A stretch of DNA of 64,000 bases from Lachnospiraceae bacterium (GTDB lineage: Bacteria > Bacillota > Clostridia > Lachnospirales > Lachnospiraceae), in assembly GCA_017450485.1 (NCBI GenBank), contig JAFSTN010000025.1, forward strand, positions 186,001 through 250,000, written 5' to 3'. The notes under the pieces were generated by a model. It was given only the letters and a program-made list of their open reading frames with translations. It made no database searches and was not told where the DNA came from. The translations under genes and the position numbers were made by a program. Shown here piece after piece: positions 1 to 64,000 of the stretch (position 1 is its first letter; the number at the start of each line of letters is the position of its first letter).

Positions 1-1
1 G

Positions 2-553
2 TTCTACTATAACGAATCCGCAAATGCACTTGAGTACATGACTGCAGACCAGATATCCGAGGATGGAACAGCATCGCTTACATTTACCCATGCTTCGGAT
101 TATGTGATCATCGTTGACAAGGAGATCCTGGCCAATGTGGCGGTTCATCTCGACAAGCCCGAAACGACGACTATCGAGGATAATACAGAGAAAGCGGGTA
201 CGGCTCCGATAAGCAGCATCGCTGATCCGAACAGTATGCAGGCATATGTACAGGAGCAGCCCATGGAAGAGACACATGAGCCTAAGAGTGCAGCTGTTGC
301 ACGCAGGATCGTTGCACCCGAAGCCAAGAAAGGATTGCGCGTGTTCTGGATCCTTCTCATACTCATTGCTGCTCTGGTAGGTGTGAATACATATCTGTTC
401 ATGAATCGTGAGGAGCTGAAGGCGGCTGCGTCCAGCCGGGCATCGAAGAAAGCCCTGTCCAAGAGCTCCAGCAAGGCTGCAGTTTCCAGCGGACAGAAGA
501 ATCTGAAAAAGATTCAGAAGGCTAATAACAAGAAATTCAAGAAATACCTGTAA
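2..553 (+). CDS. C-terminal part of a membrane-anchored surface protein (5' truncated)
   Basis: The frame is open from base 2, so the gene starts left of the window; 183 residues are visible. They begin in what looks like the last strand region of an extracellular domain (FTHASDYVIIVDKE, a pattern I associate with the ends of secreted Lachnospiraceae proteins). A Thr/Glu/Pro-containing linker follows, then one strong hydrophobic segment (FWILLILIAALVGVNTYLF, about visible residues 114-132) and a tail of roughly 50 residues rich in Lys, Ser and Ala. This fits a single-pass protein with most of its mass outside the cell and a basic cytoplasmic tail. No LPxTG motif is seen. The function of the missing N-terminal part is unknown. 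The next gene follows after 42 bases with its own ribosome site. Confidence 0.6.
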   Translation, partial: FYYNESANALEYMTADQISEDGTASLTFTHASDYVIIVDKEILANVAVHLDKPETTTIEDNTEKAGTAPISSIADPNSMQAYVQEQPMEETHEPKSAAVARRIVAPEAKKGLRVFWILLILIAALVGVNTYLFMNREELKAAASSRASKKALSKSSSKAAVSSGQKNLKKIQKANNKKFKKYL

Positions 554-595
554 AGCGGGTTTTTCTCTGATCAAAAAAATGGAGGTATTTTAATC

Positions 596-811
596 ATGGC
601 AGACGTAAAAGAAATGATTGATAAAGTAGTAGACAAGGCGAAGAGTGATCCTAAGTTTATGGATGAGCTTAAGAAGGATCCGGAGAAAGCCATCGAATCG
701 GTTATAGGTATGGATATACCCGACGGCATGGTGGATAAGGTTATGGCTGCCGTAAAGAGCAAGGACACACTTGATAAAGTAGGCGGTGTCCTGAATATGC
801 TTAAGAAATAA
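596..811 (+). CDS. small NHLP/Nif11-leader-like protein, candidate RiPP precursor
   Basis: 71 residues, highly charged, with no signal peptide or membrane segment. A good Shine-Dalgarno site (GGAGG at 581-585) lies 10 bases before the ATG. The run SDPKFMDELKKDPEKAIESV followed by IGMDIPDG resembles the leader regions of NHLP/Nif11-type peptide precursors (a D-x-F-x3-L-x2-DP pattern, then a short Gly...Pro-Asp-Gly turn). A Gly-Gly pair at residues 63-64 would leave a seven-residue tail, VLNMLKK, if cut by a C39 peptidase. An NHLM-type C39 exporter is encoded about 15 kb downstream. There is no Cys, Ser or Thr in the putative core, so lanthionine or azole chemistry is not predicted. It could instead be an ordinary small acidic-basic protein of unknown role. 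The leader resemblance is pattern recognition, not an alignment. Confidence 0.55.
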   Translation: MADVKEMIDKVVDKAKSDPKFMDELKKDPEKAIESVIGMDIPDGMVDKVMAAVKSKDTLDKVGGVLNMLKK

Positions 812-822
812 CTATAGCGAAA

Positions 823-3489
823 TCAGTAATCAGGATCAAACTCGAGAATATCTTCGTCAGATTCCGAATCCGGTCCTGATGCATTTCCGGATGTGGACGT
901 TTCGTCGTCGATGATGGATTTGGTTTTTAAAGCTTCCACAACCGATTTATAGAGCTCCAGCATTTTATCATGTTCATTATCAATGGCCGCGGTGTCTGAA
1001 TCATCAGCGGCCTTTTCCATGCGTCTGGCTATATCGGAAAGAGCCGTAGCTCCGATCATTTTGGACGAACTCTTCAGAGCATGGGCAATTATGGCGTAAT
1101 TCTTCCAGTCTTTTGTTGCACGGCTTTCTGTAAGGACAGATTTCTTATGCTCGTAATCGCGGATATATTCAATTATCAATTCCCGGTATAGTTCGGAATC
1201 GCCTTTGCAATAATGCATTGCAGCCGATGTGTCTATAAATTCGCTATCGCTGACTATACTATCGGTGCTTGACTGAACTGTTGGTGTTATATCGCCGACG
1301 GATTCAAAATGTGTATGTATCTTATCGGAAGGGAGATAATTGACCAGTATTTTTTCGAGTGCCCGGGAATCAATGGGCTTTGAAAGATAGTCATCGAAGC
1401 CTTCTGCCAGATATTTATCCCTTGCACCGCTTACAGCATCCGCCGTCAGACAGATAAACGGCGTTGATCCGTTTAAGCTGTTCGTATCGTTTTTGATACT
1501 GTTCATGGCAGTGATTCCGTCCATTCCGGGCATGCGCTGATCCATCAGTATAAGATCATATTGCGTTGATCTACACAAATCGATGGATTCAGCACCGCTC
1601 TCGGCAGTATCGATCTGTATTCCCGTGTTTTTAAGCAGTCCCTTGGCCACAACGAGATTCATTATGGTGTCATCTACAATCAGGATATGGGCATCGGGGG
1701 CATGGAAGGCTTCTTTCTTAGCCTTTTGAGCTCTTATCATTTCCTCAAACTTTTCACGGAAATCACCTATGGGTTCGTCGGAAGTTACTTTTTGAGGTAT
1801 CGTTATGGTAAATACAGATCCCTTGCCGTATTCACTTTCAACTTCGATGGTTCCGCCCATCATATGAAGGAGACTTTGAGAGATAGCCAGGCCAAGTCCG
1901 GTTCCTTCGATGGTACTGTTCTGATTCAGGTCTACACGTTCGAATTTTCCGAAAAGTTTGTCTATATCTTCTTTTTTGATACCTATACCTGTGTCTTTTA
2001 CGCTTATTGTGAGGTCTATTATGCGACCGGCGATTTCGGTTTCTCCACTGTGTGCAGATGAACGGACGGAGAGTGTGATATCGCCTTCGTGAGTATATTT
2101 AACGGCATTGTTAAGTATATTGGTTATTACCTGTCGTACACGCAGTTCATCGCCATACAGACCATCAGGTACAGTGTCGTCCACATCCACATGGAACTCA
2201 AGTTCTTTTGATTTGGCTTTGAATGAGATCATGTTGCTGACATCGTTCAGAACTGAACTTAATTGATAATCGGCTTGTACGATCTCCATTTTGCCGGCTT
2301 CGATCTTAGAGAAATCAAGTATATCGTTGATGATAGACAGCAGACTGTTGCCGGCACTTGTGATATTACCGGAGTAGTTGCATATATCGGCGAAGGTCTT
2401 GCGGATATCGCTCCGGTCTTCGGGCAGATCATCCCTGGACTGCAGCGCCTCGCGGAAGATCATCTCATTCATGCCCAGAACGGCATTGATGGGAGTCCTG
2501 ATCTCATGGGACATATTTGCGAGAAAGTCGCTTTTGGATGCATTGGATCGTTCGGCGATAACCTTTGCGGTCTTGAATTCCTCGCTTTCGGCTGATTTAC
2601 GTTCCAGACTTACTACGAGAATGATGGTGAGAGAGAATGATACTATCACTATGGATACGACGAAAAGCATAACGGCGATCACACTGTAGGGATCTGTTTC
2701 ACCCGTACCGCTTATGCCGGCAGTCAGGGTATTTCTCATCCATAAAGCAACAAGATAACCTCCTATGCAACATATAGATACAAAGGTGATGTAGAGAGGC
2801 CGAAAGGCTCTGTGTATATTGCCCGACATCCTGAAGCCGTTGTATATCCCCAGTTTCTCATAAACCGCTATGATCGAGCACGGGATCAGAATAAGGCATA
2901 AACCTTCCAGGATCGCAGCATAGTTATAGGGGTTGAGAGCTTCGGAAGGCCAGTCGAAACATGACGAGGTCCACATTGTATACTCACAGATTATATACAG
3001 GAAAGTCATAATAGCGACATATGGGATACGTGCATTCTGTTTCCTTTTATTTAAATAGAATAGAATGGAGTTGATGCTCAGGCACACACTGATAGTACTC
3101 AGGGTACCCTGCCATACGTTATTAAAATATCCGCCATATTGAATGTACAGCATGAACTGAGCGATATTCAGTGGGACGGGGATCAGGCATAGCGGGTTAA
3201 AATATCCCTTTTCCTCATGATATCTGGTGTGATAAACCATAAAAGGCAATACCAGATAAGCACAGTTCCAGCCGAAATATGCCATGATGGATGAAACGTT
3301 GGGATAGTCGTTCATTACCAGCATGTATATGCACCAATAGTAGTTGGAAAGCAGGCTGCTTAAGAAAAAGACGATGGCGTATATCCAGGATCTGCGGGGA
3401 TGAAGGACGTACTGGAAAAGGCAGATCATTATAGCCGTCAGATTTAACAGCAGAGTCAGAATATTGCTGATCTGTTCAAATGACATCAT
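823..3489 (-). CDS. membrane hybrid histidine kinase with receiver and Hpt domains
   Basis: I place the start at 3489 (ATG with GGAG 6 bases upstream) rather than the GTG at 3510; this gives 888 residues. About seven or eight hydrophobic segments fill the first 295 residues. The kinase core follows: HisKA with phospho-acceptor His328 in NMSHEIRTP, and HATPase_c with the DTGIGI and GTGLGL boxes. A receiver domain has IVDD, phospho-acceptor Asp650 (LILMDQRMPG) and Lys704. A C-terminal Hpt domain has His803 in IIAHALKSSS. All phosphorelay residues are present, so His-Asp-His transfer to a separate response regulator is expected; none is encoded beside it. It is the only - strand gene in the left arm and converges on the small NHLP-like gene with an 11-base gap. 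The signal sensed is unknown. Confidence 0.9.
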   Translation of the reverse strand: MMSFEQISNILTLLLNLTAIMICLFQYVLHPRRSWIYAIVFFLSSLLSNYYWCIYMLVMNDYPNVSSIMAYFGWNCAYLVLPFMVYHTRYHEEKGYFNPLCLIPVPLNIAQFMLYIQYGGYFNNVWQGTLSTISVCLSINSILFYLNKRKQNARIPYVAIMTFLYIICEYTMWTSSCFDWPSEALNPYNYAAILEGLCLILIPCSIIAVYEKLGIYNGFRMSGNIHRAFRPLYITFVSICCIGGYLVALWMRNTLTAGISGTGETDPYSVIAVMLFVVSIVIVSFSLTIILVVSLERKSAESEEFKTAKVIAERSNASKSDFLANMSHEIRTPINAVLGMNEMIFREALQSRDDLPEDRSDIRKTFADICNYSGNITSAGNSLLSIINDILDFSKIEAGKMEIVQADYQLSSVLNDVSNMISFKAKSKELEFHVDVDDTVPDGLYGDELRVRQVITNILNNAVKYTHEGDITLSVRSSAHSGETEIAGRIIDLTISVKDTGIGIKKEDIDKLFGKFERVDLNQNSTIEGTGLGLAISQSLLHMMGGTIEVESEYGKGSVFTITIPQKVTSDEPIGDFREKFEEMIRAQKAKKEAFHAPDAHILIVDDTIMNLVVAKGLLKNTGIQIDTAESGAESIDLCRSTQYDLILMDQRMPGMDGITAMNSIKNDTNSLNGSTPFICLTADAVSGARDKYLAEGFDDYLSKPIDSRALEKILVNYLPSDKIHTHFESVGDITPTVQSSTDSIVSDSEFIDTSAAMHYCKGDSELYRELIIEYIRDYEHKKSVLTESRATKDWKNYAIIAHALKSSSKMIGATALSDIARRMEKAADDSDTAAIDNEHDKMLELYKSVVEALKTKSIIDDETSTSGNASGPDSESDEDILEFDPDY

Positions 3490-3553
3490 ATTAATCTCCG
3501 AATAAAACACTTACGATCAATCCGAGCCTTGCACTCTGAGTATGCTTTATTTT

Positions 3554-3580
3554 ATCAAAAAGAGAACCTCTTTTATACAA
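3554..3580 (-). promoter_or_regulatory. possible kinase promoter with a 7-bp dyad between its boxes
   Basis: Read on the - strand, TTGTAT (3580-3575) is followed after 17 bases by TGATAA. Within the spacer lies a perfect dyad AAAAGAG-GTT-CTCTTTT (3558-3574). This could be a promoter for the hybrid kinase with an operator placed between -35 and -10. The sequence is AT-rich, so chance is a real alternative. Confidence 0.3.
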
Positions 3581-3607
3581 AAACTTGATATTTATATAAA
3601 TTATTCC

Positions 3608-3636
3608 TTGCATTCTTGAGACAAGTCTGATAACAT
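3608..3636 (+). promoter_or_regulatory. candidate sigma-A promoter of rpmB
   Basis: TTGCAT (3608-3613), a 17-base spacer and TAACAT (3631-3636) lie about 55 bases before the rpmB start. Spacing is ideal, but both boxes are imperfect. Confidence 0.35.
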
Positions 3637-3690
3637 ATCACTGTTGTGTTGCAAATAGATACCTAAAGACAGTGTAAAGGAGGTGTCATC

Positions 3691-3876
3691 ATGGCAAAAT
3701 GTGATATATGCGGCAAGGGCGTTCACTTCGGAAACAACGTCAGCCATTCTCATAGAAGATCTAACAGAATCTGGAACTCCAACGTTCAGAAGGTTAAATG
3801 CAAAGTGAACGGCGGAGCTAAGAGGATGCATGTATGTACAACATGCCTTAAGTCAGGCCTTGTAGAGCGTGCATAA
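3691..3876 (+). CDS. rpmB: 50S ribosomal protein bL28
   Basis: 61 residues, the usual length of bL28 in Firmicutes. The N-terminus MAKCDICGKG and the later CTTCLKSG give the two CxxC pairs of the zinc-binding form of L28, and the middle (GNNVSHSHRRSNRIW) is typical of the family. It is a structural protein of the large ribosomal subunit. A strong Shine-Dalgarno sequence (AAAGGAGG) precedes the ATG. The gene stands alone: it has its own candidate promoter upstream and a hairpin terminator immediately downstream. Confidence 0.97.
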   Translation: MAKCDICGKGVHFGNNVSHSHRRSNRIWNSNVQKVKCKVNGGAKRMHVCTTCLKSGLVERA

Positions 3877-3901
3877 GTGATATGATCCTTTGAAATCAGA
3901 G

Positions 3902-3932
3902 CAGGAGGCAGTATTGTCTCCTGTTTTTCTTT
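3902..3932 (+). terminator. rho-independent terminator after rpmB
   Basis: CAGGAGGCA (3902-3910) pairs with TGTCTCCTG (3915-3923), including one G-U pair, across a four-base loop. A T-rich run TTTTTCTTTT follows. Confidence 0.85.
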
Positions 3933-4029
3933 TGTTATAGATTTTTAGATATAAGAGTGGTAAAATAAAATCACTTTGATATTAAAAGTATTTTCGGATG
4001 CATGTAATTTTATGGAAAGGACGGAACAT

Positions 4030-4392
4030 ATGAAGAAATCTTCAATGGATACACATTTGGGCAATATAGAGATCCAGAATGACGTCATTGGACAGTACGC
4101 CGGTGCCGTAGCCACCGAATGTTTCGGCGTAGTCGGCATGGCAGGCATCAATGTCAGAGACGGTCTGGTAAAGATGCTCAAGATGGATAACCTGAACCGT
4201 GGAGTGGGTGTTACGCTTGAGAACAATAAGCTTACATTGGATCTTCATATAATAGTTGCATACGGTGTAAGCATTATGGCCGTATCTCAGAATCTGATTG
4301 ATGAGGTCAAATATAAAGTAGAAGAGTTTGTAGGTGTCGAAGTAGAAAGAGTTAACGTGTTCGTTGAAGGCGTTAAGGTCATAGACGACTGA
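4030..4392 (+). CDS. Asp23/Gls24 family envelope stress protein
   Basis: I choose the ATG at 4030 (GGAAAGG 9 bases upstream), giving 120 residues; the frame is open further upstream but without a ribosome site. The features are typical of Asp23/Gls24: an N-terminal stretch starting about IEIQNDVIGQYAGAVATECF, the GVVGM motif, then a compact alpha/beta domain ending VNVFVEGVKV. These small proteins sit at the inner face of the membrane and are linked to envelope stress. The gene is followed after 12 bases by the DAK2/DegV-type gene, the standard Asp23-FakA pairing in Firmicutes, so the two are probably co-transcribed. Confidence 0.9.
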   Translation: MKKSSMDTHLGNIEIQNDVIGQYAGAVATECFGVVGMAGINVRDGLVKMLKMDNLNRGVGVTLENNKLTLDLHIIVAYGVSIMAVSQNLIDEVKYKVEEFVGVEVERVNVFVEGVKVIDD

Positions 4393-4404
4393 GGAGGATA
4401 AATC

Positions 4405-6138
4405 GTGAGTGTTTCAACGCTTGACGCTAAGCAGCTTGCGGCTATGTTTGTGGCAGGTGCCAGACGTCTGGAGTCACAGAAAGAGATAATCAATGAATTG
4501 AACGTGTTCCCTGTTCCTGACGGGGATACCGGTACGAATATGACATTGACCATAGTGTCTGCCGCCGATGAGGTTTCCGGTCTGTATTCAACAGATGATA
4601 TTTCAATGGAGTCACTGTGTAAGGCGATTTCTTCCGGGTCGCTCAGAGGTGCGAGAGGAAACTCCGGTGTTATCCTGTCACAGCTTTTCAGGGGGTTCAC
4701 CAAGGTTGTAAAGAAGATTGACGGTGAAATAGATCCCCAGATACTTGCGGAAGCCTGTGATAAGGCTGTGGAGACTGCATATAAGGCTGTCATGAAGCCT
4801 AAGGAAGGTACCATACTTACCGTTTCAAAGGCGGTATCGGATAAGGTCTCCGATCTGGTTGATTCGGGTGAGACCGATATGAAGACCATCATCGAGAAGG
4901 CTATCGAAGCCGGAGATGAGATGCTGAAACGTACTCCCGAGATGCTGCCTGTGCTTAAGCAGGCCGGAGTGGTTGATTCGGGCGGACAGGGGCTGATGGA
5001 AGTACTTCATGGTGGCTATGATGCATATTGCGGTAAGGAAGTGGACTTCAGTCCGATAGCATCATCTTCTCCGAAGCAGAAAACCGATGGTGAGCCTGCT
5101 CGTAAAGAAGCCCCCAAGCTTAAATATCTGTATTGTACGGAATATATCATCCGTCTCAAGAAAGACTTTGTATTTAATGTGAAGCTTGAGCTGGATTATA
5201 AGACTTATCTTGAATCGATAGGTGATTCGATAGTTGTTGTGACCGATGATGATCTCGTGAAGGTTCATGTTCATACCAATGATCCCGGTATGGCTCTGCA
5301 GAGAGCTCTGAAGTACGGCCAGCTGGATAAGGTCAAGATTGAGAACTTACTTCTCGAAGAGGACGCGAAGATAGCCAGGGCTCATGCCCATATCGAAGAG
5401 GAAATGGCTCAGCAGCTTGCGGATGAGCACGGAACATCCGCATCCGGTCAGGCTCCTCTAGCAGAACCCGAACCCCGTAAGGATATAGGATTTATAGCTG
5501 TATCCGTCGGTGAAGGTATCAATGAGATCTTCTCGAGCCTCGGTGTGGATATGATCATTGCCGGAGGGCAGACCATGAATCCTTCCACAGAGGATATGCT
5601 CAATGCCATTGATAAGATCAACGCCGATCATATCTTTATACTCCCCAATAACAAGAATATCGTGCTGGCAGCACAGCAGGCCGCTCATATGACGGAAGAT
5701 AAGGATATCATAGTGATCCCTACAAAGTCTGTACCTCAGGGGATCGCCGCCATGGTATCATTTATGCCCGATACTTCAGCTGAGGAGAATGCAAAGATCA
5801 TGACCGACCAGATGGAAGCTGTTAAGACCGGTCAGGTGACTTATGCCGTACGCGATACTGTGATCGATGATAAAGAGATCAAAGAGAATGACTTTATGGG
5901 TATCGGCGATGCAGGCATTTTGGCTGTGGGTACGGATAAGACGAAGGTTACGATCGATATGGTTGAAGCCATGATCGACGATACATCGGAGCTCATCAGC
6001 GTATACTATGGTGAGGATGTCGACGAGGATACCGCCAATAAGCTCGCCGAAGAGCTGACATCCAGATTCGGCGGACAGGATGTTGAGCTTCAGTTCGGCG
6101 GACAGCCGGTATATTCCTACATCATCTCGGTTGAATGA
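4405..6138 (+). CDS. fakA: DAK2-domain fatty acid kinase subunit (FakA/YloV)
   Basis: 577 residues from a GTG start preceded by GAGGAGG. The N-terminal DAK2 (DhaL-like) nucleotide domain occupies about residues 8-205, with the ATP/Mg motif PVPDGDTGTNMTLT near residue 33, GARGNSGVILSQ near 77, and VDSGGQG near 190. The C-terminal part (about 220-577) is the DAK1-like region of the YloV/FakA family. FakA phosphorylates fatty acids bound by a DegV-type FakB protein, feeding exogenous fatty acids into phospholipid synthesis. A DegV protein is encoded at 8226, two genes downstream, which fits. Length is normal for the family. recG follows after 15 bases. Confidence 0.9.
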   Translation: MSVSTLDAKQLAAMFVAGARRLESQKEIINELNVFPVPDGDTGTNMTLTIVSAADEVSGLYSTDDISMESLCKAISSGSLRGARGNSGVILSQLFRGFTKVVKKIDGEIDPQILAEACDKAVETAYKAVMKPKEGTILTVSKAVSDKVSDLVDSGETDMKTIIEKAIEAGDEMLKRTPEMLPVLKQAGVVDSGGQGLMEVLHGGYDAYCGKEVDFSPIASSSPKQKTDGEPARKEAPKLKYLYCTEYIIRLKKDFVFNVKLELDYKTYLESIGDSIVVVTDDDLVKVHVHTNDPGMALQRALKYGQLDKVKIENLLLEEDAKIARAHAHIEEEMAQQLADEHGTSASGQAPLAEPEPRKDIGFIAVSVGEGINEIFSSLGVDMIIAGGQTMNPSTEDMLNAIDKINADHIFILPNNKNIVLAAQQAAHMTEDKDIIVIPTKSVPQGIAAMVSFMPDTSAEENAKIMTDQMEAVKTGQVTYAVRDTVIDDKEIKENDFMGIGDAGILAVGTDKTKVTIDMVEAMIDDTSELISVYYGEDVDEDTANKLAEELTSRFGGQDVELQFGGQPVYSYIISVE

Positions 6139-6153
6139 TCTGAGATCCCGAAT

Positions 6154-8139
6154 ATGAATATTACGTCAATTAAGGGCATCGGTGATAAAACTGCTGCCCT
6201 TTTTGAAAAACTGGACATATATGATACCGGGGATCTGCTGAAGTTTTTCCCTATGGAATACGATCTGTTTGAACCGGTATCCACGATAGATACTCTGAAG
6301 AGCGGTGATCTTGCCGCTATCAGAGTCTATGTGATCAGTACGCCCGTTATCAGGCGGGTCCGCAGTCTCTCCATACTGTCGTTTAATGTCAGCGACGGGC
6401 ATGGAGAGATGAATATCGTTTATTTCAATGCCCCTTATCTGCGCAATTCCATAAAAAAGGGAGAAGAGTGTGTGTTTCGCGGCCGCGTCATGATGCGCGG
6501 CAACAGAGTTTCCTTTAATAATCCCCGCAAATACAAGATCGATGAATATGAGAAAATGTCGGGAACCAAGCAGCCCATATACCATACGACCAAAGGTCTC
6601 AGTTCATCGGCAATACAGAAGGCTGTCAGACGTGCCTATGAATCCGAACTCGCGATAGGCGTTAAAACACCGGGATCGCCCCTGTACGATACTCTGCCCC
6701 GGGAGATCATAGATAAGCGCGGACTGATGCCGTATTTCGAAGCCATATCAAATATTCACATGCCGGTGGATGATGAGCATCTGATCAAAGCCAGAGAAAG
6801 GCTTGCTTATCAGGAGTTTTATGAATATATTCTCCGCATGGCACGTCTTGGGACCTACAGCCGGCCGAATTCATATCCCATGATAGAAGTAGCCGAAACG
6901 GGGCGCCTCAAGGATTCTTTGCCCTATATTCTGACTCCCGATCAGCTGCATGTATGGGAGAGCATACGTGATGATCTGATGTCTGAAAAAAGGATGGTCC
7001 GGCTGCTGCAGGGTGATGTGGGCTCCGGAAAGACGATCGTGGCTGTATTGAGTCTGCTGATGTGTGTATGCAACGGTTACCAGGGTGCATTCATGGCACC
7101 TACCGAGGTGCTGGCATCACAGCATTTTGACACTATATGCAAGCTGAGCGATGAATACGGACTGCCATTCAAGCCGGTGCTTCTGACAGGACAGGTCAAA
7201 GGCAAGGCCAGGACTCGGATACTTGATGATATATGCGAAGGTGAAGCTAATCTGATCATAGGTACACATGCTCTTTTCCAGGAAAAGGTCGAATACGCCA
7301 AACTGGCGCTGGTTGTCACGGATGAGCAGCACAGATTCGGTGTACTTCAGAGAGAAGCTCTGGCCGGTAAAGGCGGAGAACCTGCTGTGCTGATCATGTC
7401 AGCGACTCCGATCCCCAGAACCCTCGCCATGATCCTGTACGGAGACCTCGAAGTCAGCACCATACATACCATGCCCGTCGGCAGACTGCCGATACGAAAC
7501 TGCGTGGTTGATACCTCGTACAGGCCTACGGCATATAAGTTTATCACCGAACAGGTAAAAGCAGGATATCAGGTTTACATAATCTGCCCGCAGATCGATT
7601 CCGGAGAGCTGATAGGTGTAGAAAATGTCACTGATTACAGCAAAGAGCTGGAAGCGGCTCTGCCGGAAGAAATACGCATCGGTGTATTGCACGGTCAGAT
7701 GTCTGCGACCATGAAAGATAAGGTCATGAATGAGTTTGCCGCAGGTAATATAGATGTTCTGGTATCCACTACGGTTGTGGAAGTGGGAGTGAATGTACCG
7801 AATGCAACCGTGATGTATGTCGAAAATGCCGAGAGATTCGGTCTTGCACAGCTTCATCAGCTTCGTGGCCGTGTCGGCAGGTCCGATGTTCAGAGCTATT
7901 GCATATTTATGATGAACAATTCATCGGACAGAGCCAAAGAACGTCTGGATATACTGGTCAATTCAAATGACGGGTTCGAGATCGCCGCTGAGGATATGCG
8001 CCTGCGCGGTCCCGGGGACATATTCGGGATCAGGCAGAGCGGAGATGTGATCTTCAATATAGGCGATATATATCAGGACAGTGAACTGATCATGTGGGCA
8101 AAGGAAGATGTGGGATTATTTGCCGATATCCGGATTTGA
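6154..8139 (+). CDS. recG: ATP-dependent DNA helicase RecG
   Basis: 661 residues, slightly shorter than the usual 680-690. The N-terminal wedge/OB region begins with a helix-hairpin-like ITSIKGIGDKTAALFEKL. Superfamily-2 helicase motifs follow: Walker A GDVGSGKT near residue 287, TDEQHRFG (DExH box) near 390, SATPIPRT near 413, and the C-terminal helicase lobe with QLRGRVGRS near 570. RecG reverses stalled forks and processes recombination intermediates. The gene sits 15 bases after fakA with only a weak ribosome site, suggesting coupled translation. The C-terminus ends soon after the RGPGDIFGIRQSG block, consistent with the small length deficit. Confidence 0.96.
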   Translation: MNITSIKGIGDKTAALFEKLDIYDTGDLLKFFPMEYDLFEPVSTIDTLKSGDLAAIRVYVISTPVIRRVRSLSILSFNVSDGHGEMNIVYFNAPYLRNSIKKGEECVFRGRVMMRGNRVSFNNPRKYKIDEYEKMSGTKQPIYHTTKGLSSSAIQKAVRRAYESELAIGVKTPGSPLYDTLPREIIDKRGLMPYFEAISNIHMPVDDEHLIKARERLAYQEFYEYILRMARLGTYSRPNSYPMIEVAETGRLKDSLPYILTPDQLHVWESIRDDLMSEKRMVRLLQGDVGSGKTIVAVLSLLMCVCNGYQGAFMAPTEVLASQHFDTICKLSDEYGLPFKPVLLTGQVKGKARTRILDDICEGEANLIIGTHALFQEKVEYAKLALVVTDEQHRFGVLQREALAGKGGEPAVLIMSATPIPRTLAMILYGDLEVSTIHTMPVGRLPIRNCVVDTSYRPTAYKFITEQVKAGYQVYIICPQIDSGELIGVENVTDYSKELEAALPEEIRIGVLHGQMSATMKDKVMNEFAAGNIDVLVSTTVVEVGVNVPNATVMYVENAERFGLAQLHQLRGRVGRSDVQSYCIFMMNNSSDRAKERLDILVNSNDGFEIAAEDMRLRGPGDIFGIRQSGDVIFNIGDIYQDSELIMWAKEDVGLFADIRI

Positions 8140-8158
8140 TATGTCTCGTAAGATTTGA

Positions 8159-8187
8159 TTGATTTAGCCCCGCATTTCATATACAAT
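8159..8187 (+). promoter_or_regulatory. candidate sigma-A promoter for the degV-miaB-mutS-mutL run
   Basis: TTGATT (8159-8164), a 17-base spacer and TACAAT (8182-8187) lie about 38 bases before the degV start. Both boxes are near consensus. Confidence 0.5.
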
Positions 8188-8225
8188 GATTTAGATACTT
8201 TATTCGTTACTTAATGAGGATATAT

Positions 8226-9098
8226 ATGAGTAGGATCGCGATCGTCACTGATTCCAACAGCGGTGTATTGCCGTCGGAGGCAGAGACATATGAAGGCGTT
8301 TTTGTGATCCCTATGCCGGTCATCATAGGTGAAGATACATATTATGAAGGCATAGATATCACGCAGCAGAGATTCTATGAAGTACTTTCGACTCGTACGG
8401 ATCTCAAGACATCCCAACCATCGCTTGCTGACGTTTCCGACTTATGGGATAAACTGCTGGAAGATTACGATGAGATAGTACATATACCTATGAGCAGCGG
8501 GCTTTCCGGTGCCTGTGAATCTGCAGCCATGCTGGCCGGTGACTATGACGGGAGAGTACGTGTTGTCAATAACCAGCGTATTTCCGTTACTCAGAAGAGA
8601 TCGGTTTATGATGCCATGCAGCTGCGTGATGCCGGGATGAGTGCCGTAGAGATAGGTGATTATCTGGAGAAGGTTAAGTTTGAATCCAGTATTTATATCA
8701 TGGTTGATACACTGTACTATCTGAAGCGTGGCGGCCGGGTCACGCCCGCGGCTGCAGCTATCGGTACGGCGCTTAAGATAAAGCCCGTCCTTCAGATCCA
8801 GGGTGAGAAACTTGATGCATTTACCGTTGCGCGTACTGTGGGTATGGCCAGGACCAAAATGATAGATGCCATACGCAAGGATATGGAAACCCGTTTCGGA
8901 GGAGCATCACCCGATAACATTTCTCTGGATATAGCATATACTTATAACGATCAGGTGGCAGAGGAATTTAAGGAGCAGGTGAAAGCTGCATTTCCCGGGT
9001 TTACGGATATTAAAGTGGATCCCCTGAGTCTGTCCGTATCGACACATATAGGCCCGGGCGCTCTTGCAGTGGCTTGCAGCAAAAAGATCAGGCTTTGA
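8226..9098 (+). CDS. DegV family fatty-acid-binding protein (FakB-like)
   Basis: 290 residues from the ATG at 8226, which has GAGG about six bases upstream; an ATG 12 bases earlier is in frame but lacks a site. The start IAIVTDSNSGVLPSE is the classic DegV N-terminus. PMSSGLSGACESA and the lipid-pocket segment LYYLKRGGRVTPAAAAIGTALKI are also diagnostic (the second matches the conserved KGGR-containing block). DegV proteins bind a single fatty acid and serve as the FakB partner of FakA, encoded nearby at 4405. Clostridial genomes usually carry several paralogs, so the exact acyl preference cannot be told. Confidence 0.93.
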   Translation: MSRIAIVTDSNSGVLPSEAETYEGVFVIPMPVIIGEDTYYEGIDITQQRFYEVLSTRTDLKTSQPSLADVSDLWDKLLEDYDEIVHIPMSSGLSGACESAAMLAGDYDGRVRVVNNQRISVTQKRSVYDAMQLRDAGMSAVEIGDYLEKVKFESSIYIMVDTLYYLKRGGRVTPAAAAIGTALKIKPVLQIQGEKLDAFTVARTVGMARTKMIDAIRKDMETRFGGASPDNISLDIAYTYNDQVAEEFKEQVKAAFPGFTDIKVDPLSLSVSTHIGPGALAVACSKKIRL

Positions 9099-9118
9099 TA
9101 GTATAACGATAATGAATT

Positions 9119-10552
9119 ATGAATCCCAAAGATTACCAATCACACAATGACGGCGAGGAAACCCGCCGTCAACTTGCGTATATAGACCGGCTGACCGAAT
9201 GTGTTACGGATCTGAAAGACGGACTGGGTCGGGCTCCGAAGGCCTGCGTGGTCACTTTCGGCTGTCAGATGAATGCAAGGGACTCCGAGAAACTGCTGGG
9301 CATCCTGCTAACTGCCGGTTATGAGGAGACTGAGGATGAAGCGGATGCCGATCTGATCCTATATAATACCTGCTCGGTCCGTGATAACGCAAATCAACGT
9401 GTATACGGACGCCTCGGCGTTCTCAAAGGGTATAAGAAGTCCAAACCCTGGCTTAAAGTTGTTCTGTGCGGATGTATGATGCAGGAGGAAACCTGCGTAA
9501 ATAAGATCCGTACAAGCTATTCCTTTGTGGATCTGATCTTCGGAACTCACAATATATTCAAGTTTGCCGAGCTGATGTGTGATACGTTTGATGCTTCGGG
9601 ACATATGATCACTCAGGTATGGGATGAGACAGACAAAATAGTCGAGGAACTCCCCGTCAAGCGTAAATATGCTTACAAATCCGGCGTGAATATTATGTTC
9701 GGATGTAACAATTTCTGTACTTATTGCATAGTTCCATATGTGCGTGGACGCGAGAGAAGCCGGGCTCCCGAGGAGATACTGTGTGAGATCCGCCAGCTGG
9801 TGAATGACGGCGTGATCGAGGTCATGCTGCTTGGACAGAATGTCAATTCATACGGAACCAATCTGGATGATCCCATATCTTTTGCGCAGCTTCTGCGTGA
9901 GGTTGAAGAAATCGACGGTCTGAAGCGCATCAGATTCATGACTTCACATCCGAAGGATCTAAGTGATGAGCTTATCGATGTGTGTGCACGTTCCGAAAAG
10001 ATCTGCAGGCATATACATCTGCCTGTTCAAACCGGGTCGGACAGCCTGCTCAAGGCAATGAACAGGAGCTATACAAGGGATCATTATCTCGCGTTGGTAG
10101 ACCGTATCAGGACAGCTATTCCGGACATTTCGATCACGACCGATCTGATCATGGGATTTCCCGGTGAGACATCCGCTGACGTGGATGATACGATCGATCT
10201 GATCAGGCGTGTCGGATTTGATAATGCATATACTTTTGAATATTCCAAGCGCACAGGTACACCGGCGGCATCTATGGAGGGACAGCTCAGCCCCGAAGAA
10301 ATGCAGTCCCACTTCGATGCGGTCCTCAAAGTCGTACAGGAAACCGCAAGACAGTCGGCGGCGAAGCATACCGGGGAAGTGTGCGACGCGTTGATTGAGA
10401 CTGTATCAGATCATGATGACGGACTGGTTACCGGTAGACTGTCCAATAATCTGCTGGTCCACCTGCCCGGTGATGCATCCATGATAGGAAGCATAGTGCC
10501 GGTCAGACTCGATGTATGCAAGGGATTTTATTTTCTGGGGAGTAAGATATAG
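9119..10552 (+). CDS. miaB: tRNA-2-methylthio-N6-dimethylallyladenosine synthase MiaB
   Basis: 477 residues. The N-terminal UPF0004 domain has cysteines in VTFGCQMNARDSE, YNTCSVRDNA and LCGCMMQE that bind one 4Fe-4S cluster. The radical-SAM domain follows with the CxxxCxxC motif in GCNNFCTYCIVPYVRGRE, then HLPVQTGSD and MGFPGE. The C-terminus (about 405-477) is a TRAM domain. MiaB adds the methylthio group to isopentenyladenosine 37, the product of MiaA, which is encoded at 21823 in this window. It includes an N-terminal extension of about 40 residues before the first Cys motif, common in clostridial MiaB. mutS starts four bases after the stop. Confidence 0.96.
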   Translation: MNPKDYQSHNDGEETRRQLAYIDRLTECVTDLKDGLGRAPKACVVTFGCQMNARDSEKLLGILLTAGYEETEDEADADLILYNTCSVRDNANQRVYGRLGVLKGYKKSKPWLKVVLCGCMMQEETCVNKIRTSYSFVDLIFGTHNIFKFAELMCDTFDASGHMITQVWDETDKIVEELPVKRKYAYKSGVNIMFGCNNFCTYCIVPYVRGRERSRAPEEILCEIRQLVNDGVIEVMLLGQNVNSYGTNLDDPISFAQLLREVEEIDGLKRIRFMTSHPKDLSDELIDVCARSEKICRHIHLPVQTGSDSLLKAMNRSYTRDHYLALVDRIRTAIPDISITTDLIMGFPGETSADVDDTIDLIRRVGFDNAYTFEYSKRTGTPAASMEGQLSPEEMQSHFDAVLKVVQETARQSAAKHTGEVCDALIETVSDHDDGLVTGRLSNNLLVHLPGDASMIGSIVPVRLDVCKGFYFLGSKI

Positions 10553-10556
10553 ACAT

Positions 10557-13304
10557 ATGTCAGATATCACTACGATAGAAAGTATAAGTGAAGATCAGAA
10601 AAAGAACATCAGCCCCATGATGCAGCTCTATATAGAGACCAAGCAGCAGTACAAAGACTGTATCCTTTTCTACAGGCTCGGCGATTTCTATGAGATGTTT
10701 TTTGAGGATGCGCTGGAAGCCAGCCGTGTTCTGGAGATCACGCTTACCGGTAAGAACTGCGGACTTGAAGAACGCGCCCCGATGTGCGGAGTTCCTTTCC
10801 ATGCAGTGGAGAGCTATCTCGGTAAACTTGTGAATCACGGCTATAAAGTAGCCATCTGTGAGCAGGTGGAGGACCCTAAGCTGGCCAAAGGCCTTGTGAA
10901 ACGCGAGGTGGTCAGGGTCGTTACCCCCGGTACCAATCCGATCGTAGAATCCTTAGACGGTAAAAAGAACAACTATATCGTATCTGTTCTTTATATGGAT
11001 GGATGCATCGGCTTTTCACTGGCTGATGTCACTACCGGCGATTATTATCTGACTCAGATAGATTCCCTATCCAGATTATCCGATGAGATCGCGAAGTACT
11101 CGCCCTCGGAGATAGTCTGTAACGAAGCATTCCTGCTGAGCGGGATCAGGATCGATGATCTGCGGGACAAGATGAATATCAGCATCACCACGCTGGACGA
11201 GCGTGTGTTTGATGAAGATCATGCCAAAAAAGTAATTCTCAGACATTTCCATGCCGCCAGTCTGATCGGTATGGGGATATCGGATTTCCCTGCCGGAGTA
11301 AGTGCGGCGGGAGCGTTGCTTGAATACCTGTATGAGACACAGAAGAACGATCTTGTGCAGTTTACGCATCTGTATCCTTATGTATCCAGCCGTTATATGC
11401 TTCTCGACTCGGCTACCAGACGTAATCTGGAGCTTACCGAGACCATGCGTGACAAGCTAAAGCACGGATCTCTGCTGGGGGTTCTCGATCTTACGAAGAC
11501 CGCTATGGGCGGCAGAATGCTCAGGCAATTCATAGAGCAGCCGCTTATCGATATAGATGCGATCAACCTGCGCCTGGATGCCGTAGACGAGCTTTCACAC
11601 CGTTCCATGGAGCGGGATGAGATCCGCGAATACCTAAACAGCGTATATGACCTCGAACGTCTGATGGCTAAGATCAGCCTGAATACCGTGAATCCGAGAG
11701 ATATGCTGGCGTTTAAGAGTTCCATGAGATATCTTCCTGCGATCAGGCAGGTTCTGAGTGACTTTAAGGCTGAACGTCTGTCGGAGCTGTCTGATGCGAT
11801 AGACGATCTGCAGGATCTGTATGATATCATTGACACCGCAATAGTGGACGAGCCTCCGATCACGGTTCATGAAGGAGGGATATTCAAGGCCGGATTCAGT
11901 GAGGATATCGATCATCTGCGCAGTGCCAAGACCGACGGACATAAATGGCTGGCCGAGCTTGAAGAAGCGGACCGAGAGCGCACCGGTATCAAAAACCTTA
12001 GGGTTAAATACAATAAAGTGTTCGGGTATTATTTCGAAGTGACCAACTCCTATGCGGATAAAGTCCCCGAGGATTACATCCGTAAACAGACGCTTACCGG
12101 TTCCGAGAGATATACCAACGACCGCCTGAAGGAACTCGAGGATATGATCCTTAATGCAGAGGATAAGCTTTTTACCCTTGAGTATGATATGTTTGTCGAG
12201 CTTCGCGACCGCATAGCGGCCAACGTTGAACGTATACAGTCCACGGCTAAAGCCATAGCCGAGACCGATGTTTATGCTTCCTTGAGTCTGGTGGGCGAGA
12301 GAAACCATTACGTACGTCCCGAAATATCCGGTGACGGGATAATAGATATCAGAGAAGGCAGACATCCCGTGATCGAGAAGCTTCACTCTGACGTACCTTT
12401 TATCTCAAACGACACTTATCTGGACAAAAAAAAGAAGTCAGTCTCCATCATAACCGGCCCTAATATGGCCGGTAAATCAACCTATATGCGTCAGAGTGCC
12501 CTGATCGTACTGATGGCCCAGATCGGCTCGTTCGTACCGGCGTCAAGTGCTCATATAGGGCTGACAGACAGGATATTTACCAGAGTCGGAGCTTCGGACG
12601 ATCTGTCGAGCGGACAGTCGACTTTCATGGTTGAAATGAACGAGGTTGCCAATATCCTCAGGAATGCAACATCGGATTCTCTGCTTATACTTGATGAGAT
12701 AGGGCGCGGAACGTCAACATATGACGGCATGAGCATAGCCTGGGCGGTTATCGAATATATAAGCAATAAACGTCTGCTCGGAGCGCGAACCCTTTTTGCG
12801 ACTCATTATCATGAGCTGACTGAGCTTGAAGGACGCATAGATAATGTAAATAATTACTGTATAGCCGTGAAGGAACAGGGCGATTCCATAGTTTTCTTAA
12901 GACGTATCATAAAAGGCGGTGCCGACAGAAGCTACGGAATACAGGTTGCCAAGCTTGCCGGTATTCCCGACATGGTGATAGACAGAGCCAAGGAGATTTC
13001 CCAGGAGCTGTCCGACAACGATGTGACAGATAAACTGGAGAATATTGGTGCAGCATACGGAGAAAGCTCCGGAGTCACTTCGGGTACATCACAGGGATCG
13101 GGTGGACGTTCCGGCGGTAAAATGTCTCATCACTATGATGAGGTGGATCTGGGACAGATGTCTCTGTTTGCTACCACAGATGATGATACCGTACTGAAAG
13201 AGCTGGAAGAGGTTGACATAACAACGCTTACTCCCGTTGATGCGTTAAATGAGCTGTACAGGCTTCAGAATATGCTCAAAAACCGTTGGAACGGTTCGAA
13301 ATAG
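10557..13304 (+). CDS. mutS: DNA mismatch repair protein MutS
   Basis: 915 residues from the ATG at 10557, chosen because it follows the miaB stop by four bases; an earlier in-frame start would lie inside miaB. Domain order is standard. The N-terminal mismatch-binding domain contains FYRLGDFYEMFFEDA (the Phe-x-Glu-type wedge is the FYE of GDFYEMF). Connector and lever regions follow, then the ATPase with TGPNMAGKSTYMRQ (Walker A near residue 632), LDEIGRGTSTYDG (Walker B) and ATHYHELTELE. The C-terminal region includes a low-complexity Gly/Ser linker and a final helix-turn-helix dimer segment. MutS recognises mismatches and recruits MutL, encoded directly downstream. The stop codon lies inside a 10-bp tandem repeat. 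Confidence 0.97.
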   Translation: MSDITTIESISEDQKKNISPMMQLYIETKQQYKDCILFYRLGDFYEMFFEDALEASRVLEITLTGKNCGLEERAPMCGVPFHAVESYLGKLVNHGYKVAICEQVEDPKLAKGLVKREVVRVVTPGTNPIVESLDGKKNNYIVSVLYMDGCIGFSLADVTTGDYYLTQIDSLSRLSDEIAKYSPSEIVCNEAFLLSGIRIDDLRDKMNISITTLDERVFDEDHAKKVILRHFHAASLIGMGISDFPAGVSAAGALLEYLYETQKNDLVQFTHLYPYVSSRYMLLDSATRRNLELTETMRDKLKHGSLLGVLDLTKTAMGGRMLRQFIEQPLIDIDAINLRLDAVDELSHRSMERDEIREYLNSVYDLERLMAKISLNTVNPRDMLAFKSSMRYLPAIRQVLSDFKAERLSELSDAIDDLQDLYDIIDTAIVDEPPITVHEGGIFKAGFSEDIDHLRSAKTDGHKWLAELEEADRERTGIKNLRVKYNKVFGYYFEVTNSYADKVPEDYIRKQTLTGSERYTNDRLKELEDMILNAEDKLFTLEYDMFVELRDRIAANVERIQSTAKAIAETDVYASLSLVGERNHYVRPEISGDGIIDIREGRHPVIEKLHSDVPFISNDTYLDKKKKSVSIITGPNMAGKSTYMRQSALIVLMAQIGSFVPASSAHIGLTDRIFTRVGASDDLSSGQSTFMVEMNEVANILRNATSDSLLILDEIGRGTSTYDGMSIAWAVIEYISNKRLLGARTLFATHYHELTELEGRIDNVNNYCIAVKEQGDSIVFLRRIIKGGADRSYGIQVAKLAGIPDMVIDRAKEISQELSDNDVTDKLENIGAAYGESSGVTSGTSQGSGGRSGGKMSHHYDEVDLGQMSLFATTDDDTVLKELEEVDITTLTPVDALNELYRLQNMLKNRWNGSK

Positions 13305-13340
13305 TTCAAAACAGTTCAAAACAGTTCAAAATAGATCAAA
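13291..13340 (+). repeat. five-unit 10-bp direct repeat at the mutS-mutL junction
   Basis: Five consecutive 10-base units, ACGGTTCGAA, ATAGTTCAAA, ACAGTTCAAA, ACAGTTCAAA and ATAGATCAAA, run from the last codons of mutS up to the base before the mutL ATG. Units 2 to 4 are nearly identical. The repeat holds the mutS stop codon (13302-13304) and occupies the whole place where a mutL ribosome site should be. Confidence 0.9.
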
Positions 13341-15272
13341 ATGAATGAGATTCGTGTACTTGATAACAGCACCATAGATAAGATAGCCGCAGGTGAAGTG
13401 GTTGAAAGGCCCGTAAGCATCGTTAAGGAACTCGTGGAGAATTCCATTGATGCCGGATCGACCATCATTACCGTAGAGATAAAGGATGGCGGCATTAAAA
13501 TGATCAGAGTCACCGATAACGGATCGGGTATAGACAGATATCAGGTCAGAAATGCCTTTTTATCCCATGCCACCAGCAAGATACATGATGCCGGTGATCT
13601 GAACAGACTCAGTACTCTGGGGTTCAGAGGTGAAGCGTTATCAAGCATAGCCGCTGTCAGCCGCGTGGAGGTTACGACACGTACCGAGACTGATCTCGAG
13701 GGCGTTCATTACGTTATTGAGGGAGGAAAGGAAGAGACCTGTGAGAGTGTCGGTGCTCCCGCCGGGACCACCTTTATAGTCAGAGATATTTTCTATAACA
13801 CCTTACCCAGACTCAAGTTTCTCAAATCCGCATCCACTGAAGGCAACCTGATCGCAGATATGTGCGAGCATATTGCTTTGTCCATGCCGCATATCTCGTT
13901 TCAGTTTATTCGTGACGGGGTGACCAGATTCTCCACTTCGGGTCATGATGATCTGAAGGAGGTCATATACCGGATCTACGGTAAAGAGACGGCTTCTAAT
14001 CTGCGTGCGATCGACGTGATAGATGATGAACTGTCAATGAGACTTCACGGATATCTGGGGTTGCCTGTTCTCAACCGTGCCAATCGGGCTTCGGAGGTAT
14101 TCTTCATAAATCATCGTTTCGTCAGGAGTCCGCTTATCTCACATGCTGTTGAGGAAGGATACGTCGAGTATCTGATGCAGCATAAGTTTCCTTTCTGCAT
14201 ATTGAATCTGGAATTTGATCCCGAGGTCGTGGATGTCAATGTTCATCCGACTAAGCAGGAAGTACGTATAAGTAACGAAAAAGCTGTATCCGACAGGATA
14301 GTAAAAGCAGTTGCCGAATGTCTGGCAAGCCGTGAGATGATCGATGATGTGACACATACATTGAAGGCTGATGCTGCTGATGCAACGGTTAAATATAAAC
14401 TTCCGGAGATTTTTGAGCAAAACAGGATCACCGGAACCGATACAACCGAACCGGCAGATCGGGAAATATCTTTTACCGTGGATTTCGATTCAGACAGTGA
14501 AGATGCCGTGACCGAAAAAGATGACAGGGCTTTGACGGATCAAATATCCGTTGCGCATCCGGTTGCCATGATAAGTCCCGATGCCGCATCCCCGAAGGCG
14601 GAAGAGCAGGCACAGGAATTCGAGGATATCGTACGCGGCTATGAGCAGCAGTCATTTGCAGATGATGAGCGTATCCTTTCAGCGGATACCAGACGTAAGT
14701 TTCGCATCATCGGGCAGGTATTTAAGACATATTGGCTGATCGAATATGAAGATAACCTGATGCTGATGGATCAGCATGCAGCTCATGAAAAAGTGAATTT
14801 CGAAAGATTCATGGCGCGTATGGCCTGTAAAAAAGAGATTCCCTCACAGATGATAGCACCACCGGTCATAATGTCTCTGAATAATTCAGAAATGAATACA
14901 CTGACAGAGAATATGGATCATATCAATGAGATGGGGTTCACAGTGGATGTGTTTGGTGATCATGAGATAGCTATCCGGGCCGTGCCCATGGATCTGTTTG
15001 ATAATAAACCGGCCGAACTGGTAAGTGAGATCATCTCCGATCTGATGGATATGAAGAAAAGCGAGACTCCCGATTCGATCCGGACGCGCATAGCGACAAT
15101 GGCCTGCAAGGCATCCGTAAAGGGCAATAACACAATGAGCGTAGAAGAAGTCGAAAAGCTGCTCGACGAGATGCTTACGCTCAATAATCCATATAACTGC
15201 CCTCACGGCCGCCCCACACTTATCACGATGTCCAAAACCGAGCTTGATAAGCGCTTTCACAGGATAGTGTGA
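13341..15272 (+). CDS. mutL: DNA mismatch repair protein MutL
   Basis: 643 residues. The N-terminal GHKL ATPase has IAAGEVVERPVSIVKELVEN, DNGSGI, and TLGFRGEALSSI. The transducer domain has VDVNVHPTKQEVR. After a poorly conserved acidic linker (about 345-445), the C-terminal dimerisation domain carries the endonuclease metal motif DQHAAHEKVNFE, plus ACKASVKGNN and NCPHGRPT, so this is the nicking type of MutL. The start is fixed by homology of the first residues, MNEIRVLDNSTIDKIAAGE. No Shine-Dalgarno sequence precedes it, because the upstream 36 bases are the 10-bp repeat; translation may depend on ribosomes ending mutS. Confidence 0.96.
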   Translation: MNEIRVLDNSTIDKIAAGEVVERPVSIVKELVENSIDAGSTIITVEIKDGGIKMIRVTDNGSGIDRYQVRNAFLSHATSKIHDAGDLNRLSTLGFRGEALSSIAAVSRVEVTTRTETDLEGVHYVIEGGKEETCESVGAPAGTTFIVRDIFYNTLPRLKFLKSASTEGNLIADMCEHIALSMPHISFQFIRDGVTRFSTSGHDDLKEVIYRIYGKETASNLRAIDVIDDELSMRLHGYLGLPVLNRANRASEVFFINHRFVRSPLISHAVEEGYVEYLMQHKFPFCILNLEFDPEVVDVNVHPTKQEVRISNEKAVSDRIVKAVAECLASREMIDDVTHTLKADAADATVKYKLPEIFEQNRITGTDTTEPADREISFTVDFDSDSEDAVTEKDDRALTDQISVAHPVAMISPDAASPKAEEQAQEFEDIVRGYEQQSFADDERILSADTRRKFRIIGQVFKTYWLIEYEDNLMLMDQHAAHEKVNFERFMARMACKKEIPSQMIAPPVIMSLNNSEMNTLTENMDHINEMGFTVDVFGDHEIAIRAVPMDLFDNKPAELVSEIISDLMDMKKSETPDSIRTRIATMACKASVKGNNTMSVEEVEKLLDEMLTLNNPYNCPHGRPTLITMSKTELDKRFHRIV

Positions 15273-15274
15273 TG

Positions 15275-15303
15275 TAAACATATGAGTCCATTTATGGTAT
15301 TAT
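15275..15303 (+). promoter_or_regulatory. weak candidate promoter of the DUF4867 gene
   Basis: TAAACA (15275-15280), a 17-base spacer and TATTAT (15298-15303) precede the gene by about 37 bases. The -35 box is poor. Confidence 0.25.
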
Positions 15304-15340
15304 AGATAAAGTGTTTTAAGTATTTAAGGAGGACTACAAA

Positions 15341-15970
15341 ATGAAGATCTATTCGGTTACTGATGCGGAGTTCTCAAATTACGGACAGGTTCTCGAAGGG
15401 TACGACACCAAGGGCCTGATCGCGGCTATGAACACGATTCCGCTCCCTGCGGAGGGCGTTGAGTACAAGCCTGCCATCCCTGAACTTGAGAAAGAGCCTA
15501 TCTACAACGAGCTTAAGGACAAGGCATATGGCGGCATGCCTTTGGAGCTGGGGATGTGCTGGGGACACAACACGAAGCTTAACTGCCTTGAGTATCATCG
15601 CGATTCGGAGATCAATATCGGCACGGAAGACTTTGTTCTTCTCCTGGCCAAGAGAGAAGAGATCAAAGACGGTAAGCTTGACACATCACTTGTTAAAGCT
15701 TTTAAAGTACCTGCCGGCACGGTGGTTGAAGTATATGCTACGGCGCTTCATTATGCACCCTGCCATACAGATGCGGATAAGGGCTTCAGAGTAGCTGTTG
15801 GTCTTCCTCTCGGAACCAATACCGATTATCGTATCGCTGATCCCGTCAATGACGAAGATAAGCTTCTCTGGGCAAGGAATAAATGGCTGATCGCGCATAA
15901 GGATGCTTCGGAAGCAGCAGACGGTGCTTATGTTGGCCTTGTCGGAGATAACATCGATATAGCTGGCTGA
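15341..15970 (+). CDS. DUF4867 family protein, cupin-like
   Basis: 209 residues with a strong ribosome site (AAGGAGG). The sequence fits the DUF4867 family as I remember it: MKIYSVTDAEFSNYG at the N-terminus, GMCWGHNTKLNCLEYHRDSE in the middle, and FKVPAGTVVEVYATALHYAPC later. The two His-containing stretches (CWGHN, EYHR and LHYAPCH) would suit a cupin-type metal site in a cytosolic sugar or small-molecule enzyme, but no reaction is established to my knowledge. There is no signal peptide or membrane segment. It has its own weak promoter candidate and a terminator after it, so it is probably a single-gene unit. Confidence 0.8.
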   Translation: MKIYSVTDAEFSNYGQVLEGYDTKGLIAAMNTIPLPAEGVEYKPAIPELEKEPIYNELKDKAYGGMPLELGMCWGHNTKLNCLEYHRDSEINIGTEDFVLLLAKREEIKDGKLDTSLVKAFKVPAGTVVEVYATALHYAPCHTDADKGFRVAVGLPLGTNTDYRIADPVNDEDKLLWARNKWLIAHKDASEAADGAYVGLVGDNIDIAG

Positions 15971-15977
15971 AATGATC

Positions 15978-16027
15978 AAACTGCCGGATAGGGGTGATAT
16001 GTCCTTTGTTCGGCAGTTTTTTATTTT
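15978..16027 (+). terminator. rho-independent terminator after the DUF4867 gene
   Basis: AAACTGCCG (15978-15986) pairs perfectly with CGGCAGTTT (16011-16019), and an inner GGATA/TGTCC pairing shortens the loop. TTTTTTATTTT follows. It separates the DUF4867 gene from the NHLP export cassette. Confidence 0.85.
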
Positions 16028-16041
16028 GATTAGAGGTTGAG

Positions 16042-16260
16042 ATGAATATATTCAGACAAAAGAACCTGGACAAAATGTCTGCCCCGGATCAGCTGAATGA
16101 CTATATACGTGTGACTACCCCGAGCGTCTGGCTGGTATTGGCCGCTTTGATCATTCTGCTTATCGGAATGCTGTGCTGGAGTATCCTTGGTACTGTTGAA
16201 GTGACGGATGCCGATGGCAACGTCAGTCAGATCAATCCGATAACTCTGATAACAAACTGA
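16042..16260 (+). CDS. miniature NHLM-type membrane fusion protein (N-terminal stub only)
   Basis: 72 residues. FRQKNLDKMSAPDQLNDYIR followed by VTTPSVWLVLAALIILL matches the N-terminus of NHLM bacteriocin-system secretion proteins (HlyD-type adaptors, normally about 400 residues), in which a Leu-Ser-x-Pro-Glu/Asp-Gln-Leu segment precedes the single membrane helix. Here the protein ends about 25 residues after the helix, so the barrel-sandwich, coiled-coil and beta-barrel domains are absent. The next gene begins 20 bases on, so there is no room for a frameshifted remainder: this is a true deletion or a purpose-built short form. It lies first in the export cassette, with GAGGTTGAG just upstream of the ATG. 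Confidence 0.75.
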   Translation: MNIFRQKNLDKMSAPDQLNDYIRVTTPSVWLVLAALIILLIGMLCWSILGTVEVTDADGNVSQINPITLITN

Positions 16261-16280
16261 AGTACTGTGGAGAACAGCGC

Positions 16281-18455
16281 ATGGCGCAGAAGAACATAAA
16301 AACTCCGGTAAGTAAGGGAGTTGCCAAAGTACCTGTTGTGATGCAGATGGAAGCTCTGGAATGCGGGGCGGCTTCTCTGTGTATGGTGCTGGCATATTAT
16401 AACAAGTGGATACCCCTTGAGCAGGTTCGGACGGATTGCGGTGTAAGCCGTGACGGCAGTAAGGCAAGCAATATTGTAAAGGCGGCCAGAAACTATGGCA
16501 TGGAGGCTGCGGGTTACCGATTTGAACCTGAAGATCTTAAAGAGAATGCTGTATTCCCGTGTATCATACATTGGGAATTTAATCATTTTGTGGTCCTTGA
16601 CGGCTTTAAGGGAAATAAAGCATATATAAACGATCCGGCGAAGGGAAATTATTCCGTTTCGATGGAACGGTTTGATGAATCTTTTACAGGTGTGGCGCTT
16701 ATTATCACACCGGGTAAGGATTTTGAACCGTCCGGAAAGCCCAAATCGGTAGTCCGCTTTGCCATGAACCGTCTTGAAGGTACACAGAGCGCTGTGGCTT
16801 TCGTATTTCTGACCACGGTTATCACATCTTTGACCGGGATCGTCAGCGCGGGATTTGGGCGTGCTTTTCTGGATTATCTGTTACCGGGTAATAATCCGGC
16901 ATGGATCAGACCGTTCTTCTGGGGACTCGGCCTGATAACGTTTGTCAATCTTGTCGCTTCATGGATACAGGCGGTCTATTCATTACGCCTGAACGGCAAG
17001 ATGGCCGTTGTCGGCAACAGTTCCTATATGTGGAAAGTATTCAGATTGCCCATGGAATTCTTCAGTCAGCGTATGGCAGGAGATTTATTGTCCAGACAGG
17101 CTTCAAATGCTTCGATTGCCGGTCAGGTCGTCAATACCGTTGCCCCGTTGATCATTAATACCTTTATGATGATCTTTTATCTGGTCGTCATGATCAGATA
17201 TTCATGGCTGCTGACTCTCATCGGTCTGCTTTCGGTTCTGATAAATGCCGGACTTTCAAGGTACATCAGCAATAAAAGAGTCAATATAACCAGAGTGATC
17301 ATGCGCGATGCCGGAAAACTGGCCGGTGCCACGGTAAGCGCCGTGGATATGATCGAAACGATCAAAGCCAGCGGAGCGGAGAACGGATACTTTGAGAGAT
17401 GGGCCGGGTATCAGGCTTCGGTTAACACTCAGAATATTAAATTCGAGAAACTCAACAATTATCTCGGACTTATACCGACTGTAGTCAGCAGTCTGCTGAA
17501 CACGCTTATCCTGATAATCGGTGTATGGATGACCATGAAGGGCGAGTTTACCGTGGGTATGATAATGGCTTTCCAGGGATTTATGGTTTCGTTCCTTGGT
17601 CCGGCCAATTCCGTGATCGCCGTGGGGCAGGAGATCCAGGAGATGCGTACGGGCATGGAGCGTATCCAGGATGTTATGGAATATCATGATGATCCCGTGT
17701 TCAGTGACATCCCGGAAGCGGACAGCTATGCCAAGCTTTCGGGCAATATCAGCATTCGGAATATATCCTTCGGATATTGTGATCTGGCAGAACCTTTGAT
17801 CCGTGATTTCAGTCTGGAGATTAAACCAGGACAGAGCATTGCTTTTGTAGGTATGTCAGGATGCGGCAAAAGCACTCTGGCAAAACTGATCGCAGGCTTA
17901 TATCAGCCGTGGTCGGGAGAAATACTTTTTGACGGAAAGCATATATCCGAGATAGACAGGAGTATTATGACAGGCTCCGTAGCCGTTGTCGATCAGGATA
18001 TCATTCTTTTCGAAGATACCATTGCCAATAATATCAAGATGTGGGATAACTCCATAGAAGATTTCGAGATGATCATGGCTGCCAGGGATGCGCAGATCCA
18101 TGAAGATATCATGCAGCGTGACGGAGGCTATCAGTACAGGCTCACCGAAGGCGGTAAAGATTTATCGGGCGGGCAGAGACAGCGTCTGGAGATCGCCCGC
18201 GTTCTGGCACAGGATCCCACCGTGATCATATTGGATGAGGCCACGAGCGCTTTGGATGCAAAGACCGAAAATGATGTAGTCAATTCCATCAAAGATCGCG
18301 GGATCACATGCATAGTGATCGCTCACAGATTATCCACGATCAGGGACTGTGACGAGATATTGGTCATGGACCGGGGAGAAATTGCAGAACGCGGAAATCA
18401 TGAGCAGCTGATGGCGCTTGACGGAGTGTATAAAAAACTGGTTTCCAATGAATAG
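16281..18455 (+). CDS. NHLM/NHLP-type peptidase-ABC exporter (C39 peptidase + TMD + NBD)
   Basis: 724 residues. The N-terminal C39 peptidase has an intact triad: Cys28 in ALECGAASLC, His102 in NHFVVLDG and Asp118 in NDPAKG. It would cut leader peptides after a double glycine. Six hydrophobic segments follow (about 155-430). The nucleotide-binding domain has Walker A GMSGCGKST near residue 525, signature LSGGQRQRLEIAR near 628, Walker B VIILDEATSALD, and IAHRLSTI. Sequence and neighbour match the peptidase/ATP-binding member of the NHLM bacteriocin system. It exports a peptide while removing its leader. No precursor is encoded in the cassette; the 71-residue protein at 596 is a candidate. The second ABC gene follows after 20 bases. 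Confidence 0.93.
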   Translation: MAQKNIKTPVSKGVAKVPVVMQMEALECGAASLCMVLAYYNKWIPLEQVRTDCGVSRDGSKASNIVKAARNYGMEAAGYRFEPEDLKENAVFPCIIHWEFNHFVVLDGFKGNKAYINDPAKGNYSVSMERFDESFTGVALIITPGKDFEPSGKPKSVVRFAMNRLEGTQSAVAFVFLTTVITSLTGIVSAGFGRAFLDYLLPGNNPAWIRPFFWGLGLITFVNLVASWIQAVYSLRLNGKMAVVGNSSYMWKVFRLPMEFFSQRMAGDLLSRQASNASIAGQVVNTVAPLIINTFMMIFYLVVMIRYSWLLTLIGLLSVLINAGLSRYISNKRVNITRVIMRDAGKLAGATVSAVDMIETIKASGAENGYFERWAGYQASVNTQNIKFEKLNNYLGLIPTVVSSLLNTLILIIGVWMTMKGEFTVGMIMAFQGFMVSFLGPANSVIAVGQEIQEMRTGMERIQDVMEYHDDPVFSDIPEADSYAKLSGNISIRNISFGYCDLAEPLIRDFSLEIKPGQSIAFVGMSGCGKSTLAKLIAGLYQPWSGEILFDGKHISEIDRSIMTGSVAVVDQDIILFEDTIANNIKMWDNSIEDFEMIMAARDAQIHEDIMQRDGGYQYRLTEGGKDLSGGQRQRLEIARVLAQDPTVIILDEATSALDAKTENDVVNSIKDRGITCIVIAHRLSTIRDCDEILVMDRGEIAERGNHEQLMALDGVYKKLVSNE

Positions 18456-18475
18456 ATATATTATCAAGGTATATA

Positions 18476-20689
18476 ATGAGTTGGTTTGAAGAACAGATCA
18501 GTACAAGAAAACAGGCTGATCAGGAAGCCCTGGAGGATTATCTGACCGTCGTTGCCGGTGCGGTGATGGGCAGAAGGATGACACAGGCCCTCAATGATGA
18601 CAGGCAGAAGACGACTGATGCCATAGGCGAATTATTGAGATACTATCATGTGAAGCCTCAGGAGGTTCCGGATACGATCAGGGATATGAACGAGATCCTT
18701 GAATATCTTTTGCGTCCGCACGGTATCATGAGCAGAACGGTGCGCCTGGATAAGCATTGGTATCGTGATGCCATAGGTGCCATGCTGGGCAGACGCAAAA
18801 GTGACGGTGCGATCGTTGCGCTGATACCGCACGGACTTAACGGCTATACTTATTATGATGCCGGTCTGGATAAGCATATACGCGTCGATTCACGCAACGA
18901 AGATATGTTTGACGAGGAAGCGTTTGCTTTTTATAAGCCATTTCCTATGAAAAAGCTTGGCATAGCCGGTCTTATGCTTTATATCTGCGAACAGATCAGT
19001 GCTTCGGATATTGTTTTACTTATTCTTTCCATGGCCGCCGCCACTCTTGTCGGTTTGCTCGGGCCGAGATTGAATCAGATTCTTTTTTCGGATGTGATAG
19101 AGTCGCATAATGTCCGGCTCCTGATCGGCATGGCTGTTTTTATGGCCTGTGCTTCCGTATCGGCATTGCTGTTCGACGCGGTCAGGACCATGATCAGCGG
19201 TCGTATTTACACCAGGCTTGATCTGAATATTCAGGCAGCTTCCATGATGAGGGTGCTTTCACTGCCTGCCTCATTTTTCAAGAATTACAGTTCCGGTGAA
19301 CTCTCGAATCGTATAGGCTATATCAGTACGCTGGCATCCGGTCTTTTCGATGTGCTGTTGACCACGGGTCTGACAAGCGTATTCTCACTGGCATATCTGT
19401 CTCAGATAGTTAAGTATGCCCCCGGCCTTGTCGTTCCTTCGGTCATCATCACTTTGATCACTTTGGGCTTAACGGTTGTGACAACGCTGGTGCAGATGCG
19501 CATATCCCGTAAAGTGATGCTTCTGGGCAGTAAGGAGAGCGGTATAAGCTACTCGATGATCTCGGGTATACAGAAGATCAGATTATCCGGTTCGGAGAAA
19601 AGGGCTTTTGCCAAATGGGGAAAGGCATATGCCGAATCCGCAAGGCTGACATATAATCCGCCGATGTTTATTAAGGTGAACAGCGTGATCCAGACTGCAG
19701 TTTCCATGCTGGGTATCATATGGATATACCATGCGGCCATCAGAACCGGAGTCTCGATATCCGAATACTACGCCTTTAATACTGCGTATGGTTATGTCAG
19801 CGGAGCATTTCTGGCTTTGTCCGGTATAGCTCTGTCCATAGCTGAGATACGTCCGATACTGGATATGGTCAGGCCCATTATGGAGGCCGAACCCGAGATA
19901 TCCGTAGAGAAATCCATGGTCACAAGGCTTTCCGGAACTGTTGAGGTCAATAATGTAACGTTCCGGTACAGGGAAGACATGCCTCCGGTACTGGATAACC
20001 TGAGTCTGAAGATAACATCGGGCCAGTATGTGGCGATCGTCGGAAAAACAGGCTGTGGTAAATCGACTCTGCTCCGCCTGCTGTTAGGACTGGAAACACC
20101 GCAGAAAGGCGCGATCTATTATGACGGAAAAGATCTGAAGAAGCTTGATCTCAAATCCTTACGGCGCCGGATAGGTACGGTGCTTCAGGACGGAAAGCTC
20201 TTTATGGGAGATATATATTCCAATATTACCGTCTGTGCTCCCTGGCTCGGTCCGGATGAAGCATGGGAAGCGGCGGAGATATCCGGACTGGCCGACGATA
20301 TACGTAAAATGCCTATGGGTATGCATACCATCATATCCGAAGGCCAGGGCGGCATATCGGGAGGTCAGCGTCAGAGGATGCTGATAGCCAGAGCCGTAGC
20401 GCCCAAACCCAGGATACTGATGTTTGATGAAGCCACATCCGCGCTGGACAATCTGACCCAGAAGCAGGTCAGTGAAGCTTTGGATAAGATGAAATGCACG
20501 CGTATAGTCATTGCTCACCGTCTCTCTACGATCAGGCAGTGTGACAGGATCATAGTTCTGGAGGGTGGCCATATAGTAGAAGACGGGAGCTATGATGAGC
20601 TTATAGCCCGGAATGGTTTCTTCGCAGAGCTTGTTTCCAGACAGCGTCTGAGCGATACCGGGTATGTCGGACGTACGACGGCATTCTGA
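18476..20689 (+). CDS. NHLM/NHLP-type ABC transporter, second permease-ATPase subunit
   Basis: 737 residues. The first 160 or so form a soluble domain typical of the NHLM ATP-binding subunit and not a C39 peptidase. Transmembrane segments span about 165-430, followed by the nucleotide-binding domain with GKTGCGKSTLL near residue 522, ISGGQRQRMLIAR near 625 and ILMFDEATSALD. Both this and the preceding protein carry complete ABC motifs, so a heterodimeric exporter with two active ATP sites is expected. The N-terminal domain may receive the precursor or a regulatory signal, but this is unknown. The FecR-domain lipoprotein gene starts 22 bases after the stop. Confidence 0.93.
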   Translation: MSWFEEQISTRKQADQEALEDYLTVVAGAVMGRRMTQALNDDRQKTTDAIGELLRYYHVKPQEVPDTIRDMNEILEYLLRPHGIMSRTVRLDKHWYRDAIGAMLGRRKSDGAIVALIPHGLNGYTYYDAGLDKHIRVDSRNEDMFDEEAFAFYKPFPMKKLGIAGLMLYICEQISASDIVLLILSMAAATLVGLLGPRLNQILFSDVIESHNVRLLIGMAVFMACASVSALLFDAVRTMISGRIYTRLDLNIQAASMMRVLSLPASFFKNYSSGELSNRIGYISTLASGLFDVLLTTGLTSVFSLAYLSQIVKYAPGLVVPSVIITLITLGLTVVTTLVQMRISRKVMLLGSKESGISYSMISGIQKIRLSGSEKRAFAKWGKAYAESARLTYNPPMFIKVNSVIQTAVSMLGIIWIYHAAIRTGVSISEYYAFNTAYGYVSGAFLALSGIALSIAEIRPILDMVRPIMEAEPEISVEKSMVTRLSGTVEVNNVTFRYREDMPPVLDNLSLKITSGQYVAIVGKTGCGKSTLLRLLLGLETPQKGAIYYDGKDLKKLDLKSLRRRIGTVLQDGKLFMGDIYSNITVCAPWLGPDEAWEAAEISGLADDIRKMPMGMHTIISEGQGGISGGQRQRMLIARAVAPKPRILMFDEATSALDNLTQKQVSEALDKMKCTRIVIAHRLSTIRQCDRIIVLEGGHIVEDGSYDELIARNGFFAELVSRQRLSDTGYVGRTTAF

Positions 20690-20711
20690 TCAATGTATTT
20701 CGGAGGAAATG

Positions 20712-21842
20712 ATGCGTATCAATAAAGTGATCCCAATGATAATATTAACCGTGGCATGCGGTATCTGCTTAAGCGCATGCAGCCTGCCCCTGAGTTCGGG
20801 AGGGGACAGATCCATATCCGTAGATGAGCTGAACGGTACAGCGACCGTTACATCCGTCGATACCAGCGTTACCGACCTGAGTAAAGGTAAAAAGCTCGTG
20901 TCCGGTGACAGTGTGAATGTTTATACGGCCAGTAATCTGACTTTGCTGATCGACAGGGATAAGCATCTGACTGCCGGTGAAGACACACAGTTTTCTTTGG
21001 AAGCATCAGGTAAAAAGGGGACGACGGCAACAACTATCGTGTTAGGTGAGGGAACCGCGTACATAAGCATCGATAAAACACTGGGTTCAAAAGAATCCTT
21101 CAATGTGGTTACTCCGAACGCAATGTTTTCGGTCCGCGGTACGGCTTTTTCCGTGTCCGTTGATCCGTCCGGTGACGGTTTTATAACCGAACTGAGCGTT
21201 GAATCCGGTATGGTTGAGGTGAGTACCGTTGAAAACGATTCTCCGGATTCAGAGTTTATAGGTGAAGGCCAGTCCGGAAAGTACACGGGAGAAGTACCTG
21301 AAATCGAGCGCTGGTTTGAGATAGCCGAAGACTCCGGTGATGACGATACCATGATTGAGGACCGTGTAAAATATCTGACCAAACAGCAAAGTATTGATTC
21401 CGTCGATGAAATACCCGAAGAACGTGACGGCTCCAAGGGTTTTACGGGTGTGTTCCGATCCGAGTTCTATACCATAGTCGTAGCAGAGAATGTTCCGTAT
21501 GCGATAAACAAGAATTATGCGATCTGGGTAGAGGATGATATAATCAAGCCTTTCTGCATGGTGGAGATACCCGAAGATGCCGATGACGATGAACCGTATT
21601 TTCCGAGAGAAGCTGAACAGATCAGCGATACGCTCATTACCGATTACACATATGATAAGGATACCAAAGAACATATAGATGATGTGTCGTATTATCTGGA
21701 TGGCGATACCATGTATTATCACTATATCGAGAACGATACGGGGTATGAGGAATTCATCGTTTTGACACGTACGGACGAGGATCCGACAGAACTGTATAAC
21801 TCCTGTCTGCAGGGCGCAAAGCATGAAAACACAAAAGAATAG
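20712..21842 (+). CDS. FecR-domain lipoprotein of the export cassette
   Basis: 376 residues from the ATG at 20712, five bases after CGGAGG; an upstream in-frame ATG overlaps the ABC gene and would bury the signal peptide. The N-terminus is a lipoprotein signal with the lipobox LSAC (Cys23). Residues about 45-170 form a FecR-type domain: a hydrophobic LTLLIDRDKHLTAGEDTQF block, VLGEGTAYISI, then VVTPNAMFSVRGTAFSVSVD, the hallmark VxTPxAxxxVRGTxF motif. The C-terminal 180 residues are acidic and I do not recognise them. FecR domains bind envelope components or act in signalling; next to an exporter a scaffold role outside the membrane is possible. The gene overlaps the start of miaA by 20 bases, which suggests one operon. 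Confidence 0.85.
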   Translation: MRINKVIPMIILTVACGICLSACSLPLSSGGDRSISVDELNGTATVTSVDTSVTDLSKGKKLVSGDSVNVYTASNLTLLIDRDKHLTAGEDTQFSLEASGKKGTTATTIVLGEGTAYISIDKTLGSKESFNVVTPNAMFSVRGTAFSVSVDPSGDGFITELSVESGMVEVSTVENDSPDSEFIGEGQSGKYTGEVPEIERWFEIAEDSGDDDTMIEDRVKYLTKQQSIDSVDEIPEERDGSKGFTGVFRSEFYTIVVAENVPYAINKNYAIWVEDDIIKPFCMVEIPEDADDDEPYFPREAEQISDTLITDYTYDKDTKEHIDDVSYYLDGDTMYYHYIENDTGYEEFIVLTRTDEDPTELYNSCLQGAKHENTKE

Positions 21843-22791
21843 TTCTCGGAAAATGGTGATTATAGCGGGACCGACGGCTGTGGGCAAATCCGAGCTGGGA
21901 GTTGAGCTGGCACTCAGGATAGGCGGTGAAGTCGTATCTGCGGATTCCATGCAGGTCTATCGTCATATGGATATCGGTACCGCCAAAATAAGCCCTGAAG
22001 AGATGCGCGGCGTGAAGCATCACATGATCGATATCATAGAACCTGTTGAGCCGTATCATGTGTATGATTTCCAGCTTCGGGCCAAGAAAGCATGTGAAGA
22101 GATATATGCAGGCGGTCATATACCTATAGTGGTTGGCGGGACCGGTTTCTATATACAGGCTCTGCTGTATGATATAGAGTTTTCGGATCAGGGGCAGGAT
22201 GATGAGCTGCGGGCTGAGCTCAAAGCGATAGCCGATAATGACGGTCCCGAAGCGTTACATGATATCCTGAAGAAACTGGATCCCGACACGGCAAAGAATC
22301 TGCATCCCAACAATGTGAAGCGGGTTATCCGTGCCATAGAGTATGCGAGGCAAAACGGCGGAACTATATATGATCATAATGCTGAACAAAGAGCACATGC
22401 AAGTCCGTACGATTTCAGATATTATGTTTTAAACGATGACAGACAGACCGTATACGGACGCATAGATTCCCGTGTCGACAGGATGATCGATGAGGGACTG
22501 GAGGATGAGGTCAGATCTCTGGCAGATATGGGATGCACCTCCGATATGACTTCGATGCAGGGCATAGGTTACAAACAGATGCTGATGTATATCAACGGAG
22601 AGACTGGCAGGGATGAAGCCATTGATCTGATCAAGCGGGATTCCAGACACTTCGCCAAGCGACAGCTGACCTGGTTTAAACGGGAACGGGATACAGTGTG
22701 GATCGACCGGGAGGGCAGAAGCAGTGCGGATATAGCGGATCGATTGACGTATGATTATTCAGCTATGGATCAAAACGGAAAACAGACATGA
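21823..22791 (+). CDS. miaA: tRNA dimethylallyltransferase MiaA
   Basis: 322 residues. P-loop GPTAVGKSEL, then SADSMQVYRHMDIGTAK and HHMIDIIEP, followed by VVGGTGFYIQALL and the C-terminal GIGYKQM; all are family hallmarks. MiaA transfers a dimethylallyl group to A37 of tRNAs reading U-starting codons, making the substrate of MiaB (encoded at 9119). Two starts are possible: 21823, inside the end of the FecR-domain gene, or 21853, directly before MVIIAGPTAVGKS; neither has a strong ribosome site. The stop overlaps the next start (ATGA at 22788-22791). Confidence 0.95.
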   Translation: MKTQKNSSRKMVIIAGPTAVGKSELGVELALRIGGEVVSADSMQVYRHMDIGTAKISPEEMRGVKHHMIDIIEPVEPYHVYDFQLRAKKACEEIYAGGHIPIVVGGTGFYIQALLYDIEFSDQGQDDELRAELKAIADNDGPEALHDILKKLDPDTAKNLHPNNVKRVIRAIEYARQNGGTIYDHNAEQRAHASPYDFRYYVLNDDRQTVYGRIDSRVDRMIDEGLEDEVRSLADMGCTSDMTSMQGIGYKQMLMYINGETGRDEAIDLIKRDSRHFAKRQLTWFKRERDTVWIDREGRSSADIADRLTYDYSAMDQNGKQT

Positions 22792-24059
22792 AAGAAAGCT
22801 TATTTAAAATATACGATGAAATGGGAATAAGCCGCACGCTGGCCGACAGGGCGGATGAAGTGCTTGATGCTTTGAAAGACAGATTTGCGGTTATAGATGA
22901 GACCGCTGAATATAATCAGCTGAAGGTCCTGAAAGCGATGCAGGAAGCCAGAGTATCCGAAGGCTGTCTGCACGGAACCACGGGATACGGATATAACGAC
23001 GCGGGACGCGATACGCTCGAGGAAGTTTATGCAGGTGTGTTCCATACGGAAGATGCTCTGGTGAGACCGCAGATAACCTGCGGTACACATGCGCTTGCAC
23101 TGGCACTTATGAGTAACCTGCGCCCCGGAGATGAGCTTTTATGTCCGGCAGGTAAGCCCTATGATACGCTGGACGAAGTGATAGGCATAAGGCCGTCCGC
23201 AGGCTCTCTGGCCGAGTATGGGATCACGTACAGGCAGGTGGATCTGAAGCCTGACGGGAGTTTTGATCTTGAGGGCATCAGTTCTGCGATCAATGAACGG
23301 ACGAAAATGGTCGAGATCCAGAGATCGAGAGGCTATGCTACGAGGCCTACGCTTTCCGTAGAGCGTATAGGAGAACTGATATCTTTTATCAAAGGTATAC
23401 GCAGTGACATTATCTGCATGGTGGATAACTGTTACGGTGAGTTTGTGCAGACTGTTGAACCCTCTGATGTGGGGGCAGATATGACCGTCGGCAGTCTGAT
23501 CAAGAATCCGGGCGGAGGATTATCCCCGATAGGAGGGTATATCGTCGGAACCCGGAAATGTATCGAGAATGCCTCGTATCGCCTGACATCACCGGGGCTG
23601 GGCAAGGAAGTGGGGGCTTCTCTCCATGTCCTTCCGAATATGTATCAGGGCCTGTTTCTTGCACCTACGGTTACGGCATCTGCTTTGAAGACAGCGATAT
23701 TCGCATCGTATATGCTGGAAAGTCTGGGGGTGGAGGTTTCACCCGCCGCTTCCGAGACCAGATACGATATCATTCAGGAAGCGATTATGCGCGATCCTGC
23801 CAAACTTATAGCTTTCTGCAAAGGTATACAGGCCGCTGCGCCTGTGGACAGCTATGTGACACCCGAACCCTGGGATATGCCGGGATATGACGATCAGGTC
23901 ATTATGGCTGCCGGCGCATTTGTATCGGGATCGAGCATAGAACTGTCGGCGGACGGACCGTTACGCGACCCGTATTCCGTATATTTCCAGGGAGGTATCA
24001 CCTGGCCTCATGGCAAATTCGGAATATTGCGGGCTTGTCAGGAACTTTTGAAAGTGTGA
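22788..24059 (+). CDS. PLP-dependent methionine gamma-lyase-like protein (aluminium resistance family)
   Basis: 423 residues of the YnbB/Met_gamma_lyase family (fold type I PLP enzymes). Visible hallmarks are LHGTTGYGYNDAGRDTLEEV near residue 62, CGTHALALAL, VDNCYGEFV, and the PLP-lysine block GSLIKNPGGGLSPIGGYI. The family is often labelled aluminium resistance protein, and its natural substrate is not settled; cystathionine or methionine gamma-lyase activity is inferred from fold. The gene is translationally coupled to miaA through a four-base overlap, an arrangement seen in many Firmicutes, where it lies beside miaA or hfq. It is cytoplasmic. Confidence 0.88.
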   Translation: MKESLFKIYDEMGISRTLADRADEVLDALKDRFAVIDETAEYNQLKVLKAMQEARVSEGCLHGTTGYGYNDAGRDTLEEVYAGVFHTEDALVRPQITCGTHALALALMSNLRPGDELLCPAGKPYDTLDEVIGIRPSAGSLAEYGITYRQVDLKPDGSFDLEGISSAINERTKMVEIQRSRGYATRPTLSVERIGELISFIKGIRSDIICMVDNCYGEFVQTVEPSDVGADMTVGSLIKNPGGGLSPIGGYIVGTRKCIENASYRLTSPGLGKEVGASLHVLPNMYQGLFLAPTVTASALKTAIFASYMLESLGVEVSPAASETRYDIIQEAIMRDPAKLIAFCKGIQAAAPVDSYVTPEPWDMPGYDDQVIMAAGAFVSGSSIELSADGPLRDPYSVYFQGGITWPHGKFGILRACQELLKV

Positions 24060-24074
24060 AACACGCCTGTTACA

Positions 24075-24102
24075 TTGCTTGTAGATGACCGGATATTATG
24101 AT
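24075..24102 (+). promoter_or_regulatory. candidate promoter of the mre operon
   Basis: TTGCTT (24075-24080), a 16-base spacer and TATGAT (24097-24102) in a TATTATGATAAAAT context lie 45 bases upstream of mreB. Confidence 0.45.
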
Positions 24103-24147
24103 AAAATAAATCTTCGCAGTTTATTGAATCATGCTTAAGGAGAACAT

Positions 24148-25140
24148 ATGAATTCCTTCGGAATAGACTTGGGTACAAGTAACATAAAGATATATGATGA
24201 TAACGACGGCCACATTCTTATAGAGAAAAACATGATAGCCGTTAATGATCAGGATGAACTCTTTGCTTACGGCGATTCGGCTTTTGAGATGTATGAGAAA
24301 GCCCCGGCGAATATTCATCTGTCTTATCCTCTGTGTAATGGTGTTATAGCCGAGCTCAAATATGAGCAGATACTGGTCCGCAGTTTTCTTACCAATCTGA
24401 TGAAGGGCAATTGCCACCCTGCTGACTATTATATAGCCATTCCCTGGGATGTTACGGAGGTTGAGAAGAGAGCATTTTATGATCTGGTGAAGGATGCCAA
24501 TGTCAAAGCCAAGAAGGTCATGATAGTTGAGAAAGCTGTGGCTGACGGTATAGGCATGAATATCGATGTACTGAATGCTCAGGGTGTTCTGGTGGTCAAC
24601 GTCGGTTTCGACACTACTGAGATATCGATACTTTCACTTGGGGGTATAGTACTTTCAAGACTGATCAAGGTAGGCGGACTCAAGTTTGATGATTCGATTC
24701 GAACCGCCATCCGTACAGAATACAGTCTGATCATCGGTGGCAAGACCGGAGCATATGTCAAGAATAACCTTCGCGAGCTCGAGGAGAACAGAGAACCGGC
24801 GATAGTTTACGGCAGAGACATAGTGACCGGTCTTCCCGTGGAGAGGTCGATACCCACAGATCTGATAGACAGTTGTCTGAAAGAGAATTTCGCCACGATC
24901 ATAGATAATGTAAGGGTTATCCTGGAACGAACCCCTCCCGAACTGGCAGCCGATATATATAAGCATGGACTGTATCTGACAGGAGGAGCCTCTCAGACAG
25001 CCGGTCTGTATGAACAGCTGGCTGCAGGTACGGGATTGAAAGTCAATCTGTCGGATTCGCCTCTGACCAGTGTGGTAGACGGACTGGCGAAGATCATTGA
25101 AGACGATCATTACAGAACGGTAGCTTACGCTCCCAGATAA
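24148..25140 (+). CDS. mreB: rod-shape actin homolog MreB (divergent)
   Basis: 330 residues of the MreB/actin fold, starting FGIDLGTSNIKIY (phosphate-1 loop) with GGASQTAGLYEQL (adenosine motif) near residue 284 and the VEKAVADGIG block near 127. AAGGAGAAC precedes the ATG. MreB polymerises on the inner membrane and guides lateral wall synthesis with MreC, MreD, RodA and PBP2, all encoded downstream. The phosphate-2 loop is unusual: where family members have D-x-G-G-G-T-T, this has NVGFDTT (residues 151-157), losing the lead Asp and two Gly. The protein is therefore a divergent MreB or Mbl; its place in the operon supports the call. Confidence 0.88.
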   Translation: MNSFGIDLGTSNIKIYDDNDGHILIEKNMIAVNDQDELFAYGDSAFEMYEKAPANIHLSYPLCNGVIAELKYEQILVRSFLTNLMKGNCHPADYYIAIPWDVTEVEKRAFYDLVKDANVKAKKVMIVEKAVADGIGMNIDVLNAQGVLVVNVGFDTTEISILSLGGIVLSRLIKVGGLKFDDSIRTAIRTEYSLIIGGKTGAYVKNNLRELEENREPAIVYGRDIVTGLPVERSIPTDLIDSCLKENFATIIDNVRVILERTPPELAADIYKHGLYLTGGASQTAGLYEQLAAGTGLKVNLSDSPLTSVVDGLAKIIEDDHYRTVAYAPR

Positions 25141-25145
25141 ACATT

Positions 25146-26015
25146 ATGAGTCCTGTTGTACAGCAAAAAGGGGAGAAATTTACCTTTACCAGTAAATATC
25201 TCCTCTTTATTTTGACAATTCTGTGTACTGTATTGATGATACTGTGCTACACCACGTCATTTATGGGTTCTGCCTTAAACTACGCGGTGGGCTTTATCAT
25301 TACGCCTTTTGAGAAAGGAATATCCGAGACAGGATACTATCTGGCCAACAGGACGGAACAGATTGCCACGATACGCGATCTGCTCGCAAAGAACGAGGAA
25401 CTCCAGGCTCAGGTCGATGCTCTTACCACTGAGAATACCCTTTTGCAACAGGATAAATATGAGCTGATATCCCTGAGAGAACTCTATAATCTGGATAATG
25501 AGTATTCATCCTATGAGATGACCGGAGCGCGCGTCATAGCACGGGATGCCGGTAACTGGTATGCCACATTTGTCATCGATAAGGGTGCGTCTGACGGAAT
25601 AGAGATAGATATGAATGTTATGGCCGGCGGAGGTTTGGTCGGCCGTGTGACGGCCACAGGCGCTCATTGGGCCAGAGTCAAGAGTGTTATCGAAGATGAT
25701 TCCAATGTATCTGCGGAGATTCTTTCCAATTCCGATACGCTGATAGTATCGGGAAGTCTTGAGATGTATTCGGACGGGGTCATCCCTTTTTCCCAGCTGG
25801 TTGATTCCGATGATGAGGTTCATATAGGAGATAAGGTGGTTACAAGCAATATCTCCGATAAATACCTCCCCGGGATACTGATCGGATACATTGATTCCGT
25901 TAATCCCGACACCAACAACATTACCAAGTCGGGTACGATCACTCCCGCAGTTGATTTTGAACATATTTCCGATGTGCTGGTTATTATGAAGCTTAAGCCG
26001 GGTATTGATGATTGA
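25146..26015 (+). CDS. mreC: rod shape-determining protein MreC
   Basis: 289 residues: a short cytoplasmic N-terminus, one membrane helix at about 21-42, a coiled coil (about 60-108, ending NTLLQQDKYELISLRELYNL) and two beta-rich domains with VIARDAGNWYATFVIDKG and GLVGRVTATG, the typical MreC signatures. MreC works outside the membrane as a scaffold that activates PBP2. It begins five bases after mreB and ends in a TGATG overlap with mreD. Confidence 0.95.
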   Translation: MSPVVQQKGEKFTFTSKYLLFILTILCTVLMILCYTTSFMGSALNYAVGFIITPFEKGISETGYYLANRTEQIATIRDLLAKNEELQAQVDALTTENTLLQQDKYELISLRELYNLDNEYSSYEMTGARVIARDAGNWYATFVIDKGASDGIEIDMNVMAGGGLVGRVTATGAHWARVKSVIEDDSNVSAEILSNSDTLIVSGSLEMYSDGVIPFSQLVDSDDEVHIGDKVVTSNISDKYLPGILIGYIDSVNPDTNNITKSGTITPAVDFEHISDVLVIMKLKPGIDD

Positions 26016-26518
26016 TGAAAAGAGTTGTTATGGCGATCCTGATGGTATGGATCACATTTCTGCTTCAAAGCAGTGTTTTTTCAAGGATTAATATAGGCGG
26101 TATCGTGCCGAATCTGATGGTCATACTCACGGCTTGCTTCGGCTTCATGGAAGGAGAGCTGGCAGGATTGCTTGTCGGTTTCGGTTGTGGCATGCTCACG
26201 GATGTTTTCTTCGGTTCGTTTAACGGTTTCTATGCGCTTATCTATATGTATCTTGGATATATGAACGGTAAGTTCTGTAATATTTTTTATCCTGAAGATG
26301 TTAAGCTTCCGCTGGCTCTGATAATTACCACGGATCTGCTTTACGGTTTATCCTGCTATGTTTTTCTGTTTCTCTTAAGAGGCAGATTCAATATGGGCTT
26401 TTATTTCGGACATGTCATAGTTCCCGAAGTGATCATGACCATGATCATGACTCTCATCATGTATCCGGTGATCCTCTTAATTCATAACAAAGTGTATGTG
26501 ATCAACAGGCAACAGTAG
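26015..26518 (+). CDS. mreD: rod shape-determining protein MreD
   Basis: 167 residues from the ATG at 26015, which shares its A with the mreC stop (TGATG). Five or six hydrophobic segments, with the N-terminal LLQSSVFSRINIGGIVPNLM and the loop LLVGFGCGMLTDVFFG typical of MreD. It is an integral membrane partner of MreC in the elongasome. The mrdA start follows two bases after the stop. Confidence 0.92.
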   Translation: MKRVVMAILMVWITFLLQSSVFSRINIGGIVPNLMVILTACFGFMEGELAGLLVGFGCGMLTDVFFGSFNGFYALIYMYLGYMNGKFCNIFYPEDVKLPLALIITTDLLYGLSCYVFLFLLRGRFNMGFYFGHVIVPEVIMTMIMTLIMYPVILLIHNKVYVINRQQ

Positions 26519-26520
26519 GT

Positions 26521-29379
26521 ATGTACGACGATATCAGAAACAGTTTGATTGGAATACTGAAGTCACGGCTGCTGATCCTTTTTATACTGATCGTGGTCTT
26601 TGGCGGGGTGCTCATTCATCGTGTGTTTGATCTGCAGATAGTAAATGGTGAATCCTATCTTCAGGACTTCCAGATGACCATAGAGAAAAACAGGAGCATA
26701 CGTCCTGCCCGCGGTAATATATATGACAGGAACGGAGAACTGCTGGCATATAATGAGCTTGCGTATTCGGTAACCATCGAAGATGTATATGAATCCGGGG
26801 CTTCCAAGAACGAGAAGCTCAATGCAACGATAGCCCAGCTTATAGATATCATAGAGGCGAACGGTGATGAGTGTATCAGCGATTTCGGCATAGCCATAAA
26901 TAAACGCGGAGATTACTATTTTACGATGGACGGGAGTCGCCAGCTGCGATTCCTGGCTGACGTATACGGGGAGATCGATCCGGCCGACCTGGAATACAAG
27001 GAACTGAACTCCAGCCCCCGGGATGTAATAGATTATCTCTGCGGCAGAAACCGATTCGGCATAGGCGAGTATACGGATCCGGATGATCGTGATTCCTTTG
27101 TGCCGGGATACGGATATGAACCCGGGGAACTTCTGAAAATCCTCAATATCCGTTACAACATGAATACAAACAGCTTCCAGAAGTATATAGCCACTACGGT
27201 CGCCACCGATGTGAGCAGTGAGACGGTTGCGGTCGTGCTGGAAAATGTTGATTCCCTGCCGGGTGTGAACATATCCGAGGATACTATACGTAAGTATAAT
27301 TACAGTAAATATATATCCCAGATAGTCGGATACACCGGTAAGATCGACAGAGATGAACTGGCCGAACTGCAGGAAACGGATGACGGTTATGACCTGAATG
27401 ATACGGTAGGTAAATCCGGGATCGAATCGTCGATGGAGCTTACGCTTCAGGGTACCAAGGGACGTGAAACCGTCTATGTAGATAATGTCGGTAAGGAGAT
27501 ATCCACGACCGATCATATAGATCCGATAGCCGGAGATGACATATATCTGACCATAGATAAGGATCTGCAGATAGCCGCAACAGACATCATAGAAGAGAAG
27601 CTGGCCGCGATCATTTTAGCTAAGCTCAGTAATATCAAAGAGTATAAACCGGCAGAGAATGCATCCAGCTCCAATATAGTTATACCGATATACAGTGTTT
27701 ATTATGCCTGTATAGAGAACAGAGTTATAGATATAGACCATTTCTATGACAAATATGCATCGGAGACCGAAACGGCCGTATATGATGTATATAGGGAAAA
27801 GAACGAGAGGGTCCTGGCGACGCTTGAGGAGGAGCTCTATAATACCAGGACCGCTTATACGAACCTGAACAAGGAATATCAGGTATATGAATCACTTATA
27901 GCCTCCAGACTGTATTCGGACGGAGTGATCATTGAAGATGAGGTAGACAAAACCGACCCGGTATATATATCCTGGACTACCGAAGAGACCATATCGCTGG
28001 CTGAGTATCTTGAATACTGTATATCCATGAGCTGGATAGATGTATCGGTACTGAATATAGATAACGAGTATTCCGATTCAAGTGAGGTATTTGCTAAGAT
28101 CGTTGAGTATATAAAGCATATTTTGCAGGATAATCCCGAGTTTACAAACAAACTCTACAAGTATATGCTCTTAGATGATGAGATTACGGGACGACAGATA
28201 TGTCAGATACTTCTCGATCAGGATAAGGTTGATATACCCGAAGATGAGTACAGAAGCTTCAGATCGGGTGCCGAGACGGCTTATACATTTATGTACAACC
28301 GTATTAAAAATCTGGATCTGACACCTGCCGATCTGGCATTGGATCCCTGTACGGGTTCGATCGTGGTCACTGATGTAAATACAGGCGAAGTGCTGGCTTT
28401 GGTCAGTTATCCCTCTTATGATAATAACAAAATGGCTAACGGTGTTGATGCCGAGTATTACGCAAGAATACGTGAAAGTCAGGCTTCTCCGCTGATCAAT
28501 TATGCCACATATCAGAAGACAGCTCCCGGATCTACTTTTAAGATGGTCACCGCCACTGCAGGTCTTATGGAGGATCTTATCAGTACTACAGACACGATAA
28601 CCTGTCAGGGTATTTTTGATAAGATAGATACTCCCGCGAGATGCTGGATATTCCCGGGGGCACATGGTTCTTTGAATGTCAGCGGAGGAATACGGCATTC
28701 GTGTAACTGTTTTTTCTATGAAGTGGGATATAAACTGGCGACCATCGCGGATTCATACAGCTCGGATACAGGTCTTGAGAGACTTGCAAAGTATGCGGAT
28801 ATGTACGGACTCAGTGAGACTACCGGCATACAGATAGATGAGGCTTCTCCCGAAGTATCGGATATGGACCCTGTGCGTAGTGCCATAGGGCAGGGTACTC
28901 ACAACTATACCACTGTCGGTCTGTCCAGATACGTTACGGCTGTAGCAAACGGAGGAAACGTATATGATCTGACGCTGGTGTCCAGATCGACGGATTACGC
29001 GGGCAACATCAAAGATGAATATCCCGCAAAGCTCAGGAATCAGATAGTCATGCCGGAATCATACTGGAAAGCCATTCATACCGGCATGAGAGGAGTGGTT
29101 GAGTCCAAAACATATTATTCGGATCTGGCTGTAGACGTTGCAGGTAAGACCGGTACGGCTCAGGAATCCAAGTCCAGACCCAACCATGCGCTTTTCGTAA
29201 GTTATGCGCCTTACGAAGCTCCCGAGATATCGGTTACGGTTCGTGTGGCAAACGGCTATACATCGGATTATGCCGCACAGATAGCCAGAGAGGTATATAA
29301 GTATTACTTCGGTCTGATAGAAGAAGACGATATAGAGAATAATGTAACCATAGAGGAAGGAACGATCAACGGGGATTAA
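26521..29379 (+). CDS. mrdA: class B penicillin-binding protein 2, elongation transpeptidase (long form)
   Basis: 952 residues. One N-terminal membrane helix (about 17-35), then the pedestal beginning RPARGNIYDRNGELLAYNE. The transpeptidase motifs are intact: STFK with Ser671, SCN with Ser727, and KTGTAQ near 876. The usual PBP2 is around 600-700 residues; here about 270 extra residues lie between the pedestal (end near 340) and the transpeptidase core (from about 615). They are rich in Tyr, Glu and Ile and include a probable coiled coil near 425-455. Long versions occur in Lachnospiraceae. It cross-links lateral wall peptidoglycan with RodA, encoded two genes on. Confidence 0.94.
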   Translation: MYDDIRNSLIGILKSRLLILFILIVVFGGVLIHRVFDLQIVNGESYLQDFQMTIEKNRSIRPARGNIYDRNGELLAYNELAYSVTIEDVYESGASKNEKLNATIAQLIDIIEANGDECISDFGIAINKRGDYYFTMDGSRQLRFLADVYGEIDPADLEYKELNSSPRDVIDYLCGRNRFGIGEYTDPDDRDSFVPGYGYEPGELLKILNIRYNMNTNSFQKYIATTVATDVSSETVAVVLENVDSLPGVNISEDTIRKYNYSKYISQIVGYTGKIDRDELAELQETDDGYDLNDTVGKSGIESSMELTLQGTKGRETVYVDNVGKEISTTDHIDPIAGDDIYLTIDKDLQIAATDIIEEKLAAIILAKLSNIKEYKPAENASSSNIVIPIYSVYYACIENRVIDIDHFYDKYASETETAVYDVYREKNERVLATLEEELYNTRTAYTNLNKEYQVYESLIASRLYSDGVIIEDEVDKTDPVYISWTTEETISLAEYLEYCISMSWIDVSVLNIDNEYSDSSEVFAKIVEYIKHILQDNPEFTNKLYKYMLLDDEITGRQICQILLDQDKVDIPEDEYRSFRSGAETAYTFMYNRIKNLDLTPADLALDPCTGSIVVTDVNTGEVLALVSYPSYDNNKMANGVDAEYYARIRESQASPLINYATYQKTAPGSTFKMVTATAGLMEDLISTTDTITCQGIFDKIDTPARCWIFPGAHGSLNVSGGIRHSCNCFFYEVGYKLATIADSYSSDTGLERLAKYADMYGLSETTGIQIDEASPEVSDMDPVRSAIGQGTHNYTTVGLSRYVTAVANGGNVYDLTLVSRSTDYAGNIKDEYPAKLRNQIVMPESYWKAIHTGMRGVVESKTYYSDLAVDVAGKTGTAQESKSRPNHALFVSYAPYEAPEISVTVRVANGYTSDYAAQIAREVYKYYFGLIEEDDIENNVTIEEGTINGD

Positions 29380-29383
29380 TATC

Positions 29384-30070
29384 ATGGCAGGTACGGTAGT
29401 AATAAAGAGTTACAGAAACGGTCTCAGTGTTCACATGGATCCCGATGCCGATATCGAGGTGATCAAGCAGGATCTGGCAGACAGATTCAGAGAGTCGGCT
29501 TCTTTTTTCAAGGATGCGAATGTCGCGATCAGCTTTGAGGACCGTAAGATTGATTCACAAACGGAAAGAGATCTGGTCAATATTATCACGGCGTCGAGCA
29601 ATGTTAAGGTGGCCTGTGTTGCAGGACATGACAAGATAACCCAAACAATGCTTGAGAATGCTCTCGGCGGTTTGGAATATAAATCCGAGATGCAGAAGGA
29701 TACAAGTGTTCAGGTTGTTAAAGGAACTGTCAAAGACGGGGCCGTAATAGATGTTCCCGGTTCCGTGCTGATACTGGGAGACGTATATCCCGGGACAACT
29801 GTTATGGCCGGTGGAGACGTATTTGTGCTGGGAGGTTTGTTCGGTCAGGTTTTGGCGGGGAATAACGGCGATCCGACCAGAATGATAGTGGCTCTTGAGA
29901 TGAATCCCGAGAAAATGAGGATCTCCGGGATCAAGTATCATGCGTCGGAGAAACCCAAGTGGACGATCAAGAGCAAGTCTGCGCCTCAACCCAAAATGGC
30001 CAGACTTCAGGGGACCGATGTGATCGTTGAAGCTATAGATAATAATTTCTGGAAAAGATTCAATGATTAA
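29384..30070 (+). CDS. minC: septum site-determining protein MinC
   Basis: 228 residues. The N-terminal alpha/beta domain (about 1-105) would bind FtsZ. The C-terminal beta-helix (about 110-205) has repeating Gly turns, VIDVPGSVLILGDVYPGTTV and FVLGGLFGQVLAG, which mediates dimerisation and MinD binding in known MinC proteins. MinC blocks Z-ring assembly away from midcell. Related clusters usually run minC-minD-minE-rodA, but here rodA begins inside the last eight bases of minC and neither minD nor minE is present. Confidence 0.93.
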   Translation: MAGTVVIKSYRNGLSVHMDPDADIEVIKQDLADRFRESASFFKDANVAISFEDRKIDSQTERDLVNIITASSNVKVACVAGHDKITQTMLENALGGLEYKSEMQKDTSVQVVKGTVKDGAVIDVPGSVLILGDVYPGTTVMAGGDVFVLGGLFGQVLAGNNGDPTRMIVALEMNPEKMRISGIKYHASEKPKWTIKSKSAPQPKMARLQGTDVIVEAIDNNFWKRFND

Positions 30071-31187
30071 ATTATACAGGCTTAAGGATTATGATTTTAA
30101 ACTGATAGTATTCGTGGTCGCACTTTCCGTGATAGGCATATTCGCCGTCAGCAGTGCCGATGCTTCCTACCACAATCGCCAGATCATGGGGGTCATTCTG
30201 GGTGCTTTCCTTATGCTTGTAGTATCCTTTTTTGATTACAACATCCTGCTCAAATTATACTGGATCATATATGTCGCAAATATCGTTCTTCTGGTGCTTG
30301 TCAGGATTCAGGGTGCCAGATCCCATGGTGCCACCCGCTGGCTTAATATAGGCGGACTTCAATTCCAGCCTTCCGAGACTGCGAAGATCATGATGATAGT
30401 ATTCTTTGCGGCGTTCTTTATGAAGCACTCCGAGGATCTGAAGAGTTTCAGGTTTTTCCTGATCTCGGTTCTTTTGTTTGCCCCTATTTTCTATCTGATT
30501 TATTCCCAACCGGATATGTCCACTTCGATAGTGATCATATTGCTTTTTGCCATACTTTTCTTTGAGGCCGGTATCAGCTGGAAGGTCGTTCTGGGTGTGC
30601 TTGCGGTGTCTGTTCCAACTTTTATCATACTTTTGATGATGATACTTCAGTCTGATCAGGACATTATCAACGATTATCAGCAGGACAGGATACTGGCATT
30701 CTTAAATCCCGAGGAATATACCACCTCGGGTGCGTATCAGCAGAATAATTCGGTCATGGCCATTGGGTCGGGTCAGCTGATGGGCAAAGGATATGATTCC
30801 GATGAGATCAATTCGGTTAAAAACGGTAATTTCATATCCGAACCCCAGACTGATTTCATATTCGCCGTAATAGGTGAAGAATTCGGATTTATTGGCACGT
30901 GTACGGTTATCCTGCTGTTGATTTTCATCTCGATAGAATGTATTATTATAGCTAAGCGATCAAAGGATTTGGCAGGACTGATCATCGCGGCAGGCATGGG
31001 GAGTCTGATAGCGATTCAGGGGTTTCTTAATATCGGTGTTGCCACGCAGCTGATCCCGAATACGGGATTACCGCTTCCTTTTGTCAGCTATGGACTGACT
31101 AGCTTGGTTAGTTTGTATATAGGCATAGGGCTGGTGCTTAATGTGCGCCTTCAGTGCAATATACGGACGAGAGAGGGGATTTCATGA
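30063..31187 (+). CDS. rodA: peptidoglycan glycosyltransferase RodA (SEDS family)
   Basis: 374 residues with about ten membrane segments. SEDS signatures include GARSHGATRWLNIGGLQFQP followed by SETAKI (residues about 80-105), FIYSQPDMSTS-type YSQPDMSTSIVI, and PNTGLPLPFVSYGLTSL near 340. SEDS proteins polymerise glycan strands together with a class B PBP, here the mrdA product. The start overlaps minC by eight bases and the stop overlaps mgsA (ATGA at 31184-31187), so translation is tightly coupled. Confidence 0.94.
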   Translation: MIKLYRLKDYDFKLIVFVVALSVIGIFAVSSADASYHNRQIMGVILGAFLMLVVSFFDYNILLKLYWIIYVANIVLLVLVRIQGARSHGATRWLNIGGLQFQPSETAKIMMIVFFAAFFMKHSEDLKSFRFFLISVLLFAPIFYLIYSQPDMSTSIVIILLFAILFFEAGISWKVVLGVLAVSVPTFIILLMMILQSDQDIINDYQQDRILAFLNPEEYTTSGAYQQNNSVMAIGSGQLMGKGYDSDEINSVKNGNFISEPQTDFIFAVIGEEFGFIGTCTVILLLIFISIECIIIAKRSKDLAGLIIAAGMGSLIAIQGFLNIGVATQLIPNTGLPLPFVSYGLTSLVSLYIGIGLVLNVRLQCNIRTREGIS

Positions 31188-31579
31188 ATATAGCTTTGAT
31201 AGCACACGATGCTAAGAAAAAGCTTATGCAGAATTTCTGCATAGCTTACAGGGGTATTTTGAGCAAAAACGACCTCTATGCTACGGGGACGACCGGCAGA
31301 CTCATAGAGGAGGTCACTAATCTGAATATTCACAAATATCTCGCAGGTCATTTGGGTGGAGAGCAGCAGATAGGAGCTCAGATAGAACATAATCAGATCG
31401 ATCTGGTCATTTTCTTAAGAGATCCGCTCAGCCCTAAAACTCATGAACCGGATATCAGTAATATCAGCAAGCTTTGTGATATGCATAATATACCGTTAGC
31501 TACTAATCTCGCCAGTGCGGAGCTGCTGATCAAATCTCTGGACAGAGGCGATATGGAATGGCGCGAGATGTATAAATAA
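31184..31579 (+). CDS. mgsA: methylglyoxal synthase
   Basis: 131 residues from the ATG at 31184 (GAGAGGGG upstream), overlapping the rodA stop. MNIALIAHDAKKKLM at the start, ATGTTGRLIEE near 37, GGEQQIGAQI near 65 and the active-site segment LRDPLSPKTHEPDI near 90 are diagnostic. It converts dihydroxyacetone phosphate to methylglyoxal, a bypass of lower glycolysis. Its place after rodA is a conserved arrangement in clostridia. Confidence 0.95.
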   Translation: MNIALIAHDAKKKLMQNFCIAYRGILSKNDLYATGTTGRLIEEVTNLNIHKYLAGHLGGEQQIGAQIEHNQIDLVIFLRDPLSPKTHEPDISNISKLCDMHNIPLATNLASAELLIKSLDRGDMEWREMYK

Positions 31580-31595
31580 CTACAGGATCAGGAAG

Positions 31596-32618
31596 ATGTT
31601 TTCGTTTTCGGATATATCAATCAATAAAAAAGGAGTATGCCCGGGTAAAAGAATAAGCATGCTCCTTTTTACTGTTATCATATCGATCTCCCTGTGCGGA
31701 TGCGGAACGAAGTTTTCTTCACCTTATCAGGTGCATAATACCATTTCTTCATATAATGTCGGAGTCATGGAGGAAGCGGCATCCACTTATCCGGCTTTTG
31801 CCGAGGATCTGTGTATCGTTGCCGGAAATGTAAATGCTGAAGAGCTGGATCTGGGAGCTGCCGGAGCGGCCAGCCTTTTTGACATGAACAATGCCGATAC
31901 ATTATATGCCAAGAATCCCAATGCTCAGATGCATCCCGCATCCTTGACCAAGATCATGACTGCGCTTGTTGCGCTTAAGTATGCTTCTCCGGACCTGATG
32001 CTTACAGCATCGGATAATGTCAAAATAGATGAACCCGGTGCACAGCTTATGGGGCTTAAACCGGGCGATCAGATGACTCTCGATCAGGCGCTGCATGTGT
32101 TGCTGATTTATTCGGCAAATGATGTGGCGATCCTGATTGCCGAGGGAATAGGAGGCACTGTGGATGCTTTCTGTGACCTCATGAATGAAGAAGCTATATC
32201 AATAGGCGCAACCAATTCGCATTTTATGAATCCGAACGGACTTACGCAGGACGATCATTATGTGACACCTTATGATATGTATCTTATATTCAGAGCCGCA
32301 TTGCAGTATAGTCTGTTTAATGAGATCATACAGATGCCCACATACGAAACCGTATATTACAGTGCTGACGGTTCGCAGAAGGAACTCAGCATAGAATCTA
32401 CGGTCCTGTATACAAAGGGCGGATATAACAGTCCCGATCAGATCACTGTTATAGGCGGTAAGACCGGTACTACAAGTGCGGCAGGACACTGTCTGATCCT
32501 ATATACCAGGGACAGTACCGGAAGTCCGTATATAGCAGTCATTATGAATGCCGATTCGGCAGAACAGCTGTATGAACAGATGAATAAACTGCTTGCGTAC
32601 ATAGATCATCAGTCCTGA
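31596..32618 (+). CDS. D-alanyl-D-alanine carboxypeptidase (S11 family) lipoprotein
   Basis: 340 residues. An N-terminal signal with candidate lipobox LCGC (Cys36) follows a basic start; a Cys at the second lipobox position is unusual but tolerated. The penicillin-binding domain has SLTK (Ser116), SAN (173-175) and the triad Lys in GGKTGTTSAAGHC near 290. It trims the terminal D-Ala from stem peptides and so limits cross-linking. No C-terminal amphipathic membrane helix of the classical PBP5 type is obvious, which fits anchoring by lipid at the N-terminus instead. Confidence 0.9.
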   Translation: MFSFSDISINKKGVCPGKRISMLLFTVIISISLCGCGTKFSSPYQVHNTISSYNVGVMEEAASTYPAFAEDLCIVAGNVNAEELDLGAAGAASLFDMNNADTLYAKNPNAQMHPASLTKIMTALVALKYASPDLMLTASDNVKIDEPGAQLMGLKPGDQMTLDQALHVLLIYSANDVAILIAEGIGGTVDAFCDLMNEEAISIGATNSHFMNPNGLTQDDHYVTPYDMYLIFRAALQYSLFNEIIQMPTYETVYYSADGSQKELSIESTVLYTKGGYNSPDQITVIGGKTGTTSAAGHCLILYTRDSTGSPYIAVIMNADSAEQLYEQMNKLLAYIDHQS

Positions 32619-32700
32619 CATTATTGCGTGAGACGGTTATATGATGTATAATCAATGTATGGATTTTTGTTCCAAATTCTTTCTTAGGAGGTACAGTCCC

Positions 32701-33120
32701 ATGGTCCAGTTGATAGTCGGAGAAAAGGGCAAAGGCAAAACAAAAGTATTACTTGATAAAGTTAATAAAGAGATTAAATCAATAAACGGCAATGTGGTAT
32801 ATCTGGATAAGAGCAGCGAGCATATGTTCGAGCTCAACAATAAGATCAGACTTATAGATGTATGTGAATACAATATAGCCAACGCCGATCAGTTCATAGG
32901 GTTTGTAACAGGTATCATTTCACAGGATCACGATCTGGAGCAGATGTATCTGGATTGCCTTATGAAGATAGCAAATATAGACAGTGACGGTATAGTACCT
33001 CTTATTACCGATATCAATAAGGTCAGTGAGGCTTTTAAGGTAGATTTCATAGTAAGTGTTACGATGGATTCGGGAAACATACCTTCAGAGCTCAAAGATA
33101 TGGTTATTGAAGCTTTATAA
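32701..33120 (+). CDS. small P-loop protein of unknown role
   Basis: 139 residues from the ATG at 32701, with TAGGAGG eight bases upstream; in-frame ATGs at 32641-32656 have no ribosome site. The N-terminus VQLIVGEKGKGKTKVLLDKV has a Walker A P-loop. No clear Walker B or helicase motifs follow; the rest is helical with YLDKSSEHMFELNNKIRL and QDHDLEQMYLD. I recall close relatives only in Lachnospiraceae, sometimes mislabelled as twitching motility proteins. It may bind ATP or GTP; its task is unknown. It lies between a wall carboxypeptidase and a division-gene cluster and has a terminator after it. Confidence 0.7.
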   Translation: MVQLIVGEKGKGKTKVLLDKVNKEIKSINGNVVYLDKSSEHMFELNNKIRLIDVCEYNIANADQFIGFVTGIISQDHDLEQMYLDCLMKIANIDSDGIVPLITDINKVSEAFKVDFIVSVTMDSGNIPSELKDMVIEAL

Positions 33121-33134
33121 TCTGATTATTCAAG

Positions 33135-33160
33135 CCCCCGGGTGACCGGGGGTTTTATTT
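33135..33160 (+). terminator. rho-independent terminator after the P-loop gene
   Basis: CCCCCGG (33135-33141) pairs with CCGGGGG (33146-33152) across GTGA, followed by TTTTATTT. Confidence 0.9.
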
Positions 33161-33173
33161 GATGTAAGGGGAT

Positions 33174-34577
33174 ATGGCTGATACAGGCACAACCAATATA
33201 GTTAAATACAGAAGACCTCGCGGTATCAATGTCGGGATATTGGTGTTTGTTTTCATCCTGATCGAGCTGATCGTGGCAATATCGGGATATTTGAATACCA
33301 AACATATATCCCCTTATGAAGTGCGCCGCGGTTCACTGTATAAGAACAGTCTGTATACCGGTATAGCTCTCAGAGATGAGGAGGTCGTGACGGCTGCAGA
33401 TTCGGGCTATATCAATTATTATGTCCGAGAGGGCCAGCATGTAGCCGTCGGTGATCTGATATATACCATAGATGAGACGGGACGTCTGTCGGAGTCGGCT
33501 GCTGATACGACCGAAAACAACAGTCTTACGGATTCTGATCTTGCCAGGATCAGAACCGATATCAGCGGTTTTTCGGCTTCTTTTAGCGAGAAGTATTTCT
33601 CGGAAGTCTACAGCTTTAAGAACTCTCTTTATTCCAAAGCTGTCGAGCTGACCAATTACGATATACTTAATTCCCTTTCCGGTATAACGGATATCAATTC
33701 CTCTCTGGTGCATTACAGATATGCCCCCAAAGCCGGTGTGGTAACATATACCTATGACGGATTTGAAGAAAAAAAACTGGAGGATATCACCGCAGAAGAC
33801 TTCGATCAGGCCGAATACTCATATACACAGATGGTCGCAAATAATCTGGTGGCCGGCGGTGATACGATTTATAAGCTATGTACCAATGAAGACTGGATGA
33901 TAGTCATACAGACCGATCCTGATACAGCAGCTTTGCTGTCAGAGATGGAATATGTGGAAGTACGGTTCAGCCGTAACCAGTATACTTCCTGGGCTGCGGT
34001 CAGTCAGTATGTGGACAGCGAGGGTAATTACTATATCGGTCTGACGTTTACGAATTCCATGATCACTTTCGCCATGGATCGATTTATCAATATAGAGCTT
34101 CTTATGGATAATTCATCGGGTTTGAAGATCCCGAATTCTTCCATAGCAACCAAGGATTTCTATGTTGTTCCGAAGGATTTCGTTACGACCGGTCCTTCCG
34201 GCAAGCAGGGGGTAATGCTGGACAGTGTCGATGATGAAGGTAATTCTACCGTTGAGTTTATAGAAACCTCGATATATTCCGAGACGGAGGATGAGTATTT
34301 TCTCGATGATCTGCAGCTCAGAAACGGTGATCTGATATATAAGCCGAATCCGAATGAAGGATATACGGATGAAACATATACCATAAGGCTTACGGATTCG
34401 TTGCAGGGCGTATATAACATCAATAAAGGTTATGCCGAGTTTAAGGAAGTAAATATCCTGTATTCCAACGATGACTATTCTATCGTTAAGCCGAATACAA
34501 CATATGGATTGAATGAATATGATTATATTGTGCTCGATTCGAGTACTGTGCTGGATGGAGAAAGGTTGTACGAGTGA
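33174..34577 (+). CDS. HlyD-like membrane-anchored protein of the sepF cluster
   Basis: 467 residues. A short basic N-terminus, one membrane helix (about 19-39), then an extracytoplasmic part with half of a lipoyl-like hairpin (EEVVTAADSGYINYYVREGQ followed by HVAVGDLIYTID) and a second half PKAGVVTYTYDGFE near 185. This gives the split barrel-sandwich of HlyD/RND adaptors with only a short helical hairpin between. Similar proteins lie upstream of yggS-sepF in Lachnospiraceae, where no transporter is attached, so an envelope or division role is more likely than export. Its stop overlaps the yggS start. Confidence 0.8.
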   Translation: MADTGTTNIVKYRRPRGINVGILVFVFILIELIVAISGYLNTKHISPYEVRRGSLYKNSLYTGIALRDEEVVTAADSGYINYYVREGQHVAVGDLIYTIDETGRLSESAADTTENNSLTDSDLARIRTDISGFSASFSEKYFSEVYSFKNSLYSKAVELTNYDILNSLSGITDINSSLVHYRYAPKAGVVTYTYDGFEEKKLEDITAEDFDQAEYSYTQMVANNLVAGGDTIYKLCTNEDWMIVIQTDPDTAALLSEMEYVEVRFSRNQYTSWAAVSQYVDSEGNYYIGLTFTNSMITFAMDRFINIELLMDNSSGLKIPNSSIATKDFYVVPKDFVTTGPSGKQGVMLDSVDDEGNSTVEFIETSIYSETEDEYFLDDLQLRNGDLIYKPNPNEGYTDETYTIRLTDSLQGVYNINKGYAEFKEVNILYSNDDYSIVKPNTTYGLNEYDYIVLDSSTVLDGERLYE

Positions 34578-35272
34578 TGAGCATTGCCGATAATATTTCA
34601 TATGTCAGATCAAGAATATCCGCTGCATGCAACACAGCCGGGAGAAACGCCGATGATGTTACGCTGATCGCCGTCAGTAAGACCAAACCCGTGTCTATGC
34701 TTCAGGAAGCATATGATGCCGGATGCAGGGATTTCGGTGAGAATAAAGTCCAGGAGATCATGGAGAAATATGATAAACTCCCTTCGGATATCCGCTGGCA
34801 TATGATAGGTCATCTTCAGACCAACAAAGTGAAATATATCATTGATAAGGTATATATGATCCATAGTGTGGACAGTACCAGACTTGCCGATGCCATATCC
34901 AAAGAAGCGGTAAAACACGGAGTGACCATGAAGATCCTGCTCGAGGTCAATGTGGCCGGAGAAGACAGCAAATACGGTGCAAGTGTTGATGAGACAGGCG
35001 AATTGTGGAGATATGCTGCTTCATTACCCGGGATAGAGGTATGCGGATTGATGACTGTGGCACCATATACAGATGATCCGGAGACAAATCGTCAACATTT
35101 TGTGGTTTTGCGCGATATAATTGTTGACATAAATCGTGAAAACAAGGATAATAATATAGGTGTACAGTTATCTATGGGTATGACCGGAGATTATGAGGTT
35201 GCGATCGAGGAAGGTGCCACATATATACGGGTAGGTACCGGGATCTTCGGTGAGCGTGATTACAGCGTTTAA
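34577..35272 (+). CDS. PLP homeostasis protein YggS/YlmE
   Basis: About 231 residues (MSIADNISYVRSRI from the ATG at 34577, overlapping the previous TGA; a GTG one codon earlier is also possible). It is a fold type III PLP-binding protein: ISKTKPV-like VSKTKPVSMLQEAYDAG with the PLP Lys, FGENKVQEI, WHMIGHLQTNKVKYI, and LSMGMTGDYEVAIEEG near the C-terminus. It helps to control free pyridoxal phosphate and amino-acid pools rather than catalysing a known reaction. It precedes sepF, the standard ylmE-ylmF order. Confidence 0.94.
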   Translation: MSIADNISYVRSRISAACNTAGRNADDVTLIAVSKTKPVSMLQEAYDAGCRDFGENKVQEIMEKYDKLPSDIRWHMIGHLQTNKVKYIIDKVYMIHSVDSTRLADAISKEAVKHGVTMKILLEVNVAGEDSKYGASVDETGELWRYAASLPGIEVCGLMTVAPYTDDPETNRQHFVVLRDIIVDINRENKDNNIGVQLSMGMTGDYEVAIEEGATYIRVGTGIFGERDYSV

Positions 35273-35290
35273 TGATCGGAGGATATTTAC

Positions 35291-35776
35291 ATGTCGATGC
35301 GGGATAAGATGAAGGGTATTTTTCAGATAGACGGCGGAGATGATGAATTCTATGACGATGATGAGGGTTATTTAGACGAGCCCGAACCGATGTTCAAGAA
35401 GGCTTCCAGAGATGCTGATGACGGAGAAGAGTCAGATTCGATAGCCAAGAGAGTACCCCGTATATCAAAAACAAGTCGCAAGAGTATGGGGAACGGTATG
35501 GAAGTATGTGTAGTTAAACCCACTGCTTTTGAGGATGCCAGGGAAATAACGGAGACTCTTCTTGCCAACAGGACCGTAGTTCTTAATCTTGAGGGTCTCG
35601 ACGTGGATATAGCACAGAGGATCATTGATTTTTCATCCGGGTCCTGCTTTGCTATGAGAGGTAATCTGCAGAAGATATCTCATTATATTTTCATAATCAC
35701 ACCTCCCAGTGTGGATATATCCGGTGATTTTCAGGATCTGATCACGGGAACGCTGGATGTGGAGATCAGCAGATAA
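35291..35776 (+). CDS. sepF: cell division protein SepF
   Basis: 161 residues with a GGAGG site. An N-terminal amphipathic stretch (MSMRDKMKGIFQI) would bind the membrane, then an acidic linker (Asp/Glu-rich, about 16-50), then the globular SepF core: VVKPTAFEDAREITETLLAN, TVVLNLEGLDVDIAQRIIDF, and GNLQKISHYIFIITP. SepF tethers FtsZ to the membrane in Firmicutes. A hairpin with a weak T-run follows the gene. Confidence 0.95.
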   Translation: MSMRDKMKGIFQIDGGDDEFYDDDEGYLDEPEPMFKKASRDADDGEESDSIAKRVPRISKTSRKSMGNGMEVCVVKPTAFEDAREITETLLANRTVVLNLEGLDVDIAQRIIDFSSGSCFAMRGNLQKISHYIFIITPPSVDISGDFQDLITGTLDVEISR

Positions 35777-35820
35777 GCATATATCCGGATCGTGTTTGGA
35801 TCGGATCATTGATTGAATAC

Positions 35821-35850
35821 AAGCCTTCCTGTACAGGAGGGCTTTCTTCA
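35821..35850 (+). terminator. hairpin between sepF and aroB, possible terminator or attenuator
   Basis: AAGCCTTCCT (35821-35830) pairs with AGGAGGGCTT (35835-35844), including one G-U pair, over loop GTAC. Only TTCTTC follows, so termination may be partial. Confidence 0.6.
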
Positions 35851-35866
35851 ACAAAAGGAAAAACAT

Positions 35867-36982
35867 ATGAAAAAATTCGTTAAAGATGACAGACTGACCA
35901 TAAACAGAAACGGTGAGCCGATATACGATATCGTTTATTCGGATTCGTTTAAGGGCATTTCCGGTGAGATCGGCGCGCTGAATAAGTCTTATAAAAGGGC
36001 ATGTATAATCACAGACACCAACGTCGGCCCATTGTATGCAGAGGAGCTCAAGGCTTTCCTGGATGAGGTTATTGATGAGGTTTCGATATGTATTATACCT
36101 GCCGGTGAAGAATATAAAACATTGGATACCGTCAAGGGCATATATAAAAAGCTTATAGAAGCAGGATTCGACCGCAAGGATATGCTTGTAGCGCTTGGCG
36201 GTGGCGTGATCGGTGATATGACCGGATATGCCGCAGCTACTTTTCTTAGGGGCATCGATTTCATTCAGGTACCGACAACATTATTGGCACAATGTGATTC
36301 TTCCGTAGGAGGAAAGACAGGTGTGGATTTTGACGGATATAAAAATATGGTCGGTGCATTTTATATGCCCAGGCTTGTATATATGAATCTGTCCACACTT
36401 AAAACCCTCGACGAAAGACAATATTATTCGGGATTTGCCGAAGTCATGAAACATGGGCTTATCAAGGATGATAAGTTCTATTCCTGGCTTATAGACAATA
36501 TGTATGAGATATGCGAGCGTGATTTTGATACTCTTAAAGTCATGGTGTACAATAATTGTATGATCAAGGGCAAGGTAGTCGATGCGGATGCTACCGAACA
36601 GGGTGAGCGTGCGTTGCTTAATTTCGGGCATACGATCGGACATGCTATAGAGAAGTACTGTAACTTCGATATGCTTCACGGTGAATGTGTGGCCCTCGGT
36701 TGCGTGGCGGCGGCCTTTATCTCCTGGCATCATAAACTCATATCCATGGAAGAGTATTATGAGATCCGCGATATGTTTGTTCCGTTCAATCTGCCCATAT
36801 CGATCGAAAACATTGATCCTGACGAGATACTGTCCATCACCAGATCGGATAAAAAAATGAGCGGTGATCATATACGCTTTATACTGTTAAACCGTATAGG
36901 TTCAGCTGTGATAGATGAAACCGTGAGTGATGAAGACATTAAAGAAGCAGTTAATGCCATACTGTGGAAAGAGACAGACTGA
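35867..36982 (+). CDS. aroB: 3-dehydroquinate synthase
   Basis: 371 residues from the ATG at 35867 (AAGGA seven bases upstream); the frame is open 54 bases further up, but that stretch is the sepF hairpin. Motifs of AroB: IITDTNVGPLYAEEL, GGGVIGDMTGYAAATFLRGI and VPTTLLAQCDSSVGGKTGVD (the NAD and substrate site), then LNFGHTIGHAIEKYC and LHGECVALGCV with metal His residues. It converts DAHP to 3-dehydroquinate, step two of the shikimate pathway; no other aro gene is in the window. The stop overlaps lspA (TGATG). Confidence 0.95.
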   Translation: MKKFVKDDRLTINRNGEPIYDIVYSDSFKGISGEIGALNKSYKRACIITDTNVGPLYAEELKAFLDEVIDEVSICIIPAGEEYKTLDTVKGIYKKLIEAGFDRKDMLVALGGGVIGDMTGYAAATFLRGIDFIQVPTTLLAQCDSSVGGKTGVDFDGYKNMVGAFYMPRLVYMNLSTLKTLDERQYYSGFAEVMKHGLIKDDKFYSWLIDNMYEICERDFDTLKVMVYNNCMIKGKVVDADATEQGERALLNFGHTIGHAIEKYCNFDMLHGECVALGCVAAAFISWHHKLISMEEYYEIRDMFVPFNLPISIENIDPDEILSITRSDKKMSGDHIRFILLNRIGSAVIDETVSDEDIKEAVNAILWKETD

Positions 36983-37608
36983 TGACCAAGAAACCTGCAG
37001 TCAACTTAATAATAGATATCATATTGATGTGCCTGCTCATAGCCGCCGATCAGTATACCAAGGCCTGGGCCGTGGTCACATTAAAAGACAAGCCTGCGAT
37101 ACCTGTGATTCCGGGGATATTGGAGCTTAATTATCTCGAAAACCGGGGAGCGGCATTCGGCATGATGCAGAATCAGAAGATATTCTTTATCTTTGTTGCC
37201 GTGATCATTTTGGGGTGCATATTATATATGCTGATCAAAGCTCCGGCACAGCGTAAATACATCATATTGCATATAGTATTGACCTTTATTGCCGCCGGTG
37301 CCATAGGTAATATGATCGACAGACTGAGTCTGAATTATGTGGTGGATTTCATATATATCAAAGCGATCAATTTCCCTATATTCAATGTGGCGGACATATA
37401 TGTGACCGTATGCACCGTAATTCTGGCCATATGTCTGATATTCGTATATAAGGATGATGATCTCAGATTTATGAGTTTCAGAGCTTCCGGATTCAGGACT
37501 TTCGACGATGACCGAAGCAGTCAATCGGATAAGGCGTCGACCGAACCAGTCAACGGATCAGTCGACAATGAAGAAACGGCCGGAGATGCCAAAGATGACT
37601 CAGTTTGA
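36982..37608 (+). CDS. lspA: lipoprotein signal peptidase
   Basis: 208 residues from the ATG at 36982 inside the aroB stop. Four membrane helices. The catalytic aspartates are in GNMIDRL and FNVADIYVTV, and LNYLENRGAAFGM is the third hallmark. It removes signal peptides from prolipoproteins; the window encodes at least four candidate substrates (lipoproteins at 20712, 31596, 40439 and 61777). About 50 residues extend beyond the last helix as a hydrophilic Asp/Ser/Glu-rich tail, longer than usual. The tail coding sequence also holds the start of rluD. Confidence 0.94.
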   Translation: MTKKPAVNLIIDIILMCLLIAADQYTKAWAVVTLKDKPAIPVIPGILELNYLENRGAAFGMMQNQKIFFIFVAVIILGCILYMLIKAPAQRKYIILHIVLTFIAAGAIGNMIDRLSLNYVVDFIYIKAINFPIFNVADIYVTVCTVILAICLIFVYKDDDLRFMSFRASGFRTFDDDRSSQSDKASTEPVNGSVDNEETAGDAKDDSV

Positions 37609-38542
37609 AACCGGCGAATTGTATGAGGATATCGTGGATGAAGAAAGTGACGATCTTCGTATAGATAAATGGATCGCCGATACTTTTCCCGATTTCTCCA
37701 GAAATTATATACAGAAGCTTATCGGCGACGGTCAGGTCTGTGTAGACGGTACAACGGCTTCCAAAAACTCGGTAAAAGTAAAAGCCGGTCAGCGTATAAC
37801 AATGCGGATACCGGCCGGTATTATACCTGATATAGTTCCCTGGGATCATCCTCTGGATATCCTGTATGAGGATGATGATGTGATCGTTGTAAATAAGCCC
37901 AAGGGAATGGTCGTTCATCCGGCTGCCGGACATATGGACGACACATTGGTTAACGCGTTATTATATCATTGTAAGGATTCTTTATCGGGCATTAACGGTA
38001 TGATGCGTCCCGGTATAGTCCACAGGATCGATCGTGATACTACAGGTTCACTTATCGTATGCAAGAATGATCACGCTCATCAGATAATAGCCGGGCAACT
38101 GAAGCTTCACAGCATCAGGCGTGAATACAGGGCTATAGTATGCGGCGTGATAGCCGAAGATGAACTGACCGTATCCGAATATATCGGACGAGATCCGCGT
38201 GACCGCAAGCGTATGGCCGTTACTGATCTCGCCCATGGCAAACGGGCAGTTACGCATATCAGGGTCCTTGACAGATTCGAGCATTTCACCGAAGTGGCCT
38301 GTACGCTTGAAACCGGACGTACTCATCAGATCAGGGTTCATATGGATCATATACATCATCCGGTACTGGGAGATCCGCTATACGGACATGATCTTGGCCT
38401 GAAGGCTCCGATGAAGCTCGAAGGCCAATGCTTACATGCTCATATTATAGGCTTTGAACATCCGTCAACCCATGAATATATGGAGTTTACGGCACCTGTT
38501 CCCGAATATTACATAAGGCTTTTGGATATTTTGAAGTCATAG
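37595..38542 (+). CDS. rluD: 23S rRNA pseudouridine synthase RluD-like
   Basis: 315 residues from the ATG at 37595 (CGGAG nine bases upstream, 14-base overlap with lspA); earlier in-frame ATGs lie inside lspA without ribosome sites. An S4 RNA-binding domain (about 22-80) is followed by the catalytic domain with HRIDRDTTGSLIV (catalytic Asp), YEDDDVIVVNKPKGMVVHPA, and LETGRTHQIRVHM. The lspA-rluD order is common in Firmicutes. The exact uridine targets (1911/1915/1917 for RluD) are inferred from family, and RluA-type paralogs are hard to tell apart. Confidence 0.9.
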   Translation: MTQFETGELYEDIVDEESDDLRIDKWIADTFPDFSRNYIQKLIGDGQVCVDGTTASKNSVKVKAGQRITMRIPAGIIPDIVPWDHPLDILYEDDDVIVVNKPKGMVVHPAAGHMDDTLVNALLYHCKDSLSGINGMMRPGIVHRIDRDTTGSLIVCKNDHAHQIIAGQLKLHSIRREYRAIVCGVIAEDELTVSEYIGRDPRDRKRMAVTDLAHGKRAVTHIRVLDRFEHFTEVACTLETGRTHQIRVHMDHIHHPVLGDPLYGHDLGLKAPMKLEGQCLHAHIIGFEHPSTHEYMEFTAPVPEYYIRLLDILKS

Positions 38543-38566
38543 TTGTTTAGAGAGGGGGTCGATTAT

Positions 38567-39184
38567 ATGAATAAGGTTATTACTATAGGACGACAGTTCG
38601 GATCCGGCGGTCGTGAGATCGGTGAGAAATTGGCTAAGCATTTTGCCATACCGTATTATGATAAAGAACTTATCAACAGAGTTGCCAAGGATTCGGGCTT
38701 CTGTCAGGAGATAATCGAAAGCAATGATGAGCGTCCGACCAGTTCGTTTCTCTATAATCTGGTCATGGACACATATTCATTCGGATATAATTCATCATCC
38801 TTCATAGATATGCCGATCAGCCATAAGATATTTCTGGCTCAGTTTGAAACCATCAAAAATATAGCTGATGAAGGCCCGTGTGTTATCGTAGGCAGATGTG
38901 CGGATTATGCATTGTCCGAACATGAAAATGTCCTGAACGTTTTCATATGCGCAAATGAACAGTGCAGGATCAATCGAATCAAAGAGCGTCATCCCGAGAT
39001 CACTACTGATGCAAAAGCGCGTGATATGATGGTTAAGAAGGATAAACAGCGTCAGAGCTATTATAATTACTACGCATCCGGCAAATGGGGACATGCATCC
39101 ACTTATGATCTGACCGTGAACAGTTCTGTATTGGGAATAGAGGGGACTGTTGATCTGATTGCTGATTTTGTCGAAAAAGCATAA
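38567..39184 (+). CDS. cytidylate kinase-like family protein
   Basis: 205 residues from the ATG at 38567, preceded by AGAGGGGG. VITIGRQFGSGGREIGEKLA gives a P-loop of the cytidylate-kinase-like type (GRQFGSGGxxI), with IPYYDKELI and IVGRCADYAL following, and RIKERHPEI plus the DKQRQSYYNYY block at the C-terminal half. This family is found next to cmk-like genes in clostridia, but its nucleotide substrate is not established. It is the last + strand gene before the orientation switch; the gap to the convergent recombinase gene is 23 bases and holds no obvious terminator. Confidence 0.85.
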   Translation: MNKVITIGRQFGSGGREIGEKLAKHFAIPYYDKELINRVAKDSGFCQEIIESNDERPTSSFLYNLVMDTYSFGYNSSSFIDMPISHKIFLAQFETIKNIADEGPCVIVGRCADYALSEHENVLNVFICANEQCRINRIKERHPEITTDAKARDMMVKKDKQRQSYYNYYASGKWGHASTYDLTVNSSVLGIEGTVDLIADFVEKA

Positions 39185-39207
39185 AATACAGATCGGAAAT
39201 AAGGGGA

Positions 39208-40269
39208 CTATTTATCGCGTTTGAAGTTGACAGCGCCGGCTGCCAGACGTTTATGCTCGTCGTCTATGGCAGCATAGTAATCAATGGTCGTATTGACGTT
39301 CTCATGGCCCAAAACGTCTGCTACGAGCCTTATATCGCCCGTTTCGCGGTATAGGGCAGTACCATACGTACTCCGCAGTTTATGCGGAGTTATTTTTTTG
39401 TTCGGAACAACCATTTTAGCGTATTTTCTGACGAGATCCTCTATGGCGGCTATGCTCATTCTTTTATTTTGTAATGAATAGAAGAGGGCATTTTCAGAAC
39501 CTTTTTCGGGGATTACGGTAGTTCTCTGGCCATTAATATAGGTCTCCAGAGCAGTATGAACCTCATCGCCGAAGTAGATAATATCCTGTGTTCCGCCCTT
39601 TCTTACGATTGTTAAAGAATTCACAATCATATCAACGTCACCGACATCGAGTCCGGCACATTCGGACACACGAATCCCGGTATTAAGCATCAAGGTGAGG
39701 ATCGCCAGATCACGTTCACGTGTCTTGGCACAATATGCAAGCTGACGGTCAGACATCTGGGAATTGCCGTATTCAATGGCGTTTAATATGGCACGTACCT
39801 CATAATTATCCATACGGACAATGTTTTTGTCTTTTTTTATACGAGGAAGTTTTACAAGAACCATTGGATCCTTTTGGATATGTTCATGTTCATATTGATA
39901 TTTGAACATACCGCGTAAAGGACTCATTTTACGGGCAATTGCCTTTTTGCCGTTTTCGTGAGCTTCACCGATGGTATTGAACTCTAAGTACCTTTGATAT
40001 TCGACAATGTCTTCACTGGTCAGATTTGCCAGATCGTCTGTATTGATTTTTGAGATTTCTTTTTCGTGGAAATATGGGTTGCGATCTTTTAAAAATCGAA
40101 AAAACATTAACAGATCATGACAGTAAGCTACAAGCGTGCTTGGCTGTGAAGTAACTTGCTTATCGTATATAAAATCACGTGCAGGCTGAGGTAGCTCCTG
40201 AAGTAATTCCTGAAGCTTTGTTTTTATATTTCTGTTTTTATTTTTGTAGTATTCGGAATCTTTACCCAT
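39208..40269 (-). CDS. xerS: XerS-type tyrosine recombinase
   Basis: 353 residues, the length of XerS. The N-terminal core-binding SAM-like domain (about 20-130) carries LPQPARDFIYDKQ and LMFFRFLKDRNP; the catalytic domain has Arg200 (GIRVSE), Lys224 (VRKGG), His296 and Arg299 (HKLRSTYG), His322 (LGHENVNTT) and Tyr331, all in place. XerS acts alone at a dif-type site to resolve chromosome dimers with FtsK, in place of XerC and XerD. A dif-like palindrome lies 92 bases upstream of the start, and the gene is at the switch point of gene orientation. No phage or integrative-element genes are near, which argues against an integrase of a mobile element. There is no clear ribosome site. Confidence 0.85.
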   Translation of the reverse strand: MGKDSEYYKNKNRNIKTKLQELLQELPQPARDFIYDKQVTSQPSTLVAYCHDLLMFFRFLKDRNPYFHEKEISKINTDDLANLTSEDIVEYQRYLEFNTIGEAHENGKKAIARKMSPLRGMFKYQYEHEHIQKDPMVLVKLPRIKKDKNIVRMDNYEVRAILNAIEYGNSQMSDRQLAYCAKTRERDLAILTLMLNTGIRVSECAGLDVGDVDMIVNSLTIVRKGGTQDIIYFGDEVHTALETYINGQRTTVIPEKGSENALFYSLQNKRMSIAAIEDLVRKYAKMVVPNKKITPHKLRSTYGTALYRETGDIRLVADVLGHENVNTTIDYYAAIDDEHKRLAAGAVNFKRDK

Positions 40270-40360
40270 ATTACATATTAAAACTGCGGAAAATCATTAT
40301 ATATCAATAATACCATATATTGAGGCACAAGACCACTCTTCCTACTATTTATGGTCATAT

Positions 40361-40390
40361 CTATCCGAAAAACTGATATTTATCGGATAG
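40361..40390. other. candidate dif site upstream of xerS
   Basis: A 30-base imperfect palindrome: arms CTATCCGA (40361-40368) and TCGGATAG (40383-40390) match perfectly, and three further inner A/T pairs extend each arm to 12 bases with a single mismatch. The centre is six bases. This is the shape of a dif site, with two recombinase arms and a 6-8 base crossover region. The left half includes TCCGAAAAACT, which from memory is shared with the streptococcal/lactococcal difSL that lies next to xerS. A TATAAT box on the - strand at 40301-40296 may be the xerS promoter. Nothing else is seen in the 169-base gap. No T-run follows on either strand, so it is not a terminator. Confidence 0.7.
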
Positions 40391-40438
40391 TTCCAGGCCA
40401 AAAAAACACTGCTTTTCTATCTGTAAAATAACATATTT

Positions 40439-42103
40439 TTACTGGAGGGCTTTCAGATATCTGTTGTATTGAGCCTGCTTGACATCAATAACTTCAGACA
40501 GATTAAGAGAATCCAATTCATCTATATAGGCATCAAAATCATCGGATAGATTTTTATCACCGACGATAAAAGCATTGGCTGATTCATTGACGGTATTCTG
40601 GATGTCTTCCATATAGAGATTGACGGTATCACTCTCCTTGCTTGTTGCATAGATAGCCGGCCAGGGATCCTGAATATACTGACGCAGGTCTCTGTTGATC
40701 TGTGCATGCCAGTCGGCAACGAGTATATCGGTAGCCTCTACAGACTGATCTGCTGGAAGTACAAATGCCGGATTGATTCCAAAAGCCTGTAACCAGTCAT
40801 TGTCATTACCCTGTTCGGTATATTCACGGGTTCCGTCCGGCTTTACAATGTAGCTTTCTCCTTCAAATCCCCACTGGTAGTAATCCTGACAATGATCGCT
40901 CATCGCATAATCCAGGAATTTGACCGCCAGTTCTATATCATCCGATCCCTTATTAACCCCAAACATACCTGCAAGGGAGTTACGTCCTACATAGAAGCCT
41001 TTCTGCTCTCCTGAAAGCGGAGGCACACCGATAAACGCTTTAGCATCTGTTCCGTCATAATATGGCAATACGTTGGAATACATCATTGACATTGCCCAGC
41101 TGAAATCAAATGCAACACCTGTTAGATCCTTTGATATACGATCAATGACCATATCCCTGTCAAGTGCAGCATAATCGGGCTCCAGTAATCCTTCGTCATA
41201 TAATCCGTTTAAGAATTCTAGATATTTCCTGTAATTCTCCGCATCTGCGTATGCATAGGTGACATTTCCGTCCTTATCGGCCTGGAAACCGCTTACCAGA
41301 TCAAGACCGAAGGCAGGACCAAACATATATGGAAGGAATTCGGACATGATGCTCATCGGAATCTCATCAGATGAATCACCATTATCATTCATGTCGTTAT
41401 CCCTGAAATACTTAAGAAGCGTTACAAGATCATCAAGGTTATCGGGGGCTTCCATACCGGCTTTTTCAAGCCATACGCGGTTGTACATCAGGCATGGCTG
41501 ATAATCATCAGCGACATTTAATCCGGGAACGTAATATATATGTCCGTCTTCTGCTGTGAGCTCGGCTTTTTCTACGGGATTTGCCGATAACCATTTGGTG
41601 TAATTGGGCATATAATCAAAAAACTCATCAAGAGGAACAAAGAGACCTGATTTGATATAGACCTGATTGGGGTCTCCGGAGTCGGGAATCTTGATGATAT
41701 CCGCATCGGTATCTGCTGAATTCAGGATAGGGGTAACCATGTTCTCGTATGAATCATAATCAAAGAGCTGCCACTCCGGACTCACACCTGCTTCTTCGAA
41801 TACTTTCAGAACAATGGGAGCTTTTGTAATATCAACATTTGCATAGTTTGATTTCTGCGCAAGGATCTTGATCGTACCGCCATCCTGTGTGATAGGCGCA
41901 TCACCGGTATATACATATCCCGAAGCATCTTCTATAGCGGAAGCACGCTCGATAGCATCATCAACTTTTGCAGTATCGGCAAGTGCATTTGTTCCGGTAG
42001 CAGCTTCATTGTTGCCTGTATCCGTGACACTGTCACCGCACCCGGCTATACAAAATGAAGTCATTATCAGGGAAAGTACAACAGCTGCAGATCTTCTATA
42101 CAT
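40439..42103 (-). CDS. extracellular solute-binding lipoprotein (family 1 type)
   Basis: 554 residues with lipobox IAGC (Cys at residue 22) and a Thr/Asn/Asp-rich linker. The mature part resembles large family-1 sugar-binding proteins of the LipO/YtcQ kind: DIIKIPDSGDPNQVYIKSGL then FVPLDEFFDYMPNY, and YVPGLNVADDYQPCLMYNRV followed by WLEKAG. These normally feed an ABC permease for oligosaccharides, but no permease or ATPase genes are nearby. Instead it starts three bases after the stop of a hybrid kinase gene with GAGGA as ribosome site, so it may present a ligand to that kinase or use permeases encoded elsewhere. Confidence 0.88.
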   Translation of the reverse strand: MYRRSAAVVLSLIMTSFCIAGCGDSVTDTGNNEAATGTNALADTAKVDDAIERASAIEDASGYVYTGDAPITQDGGTIKILAQKSNYANVDITKAPIVLKVFEEAGVSPEWQLFDYDSYENMVTPILNSADTDADIIKIPDSGDPNQVYIKSGLFVPLDEFFDYMPNYTKWLSANPVEKAELTAEDGHIYYVPGLNVADDYQPCLMYNRVWLEKAGMEAPDNLDDLVTLLKYFRDNDMNDNGDSSDEIPMSIMSEFLPYMFGPAFGLDLVSGFQADKDGNVTYAYADAENYRKYLEFLNGLYDEGLLEPDYAALDRDMVIDRISKDLTGVAFDFSWAMSMMYSNVLPYYDGTDAKAFIGVPPLSGEQKGFYVGRNSLAGMFGVNKGSDDIELAVKFLDYAMSDHCQDYYQWGFEGESYIVKPDGTREYTEQGNDNDWLQAFGINPAFVLPADQSVEATDILVADWHAQINRDLRQYIQDPWPAIYATSKESDTVNLYMEDIQNTVNESANAFIVGDKNLSDDFDAYIDELDSLNLSEVIDVKQAQYNRYLKALQ

Positions 42104-42106
42104 TCT

Positions 42107-45100
42107 TTATTCCTCGTTTCGAAGTTTTGATACGATATCCATGCATTTTTCGGTATCTATCTCATTGATCGCTTTATGCAGTGATCTGATATCTTCTAGT
42201 ATATTTATATCATAATTATACCCTTTTAATGAAGTACTTACAATTTCCATTTCGTCCATATCCAGATCATCACAAGCTTTTTCGAGTTCATCGAGCAGTT
42301 CATATAATCTTTCGGGAGTTATTTGAGGTTTGTCGCTGTTATCCTCGTTTTCGGCATAATACGGAGACATCTCATCCAGAAGCTTACGAAAGACTTCGAT
42401 CATCCCATCCGTGTCATTCCTGATCGTATCAATGTCGTTTGCTTTGCCGGCTTTTTCGAGTCTTTCGGCAAGATCACCGAGTCTGGTCGCGCCTATCTGT
42501 CGTGAACTGCTTTTAAGCGCATGGACACGTATAGTATAATCGGTCCAATCCTCTTTATTATAGGCATCCGTGATGCCCTGCAGTTTATCTTCTCCTGATA
42601 TGTAATACTCTTCTGCTATCTTGTCATACAGAGTATTTGATCCGAGGGCTTTGGCGGCTGATTCCGTATCGAGACAATCTATATTGAGCAGCACACCGTC
42701 TTTATCATTAGAAGCCGAAATATCAAGCTTATCTTCTTCTTCTATCGCTTTTATCTTTTCTTCAGGAAGCCATTTCTTTACTGTCTGGATCAGATCCTTG
42801 ATATCTATTGGTTTTGCAATAAAATCATTCATGCCGGCTTCGGTGAACAATTCTTTTGCTTCCTGAACGGCATTTGCAGACAACGCGATTATAACCGGAT
42901 GGTTACGATCCGAATGAGTCATTCGGATCTGTTTGGTCGCATCGACACCATCTGTTTCAGGCATCATATGATCCATAAGGATAATATCGTAGTCGTTTAG
43001 AGAAGCCATTTCTATGGCAGACTGCCCACCTCCTGCTTTATCGATCCGGACCTGAAGCGGAGCAAGCAGTCCTTCTGCTATGGACAGATTGATATCATTA
43101 TCATCAACAACCAAAATCCGCGCTTCCGGAGCCGTGAAATCTATCTTGAACAGTTTATCCTCATCTATCTGTCGTAATTCATCATATTGTTCATTCAAGG
43201 TATGGACCATTCGCATGGTTGTAGCCGGTCGGGTGAGAACATGCAGGTTTGGCTTATCGAATCTTTCGTTGTTACCGAATTCACTGAACAAAACACCGGT
43301 CACTTCCGGATGCATATCAAGAAAATCGGATATACCGTTATCATACATATCCTGCTCAAAGAACATGAATTCTTTTTTGCCGGAAGGTTTATATTCGTCA
43401 AGCAAAAGTAATACCTGTCCTTCGATGCCGAGATTATCCATCTCAACTTCGAATTCTTTGATGACTTCTTCGTTTTGTGAAAGCGTATATGCACGTATGT
43501 TATCGCGATCACGGATCTCGAGATCGTTTGTATTATCAATGATCTTTTGGGGAACGGTAAACCAGAAATCCGAGCCTTTTCCGTATTCACTGCTGACTCC
43601 GATCTGTCCGTGCATGGCATCAACGAGCTTCTGCGATATTGCGAGTCCCAGGCCGGTTCCTTCGGCAGATCGGTTTCGTCTGGAATCGAGTTGTTGGAAG
43701 CTTACAAACAGTTTATTCAGATCCTCTTCCTTAATACCTATACCGGTATCTATCACATGAATCGTCAAATTGACCGTCTGATCATCGACAGGATCGCAGG
43801 ATACTTCTATCGTTACCATGCCTTTATTTGTGAATTTGATGGCATTATTGGCCAGATTGATAAGTACCTGCCTGATACGCATCTCATCCCCGTAGAGCAG
43901 ATGCGGTAGAGAACCTTTGACGAACATAAAGAGTTCAAGGGGCTTCTCTCCTATTCTTGTGGCCAGAACATTGGATATATCATCAAACTCTGTCATCGGA
44001 CAATACTCATTTTCTATGATTTCCATCTTGCCGGAGTCGATCTTGGAGTAATCCAGTATATCATTGATGATATTGAGCAGATTTTTGCCGGAACTCTGAA
44101 TCTGAAGCAGACAATCGGCAATCTGAGCCGGATCTTTTTCGCGCATAGCTATTTCAGCCATACCGATGACTGCATTCATGGGTGTACGTATCTCATGACT
44201 CATATTGGCCAAAAAGTCGGATTTCATCCTGCTGGCGCGTTCCAGCTCTTCATTTGCGTGCTGCATGGCCAGGATTCTGGTCATGGATTCGGTCGTGTCA
44301 TGTATTATATACAATGCGCCCAGATGAGAATTCTGCTCTTCGAGATTCCTGATCGTGCTGTGGAAATAATATTCACGATCGTTGCGGATATATTTAATGA
44401 CTCCTTTATTTGCCTTATCTTCATTATCGGCTATCCAGGCATCGAGTTTGTTTCTGTCATAGAAATCTAGGATCAGTTCTTCGTCCAGAGTGTTTCTGAT
44501 CATGTCATTGAAATGAATCAGGTCGTTGTGGCTGTTATAGAGTATCAGACCGTCACTCATATCATTGGCAAAACTGTCCAGTGACCATTCTCTGAGACGG
44601 GAATTCTCATATATACCTGTATAGTAAAGACAGATAAAAGCGGAAAGATTGTATACAATAAGGCTTATCCATACGGGCAAATGAAATACGAACGACAAAC
44701 TTTCCATAATGCAGTAAGAAAAAACGATCATTAAGTTTGCCAGATATCTCATCCTGAACAGTTTATGGGAATATATGGTACATAGTATCAGAACTATCAG
44801 AATGATAAACAGATTGATATATCCCGCGATACGGTATGAACGGTAACTGAACAAAAGTCCGGTATTCTTTGAATCGGTGGCAACCCACCATGCTTTTTGG
44901 AAGTATATCCTTTTTTGAAAAGAAAAGACTCTTGCACCGAAATACTGTGTAATGATCAGATATGTCTGATATATGCCAAGGGCGCAACTGATGATCGAAG
45001 GAATTATAAATGATCTGATACGATCTATATGTATGATCATAAGCATGGTCCCGAAAATAAACCACGCATGAAAGATATAGTAGGGCAAAAGGATATTCTG

Positions 45101-45274
45101 CGCATCACGCGCAGTCCTTGCCCCAAGAAGCATAATGCATACAAGGTCACTGAATACTAACGCGATAATGCTTATTAGGTAACCGATATTTTTTCTTTTG
45201 AGTCTGATCCCCTGAACCAGACAGCCCAGAGAACCGAGACATAGAAAAACAAAAAGAATCCTGAGTAAGTACAT
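42107..45274 (-). CDS. membrane hybrid histidine kinase with PAS, two receiver-like and Hpt domains
   Basis: 1055 residues. About seven or eight hydrophobic segments (1-220) form a 7TM-type sensor, followed by a PAS-like region (about 235-330). HisKA has His360 (ANMSHEIRTP); HATPase_c has DTGIGI and GTGLGL. Residues about 590-700 look like a receiver-fold domain lacking the phospho-Asp, then a true receiver has LVVDD and Asp768 (IILMDHMMPE), Lys821, and a C-terminal Hpt has His918 (RVHALKSSS). No output regulator lies next to it. Between a glycoside hydrolase gene and a solute-binding lipoprotein gene, four and three bases away, it probably senses a carbohydrate signal; this is inference from context. 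Confidence 0.9.
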   Translation of the reverse strand: MYLLRILFVFLCLGSLGCLVQGIRLKRKNIGYLISIIALVFSDLVCIMLLGARTARDAQNILLPYYIFHAWFIFGTMLMIIHIDRIRSFIIPSIISCALGIYQTYLIITQYFGARVFSFQKRIYFQKAWWVATDSKNTGLLFSYRSYRIAGYINLFIILIVLILCTIYSHKLFRMRYLANLMIVFSYCIMESLSFVFHLPVWISLIVYNLSAFICLYYTGIYENSRLREWSLDSFANDMSDGLILYNSHNDLIHFNDMIRNTLDEELILDFYDRNKLDAWIADNEDKANKGVIKYIRNDREYYFHSTIRNLEEQNSHLGALYIIHDTTESMTRILAMQHANEELERASRMKSDFLANMSHEIRTPMNAVIGMAEIAMREKDPAQIADCLLQIQSSGKNLLNIINDILDYSKIDSGKMEIIENEYCPMTEFDDISNVLATRIGEKPLELFMFVKGSLPHLLYGDEMRIRQVLINLANNAIKFTNKGMVTIEVSCDPVDDQTVNLTIHVIDTGIGIKEEDLNKLFVSFQQLDSRRNRSAEGTGLGLAISQKLVDAMHGQIGVSSEYGKGSDFWFTVPQKIIDNTNDLEIRDRDNIRAYTLSQNEEVIKEFEVEMDNLGIEGQVLLLLDEYKPSGKKEFMFFEQDMYDNGISDFLDMHPEVTGVLFSEFGNNERFDKPNLHVLTRPATTMRMVHTLNEQYDELRQIDEDKLFKIDFTAPEARILVVDDNDINLSIAEGLLAPLQVRIDKAGGGQSAIEMASLNDYDIILMDHMMPETDGVDATKQIRMTHSDRNHPVIIALSANAVQEAKELFTEAGMNDFIAKPIDIKDLIQTVKKWLPEEKIKAIEEEDKLDISASNDKDGVLLNIDCLDTESAAKALGSNTLYDKIAEEYYISGEDKLQGITDAYNKEDWTDYTIRVHALKSSSRQIGATRLGDLAERLEKAGKANDIDTIRNDTDGMIEVFRKLLDEMSPYYAENEDNSDKPQITPERLYELLDELEKACDDLDMDEMEIVSTSLKGYNYDINILEDIRSLHKAINEIDTEKCMDIVSKLRNEE

Positions 45275-45278
45275 ATTA

Positions 45279-46709
45279 TCAATCCACTATACTGACCGGC
45301 TCGAAACGTATGCGCAGCATAGGCATCTTATACATCGTAACATAGTAATTAATATTCCAGTCTTCTCTTCCGTTATCAGGGTTGATACCGTCGGCGGGAG
45401 TGGCAAATATCTTGAGAGTGAGTTCGGTTCCTTTTTCAACCGGACTGTCGTAGAATGCCGGCATCAGATCTACATATGCGGTTGCAGGTGCTTTATAGAA
45501 CCAATGACCGTTCAGCTCCATCATAAGCGACAGATCTTCTTCGAAATATATTTCACAAAACTCTGGTGTACGATCGAAGCTGAGTGATATAGCCATACCG
45601 TCGGCATCTTCCGCTCCGCCCCATCTGAACTCAAAAGGCAATTTGGCATCAGCCGATATCTCCATTTGGGGCATGAAGTAAGGATCGTTCAAAAGTTTTT
45701 TATAATCCTTTATGATCGGCTGAGGTATTCCGACTTCGGAATTGTTGGGATCCTCTATCTCGAGACCAAGTCTTCCGCGGTCACGGAACTGATAGAAAGA
45801 AAAAGCCTCGAACCAACCGGTGTTTTCTTCTTTTAATCTGTCCGCAAAACGGGTTATGACCTCACCTTGATGAAAGGCACCGGTCACATCTCCGTCAGCG
45901 TCGAATTCACTCATGACAAACGGCTTATCCTGTCCTGTTATCTCCTTTAATCGGTTGATGGTGTTACGGGCATAACCGAAGCATGTGGCGGTAGGTGTGA
46001 AATTGTGCCTCCCGTTATCATCCTTCTCGGCAATGTCATAAGGCCAGCCATAATGCAATGCCAGATACTTATCTGCACTCCAGACATCCGCTGCCTTGTA
46101 TGCTTCAAGGAAATCATCCTCACAGGCTACTTTATCACCCTCATTCTCGGCCAGACCTGCACAGAAGATAACTTTTACGTTAGGCGCCTCCCGGTGGATG
46201 ATGTCTGCGCATCTGACAAAGAAATCTCCGATCTCCTTAAAACTGAATCTCTTGTTGTGCGTGAACCAGTTACCGTTGCATTCATGGTTGATACGCAGCC
46301 GCATGCGTCCGTAAGGGATCAGATCCTGTGCAAAACGACACAGTGTATCATCATCAAGAGAACAGTCCATCGTAACCGTAAGAGTAATATCCTGCCCGTG
46401 TTTACGGACATCTTTCATGCTGGCAAACGGCTCTCCGTTCGTGCCATACGGAAAATAATCGTCATATGGATAGTCCCAAGCAAAATTGACTTCCATATCC
46501 TTGCAGGCTTCCGATATCCTTGCGGGCCATTCTTTGTCCTTCGGATAATATGTGTACATCAGATTGATGTTTCTGTGCGGCCTGCCGAGTACATGCAGGA
46601 TATAATCCTGATTCACATACTCACCTCTCTCGCTGCCATCAGACAGATCGAGTGCAAAACGTGCTTTTCCCATATGGATCATATTGATCTTATAGTTCTG
46701 CTCTGACAT
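45279..46709 (-). CDS. putative clan-A glycoside hydrolase, GH26-like
   Basis: 476 residues, no signal peptide, with GGAG ahead of the ATG. The middle looks like a TIM-barrel hydrolase: RLRINHECNGNWFTHNKRF (candidate acid/base Glu143, in the position of the HExNG-type motif of GH26 mannanases) and PFVMSEFDADGDV (candidate nucleophile Glu268). The C-terminal part (about 350-476) is beta-rich and Trp/Tyr-containing, resembling a carbohydrate-binding domain (FEFRWGG..., LNGHWFYKAPATAYVDL). The lack of a signal peptide suggests it acts on imported oligosaccharides or is exported by another route. Family assignment is from motif shape only; GH39 or GH5-related groups are alternatives. It heads an operon with the hybrid kinase and solute-binding lipoprotein. 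Confidence 0.65.
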   Translation of the reverse strand: MSEQNYKINMIHMGKARFALDLSDGSERGEYVNQDYILHVLGRPHRNINLMYTYYPKDKEWPARISEACKDMEVNFAWDYPYDDYFPYGTNGEPFASMKDVRKHGQDITLTVTMDCSLDDDTLCRFAQDLIPYGRMRLRINHECNGNWFTHNKRFSFKEIGDFFVRCADIIHREAPNVKVIFCAGLAENEGDKVACEDDFLEAYKAADVWSADKYLALHYGWPYDIAEKDDNGRHNFTPTATCFGYARNTINRLKEITGQDKPFVMSEFDADGDVTGAFHQGEVITRFADRLKEENTGWFEAFSFYQFRDRGRLGLEIEDPNNSEVGIPQPIIKDYKKLLNDPYFMPQMEISADAKLPFEFRWGGAEDADGMAISLSFDRTPEFCEIYFEEDLSLMMELNGHWFYKAPATAYVDLMPAFYDSPVEKGTELTLKIFATPADGINPDNGREDWNINYYVTMYKMPMLRIRFEPVSIVD

Positions 46710-46746
46710 GATTTTCTCCTACTGTTAGTATTAGTCATAGTCTTTT

Positions 46747-46784
46747 ATCAGAAAGGGCTATATGCAGACTTATGCATATAGCCC
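46747..46784 (-). terminator. rho-independent-like terminator after the J-domain gene
   Basis: A perfect 12-bp stem: GGGCTATATGCA (46755-46766) and TGCATATAGCCC (46773-46784), with a six-base loop. On the - strand TTTCTGATAAAAG follows, a weak T-run. It ends the DUF2953-gerW-J-domain run before the hydrolase gene. Confidence 0.7.
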
Positions 46785-46795
46785 CATATGTTATG

Positions 46796-47644
46796 TCAAC
46801 CTATTCCTTCGCTGCCTATCTTACTCTGCAGTCGTTCATATTCGATCGTGATAGCTTTGAACAGATCGTGATCCCCGGCAAGATTATCGGGGTGATAGAT
46901 CTTAACCAGATCTTTATATCTCTTTTTGAGCATAAGCGGATTCGTGATTCCGATGAAGAGGCTTTTGGCTATCGGTGCTCCGTATCCCGGAATATCATCA
47001 TCACCATAGTAAGATGATTGTGCATCATAACGCATCCGTTCTGCTTCAAGCTCACGTTTTGCCTTATCCAGATCGGCAAATCCGGCCTTCAGGATATCCA
47101 TTTTCTTGTCAAAGAACTGTTCATCCTGTTTCAGACGCTGACGTTCTCTGGTTACCTGACCCGTAAGCAGGTTCATCTCATCACGGAACTGAGCTCTCTC
47201 CTGAATGAATTTCTCACTCATGGATTCAACGTCTCTGGCCTTTTTCTCAAGTTCTTTTTCGTAGGCTTCGAGACGCTCCTTCTCCTCTTCGAGATGATGC
47301 TCCACCTCTTTCAGACGGATGTTTTCTTCGAAGAGCCAGTTCTTGTATTCGGCATCGTCATCGTCGTCAGAACCGCTATCATTGCCGACTGCCTTAGCTA
47401 CATCAGGTTCGGCTTTGTCGGCTTCGGTTTCAGCCTCGACGTTGTCGGTTTCGGTTTCAGCATCGACGTTGTTGGCTTCCATATAATCATCTTCGGAGAC
47501 GGTATCAGGGCCGGGTTCTGCAATATCTTCGGGAGAATTGACGATATTGCATATATCCTGCATATCCTGCTCGATCTGAGCATCAAATTCATCTAGAATG
47601 GATCGCAGATCTTCACCTGTGATCTTTCCGGAATTATCTGTCAT
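46796..47644 (-). CDS. coiled-coil protein with C-terminal J-domain
   Basis: About 282 residues from the ATG at 47644 (GAGGA six bases upstream; an ATG two codons earlier overlaps the gerW stop). The N-terminal third is strongly acidic with repeated Glu-Thr/Ala-Asp-Lys segments. A long coiled coil of about 100 residues follows (about 100-205, with LEEEKERLEAYEKELEKKA). The C-terminus has a short J-domain: KKRYKDLVKIYHPDNLAGDH with the His-Pro-Asp motif, which would stimulate a DnaK ATPase. J-domains at the C-terminus of coiled-coil proteins are unusual compared with DnaJ. The gene shares a transcription unit with gerW and DUF2953; its role may be in the spore or envelope, but this is not shown. 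Confidence 0.8.
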   Translation of the reverse strand: MTDNSGKITGEDLRSILDEFDAQIEQDMQDICNIVNSPEDIAEPGPDTVSEDDYMEANNVDAETETDNVEAETEADKAEPDVAKAVGNDSGSDDDDDAEYKNWLFEENIRLKEVEHHLEEEKERLEAYEKELEKKARDVESMSEKFIQERAQFRDEMNLLTGQVTRERQRLKQDEQFFDKKMDILKAGFADLDKAKRELEAERMRYDAQSSYYGDDDIPGYGAPIAKSLFIGITNPLMLKKRYKDLVKIYHPDNLAGDHDLFKAITIEYERLQSKIGSEGIG

Positions 47645-47646
47645 TA

Positions 47647-48039
47647 TCATTCCTCATTTTCGGGAAACGCGATGTCAAGTGCATCATTATCGGATATCAT
47701 ATCCTTCGGCTTGGTGAATTTATCTACCAGATCGGGGATCATATCCAGAATCTTGGTAACGGCATCCTGATTCTTGACGTTAACAAGCTTGGTGGAACCG
47801 TTTTGTATCACAAGTACGGCACTGGGGCTCATCTTTCCGGCGAATCCCCCGCCCGCACCGTTTTTGCGGTCAGCGGAATTGGCTCCGGCACCTACGCCGA
47901 ATGATACATCCACCAGAGGAAGTATGATCGTGTCGCCTATCCGTGTGGCTTCTCCGACAACTGTCTTGGTAGCCAATACGGTATTCATGCCCTTCATCAG
48001 GGAATCGATTACTCCGTTGAAATTATTGGTTTCCGCCAT
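47647..48039 (-). CDS. gerW: GerW/YtfJ family sporulation protein
   Basis: 130 residues. Matches the GerW/YtfJ family: VIDSLMKGMNTVLATKTVVG at the start, TIILPLVDVSFGVGAGANSA and GGGFAGKMSPSAVLVIQNGS, then a hydrophilic C-terminus ending FTKPKD. In Bacillus GerW is needed for germination with certain amino acids. Its presence hints at a spore-forming ancestry, although many non-sporulating Lachnospiraceae keep it. It is cytoplasmic or spore-core located, and lies next to DUF2953, its usual partner. Confidence 0.92.
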   Translation of the reverse strand: MAETNNFNGVIDSLMKGMNTVLATKTVVGEATRIGDTIILPLVDVSFGVGAGANSADRKNGAGGGFAGKMSPSAVLVIQNGSTKLVNVKNQDAVTKILDMIPDLVDKFTKPKDMISDNDALDIAFPENEE

Positions 48040-48050
48040 TTGATCTCCTT

Positions 48051-49079
48051 TTAGTATTTGTGCTTATTCTTTTTGACAGGTTCTTTTTTAAACAGCTTTA
48101 TGGTTCTCTTCAGGTCTCTGTCCGTGAGATAGAATATACCAAGCTTAACTAGCGTAAAAACGCATATCCTGCCCTTCAGGTATCCACCGCCGCGTATGAC
48201 GGCTTCATCGAAATTACCGTAGACATGAACATATTTACCTATCAGGGGATACAGGATACCGGCTATCGCAAGCACTTCCCCGGTGGTATACGGATCATCA
48301 AAACCCACTTCCAGCCGGATATCCCCTTTTCGCGGTAAGATGCTTTTCAGGAGCTTGATGACTCTTTTACGGCATTTTTTAAATGTACGCTCAAACAGTT
48401 CACTTGTCAGGATATTATGATAATAATGAATATCCCGTCTGATGCTTTCCAGCTTATCACGGACTTCTTCGGACTTATTATATATGTCATCCGCAATCCT
48501 TTTTATTTTATCACAAAAGCCGCATATTGTACACTGTATCTTGTTGAAGAGAGCCTTTATTCTACTAAATATAGACCTATCGGATACGTCGTCGTTATCA
48601 CTGTTTTCGTCGGTAATCTCAGAGTCCTGTAAGTCTTCACCGATATCATCGGATTGAGCATCATGACTCAGGAATTCTTCCTCGGCCGGGCTTGATATTT
48701 CAGCTGTTTCGGCATCTGAGGCTGTATCGACATCATTGATTACCGTGCCGGTTTCGGTGCCCTGTTCCTCGTCTTTCGGATCGTCGCTTTTTTTATCGCC
48801 GAGACTTATACGCTTGACGGGGATGCCGAATACTCGGATTATCACGATGCTTTCGGCCGGATAAGCCAGGGATACATGCAATATATGCAGCAACCAGCTG
48901 ACATATCCACGTGCATCTATCGGATCGTCTCCTTCAACTCCCGTTCTGACGAAGCTCAATCTGTATCTGATGGGTACAAACATAACCAACAGCAACAGAA
49001 GGATCACAAATCCCAATATACAAGCCAGTACGATACCGGTTATTTTAAGTATATTCAGAATTATAGGTAACGCTGCCAT
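48051..49079 (-). CDS. DUF2953 domain membrane protein
   Basis: 342 residues. One N-terminal helix (LNILKITGIVLACILGFVIL, about 8-33), then a beta-rich part with the family pattern VPIRYRLSFVRTG and ARGYVSWLLHILHVSLAYPA, an acidic low-complexity insert (about 100-170, rich in Asp/Glu/Ser), an amphipathic helical region and a C-terminal segment with KGDIRLEVGFDDPYTTGEVL. DUF2953 proteins sit next to gerW in spore-forming Firmicutes and their function is unknown. The first 35 bases overlap the end of the next gene upstream. Confidence 0.85.
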   Translation of the reverse strand: MAALPIILNILKITGIVLACILGFVILLLLLVMFVPIRYRLSFVRTGVEGDDPIDARGYVSWLLHILHVSLAYPAESIVIIRVFGIPVKRISLGDKKSDDPKDEEQGTETGTVINDVDTASDAETAEISSPAEEEFLSHDAQSDDIGEDLQDSEITDENSDNDDVSDRSIFSRIKALFNKIQCTICGFCDKIKRIADDIYNKSEEVRDKLESIRRDIHYYHNILTSELFERTFKKCRKRVIKLLKSILPRKGDIRLEVGFDDPYTTGEVLAIAGILYPLIGKYVHVYGNFDEAVIRGGGYLKGRICVFTLVKLGIFYLTDRDLKRTIKLFKKEPVKKNKHKY

Positions 49080-49389
49080 AATAGTCGCTGTATACGTATC
49101 TCTTCAGATCAGGGGTCCCGTACCTGGCCATGGCTTCACGGGTTATGTTGGTTACGATATCGATCGCATCATCATAGCCGGCCGCGAATGCCAGGATCGG
49201 CTTATCATCCGGTCTGCGTAATCCGGGCTGTCTGAAGAAATCTGCTCTGATGATCTCGAGCTGATCAGGATCGTCTGCTTCACGTATGATAAAAACCCCC
49301 GGAACAAGCTTGTTTACGCGGAATTTGGCAACTGTTACGGTCTTATGTCTGATTTTCTGTGAAACATACGCATTCTTGGCGATCTTCAT
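49045..49389 (-). CDS. conserved-looking hypothetical protein, 114 residues
   Basis: Soluble, with no signal or membrane segment. It starts MKIAKNAYVSQKIRHKTVTV and has an acidic-basic mix ending in a Tyr/Ser-rich tail. I do not recognise it. The strong reading frame, the 35-base overlap with DUF2953 and the position at the head of this - strand run support it as a real gene. It might be a partner of DUF2953 or GerW, but there is no evidence beyond context. Confidence 0.6.
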   Translation of the reverse strand: MKIAKNAYVSQKIRHKTVTVAKFRVNKLVPGVFIIREADDPDQLEIIRADFFRQPGLRRPDDKPILAFAAGYDDAIDIVTNITREAMARYGTPDLKRYVYSDYYGSVTYNSEYT

Positions 49390-49433
49390 TGCTTAAAACC
49401 CTGCTGATTCTCTACAATTAAATGTACCATACC

Positions 49434-49461
49434 TTGACTTATTTGTGTGAAACTTTATATA
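49434..49461 (+). promoter_or_regulatory. candidate sigma-A promoter for the HD-GYP-like gene
   Basis: TTGACT (49434-49439), a 16-base spacer and TATATA (49456-49461) precede the gene by about 70 bases. It lies in the divergent gap 49390-49529, which must also serve the - strand gene at 49389. Confidence 0.5.
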
Positions 49462-49529
49462 CTTATTTTATCTGCAGTTAAGGAATTCACGGCATTTCCG
49501 AGGCTGTATGTCTTAACGAGGTTGAATTA

Positions 49530-50588
49530 GTGAAAACTGTTGCCCGTATTACACTTAAACCCGGCGATATGCTGGGCGAAGATGTCATCTCCTATCACGG
49601 AGAAAAGCTATATTCCGCAGGCACTAAACTCGATTCCAAAGCTATCGCCAGATTGGCCAGACATAACATCATGGCTGTTACCATCATGGAAGCCGTTGAT
49701 TTTGCCGAAACGCATACCGAGAGGGTCAAGTTAAGTGAGGGTTTTAAGCAGTTTTCACGTATCTATTATGAGTGCCTGCCGCATTTCAGGGCTATAATTG
49801 ACAGTGTTGTCAAGGTCAGGATCGCTCCGGACTTAAAACAGCTTATGGGAATATATGTCAAGCTCACTTCCCAGGCAAAAAACGGCGACGTCTTATTGGA
49901 TTATCTGAGAAATATCACTCCCGACATGGAAAATATGCTCTATGAACATCAGCTTAACTGTGGGCTGATAGCCGCTGTTTTTGCTTCATGGCAGGGAATG
50001 ACCAATGAAGAGACTTTGAAATTGATACAGTGCGGTTTTCTGTATGATATAGGTAAGTTATTGTTGCCCAGCGATCTATTTTACAAGGCCGGGAAGTTGA
50101 CCGATGAGGAGTTTGCTCAGATGAAGACGCATACCACTCTCGGTTTTGATCTGCTCACTGAGGTTGGCATGGGTGGCCCTATAGCGCTCTCCGCTCTTCA
50201 GCATCATGAAAAGGGCGACGGTTCGGGATATCCCCAGAAACTTGATGTTAGTCAGATTGATGAATATGCTCAGTACTGTGCGATCGTTGATGCATACGAG
50301 GCCATGTCTGCGCCGAAAACATACAGATATCCTCTGAATACATTTGAAATAATCTCGAATTTCGAGAAAGACAGCGGAAAATACAATAAGTTTAAGCTTA
50401 ATTCCATTCTGTTAAATATCGGAAAGTCTCAACTGGGTTTGCATGCCAAGCTTTCCAACGGACAGGAAGGTGAGGTCATTCTTATCAATCCGGTTCATAT
50501 ATCCAGGCCTATGGTCAAGGATGTTAACGGTGAATTGATAGATATGGCTAATCTTCCTCCGGATGTGGAGATCTACGCTCTATTCTGA
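49530..50588 (+). CDS. HD-GYP-like domain protein with altered HD motif
   Basis: 352 residues from a GTG with GAGG seven bases upstream. The N-terminal 60 residues resemble the short domain found before many HD-GYP modules. The HD-GYP part (about 135-280) keeps EHQLNCGLIAAV (His140) and the second half QHHEKGDGSGYP with the GYP signature, but the metal-binding HD pair reads LYDIGK: Tyr172 replaces His. Canonical HD-GYP enzymes hydrolyse cyclic di-GMP with two or three metals; loss of this ligand suggests weak or no activity, possibly a c-di-GMP binder or scaffold. It is the only + strand gene in the right arm, against the arm's direction. Confidence 0.85.
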   Translation: MKTVARITLKPGDMLGEDVISYHGEKLYSAGTKLDSKAIARLARHNIMAVTIMEAVDFAETHTERVKLSEGFKQFSRIYYECLPHFRAIIDSVVKVRIAPDLKQLMGIYVKLTSQAKNGDVLLDYLRNITPDMENMLYEHQLNCGLIAAVFASWQGMTNEETLKLIQCGFLYDIGKLLLPSDLFYKAGKLTDEEFAQMKTHTTLGFDLLTEVGMGGPIALSALQHHEKGDGSGYPQKLDVSQIDEYAQYCAIVDAYEAMSAPKTYRYPLNTFEIISNFEKDSGKYNKFKLNSILLNIGKSQLGLHAKLSNGQEGEVILINPVHISRPMVKDVNGELIDMANLPPDVEIYALF

Positions 50589-50594
50589 TGTTCG

Positions 50595-52070
50595 TCATTC
50601 CGTGAAATACCTGTCAAACATTCTTTTAGCTATGGGTACGGCATATTCTCCGCCGCTGCCGGCTCCTTCTATGATTATAGTTACGGCGATCTCCGGGGAT
50701 TCGACCGGAGCGAAGCCGGTAAACCAGGCATGTGAGTCGCCTTTGCTCAGAGTAGAGAATTCCGCTGATCCTGTCTTCCCCGCTGCAGTATATGAATCAC
50801 TCTTAAGACGTGTGCCGGTACCCCTTTCGACTACTTCCGTCATCAGTCCGGTCAATAAAGCACTCTCTTCTTTTGTCATAAGACGTCCTACGGATTCTGT
50901 TCCGAAGTTTTTGACCACGCTCCCCGATTCGGATTCCACTCTGTCTATCAGATGAGGCTTCATAAGCTCTCCACCGTCGGCTATGGCACATGTGATCATG
51001 TTGAGGTGCAGAGGGGATATTGAGTCCTGTCCCTGTCCTATACTGGCCTGCATCAGGTTATGAGTGTCTGTGGATTCACTGACCTGCGTATGCGATATCG
51101 ATGACGGCAGGTCATACGGAAGATCCTTTTCGAACAACAGATCCTCCAGTGTCTGTTCGAACATACTGCGATCCAGTCCGACACCTATATTCGCAAAGGA
51201 TGAGTTGCAGCTCTTGGCAAAAGAGGTGGCAAAGTCTACGGATCCGTGCGCTGATCCGTGGTAGCACTTGATGGTGCTCCCGTCGTAGGTGAAAGAACCG
51301 TTGCAGTTGAAATGATAATTGCTGTAGGAATTATTGTTTTCTCTGAGATATTCAAGCGTTGTTATGATCTTAAAGGTTGAACCGGGAGGATACTGTCCCT
51401 GAGTCACACGATTTAGCAGACTCGTGTTTGTCTTATCATTCAGCATATCGTTCCACAGGGAATCTATTTGATTAGGATCGAAATCCGGCTTGGATACCAT
51501 CGCAAGTATTCGGCCGGTCTTTACTTCCGTTATGATCACAGCTCCCTTATATACTCCGAGGGAGTCAAAAGCGACCTGCTGAAGGCCGGTGTCCAACGTG
51601 GTATATACACTGTCAGCCGTCACCAGTTCGGAATCGGCCTCTGCCTGTGCTTTGTTTGAAAGCCCCGAATGATAATTGAGCAGATAAAAGTTGCCTTCAC
51701 TCTCTACGCCCATCCGTCCGTGAGATGAATAGCCTATGGAATGAGCGAACATATTACCGTAAGGATAGATCCTCTTCTGGGAAGCCGCATCCGCTCCTTC
51801 GGCTTCGGAATATGCGAGAAGCTGACCGTCAGAGGAATATATGCTGCCTCTTAAGTATTCCCTGGACAGACGGATTGCGTATGTATTGTAACTGTTGTCA
51901 AACATCTCGATCTCGTGTGTGGACGCATAGCGGACCATATATACACTCATGCATACGAATAACAGGCATATGGCTATGCCCGTATATACGATTGCAGCCG
52001 ATGAGCGTTTCATATGCTTTTGAGCTTTTAGAGATTCATTCTTCATCATGTTGAGCATTTTCTCTCTCAT
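50595..52070 (-). CDS. class B penicillin-binding protein, PbpA/FtsI-like
   Basis: 491 residues from the ATG at 52070 (AGAAGGA five bases upstream); an ATG 51 bases earlier lies inside ftsW with no ribosome site. One membrane helix (about 25-45), a short pedestal of some 120 residues starting near REYLRGSIYSSDG, then the transpeptidase with STFK (Ser231), SCN (Ser287) and KTGSAEF (Lys432). Its short length and lack of a full dimerisation domain resemble PbpA-type partners of SEDS proteins rather than the 700-residue FtsI. The overlapping ftsW/rodA-like gene upstream encodes its probable partner. It is the second bPBP-SEDS pair in the window, the first being mrdA-rodA. Confidence 0.9.
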   Translation of the reverse strand: MREKMLNMMKNESLKAQKHMKRSSAAIVYTGIAICLLFVCMSVYMVRYASTHEIEMFDNSYNTYAIRLSREYLRGSIYSSDGQLLAYSEAEGADAASQKRIYPYGNMFAHSIGYSSHGRMGVESEGNFYLLNYHSGLSNKAQAEADSELVTADSVYTTLDTGLQQVAFDSLGVYKGAVIITEVKTGRILAMVSKPDFDPNQIDSLWNDMLNDKTNTSLLNRVTQGQYPPGSTFKIITTLEYLRENNNSYSNYHFNCNGSFTYDGSTIKCYHGSAHGSVDFATSFAKSCNSSFANIGVGLDRSMFEQTLEDLLFEKDLPYDLPSSISHTQVSESTDTHNLMQASIGQGQDSISPLHLNMITCAIADGGELMKPHLIDRVESESGSVVKNFGTESVGRLMTKEESALLTGLMTEVVERGTGTRLKSDSYTAAGKTGSAEFSTLSKGDSHAWFTGFAPVESPEIAVTIIIEGAGSGGEYAVPIAKRMFDRYFTE

Positions 52071-53394
52071 AGAAATCCTTCTCATCCTGAACGATAAGGC
52101 TGACTCCCGTGAGCACTTCAAACAATATGATGCTGGTCAGTACAGAACTTCCTCCGTAGCTGACAAAGGGCAGAGTGACTCCGGTCAGGGGAATGAACTT
52201 CACTCCTCCGCCTACAGTCAGAAATACCTGGAATATATATGAACTGCCCAGACCAACTGCCAAGAGCCGGTAAAACATGGATCTGAGGCATGCACCCATT
52301 TTCAGCGCCCTGATGAAGCTGGTCATACACACTGCGAGTAATGATATTCCTACAACGAATCCCATTTCTTCAACGATCGCGGAAAAGACAAAATCATCCT
52401 CGACAAAAGGGATGGCATTCGGATTTCCGTTCATCAGGCCGACTCCCCAGGCTGAGCCCGAACTGAGCGCAAAAAGAGACTGTGTGATCTGATATCCGGA
52501 ATTATCTATAGCGATCCAGGGGTCGATCCAGGCATCTATACGCTCCTGTACGTGTGTAAACATCCTGTAGGCTATCAGAGTACCGGCTCCACCGAGAACA
52601 CCTGCTCCGATCACGTACAGGAAGTTACCGGTCGCAACGAATACCATGACAACACAGATAAACGCAAATATCAATGCGCTTCCCAGATCTTTGCTCAGCA
52701 CCAGTATCAGTACATGCACAAGTGCCATGGAACCGGTGACGAATACTTCCGACATGCTTCGGGCCCTGACAAATCCCGAAGCGACAAAGAACACAAATAC
52801 AATCTTTATAAGCTCTGAAGGCTGAAATGTTATGCCGCGTAAAGTGTATGAGATATTGGCTCCGTATGTAACAGTACCCGCTATAAGAACGATACCGAGC
52901 GCGGCTATGCCTATGGATGCGTATATCCATTTAAAGGTATGAAGGAATTTGAACCGCCTGATCACGAACGGGACTCCCATACTTATCATCATGGATATCG
53001 AAACAATGAAAAACTGTTTGAGTGCTTTATTGTAGTTGAGTCTGGTCAGGATCACAAAGCCTGTGGTCATGAGCATGCACATATTATTGGTGAAAAGCCG
53101 GTCCGCATAGGGATAAAGTATCCTGGCCACTACTACTATGCCGAGCATCAACAGCTGGCATGCTACATAGAACCCCATCAGTTTCATATCACCGGACCTG
53201 AAGCACATACACATAAAGGCGGTGAAATGGAACGCAAACATACATACATTCTGCAGATTGTACATGAGATCGTTGTTGTAGTAATCATCATCCCTGAACA
53301 GGATGACGCATCCCAGTACAACATACAGAATATAAGATATTCCGAGGAAATATCCCGATAATCCGGTTATATATATTTCCAGATAACTGTTCAT
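52036..53394 (-). CDS. SEDS-family glycosyltransferase FtsW/RodA/SpoVE-like
   Basis: 452 residues with ten to twelve membrane segments. Signatures: TVTYGANISYTLRGITFQPS (equivalent of the RW...QPSE region, here with a Leu-Arg pair), SKDLGSALIFAFICVVMVF, and FIPLTGVTLPFVSYGGSSVL at the C-terminus. It polymerises glycan strands, probably with the PbpA-like protein encoded just downstream. An extended N-terminal hydrophobic region (about 1-130, several extra helices) precedes the SEDS core and is longer than in FtsW of model species. U32 peptidase precedes it in the same run with no gap. Confidence 0.9.
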   Translation of the reverse strand: MNSYLEIYITGLSGYFLGISYILYVVLGCVILFRDDDYYNNDLMYNLQNVCMFAFHFTAFMCMCFRSGDMKLMGFYVACQLLMLGIVVVARILYPYADRLFTNNMCMLMTTGFVILTRLNYNKALKQFFIVSISMMISMGVPFVIRRFKFLHTFKWIYASIGIAALGIVLIAGTVTYGANISYTLRGITFQPSELIKIVFVFFVASGFVRARSMSEVFVTGSMALVHVLILVLSKDLGSALIFAFICVVMVFVATGNFLYVIGAGVLGGAGTLIAYRMFTHVQERIDAWIDPWIAIDNSGYQITQSLFALSSGSAWGVGLMNGNPNAIPFVEDDFVFSAIVEEMGFVVGISLLAVCMTSFIRALKMGACLRSMFYRLLAVGLGSSYIFQVFLTVGGGVKFIPLTGVTLPFVSYGGSSVLTSIILFEVLTGVSLIVQDEKDFYERENAQHDEE

Positions 53395-55677
53395 CTATAT
53401 TGCTCCACGCTTCATATGACCGGTTGTAGTCGGCATATCGGAAAAAAATGCATCGGCATCCTCGTTTGATTTAAGAAAATGCCGGATGATATCAGCGGAT
53501 TTTTCGCGGTCTTCTATGGTCAGATCTATGCGATATCTGTCTGCAAGTCTGTCCTTGTCCTCTGTTTTTTCTCTTTTGACCTGATCATACAGGCACAGCG
53601 GTCTCTCGTTATATATAATATTGGTGCATATTCTGCAATCGCATACAACCGGGAATCGTATGCCCTTTCTGTCTCTGAGCATGACATATCCGCTATCCGG
53701 TCCGCATATGCTTATATCGCGGTGCTGACTGCCGAGGCATTCCCCGTATGTTTTGCGGATGCATCCTGCCGTGATCATCATCGGGATGTAACCATATATC
53801 ACAAGTGATGATTCGAATCCGGTTTTTAATTCATATAAGCCCTTTTTATTCAGTTCATATGGACAGGTAAAACCTTTGAACCCCGGTATTGAAGCCAGAT
53901 ATCCGGCGGCATGTGTATTGAAGGCATATATATGGGTATCCGTAACTATTCCCTTACCGGGCATATGTGATACGGCATATCCGATCTCATCGTATGTATG
54001 GGCCAGAATTCCGTTGATATAAGGATTATCATTGACCAGCGCATCCAGTATGCCATAAAGTGCATGGGCCTCTTCCTTATCGTCTGTTCCGTTCCCCCGG
54101 ATGATGCGATCCCGCATAATGACCGGCATTGATATATAGATCTCCGGTATAACAGAGGAAATGCGCCGGTACATATCATTATCGATCACATTAGAAGCGG
54201 CTATATCATAACCGATGTACAGGCGACCGATGCTGCCTGTTGATTCAACGGTATCAAGCATGGCTTTGAGCTGATCCAATGTTGAAATCGATATATCCAG
54301 AGCCTGAATACCGGAATGATTAACGCTTATGTCGGGTGTAATACAGGCTTCCGCAATACGATGCGGAGCATAACCTTTATCCTCTATTATCCTGTCGGCA
54401 AGCTCATCATATGCCTGTCTTCTGAGATCATTTAATGCGGAGACCGTCATAAAGACGTTATCGCTCATGTCTATATCTGTATCCGAACAGATAAATCCGC
54501 TCTCTCCGGTCTTCTTTAATCTTGATTCTATGTCCGAAGCAAGTAACGGAGCTTTCCGGGCGGGTTCCGCCGTGTTTCCTGTTACAGAAACGGCATTGAA
54601 TCCGCTGGTGGCTGTTATGACAGCAGGCTCTCCTTCATGGATATATGCACTTATCTCTGCGGATATCTTTTCACAGGAGTGCACATATTTATCACGGATA
54701 CCGGTCACGAAGCTTTCATCATTTCCGTTATATCCGGGAGAATCCAGAGTGATAAGCTGTCTGCCCTTCTCTCCGGTATAATATCCGGAGGATATGTCCG
54801 TACGAATATACAGTGAGGAGATCCGATTCCGGTCTTTATCGCTGATATGATAGTTCTCACGTCCGTGTTCAAGATATTTGTCGATGTATTTACGATACAT
54901 GCCCGTTACACCGGCAACATATTCAGGGCTTTTCATGCGCCCCTCAATCTTGAAGGAATCTATTCCGGCATCGATAAGCTGCGGAATGATATCCAAAGTA
55001 CACATGTCCTTCATGCTCAAAGGATAAGAGGAACCTTTTCCACGCGCTCCGTCCATGTCATGCCCGTCACACAGTACATCGAAAGGAAGCCTGCAGGTGC
55101 CTGCACATCTGCCGCGATTTCCGCTCCTTCCGCCGATCATCGAGCTCATAAGACATAAACCCGAGTATGAGTAGCACATGGCGCCGTGAATAAAGCATTC
55201 TATCTCAAGGCCGGTATCATCCTTGATATGGCGTATCTCGGGAAGTGTCAGTTCTCTTGCAGGAACAATACGGCTAAACCCCTGTTCCCGCATCAGGCGG
55301 GCACCATATGTATTCATGATGCTCATCTGAGTGGAGGCATGGAGTTTCAGCTCCGGAAAACATGTACGAAGCATTTCGATCAAGCCGGTATCCTGGATTA
55401 TAATACCGTCCAAGCCGGATTCATACAGCGGCTTGACTGTGTTATACGCTTCTTCGTATTCAGTTGTATTGATCAGGGTATTTAGAGTCAGATAGACGGA
55501 CACACCTCTCAGGTGAGCCTGACGTATACCGGATATGAATTCTTCGACGGTCAGATTACCTGCATATGCTCTGGCGGAAAATCGTTCGGTCCCGGCATAT
55601 ACAGCATCCGCACCTGCATTGATGGCTGCCTCGAGGCATTCATATGTGCCGGCGGGGGCCAGTAATTCAGTTTCCAC
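53395..55677 (-). CDS. U32 family peptidase / 23S rRNA hydroxylase-like protein
   Basis: 760 residues of the long U32 type. The N-terminal domain begins METELLAPAGTYECLEAAIN and has HGAMCYSYSGLCLMSSMIGG, SGNRGRCAGTCRLPF with the Cys residues that bind iron-sulfur in relatives, and FKIEGRMKSPEYVAGV. The C-terminal half (about 380-760) is a second barrel-like part with a Cys set near CDCRICTN. U32 proteins such as RlhA hydroxylate 23S rRNA or tRNA rather than cleave protein; which activity applies here is not visible. It lies between zapA (10-base overlap) and ftsW. Confidence 0.9.
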   Translation of the reverse strand: METELLAPAGTYECLEAAINAGADAVYAGTERFSARAYAGNLTVEEFISGIRQAHLRGVSVYLTLNTLINTTEYEEAYNTVKPLYESGLDGIIIQDTGLIEMLRTCFPELKLHASTQMSIMNTYGARLMREQGFSRIVPARELTLPEIRHIKDDTGLEIECFIHGAMCYSYSGLCLMSSMIGGRSGNRGRCAGTCRLPFDVLCDGHDMDGARGKGSSYPLSMKDMCTLDIIPQLIDAGIDSFKIEGRMKSPEYVAGVTGMYRKYIDKYLEHGRENYHISDKDRNRISSLYIRTDISSGYYTGEKGRQLITLDSPGYNGNDESFVTGIRDKYVHSCEKISAEISAYIHEGEPAVITATSGFNAVSVTGNTAEPARKAPLLASDIESRLKKTGESGFICSDTDIDMSDNVFMTVSALNDLRRQAYDELADRIIEDKGYAPHRIAEACITPDISVNHSGIQALDISISTLDQLKAMLDTVESTGSIGRLYIGYDIAASNVIDNDMYRRISSVIPEIYISMPVIMRDRIIRGNGTDDKEEAHALYGILDALVNDNPYINGILAHTYDEIGYAVSHMPGKGIVTDTHIYAFNTHAAGYLASIPGFKGFTCPYELNKKGLYELKTGFESSLVIYGYIPMMITAGCIRKTYGECLGSQHRDISICGPDSGYVMLRDRKGIRFPVVCDCRICTNIIYNERPLCLYDQVKREKTEDKDRLADRYRIDLTIEDREKSADIIRHFLKSNEDADAFFSDMPTTTGHMKRGAI

Positions 55678-56017
55678 TTTGGGCTTTTTTGAGATTACGC
55701 TCCGTGTTCTCCATCTTGATCTGGGTTGCGATCAGCTCGTGCTTCAGGTCATAGAGTTCCTTATCACGATTCGCTATATCTTCTTCCAGAAGTTCGATCT
55801 GCTTACGGGCTTTGAAATAATCATCGGCTATATTGATCTGTAATAAAACAGACTGGGTATCGAGCGGTAAACGCTTGAAACCATCATCATCGGCATATTC
55901 CGATATCTTGTTATTCAGATAAGCTGCGACCTTCTGCAGATACTCTTCACTTTCGTATCCGCTCAGTGTGAATACCTTACCGCCTATAATAACTTCAGTA
56001 TCAGTCTTAACAGCCAT
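55667..56017 (-). CDS. zapA: cell division protein ZapA
   Basis: 116 residues with GGAGG six bases before the ATG. VIIGGKVFTLSGYESEEYLQ and VAAYLNNKI at the N-terminus form the ZapA globular head, and a C-terminal coiled coil (about 60-110) with LLEEDIANRDKELYDLKHEL would form the tetramer. ZapA cross-links FtsZ filaments. In clostridia it commonly lies between ruvB and a U32 gene, as here. Confidence 0.9.
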   Translation of the reverse strand: MAVKTDTEVIIGGKVFTLSGYESEEYLQKVAAYLNNKISEYADDDGFKRLPLDTQSVLLQINIADDYFKARKQIELLEEDIANRDKELYDLKHELIATQIKMENTERNLKKAQSGN

Positions 56018-56077
56018 AATAACCTCCGACTATCAATGAACAACGCTTATTCAGTATATCAAAATCAGATATATATA

Positions 56078-57151
56078 TCAATCGGGCATTTCCAGTCCCA
56101 GATGCCTGTATGCATGTTCTGTGGCCACTCTGCCGCGGGGGGTCCTGTTTATAAATCCCTGCATGATGAGATACGGTTCGATAACATCCTCGAGAGTACC
56201 GGGATCTTCTCCGAGTGCGGCTGACAGTGTATCCAGGCCGACAGGTCCACCGGAGAATTTGTGTATTATGGTATTGAGCATATTACGATCGACACCGTCC
56301 AGCCCAAGTGCATCAACATCCAGCAGATCCAGACTGGTCCTGGCTACATTTCCTGTGATCACACCGTCGTACCGTACCTGGGCAAAATCCCGTACACGCT
56401 TGAGCATACGGTTGGCGAGTCTGGGAGTTCCCCGGCTGCGTCTGGCTATTTCCGTCTCGCCGGCATCATCTATTTCAACTTCCAGTATGTGTGCGGAATT
56501 ATGTATGATGGTCTTTAGCTCATCGACAGTATAATACTCGAGTCTCTGTATCATCCCGAAACGATCCCTTAACGGGGCCGTGAGCAGTCCTGCGCGGGTC
56601 GTGGCACCTATAAGCGTAAATCTGGGTAATGAGATGCGCCTGCTGACGACCGATTCACCTTTTGAGTAGATAACGTCAACTGCGTAATCTTCCATGGCTG
56701 AATACATGGTTTCCTCGACCTGACGGTTCAAACGGTGTATCTCATCAATGAACAGGACGTCACCCTTCTGGAGCTTTGACAGAATGGCCACTATATCACC
56801 GGGAGTCTCTATGGCCGGGCCGGACGTGATCACGCATTTCGATCCCATCTCATTGGCGATGATACCCGCCAGAGTAGTCTTGCCGAGTCCGGGAGGTCCG
56901 TAGAACAGGCAGTGGTCCAATGATTCACCGCGTAATCGGGCAGCCTCGATGAAAACCTTAAGATTCTCCTTGGTCTTCGTCTGTCCAATATAATGATCAA
57001 AGGTCTTCGGACGCAGTATATTCTCGATACTTGCATCTTCGCTGCTCCTGTCGGTCATTATCGCGGTATTCGTACGTCCGGCACTGCCTGATGAAGTCGT
57101 ATCGGTATTATATGAACCCGAATCCGGGCTGTCTGTCTGTATGGTTCTCAT
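56078..57151 (-). CDS. ruvB: Holliday junction branch migration helicase RuvB
   Basis: 357 residues; the ATG at 57151 has AGAGG seven bases upstream and is preferred to one at 57058 without a site, though this gives a 42-residue Ser/Thr/Gly-rich head before [19 protein letters not shown]+ motifs: [50 protein letters not shown], and the C-terminal winged helix. RuvB drives branch migration on junctions bound by RuvA, encoded upstream in the same run. Confidence 0.96.
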
Positions 57152-57184
57152 AAATCAGCCTCTGATATTCTGTAATAAGATATG

Positions 57185-57802
57185 TTATCTGATGAGTTTT
57201 AAAGCTGCGTTGATGATCTCGTCTACTGATGCATCCGGATCGATATCAGCCATCAATACTGCTCTTCTGGCTTCGGCTTCTTTGAACTGCAGCGCGGAAA
57301 GGGCATCTATGGCTTCGGACATGTTAGGACTTATCTTGCTGTTATCTACTATGTCGACCGAACCGCCGGCTGAACCGGTTGCTGACGCCAATACAACCGT
57401 AGCATCATATTTGTTCTTCAGATCCACTATCAGACGTTCCGCGGATTTTTTCCCAAGTCCGGGAGCTTTGGACAGAGTCTTTACGTCTCCGGTCACAATG
57501 GCTATACGTATGGCATCGGCATCAAGATAGGATAAAAGGCTCAGTGCTGCCTTGGGGCCTATACCGCTGACTGTGATAAGCTGTGAGAACATGGCCAGAT
57601 CGTCCTTGGATATGAATCCGATGAGTTCGATGGCGTTCTCGCGTACGGAAGTATATGTATACAGCTTCACTTCTCCGCCTATGTCGGGGAGTCTCTCAGC
57701 CGTGGATGCGGGGATCTGTATGTTATAACCTATGTTGTTGACTTCGAGAACGCAGCTGTCGGCATTCGCTTCGGCCACTTTACCGTTAAAATATGCGTAC
57801 AT
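57185..57802 (-). CDS. ruvA: Holliday junction DNA-binding protein RuvA
   Basis: 205 residues. MYAYFNGKVAEANADSCVLE at the start (OB-fold), two helix-hairpin-helix motifs, ITVSGIGPKAALSLLSYL and LSKAPGLGKKSAERLIVDL, and a C-terminal RuvB-binding domain (about 155-205). It binds four-way junctions as a tetramer. A GAGG site precedes the start. ruvB follows after 33 bases. Confidence 0.96.
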   Translation of the reverse strand: MYAYFNGKVAEANADSCVLEVNNIGYNIQIPASTAERLPDIGGEVKLYTYTSVRENAIELIGFISKDDLAMFSQLITVSGIGPKAALSLLSYLDADAIRIAIVTGDVKTLSKAPGLGKKSAERLIVDLKNKYDATVVLASATGSAGGSVDIVDNSKISPNMSEAIDALSALQFKEAEARRAVLMADIDPDASVDEIINAALKLIR

Positions 57803-57811
57803 AATAATGCC

Positions 57812-58330
57812 TCAAACCAATTTAGTAGGGTCAAACCTGTTAAGTACCGGTAAAACAAGTGATGAAATAAAACCCAGCAAGGCTCCGGTCAGCGCTCCTG
57901 ATATGATCAGCGCCGGCACATAATACACTATCCGCGTGGTGCCGAGAACCAGAACCGCGACTGTCAGCTGACCCATGTTATGTGTGACACCGCCTGTCAG
58001 ACTGACTCCAATCGGGCTGAATCTGCCTGTCTTATGAACGAGAGTCATACATACGAAGCTTAATATGGCACCCGCCAGTGAGTATATGATCATCGACAGA
58101 TTACCGAACAGAAAACCTGAGAGGATCACACGGAGCAGGTCTACGGTCAGAGCTTCTCTCCATCCGCAAATGTATAAAAGTATAACTACACAGAGATTGG
58201 CCAGTCCGAGCTTGACACCGGGGATGCCGAAGTTAAACGGTATCAGTGATTCCACATATCCCAATATCAGTGAAAGTGCCAGGCATAAACCCATATATGC
58301 GACATTGGATGTTCCAGTACGTGTATCCAT
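57812..58330 (-). CDS. Gx transporter family membrane protein
   Basis: 172 residues from the ATG at 58330 (GGTGA upstream); an in-frame GTG at 58342 would overlap the previous gene. Five or six hydrophobic segments with GVKLGLANLCVVILLYICGW and FSPIGVSLTGGVTHNMGQL, the Gx transporter (Hpre_diP_synt_I) pattern. These proteins resemble S components of ECF transporters and travel with NusG-II and FMN-binding genes in clostridia; the ligand is unknown. The old name heptaprenyl diphosphate synthase component I has little support. It is translated directly after the NusG-II gene. Confidence 0.88.
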   Translation of the reverse strand: MDTRTGTSNVAYMGLCLALSLILGYVESLIPFNFGIPGVKLGLANLCVVILLYICGWREALTVDLLRVILSGFLFGNLSMIIYSLAGAILSFVCMTLVHKTGRFSPIGVSLTGGVTHNMGQLTVAVLVLGTTRIVYYVPALIISGALTGALLGFISSLVLPVLNRFDPTKLV

Positions 58331-58335
58331 GCTCT

Positions 58336-58812
58336 TCACCACGTCACGGCATCATAATCGTCCGTATCCGCCGCTTCCGGCCCATCCTGCGCTACTGTGA
58401 CCGTTACACCGTGCGGCAGACATACGATCGACTCTCCGATCCGGGATATCGGTTTACTGTGAACACATATCAGGTCAGGGCAGTCAGCTTCTGTCATGTC
58501 AGCGTGACCATCCGATATACGTAATATATTGATAGCATTATCCTGCTCAATGATCACTTCGCGTTCGACATTAAGGGGATAAATACAGCTCCCGGTCCGA
58601 ACAGATAACCCTTCTTCACCGGAGGTGTTGTCTGATATACATGCTTCACCGGCCTCTATCCTGATCTCAATATATCCCCCCGTATCCTGTGCGCATCGGA
58701 TAATGAGTAATATGATTCCGGCTGCCAATAAACACGCCGCAAGCAAAATAATATCATTTACATACCTGCGGCGTCTGTTTTCACTGTTATGGATTATATC
58801 ACTATCGAACAT
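58336..58812 (-). CDS. NusG domain II membrane protein
   Basis: 158 residues if the ATG at 58812 is used; an ATG six codons earlier is also possible, and both overlap the preceding gene end. One membrane helix (about 20-42), then an external NusG-II domain with the conserved pattern LRISDGHADMTEADCPDLIC and ISRIGESIVCLPHGVTV, two Cys probably close in space. These proteins are paired with Gx transporters, often near redox-linked FMN-binding proteins. The role is unknown. Confidence 0.88.
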   Translation of the reverse strand: MFDSDIIHNSENRRRRYVNDIILLAACLLAAGIILLIIRCAQDTGGYIEIRIEAGEACISDNTSGEEGLSVRTGSCIYPLNVEREVIIEQDNAINILRISDGHADMTEADCPDLICVHSKPISRIGESIVCLPHGVTVTVAQDGPEAADTDDYDAVTW

Positions 58813-60622
58813 ATGTTTCAAGTAATACAAAACTGCGTGGTTGAACTTTTATACTGTTTCCGTCCAGAGTGTTACCCGTATCGGTTGTCAGGGTCATCTT
58901 CCACTCCATCCTGTTCTTGAGCTTGGGTACTGCTATGGGTTTCGGTTCCCAATGCATATTATATATGAGATAGATCAGGCGCTCATCCTTATCATCGGCA
59001 TATTTGTCATAGTAGAGTATACCGAAGCTGTGAGATGTCGGTCCTATGTCTGCCCGCCACAGTTCCTCTCCGTGCATGGATATATCCGGATATCCGTATG
59101 ACAGGAAATCTCTTCCCGTAAATGCATGATCGGATCCTAAAGCAGGGTGGGATCTGCGTATCCCGATGAGAGTTTTGACATAATCCAGAAGCTCACTTGC
59201 AAAAGCACCTGAAGACCATTTTATATAGCCGGTTGCATTATCCTGATTATAAGGATTATTGTTTCCGTATTGTGTATTGCCGAACTCGTCTCCTCCGTAT
59301 ATCAGCGGAGTTCCCTGAGACATGAGCGTAAGTGCGAAACCATTCTTGAACTGCCGTTTTCTGAGTTCCAATATGCTCTTTCTGCGTGTTGCACCTTCAT
59401 AACCGCAGTTCCAGCTGTAATTATAATCGGCCCCGTCTGTACCGTTTTCGCCGTTTTCCAGATTATGCTTCTCGTTATATGAGACTATGTCCATGGCTCG
59501 CATGGTATCCTGTCTGGCAATGAAAACGATGGGATGAGATACCGGATCCGAATCTCTCAGTTGCAGGGCCGCATCCTGGGCGGAGTTCGGATCTCCTTTA
59601 AGGAACTTGCGTATATCCGTCATGAAACTCAGATCCATATACCCGTGTTCGGGATTATACTGTTCGTCGGATCTGGTTATCGGTTCGTCAGTCAGTATCT
59701 TGCAGCCGTATATGATAGGATCTGTCATGATATCATCGATCGGCAGTGAGCCCCCTATAAGCTGGAAACCGTCGATATCATAAATGGTACGCCAGAATCT
59801 GAGCAGATCCGTAATATCTCTGGATGAAAACCTGGCCGGGAATTTGAACTGGAGAATGATCTCCATGCCTGCCTTATGTATGGCATTTACCATCTCGTGC
59901 ATCTCGCGTACGGGATATCCCGATGCCGAATACGATTGTTTGGGGACAAAATAGTATCCGTCCGTATAACCCCAGAAATTCACCATTCCCGAAGGCTCAT
60001 CGCCTTTTTTGATCATATCAGGCAGAGCTATGACTTCATTGAACTCGTACAGGGGCATGAATATAAGTGATGTCACCCCGAGAGATCTGATATAAGGCAG
60101 TTTCTGTATGATACCGCGGAATGTTCCTTTATCGCGGACCTTGGAGGATGTGTGAGCAGTATAGCCACGTACATGCACCATGTAGAATATACTCTCGGAA
60201 AACGGAATCGGAGTACGATGGGCTAAGTCGGATATATGGTTATCTGTACTTATCCTGGAAAAAGGTGATGTGACTGTGCCAAATGCACCGAAACCATCCG
60301 AATCCTCCATTCGGGGATCCGGAAAAACGTCATCACCGCTGAAAAACAGATACTTGATACCCCGGCCGTTCTTATCTTTAAGAAATCTGGAAACCGAATC
60401 ATGACCATTGAAACGGACTTCCATAGCACATATCCGGCCTTCTCTGGCCCAGCTCGGAAAGCTTATCTTAATCGGTGCACTGGTGCTCTCGGGATAAATG
60501 AGAACGCCGCAATCCGGGCCCGAGGCAAATTCTCCGACAAAACGGATACCCTGAGCGGTATATGCAGCCCCGAGGGGATATGGCAACGTCTTATGTAATG
60601 TATATATATCTGTCATATTCAT
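58802..60622 (-). CDS. degenerate GH13 / GlgX-like protein, probably inactive
   Basis: 606 residues, cytoplasmic. The outline of a glycogen-debranching (GlgX/isoamylase) enzyme is clear: NFWGYTDGYYFVPKQSYSAS near 215, VSYNEKHNLENGENGTDG near 380, SWNCGYEGATR near 403 and FALTLMSQGTPLIYGGDEFG near 430. All core catalytic motifs are altered. Region I DVVYNH-type reads LQFKFPAR (257-264). Region II GFRFD-type reads GFQLI (285-289), so the nucleophile Asp is Ile289 and the Arg is Gln287. The His-Asp of region IV is replaced near 369-372. Only the region III Glu (Glu313, LTDEP) remains. It may bind glycogen or regulate a partner. The start overlaps the zinc-ribbon gene upstream (ATGA). Confidence 0.85.
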   Translation of the reverse strand: MNMTDIYTLHKTLPYPLGAAYTAQGIRFVGEFASGPDCGVLIYPESTSAPIKISFPSWAREGRICAMEVRFNGHDSVSRFLKDKNGRGIKYLFFSGDDVFPDPRMEDSDGFGAFGTVTSPFSRISTDNHISDLAHRTPIPFSESIFYMVHVRGYTAHTSSKVRDKGTFRGIIQKLPYIRSLGVTSLIFMPLYEFNEVIALPDMIKKGDEPSGMVNFWGYTDGYYFVPKQSYSASGYPVREMHEMVNAIHKAGMEIILQFKFPARFSSRDITDLLRFWRTIYDIDGFQLIGGSLPIDDIMTDPIIYGCKILTDEPITRSDEQYNPEHGYMDLSFMTDIRKFLKGDPNSAQDAALQLRDSDPVSHPIVFIARQDTMRAMDIVSYNEKHNLENGENGTDGADYNYSWNCGYEGATRRKSILELRKRQFKNGFALTLMSQGTPLIYGGDEFGNTQYGNNNPYNQDNATGYIKWSSGAFASELLDYVKTLIGIRRSHPALGSDHAFTGRDFLSYGYPDISMHGEELWRADIGPTSHSFGILYYDKYADDKDERLIYLIYNMHWEPKPIAVPKLKNRMEWKMTLTTDTGNTLDGNSIKVQPRSFVLLETYVR

Positions 60623-61359
60623 AAAATGTAGATAATATCAGTCAGACCGTATATCGGTTCTATATCCTTAAATACAAGCCATCCGTATTCGCCTGCACGT
60701 AAAGTGGTACTTATCACGCCGTTTCTGTATTCCTCGTAACTGTATCCTTCTGCGGCATATGCGATGATAATGCCTGCTGAAGCCAGTTCGCCGTCATGTA
60801 TGAGTATGACTTCATCTCCTTCACGGAACTCACCTTTGGCTACGCAGACCAAAACCACTGTTTTGCTTCCGTCACTGAAAGAATCATCCACATAAGCCAC
60901 AGATTCCGCATGTGAAGGAGCTGAATCCACAGCATCACAGATACGCTGCTTGTATAGGACAAAATCCTCGCGAACAGCATCCAGATTTACCTCGTCGAGC
61001 TCATCCGTATCGCCGTCGATGTAATACATACTTCGTTCCATATGTTCACAATCAGCGCATATATATCCATCGGCTATCCTGTGAGCCTTATGTTCAAAAG
61101 GTTTTCCGCATATGGGACATATTCCGTCGTAAGGCTCGGTATCAATGACATTTCCGGTTTCAATGATATTTCCGGCATTAATGACATTTCTGACTTCAAG
61201 AACGCTCATCGAAGCCGGATCATCTCCGCCGGCATCTGCGAATCTTTGCTTACATACACCGCATATTGCTCCGTTTGAAAGCATGTAAGCATCATCTTCG
61301 TTGATTTTGGATCCGCACAGCGGGCAATAATATATTTCTTTATCTTCAAAAACTGACAT
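60619..61359 (-). CDS. zinc-ribbon protein of unrecognised family, paralog A
   Basis: 246 residues from the ATG at 61359 (GGAG eight bases upstream). Two treble-clef or ribbon pairs: YYCPLCGSKI...AICGVCKQRF and GICPICGKPF...YICADCEHME, each CxxC-CxxC. Between them is a three-unit six-residue repeat. The C-terminal half (about 150-246) is beta-rich: VVLVCVAKGEFREGDEVILI then LASAGIIIAY and GEYGWLVFKDIEPIYGL, similar in feel to an elongation-factor domain 2 barrel. The gene at 62966 encodes a full-length paralog. No enzyme motif is seen. It is coupled to the degenerate GH13 gene by a four-base overlap. Confidence 0.75.
   Translation of the reverse strand: MSVFEDKEIYYCPLCGSKINEDDAYMLSNGAICGVCKQRFADAGGDDPASMSVLEVRNVINAGNIIETGNVIDTEPYDGICPICGKPFEHKAHRIADGYICADCEHMERSMYYIDGDTDELDEVNLDAVREDFVLYKQRICDAVDSAPSHAESVAYVDDSFSDGSKTVVLVCVAKGEFREGDEVILIHDGELASAGIIIAYAAEGYSYEEYRNGVISTTLRAGEYGWLVFKDIEPIYGLTDIIYIL
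61141..61194 (-). repeat. three 18-bp tandem units inside zinc-ribbon paralog A
   Basis: On the + strand, units 61141-61158, 61159-61176 and 61177-61194 share the frame ATCAATGACATTTCCGGT with few changes. They encode N-V/I-I-N/E/D-A/T-G repeats in the linker between the two zinc ribbons. Paralog B lacks them. Confidence 0.85.
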
Positions 61360-61388
61360 AAGGATGAACTCCAATATTCTCTGATTGA

Positions 61389-61742
61389 TTATCGATCGAT
61401 ATACTCCAGATTATCGTTTGCCCGGTCGATCATTCTGGTAAGCGCATCACCGCTTCCGGTCAATTCGTTATTGCCGGCGTTGCTTTGATATATATATATT
61501 CCGCCGATCAGAGCAAGGCAGATGATGGCTGTCAGTATGATAGGTATTACACCGACGGTACGCTTACGATCTTCGGAAGGAGCGGTGGCTCTGACCTCAG
61601 GGGCAGAAACCGTGGTTTCGTCGGCGCTGTATACTGGCGTAACAGTTTGAATAGATTGCTTCTCCGGTATTGGTCTTCCGCATTTCATACAGAACAGAGC
61701 ACCTTCCGGCACTTCTCTTCCGCATTTTCCGCAAAATGACAT
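61389..61742 (-). CDS. zinc-ribbon single-pass membrane protein
   Basis: 117 residues. It starts MSFCGKCGREVPEGALFCMK, a compact zinc ribbon (CxxC-x12-CxxC), then a linker with Thr/Ser/Pro, a hydrophobic helix (VIPIILTAIICLALIGGIYI, about 64-83) and a short outer tail. The GGAGG site lies 11 bases before the ATG. Zinc-ribbon plus membrane helix proteins are common in clostridia and their partners are mostly unknown. It lies between a lipoprotein and zinc-ribbon paralog A. Confidence 0.75.
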   Translation of the reverse strand: MSFCGKCGREVPEGALFCMKCGRPIPEKQSIQTVTPVYSADETTVSAPEVRATAPSEDRKRTVGVIPIILTAIICLALIGGIYIYQSNAGNNELTGSGDALTRMIDRANDNLEYIDR

Positions 61743-61776
61743 ATCTGATTATTCCTCCATTGTACTGAAGATTATA

Positions 61777-62808
61777 TTATTCTTCTTCAATATCGTATTT
61801 TTCAGGCAGCTTAAGGGTTAAAGGATCTGTAATGCCGGAACTTAACTGTTCTTCATACCAGCTCATTACACGCGGGATCTCTTCCTCGGAGTAATCCGAC
61901 CATTTACTGCCCCATTTTACGAGTCTGATGCAATAATCAAACTGCTGTACATCATCGTAGGAGCAGATACCGGTTATCTCCATGGTATCTTTATGAGTAG
62001 TGTTTCCGGGCTCTATAACCCAATCGCCGGGTTTCAGATCGTCTCCGTCCCAGAATGTGCCTTTCTCGGCCGTGAAAGACCCAAGCTCGGTCATTCCGGT
62101 CCCGTCATTTGTTCCATAGACATCCGCCACTGCATAATCATTGTCCCATATATGTATCTCGGTATTACCCTCATCATCTATGCCGGATCTTCCCAAAACA
62201 TAGAATTGATAGCCTTCATTATCCTTCCAGACAGGATCAATGGGCTCCAGAGTCCAGTATCCGAACCAGTAACCATCCCAATAATCATGCATTGCATCGG
62301 TTACACCGGTCACATCTTCTTCTGCTTCGGGTTCCTCTGCAACAGGTTCTTCGGCAGTCTCCGTTATCCCAGGCTCTTCTACGGTCTCATCTTCGGGCTC
62401 GGGTGCTGTCGGATACTCGGGCTTAGCCGGTGCCGGGTCATTGCTTAAAGTAAACCCAAGTGTAAAACCTGTATCGGCAATCAGGAACTTGTCGCCTTTT
62501 ACCAATGCGGGGATATCGCCGAAAGCACTGTGTACAACACCGTTGGTTGCATCGTAAGTAATATCTTCGGGAGTTCCCTTGATCACGATATAACCGACTC
62601 CATTGTCAAAGACCGCATAGCTGCTGTCATCCAGATCATCGAACTTACCGATAGAACCGGCCTGTTCGCTGACGGAACTGAGCTTATAGTATCCATCCGG
62701 AGTTTGCCCGGATCCGCAACCGGATAAAAGTACAAGACCGGTGATCATAACGGCAGTGATCATGGAAAACCTTCTGATCAAATTCGACATACGGTTTACA
62801 TAATGCAT
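61777..62808 (-). CDS. lipoprotein with Glu/Pro-rich linker, function unknown
   Basis: 343 residues from the ATG at 62808 (GGAG eight bases upstream). Signal with lipobox LSGC (Cys near residue 31). Residues about 35-125 look like a small lipocalin-like or DUF-type beta domain (GYYKLSSVSEQAGSIGKFDD). A 60-residue linker of Glu, Pro and Thr follows (PEPEDETVEEPGITETAEEP, about 130-180). The C-terminal domain is Trp/Tyr/Asp-rich (DYWDGYWFGYWTLEPIDPVW) and resembles others found on the clostridial surface. I do not recognise a family. It is anchored to the outer face of the membrane. Confidence 0.75.
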   Translation of the reverse strand: MHYVNRMSNLIRRFSMITAVMITGLVLLSGCGSGQTPDGYYKLSSVSEQAGSIGKFDDLDDSSYAVFDNGVGYIVIKGTPEDITYDATNGVVHSAFGDIPALVKGDKFLIADTGFTLGFTLSNDPAPAKPEYPTAPEPEDETVEEPGITETAEEPVAEEPEAEEDVTGVTDAMHDYWDGYWFGYWTLEPIDPVWKDNEGYQFYVLGRSGIDDEGNTEIHIWDNDYAVADVYGTNDGTGMTELGSFTAEKGTFWDGDDLKPGDWVIEPGNTTHKDTMEITGICSYDDVQQFDYCIRLVKWGSKWSDYSEEEIPRVMSWYEEQLSSGITDPLTLKLPEKYDIEEE

Positions 62809-62898
62809 CGTGTTTTCTCCTTTCGGATAAGATGCAAAAAAAGACACATACAAAAATATAATACCATATAATAGAGCTCTTTACATACTGACATACTA

Positions 62899-62934
62899 AC
62901 AAAAACTATGCCCGGTGCATATTTGCACCGGGCA
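62899..62934 (-). terminator. rho-independent terminator after zinc-ribbon paralog B
   Basis: TGCCCGGTGCA (62909-62919) and TGCACCGGGCA (62924-62934) form a perfect 11-bp stem with a four-base loop. On the - strand TAGTTTTTGTT follows. Confidence 0.88.
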
Positions 62935-62965
62935 ATAAACAGACACTATGTACAGATGATCGGTT

Positions 62966-63682
62966 TTATCTTTTATAGAGATAATCTCCCAGTGTATATT
63001 CGGGCGAAACATCTTTGAAAACTATCCATCCGTAATCCGATTCCGCTAAAGTGTCACTGACGAATTTATCACGGTAACCTTCATAGCTCTCTCCACGAGC
63101 TAAATGTATCATTTTGATCGTTGCTGTAACAGCTGTATCCTCGTGTATCAAAACCACTTCATCTTTTTCGGAAAATTCACCTTTTGCAACTGCGACCAGG
63201 ATTACGGCTTTTTTACCATCCGCAAAGGATTCATCAATATGTCCGACACTTATTGCATCAGAAGGTGCTTTCTCAAGAGCTTCTTTTTTGCGTTGTTCGG
63301 ATAGATTGTAGTCTTCACATACATTTGCCAAAGTCAGATCATCGAGTTCATCACCTTCTTCAGTGATAAAATAGGCGATTCTTTCCATCCGCTCACAGTC
63401 GGAGCAGATTATTGCATCTGCTATTGGCCTGGCAGATGAGTCCATCGGCTTGCCGCATACCGGACAGAGTTTTCCTGTGATCTCGTTTTCAAATGTGTCT
63501 TCTATGATGTCATTTACCTGCTCTATCGTAAGCTGCGACATATCCGCCTGACTTTTGGCGCGGAATTTCTGCACGCACATAGCGCATACCGCACCGTCCG
63601 CGAGGGGCTGACCGCCCAGTGCACCTATTTTATCTCCGCATAGCGGACAGAAGTTAACAGTCATGTTACCAAATAATCCCAT
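62966..63682 (-). CDS. zinc-ribbon protein of unrecognised family, paralog B
   Basis: 238 residues, colinear with the product of 60619-61359. FCPLCGDKIGALGG...AVCAMCVQKF and LCPVCGKPMDSSA...IICSDCERME are the two four-cysteine ribbons. The C-terminal half keeps AVILVAVAKGEFSEKDEVVL and ESDYGWIVFKDVSPEYTLGD. It lacks the 18-bp repeat. It probably binds two zinc ions and folds as ribbon-ribbon-helix-barrel. The context (lipoprotein, zinc-ribbon membrane protein) suggests an envelope-related or regulatory role, but none is shown. It is followed by its own terminator. Confidence 0.75.
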   Translation of the reverse strand: MGLFGNMTVNFCPLCGDKIGALGGQPLADGAVCAMCVQKFRAKSQADMSQLTIEQVNDIIEDTFENEITGKLCPVCGKPMDSSARPIADAIICSDCERMERIAYFITEEGDELDDLTLANVCEDYNLSEQRKKEALEKAPSDAISVGHIDESFADGKKAVILVAVAKGEFSEKDEVVLIHEDTAVTATIKMIHLARGESYEGYRDKFVSDTLAESDYGWIVFKDVSPEYTLGDYLYKR

Positions 63683-63736
63683 TTGAAACCTCTCTTTCGT
63701 ATAAGTTAAACTTATCTGATCAATCCGGTTAATGTA

Positions 63737-64000
63737 TCAGTTTGTAGCTGCAGCATGTGTTTCGGGTTCGAAATATGCACATTCCGACGAAAAATACGGC
63801 GTCGCATCAATCGTTGTCGTTCCGGTCCTGGAGTAGTCAAGCTTCTCATTTGCCTCTGCCTGGCTCTTCGTCGATCCGGAGAACTGGAACAGTGTGCCGT
63901 AGTAATCCTCCGGAACCGTCAGGCTGTATGATATGCTGAATATACGCTCATGTTCTGTCACGGCTTTGGTCTCTTCATCATAATCCGTGTAATTAGTCCA
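63737..64000 (-). CDS. C-terminal part of an unrecognised protein (5' truncated)
   Basis: On the - strand the frame is open from the window edge, starting WTNYTDYDEETKAVTEHERI, and stops at 63737, giving 87 residues. It is polar and rich in Thr, Ser, Glu and Tyr, with no membrane segment or known motif; the tail is Ala/Thr-rich. It looks like the end of a secreted or surface protein, but this is weak. Confidence 0.5.
   Translation of the reverse strand, partial: WTNYTDYDEETKAVTEHERIFSISYSLTVPEDYYGTLFQFSGSTKSQAEANEKLDYSRTGTTTIDATPYFSSECAYFEPETHAAATN

Follow-up and report, generated by a model that had tools for sequence, protein, structure and literature searches.

Single-recombinase Xer systems are on record, in the portions of the published accounts available here, for streptococci and lactococci, for Helicobacter and Campylobacter, for Archaea and for Legionellales. 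In XerS/difSL, the system of streptococci and lactococci, one recombinase of about 350 aa is encoded beside its site at the terminus, and the available part of its description gives difSL a length of 31 bp, unequal arms and an 11-bp centre. The accessible sections on XerH/difH (Helicobacter and Campylobacter) describe a single recombinase with a site often near its gene, and those on XerL/dif (Legionellales) a single recombinase with a symmetric site, the gene and site of L. pneumophila being >400 kb apart. XerCD/dif, as far as the consulted text describes it, employs two recombinases and a 28-bp dif, and in the part available of Kono et al. such dif sites are predicted in 97 of 100 Firmicutes, a count that would speak against a single-recombinase system in Lachnospirales if members of that order were included. 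Among the matches listed in a literature search of open-licence papers, there was no Xer/dif system of Lachnospiraceae and there were no tailed phages using XerS.

The locus compared here with these systems comes from a Lachnospiraceae bacterium (assembly GCA_017450485.1; 2.62 Mb in 49 contigs, 91% complete). The stretch analysed, referred to as the window, comprises 64,000 nt of JAFSTN010000025.1 (contig C10, positions 186,001-250,000, forward strand). Judged from sequence comparison, a single XerS-like recombinase gene and a palindromic site in this window in all likelihood constitute a chromosome-dimer-resolution module at the replication terminus, one that appears to be widespread in Lachnospirales and to extend to some other Clostridia. 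The module resembles XerS/difSL in its single recombinase of similar size, in the site beside the gene, in the terminus position and in part of the arm sequence, and it shares with XerCD/dif the terminus position and, by inference, the role.

Gene, palindrome and orientation switch

Gene orientation in the window reverses at 39.2 kb. Among mechanically chosen, non-overlapping ORFs of at least 100 aa, 29 of 31 to the left of this point lie on the + strand and 21 of 22 to the right on the − strand; the initial annotation, which had counted 33 of 34 and 22 of 23, was thus right in substance. Of the two exceptions on the left, one, with 191 aa, lies at the edge of the window, antisense to a + ORF. 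The + series ends before the switch with a cytidylate-kinase-like gene (38543..39184; Cytidylate_kin2 domain). Beyond it lies xer (39208..40269, − strand), which encodes a single XerS-like tyrosine recombinase of 353 aa with Phage_integrase and SAM-like N-terminal domains, and the next − gene upstream of xer (40439..42103) encodes an extracellular solute-binding protein (SBP_bac_1 domain). Without exception, 30 of 30 homologues retain six catalytic-type residues of the recombinase, R199, K223, H295, R298, H321 and Y331, which we take to be the catalytic positions.

A 30-bp palindrome, CTATCCGAAAAACTGATATTTATCGGATAG, was read directly at 40361..40390, upstream of xer and with 91 bases between it and the ATG, where a dif-shaped palindrome of this length had been reported. 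It is unique in the assembly: its 28-base core occurs at one place in the 2.62 Mb, and for a 31-mer consisting of the palindrome plus one base, matches at three or fewer mismatches were found in 0 of 100 window shuffles. The palindrome forms the core of a full 34-bp dif-like site (40359..40392; C10:226359-226392), recognized by a degenerate family pattern; a 6-bp centre separates its two 14-bp arms (AAA-N6-TTT), and matrices trained without it give it 41.4 bits. Comparison of 68 distinct sites shows a motif conserved over 34 bp and symmetric about the 6-bp centre, in which AAA and TTT never vary, and the arms co-vary at positions 6-8 (z of 5.9-8.6 versus shuffles).

Spread in relatives and position of the terminus

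When independent named loci were scanned with site matrices trained on 24 sites from other genomes, a site was found in 68 of 75, so the motif looked for beside xer in relatives is indeed conserved there; 58 of the 68 lie within 400 bp upstream of xer, the usual distance being 59-323 bp. The reversed-matrix control passes in 1 of 80 loci. No site over threshold was found in 7 of the 80 named loci (L053, L093, L104, L106, L116, L119 and L123), some of which have little upstream sequence, and in L122 the match is weak and downstream. Three of 61 near sites are inverted, the distance between site and gene reaches 2.5-12.6 kb in some loci, and elsewhere site and xer are on different contigs; moreover, in some genomes the site is present a second time, on another contig. 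The degenerate site pattern matched 46 of 200 family genomes (0 of 200 for the reversed pattern), and a strong match to the recombinase was obtained in 184 of 200 genomes of the family (16 lack one), in 133 of 146 of the order and in 50 of 292 of the class. The layout of gene and site is widespread in the order Lachnospirales and not peculiar to the window genome, which supports the proposal of the initial annotation that a single recombinase with a defined site extends beyond streptococci and lactococci.

Since the assembly is 91% complete and in 49 contigs, GC skew was computed on contig C10 only (260.0 of 260.7 kb read), with relatives standing in for the remaining chromosome. In 10-kb bins the skew of C10 is positive in all bins up to 220-230 kb and negative in the three bins that follow, and the cumulative skew peaks at a single base (40256..40256; C10:226256), just inside the xer start and 105 bp from the palindrome; an extremum had been anticipated at 39-41 kb. 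The skew likewise changes sign at the module, both in 34 aligned loci and in one sampled complete relative. Relative to dnaA, xer lies at 0.468-0.496 (about 0.47-0.50) of the circle in 12 of 15 single-contig genomes, and the dnaA arcs of the remaining three are 0.38, 0.24 and 0.15.

The natural separations of gene and site make it decidable from sequence which of the two is the terminus marker. In 7 of 7 loci with a gap of 2.5-12.6 kb, one of them weak, the cumulative-skew peak lies beside the site and not beside xer; CUSUM change points fall within 1 kb of the site in only 5 of these 7. Because the skew peak stays by the site where the two are separated, it is the site, and not the gene, that marks the terminus.

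Relation to described systems and alternative readings

The module could be a plain streptococcal-type XerS/difSL in another family, without separate identity. Besides the shared layout of gene and site, the NCBIfam model that fits the window protein best is XerS, all 30 aligned members match this model, and in the tree a 96/92 split puts the xer product on the side of XerS, away from XerC/D-like proteins. The protein nevertheless reaches 197.7 bits on that model, below the cut-off of 267, whereas two named XerS proteins reach 437.6 and 470.3 bits, and its group is separate (84/98), next to, and possibly sister of, the 100/100 group that four named XerS form, to which its identity is about 30-33%. 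The label 'XerS-type' in the initial annotation can be refined to XerS-like, with a score below the NCBI cut-off and a group of its own in the tree. The sites are similarly divided: with a symmetrised matrix, a score of 19.1 was reached upstream of the xerS-named gene on a plasmid of Streptococcus salivarius (12.3 being the null maximum over 120 shuffled loci), yet of 4 plasmid loci with a named xerS only 1 gave a site; the left difSL arm, TTTCCGAAAA in the available part of a review, agrees with TATCCGAAAA here at 9 of 10 positions, yet the 34-bp AAA-N6-TTT motif, with a 6-bp centre judged from its symmetry, differs from the length and centre given for difSL. On balance, identity with plain XerS/difSL appears rather unlikely, and the best reading of the sequences is a module related to XerS/difSL whose protein group is distinct from named XerS. 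To solved XerH the window protein has only a distant sequence match (E of 1.7e-12, behind XerA and XerD), and XerL, set apart by description, differs in the wide spacing given for L. pneumophila, as gene and site are usually adjacent here.

Separate xerC and xerD genes with a different dif elsewhere in the genome had been named as a contrary finding, and XerC/XerD-type resolution acting there would leave the window module as a second, minor system. One half of this was found, a XerD over the curated cut-off being encoded on contig C3, but the XerC cut-off is reached by none of the five PF00589 matches in the assembly, an absence that, in an assembly 91% complete, is not certain. With a B. subtilis-type dif pattern, three or fewer mismatches allowed, 6 matches were obtained in the assembly versus 5 for the reversed control, and a canonical dif elsewhere in the genome was rejected as not above control. 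In both respects the genome is unlike the two-recombinase XerCD/dif, and a minor role for the window module is very unlikely. That the palindrome serves xer or the preceding gene as operator or terminator, and is at the terminus only through xer, is highly improbable: its usual place shortly upstream of xer would suit such an element, but sites also occur kilobases away, inverted or on another contig, the skew peak goes with the site, a terminator scan reported none at the palindrome, and viral contigs bear the site without a xer relative in the fetched stretch. That a tyrosine recombinase adjoins a palindrome, of which second copies exist on other contigs in some genomes, might also point to a mobile-element integrase with its attachment site, which is extremely improbable given the strong recombinase matches across the order, its placement at the skew switch and its location opposite dnaA in most single-contig genomes.

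Phage-borne sites and proposed function

A site of the same form, under a looser pattern, is present in 46 viral contigs, often directly after a small-terminase-like gene. The commonest site of the family, searched for exactly, had 0 matches in viral contigs, and a close-clade pattern had 1; blast of 34-base queries against phages and plasmids gave no match that spanned 80% of the query length. The notion that these phages are generally without integrase was rejected, as PF00589 (tyrosine recombinases only) is present in 11 of 47 viral records. When 92 ORFs beside phage or second-copy sites (chosen loosely by size and distance, and not all terminases) were compared with 102 loci by tblastn, matches were found in four second-copy contigs only and in 0 xer-bearing loci. 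Of 20 end stretches from 10 viral records, four contain the site, in three of them 2.4-7.7 kb from the nearer end; in viral record G644 the site is 356 bp from the end. Given the tblastn result without xer-locus matches and these end-stretch positions, phage integration into the chromosomal site finds no support, though it may occur.

For the chromosomal module, the palindrome is very probably the site where the recombinase separates joined chromosomes, a prediction drawn from the sequence features above. Pairs of the XerS-like recombinase would bind both arms of each of the two 34-bp copies in a dimeric chromosome, strand exchange would take place within or close to the central 6 bp, and the dimer would then yield two monomers. 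We infer that FtsK controls this reaction, probably timing it by bringing the sites together at the septum; an FtsK gamma domain is encoded in the window genome, and 19 of 21 genomes searched have one. A broader proposal, towards which we are almost evenly disposed but lean slightly against, is that the recombinases form a separate single-recombinase lineage (not XerS proper, XerH, XerL or XerCD, with XerL distinguished by description), standard in Lachnospirales and some other Clostridia, and that a group of tailed phages carries a working site after the small-terminase gene, at which the host recombinase would integrate the phage or resolve its multimers. If working, the phage copies would be a further case of elements exploiting a host Xer enzyme. 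For the Lachnospirales themselves, one further single-recombinase system, if confirmed, would provide the right name for a gene missed by NCBI's XerS model, a candidate integration site in their genomes and an exact marker of the terminus.

Recombinase and palindrome at the terminus of the window

GC skew computed from 260,000 of the 260,743 bases of contig C10 (the window being G000:C10:186001-250000; genome of 2.62 Mb, 49 contigs, 91% complete) was positive in every 10-kb bin up to 220-230 kb and then −0.043, −0.068 and −0.115; the cumulative maximum of the contig is at window position 40,256. ORF strands flip at 39.2 kb, with 29 of 31 on the plus strand to the left and 21 of 22 on the minus strand to the right. 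The terminus assigned to about 39-41 kb by the initial annotation is thus supported, the skew maximum being that of this contig only. The dif-like palindrome that had been claimed 92 bases upstream of the recombinase was read directly in the window at 40361-40390, next to the ORF of the recombinase gene xer (39208-40269, minus strand); its 28-base core occurs at a single place in the whole assembly at ≤3 mismatches.

The claim of a XerS-type recombinase at the orientation switch held with a refinement: the ORF is in that position and XerS is its top NCBIfam model, yet its 197.7 bits miss the curated cut-off of 267. The protein has Phage_integrase and SAM-like N-terminal domains, and R199, K223, H295, R298, H321 and Y331 are unchanged in all 30 homologues. 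In a 47-row tree (arbitrary root; XerH and XerL left out), a split with support 96/92 separates XerD and other XerC/D-like proteins from the XerS side, which holds the protein and homologues from Lachnospiraceae, Lachnospirales and Clostridia. The recombinase forms its own group there (support 84/98, the bootstrap not being firm). Its neighbours are two further groups and four plasmid proteins named XerS in their records, which cluster at 100/100; the tree leaves the order among these unsettled. XerD is also encoded in the genome of the window.

Spread of the recombinase and conservation of the site

Strong recombinase matches, counted from best E-values (<1e-60 in the family, <1e-50 elsewhere), were present in 184 of 200 Lachnospiraceae genomes, 133 of 146 Lachnospirales genomes (with every one of 21 numbered families represented) and 50 of 292 Clostridia genomes (37 of 277 without Lachnospirales). 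In genus g190, four complete-looking Lachnospirales genomes (G190, G254, G315 and G328) have only a weak match, a 30% relative, and G273 has a strong one. Genome G141 has two xer copies, on contigs C34 and C36, that score identically and share one form of the site, probably through a duplicated stretch of the assembly.

A conserved motif upstream of the recombinase, which the earlier proposal had named as a check, was recovered in relatives: variants of ATCTATCGGATAAATATCWGTTTTTCCGATAGAT precede the gene in every one of 12 close relatives with 61-86% identity, and in many other family members the upstream site is a variant of ATCTATACGACAAATACYGATTTTTCCAAAAGAT. Matrices built from 24 sites of other genomes, the window not among them, were scanned over the 80 best named loci among the matches listed (including Pseudobutyrivibrio, Konateibacter, Shuttleworthella, Dorea, Blautia, Faecalicatena and Mediterraneibacter), of which 75 are independent because five share a training genome. 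A site above 7.5 bits was found in 68 of the 75, 58 of them ≤400 bp upstream of the xer match, and none above that score in the other seven (L053, L093, L104, L106, L116, L119 and L123); reversed matrices passed in 1 of 80 loci, and shuffled loci scored ≤7.4. A degenerate site pattern was matched in 46 of 200 family genomes, against none of 200 for the reversed pattern; the remaining 154 have sites too diverged from the pattern, or none.

The 68 distinct sites, taken from 101 of 110 loci, all have AAA at positions 12-14 and TTT at 21-23. Co-variation between the arms is seen at positions 6-8, with z of 5.9 to 8.6 relative to 500 shuffles that ignore relatedness. Both arms have changed between CCG...CGG, found in the window and an 87% relative (L044), and CGG...CCG, found in L009 (86%) and other close relatives. 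Asymmetric sites are inverted relative to xer in 3 of 61 near sites (L099, L120 and L094); thus the polarity of the site is not fixed.

Two genomes carry additional palindromes. Besides the site at xer on contig C81, genome G113 has a slightly different second one (L173, 1209-1242, 38.3 bits) beside a small heat-shock-like gene on the 166-kb contig C103, perhaps a second replicon. In G011, a perfect palindrome, AGTTTACATAATATAATTATGTAAACT, directly follows the xer stop (L031), and the XerS-type site is on a separate contig, C2. We take AGTTTACATAATATAATTATGTAAACT to resemble the XerD arm of canonical dif.

Skew across genomes, with site and gene together or apart

Skew averaged over 34 named loci (near site, ≥9 kb on each side) was positive to the left and negative to the right beyond xer; their single-locus peaks range from −2807 to +2343 bp relative to the site, with a median of +904, mostly inside the gene. 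The same signs were seen in 53 of 58 loci with >3 kb on each side of xer (exceptions L090, L107, L112, L113 and L122). In the single-contig relative G175, 20 sampled stretches gave positive skew up to the site, apart from −0.015 at 1.0 Mb, and negative skew past it. Among 17 single-contig genomes with a strong match, 16 were kept (minus G170) and 15 had a dnaA match; the dnaA-to-xer arc was 0.468-0.496 of the circle in 12 of the 15 (most lengths rounded), and 0.383, 0.239 and 0.146 in G217, G237 and G299.

To see which of the two the peak accompanies, the analysis took in 14 loci where the site is displaced or stands alone, leaving out L050 and L087 (one side too short) and L122 (weak downstream match). 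Where the gap is 2.5-12.6 kb (seven loci: L058, L090, L112, L179, L180, L181 and L182), cumulative skew peaks at a distance of 16-908 bp to the site and 2.5-12.3 kb to xer; L112 counts as weak evidence, as its site sits 488 bp inside the locus edge. In five of the seven the CUSUM change point agrees with the site to within 1 kb, and in L112 and L180 it is elsewhere. Six loci with gaps of 0.6-1.4 kb do not discriminate site from gene; at L178, a site without xer, the change point is at the site and the cumulative peak away from it.

Phage-borne sites and known single-recombinase systems

Viral contigs also carry dif-like sites of the form seen in the host: 46 in IMG/VR match the general pattern ATCTATNCGNNAAANNNNNNTTTNNNNNATAGAT, and none matches its reverse. 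With one more from the close-clade pattern, these gave 47 viral stretches (L204-L250), none with a recombinase relative at E 1e-5; a tyrosine recombinase is present in 11 of the 47 records. An ORF of 150-260 aa faces the site and ends 15-129 bp before it in 32 of 47, against 3.6 on average (≤9) for random positions in the same loci. Two of four such or similarly placed ORFs matched small terminases in PHROGs, those of L174 and L175 (bacterial assemblies, with sites at 2270 and 2523), and the other two had no match. A large-terminase-like cluster, so named from homology of a representative and sequence reading with only L177's own large terminase confirmed, lies ≤5 kb from the site in 27 of 52 loci. 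The faecal phage scaffold MT835477, identified through a homologue of the small-terminase-like ORF and independently of the site motif, has a site 152 bp after that homologue (L295, 20719); MT836871, with a second homologue of the ORF, has no site. No lysogen at the chromosomal site was seen by tblastn of ORFs from beside phage or second-copy sites against 102 loci. The large-terminase-like frames L231 222-2861 and L174 5119-6639 are broken by a stretch (LISDDTPVLT...GWKNHGD) that, as read, gives the impression of an intein.

Among the single-recombinase systems named in excerpts of reviews and papers (XerS, XerH, XerA and XerL), XerS comes nearest, judged by the model score, the layout and part of an arm. 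The present protein is below the curated score, however, and the form of the site differs; the recombinase is called XerS-like here and not classed as XerS. Of four plasmid loci that carry a named xerS, one, on a Streptococcus salivarius plasmid, gave a site with the symmetrised matrix, 55 bp upstream of xerS (19.1 bits versus a null maximum of 12.3). The best reading of the site and the recombinase is a single-recombinase dimer-resolution module. An FtsK gamma domain, which would allow control of this module by FtsK, is encoded on the contig of xer; it was found in 19 of the 21 genomes searched, that of the window included.
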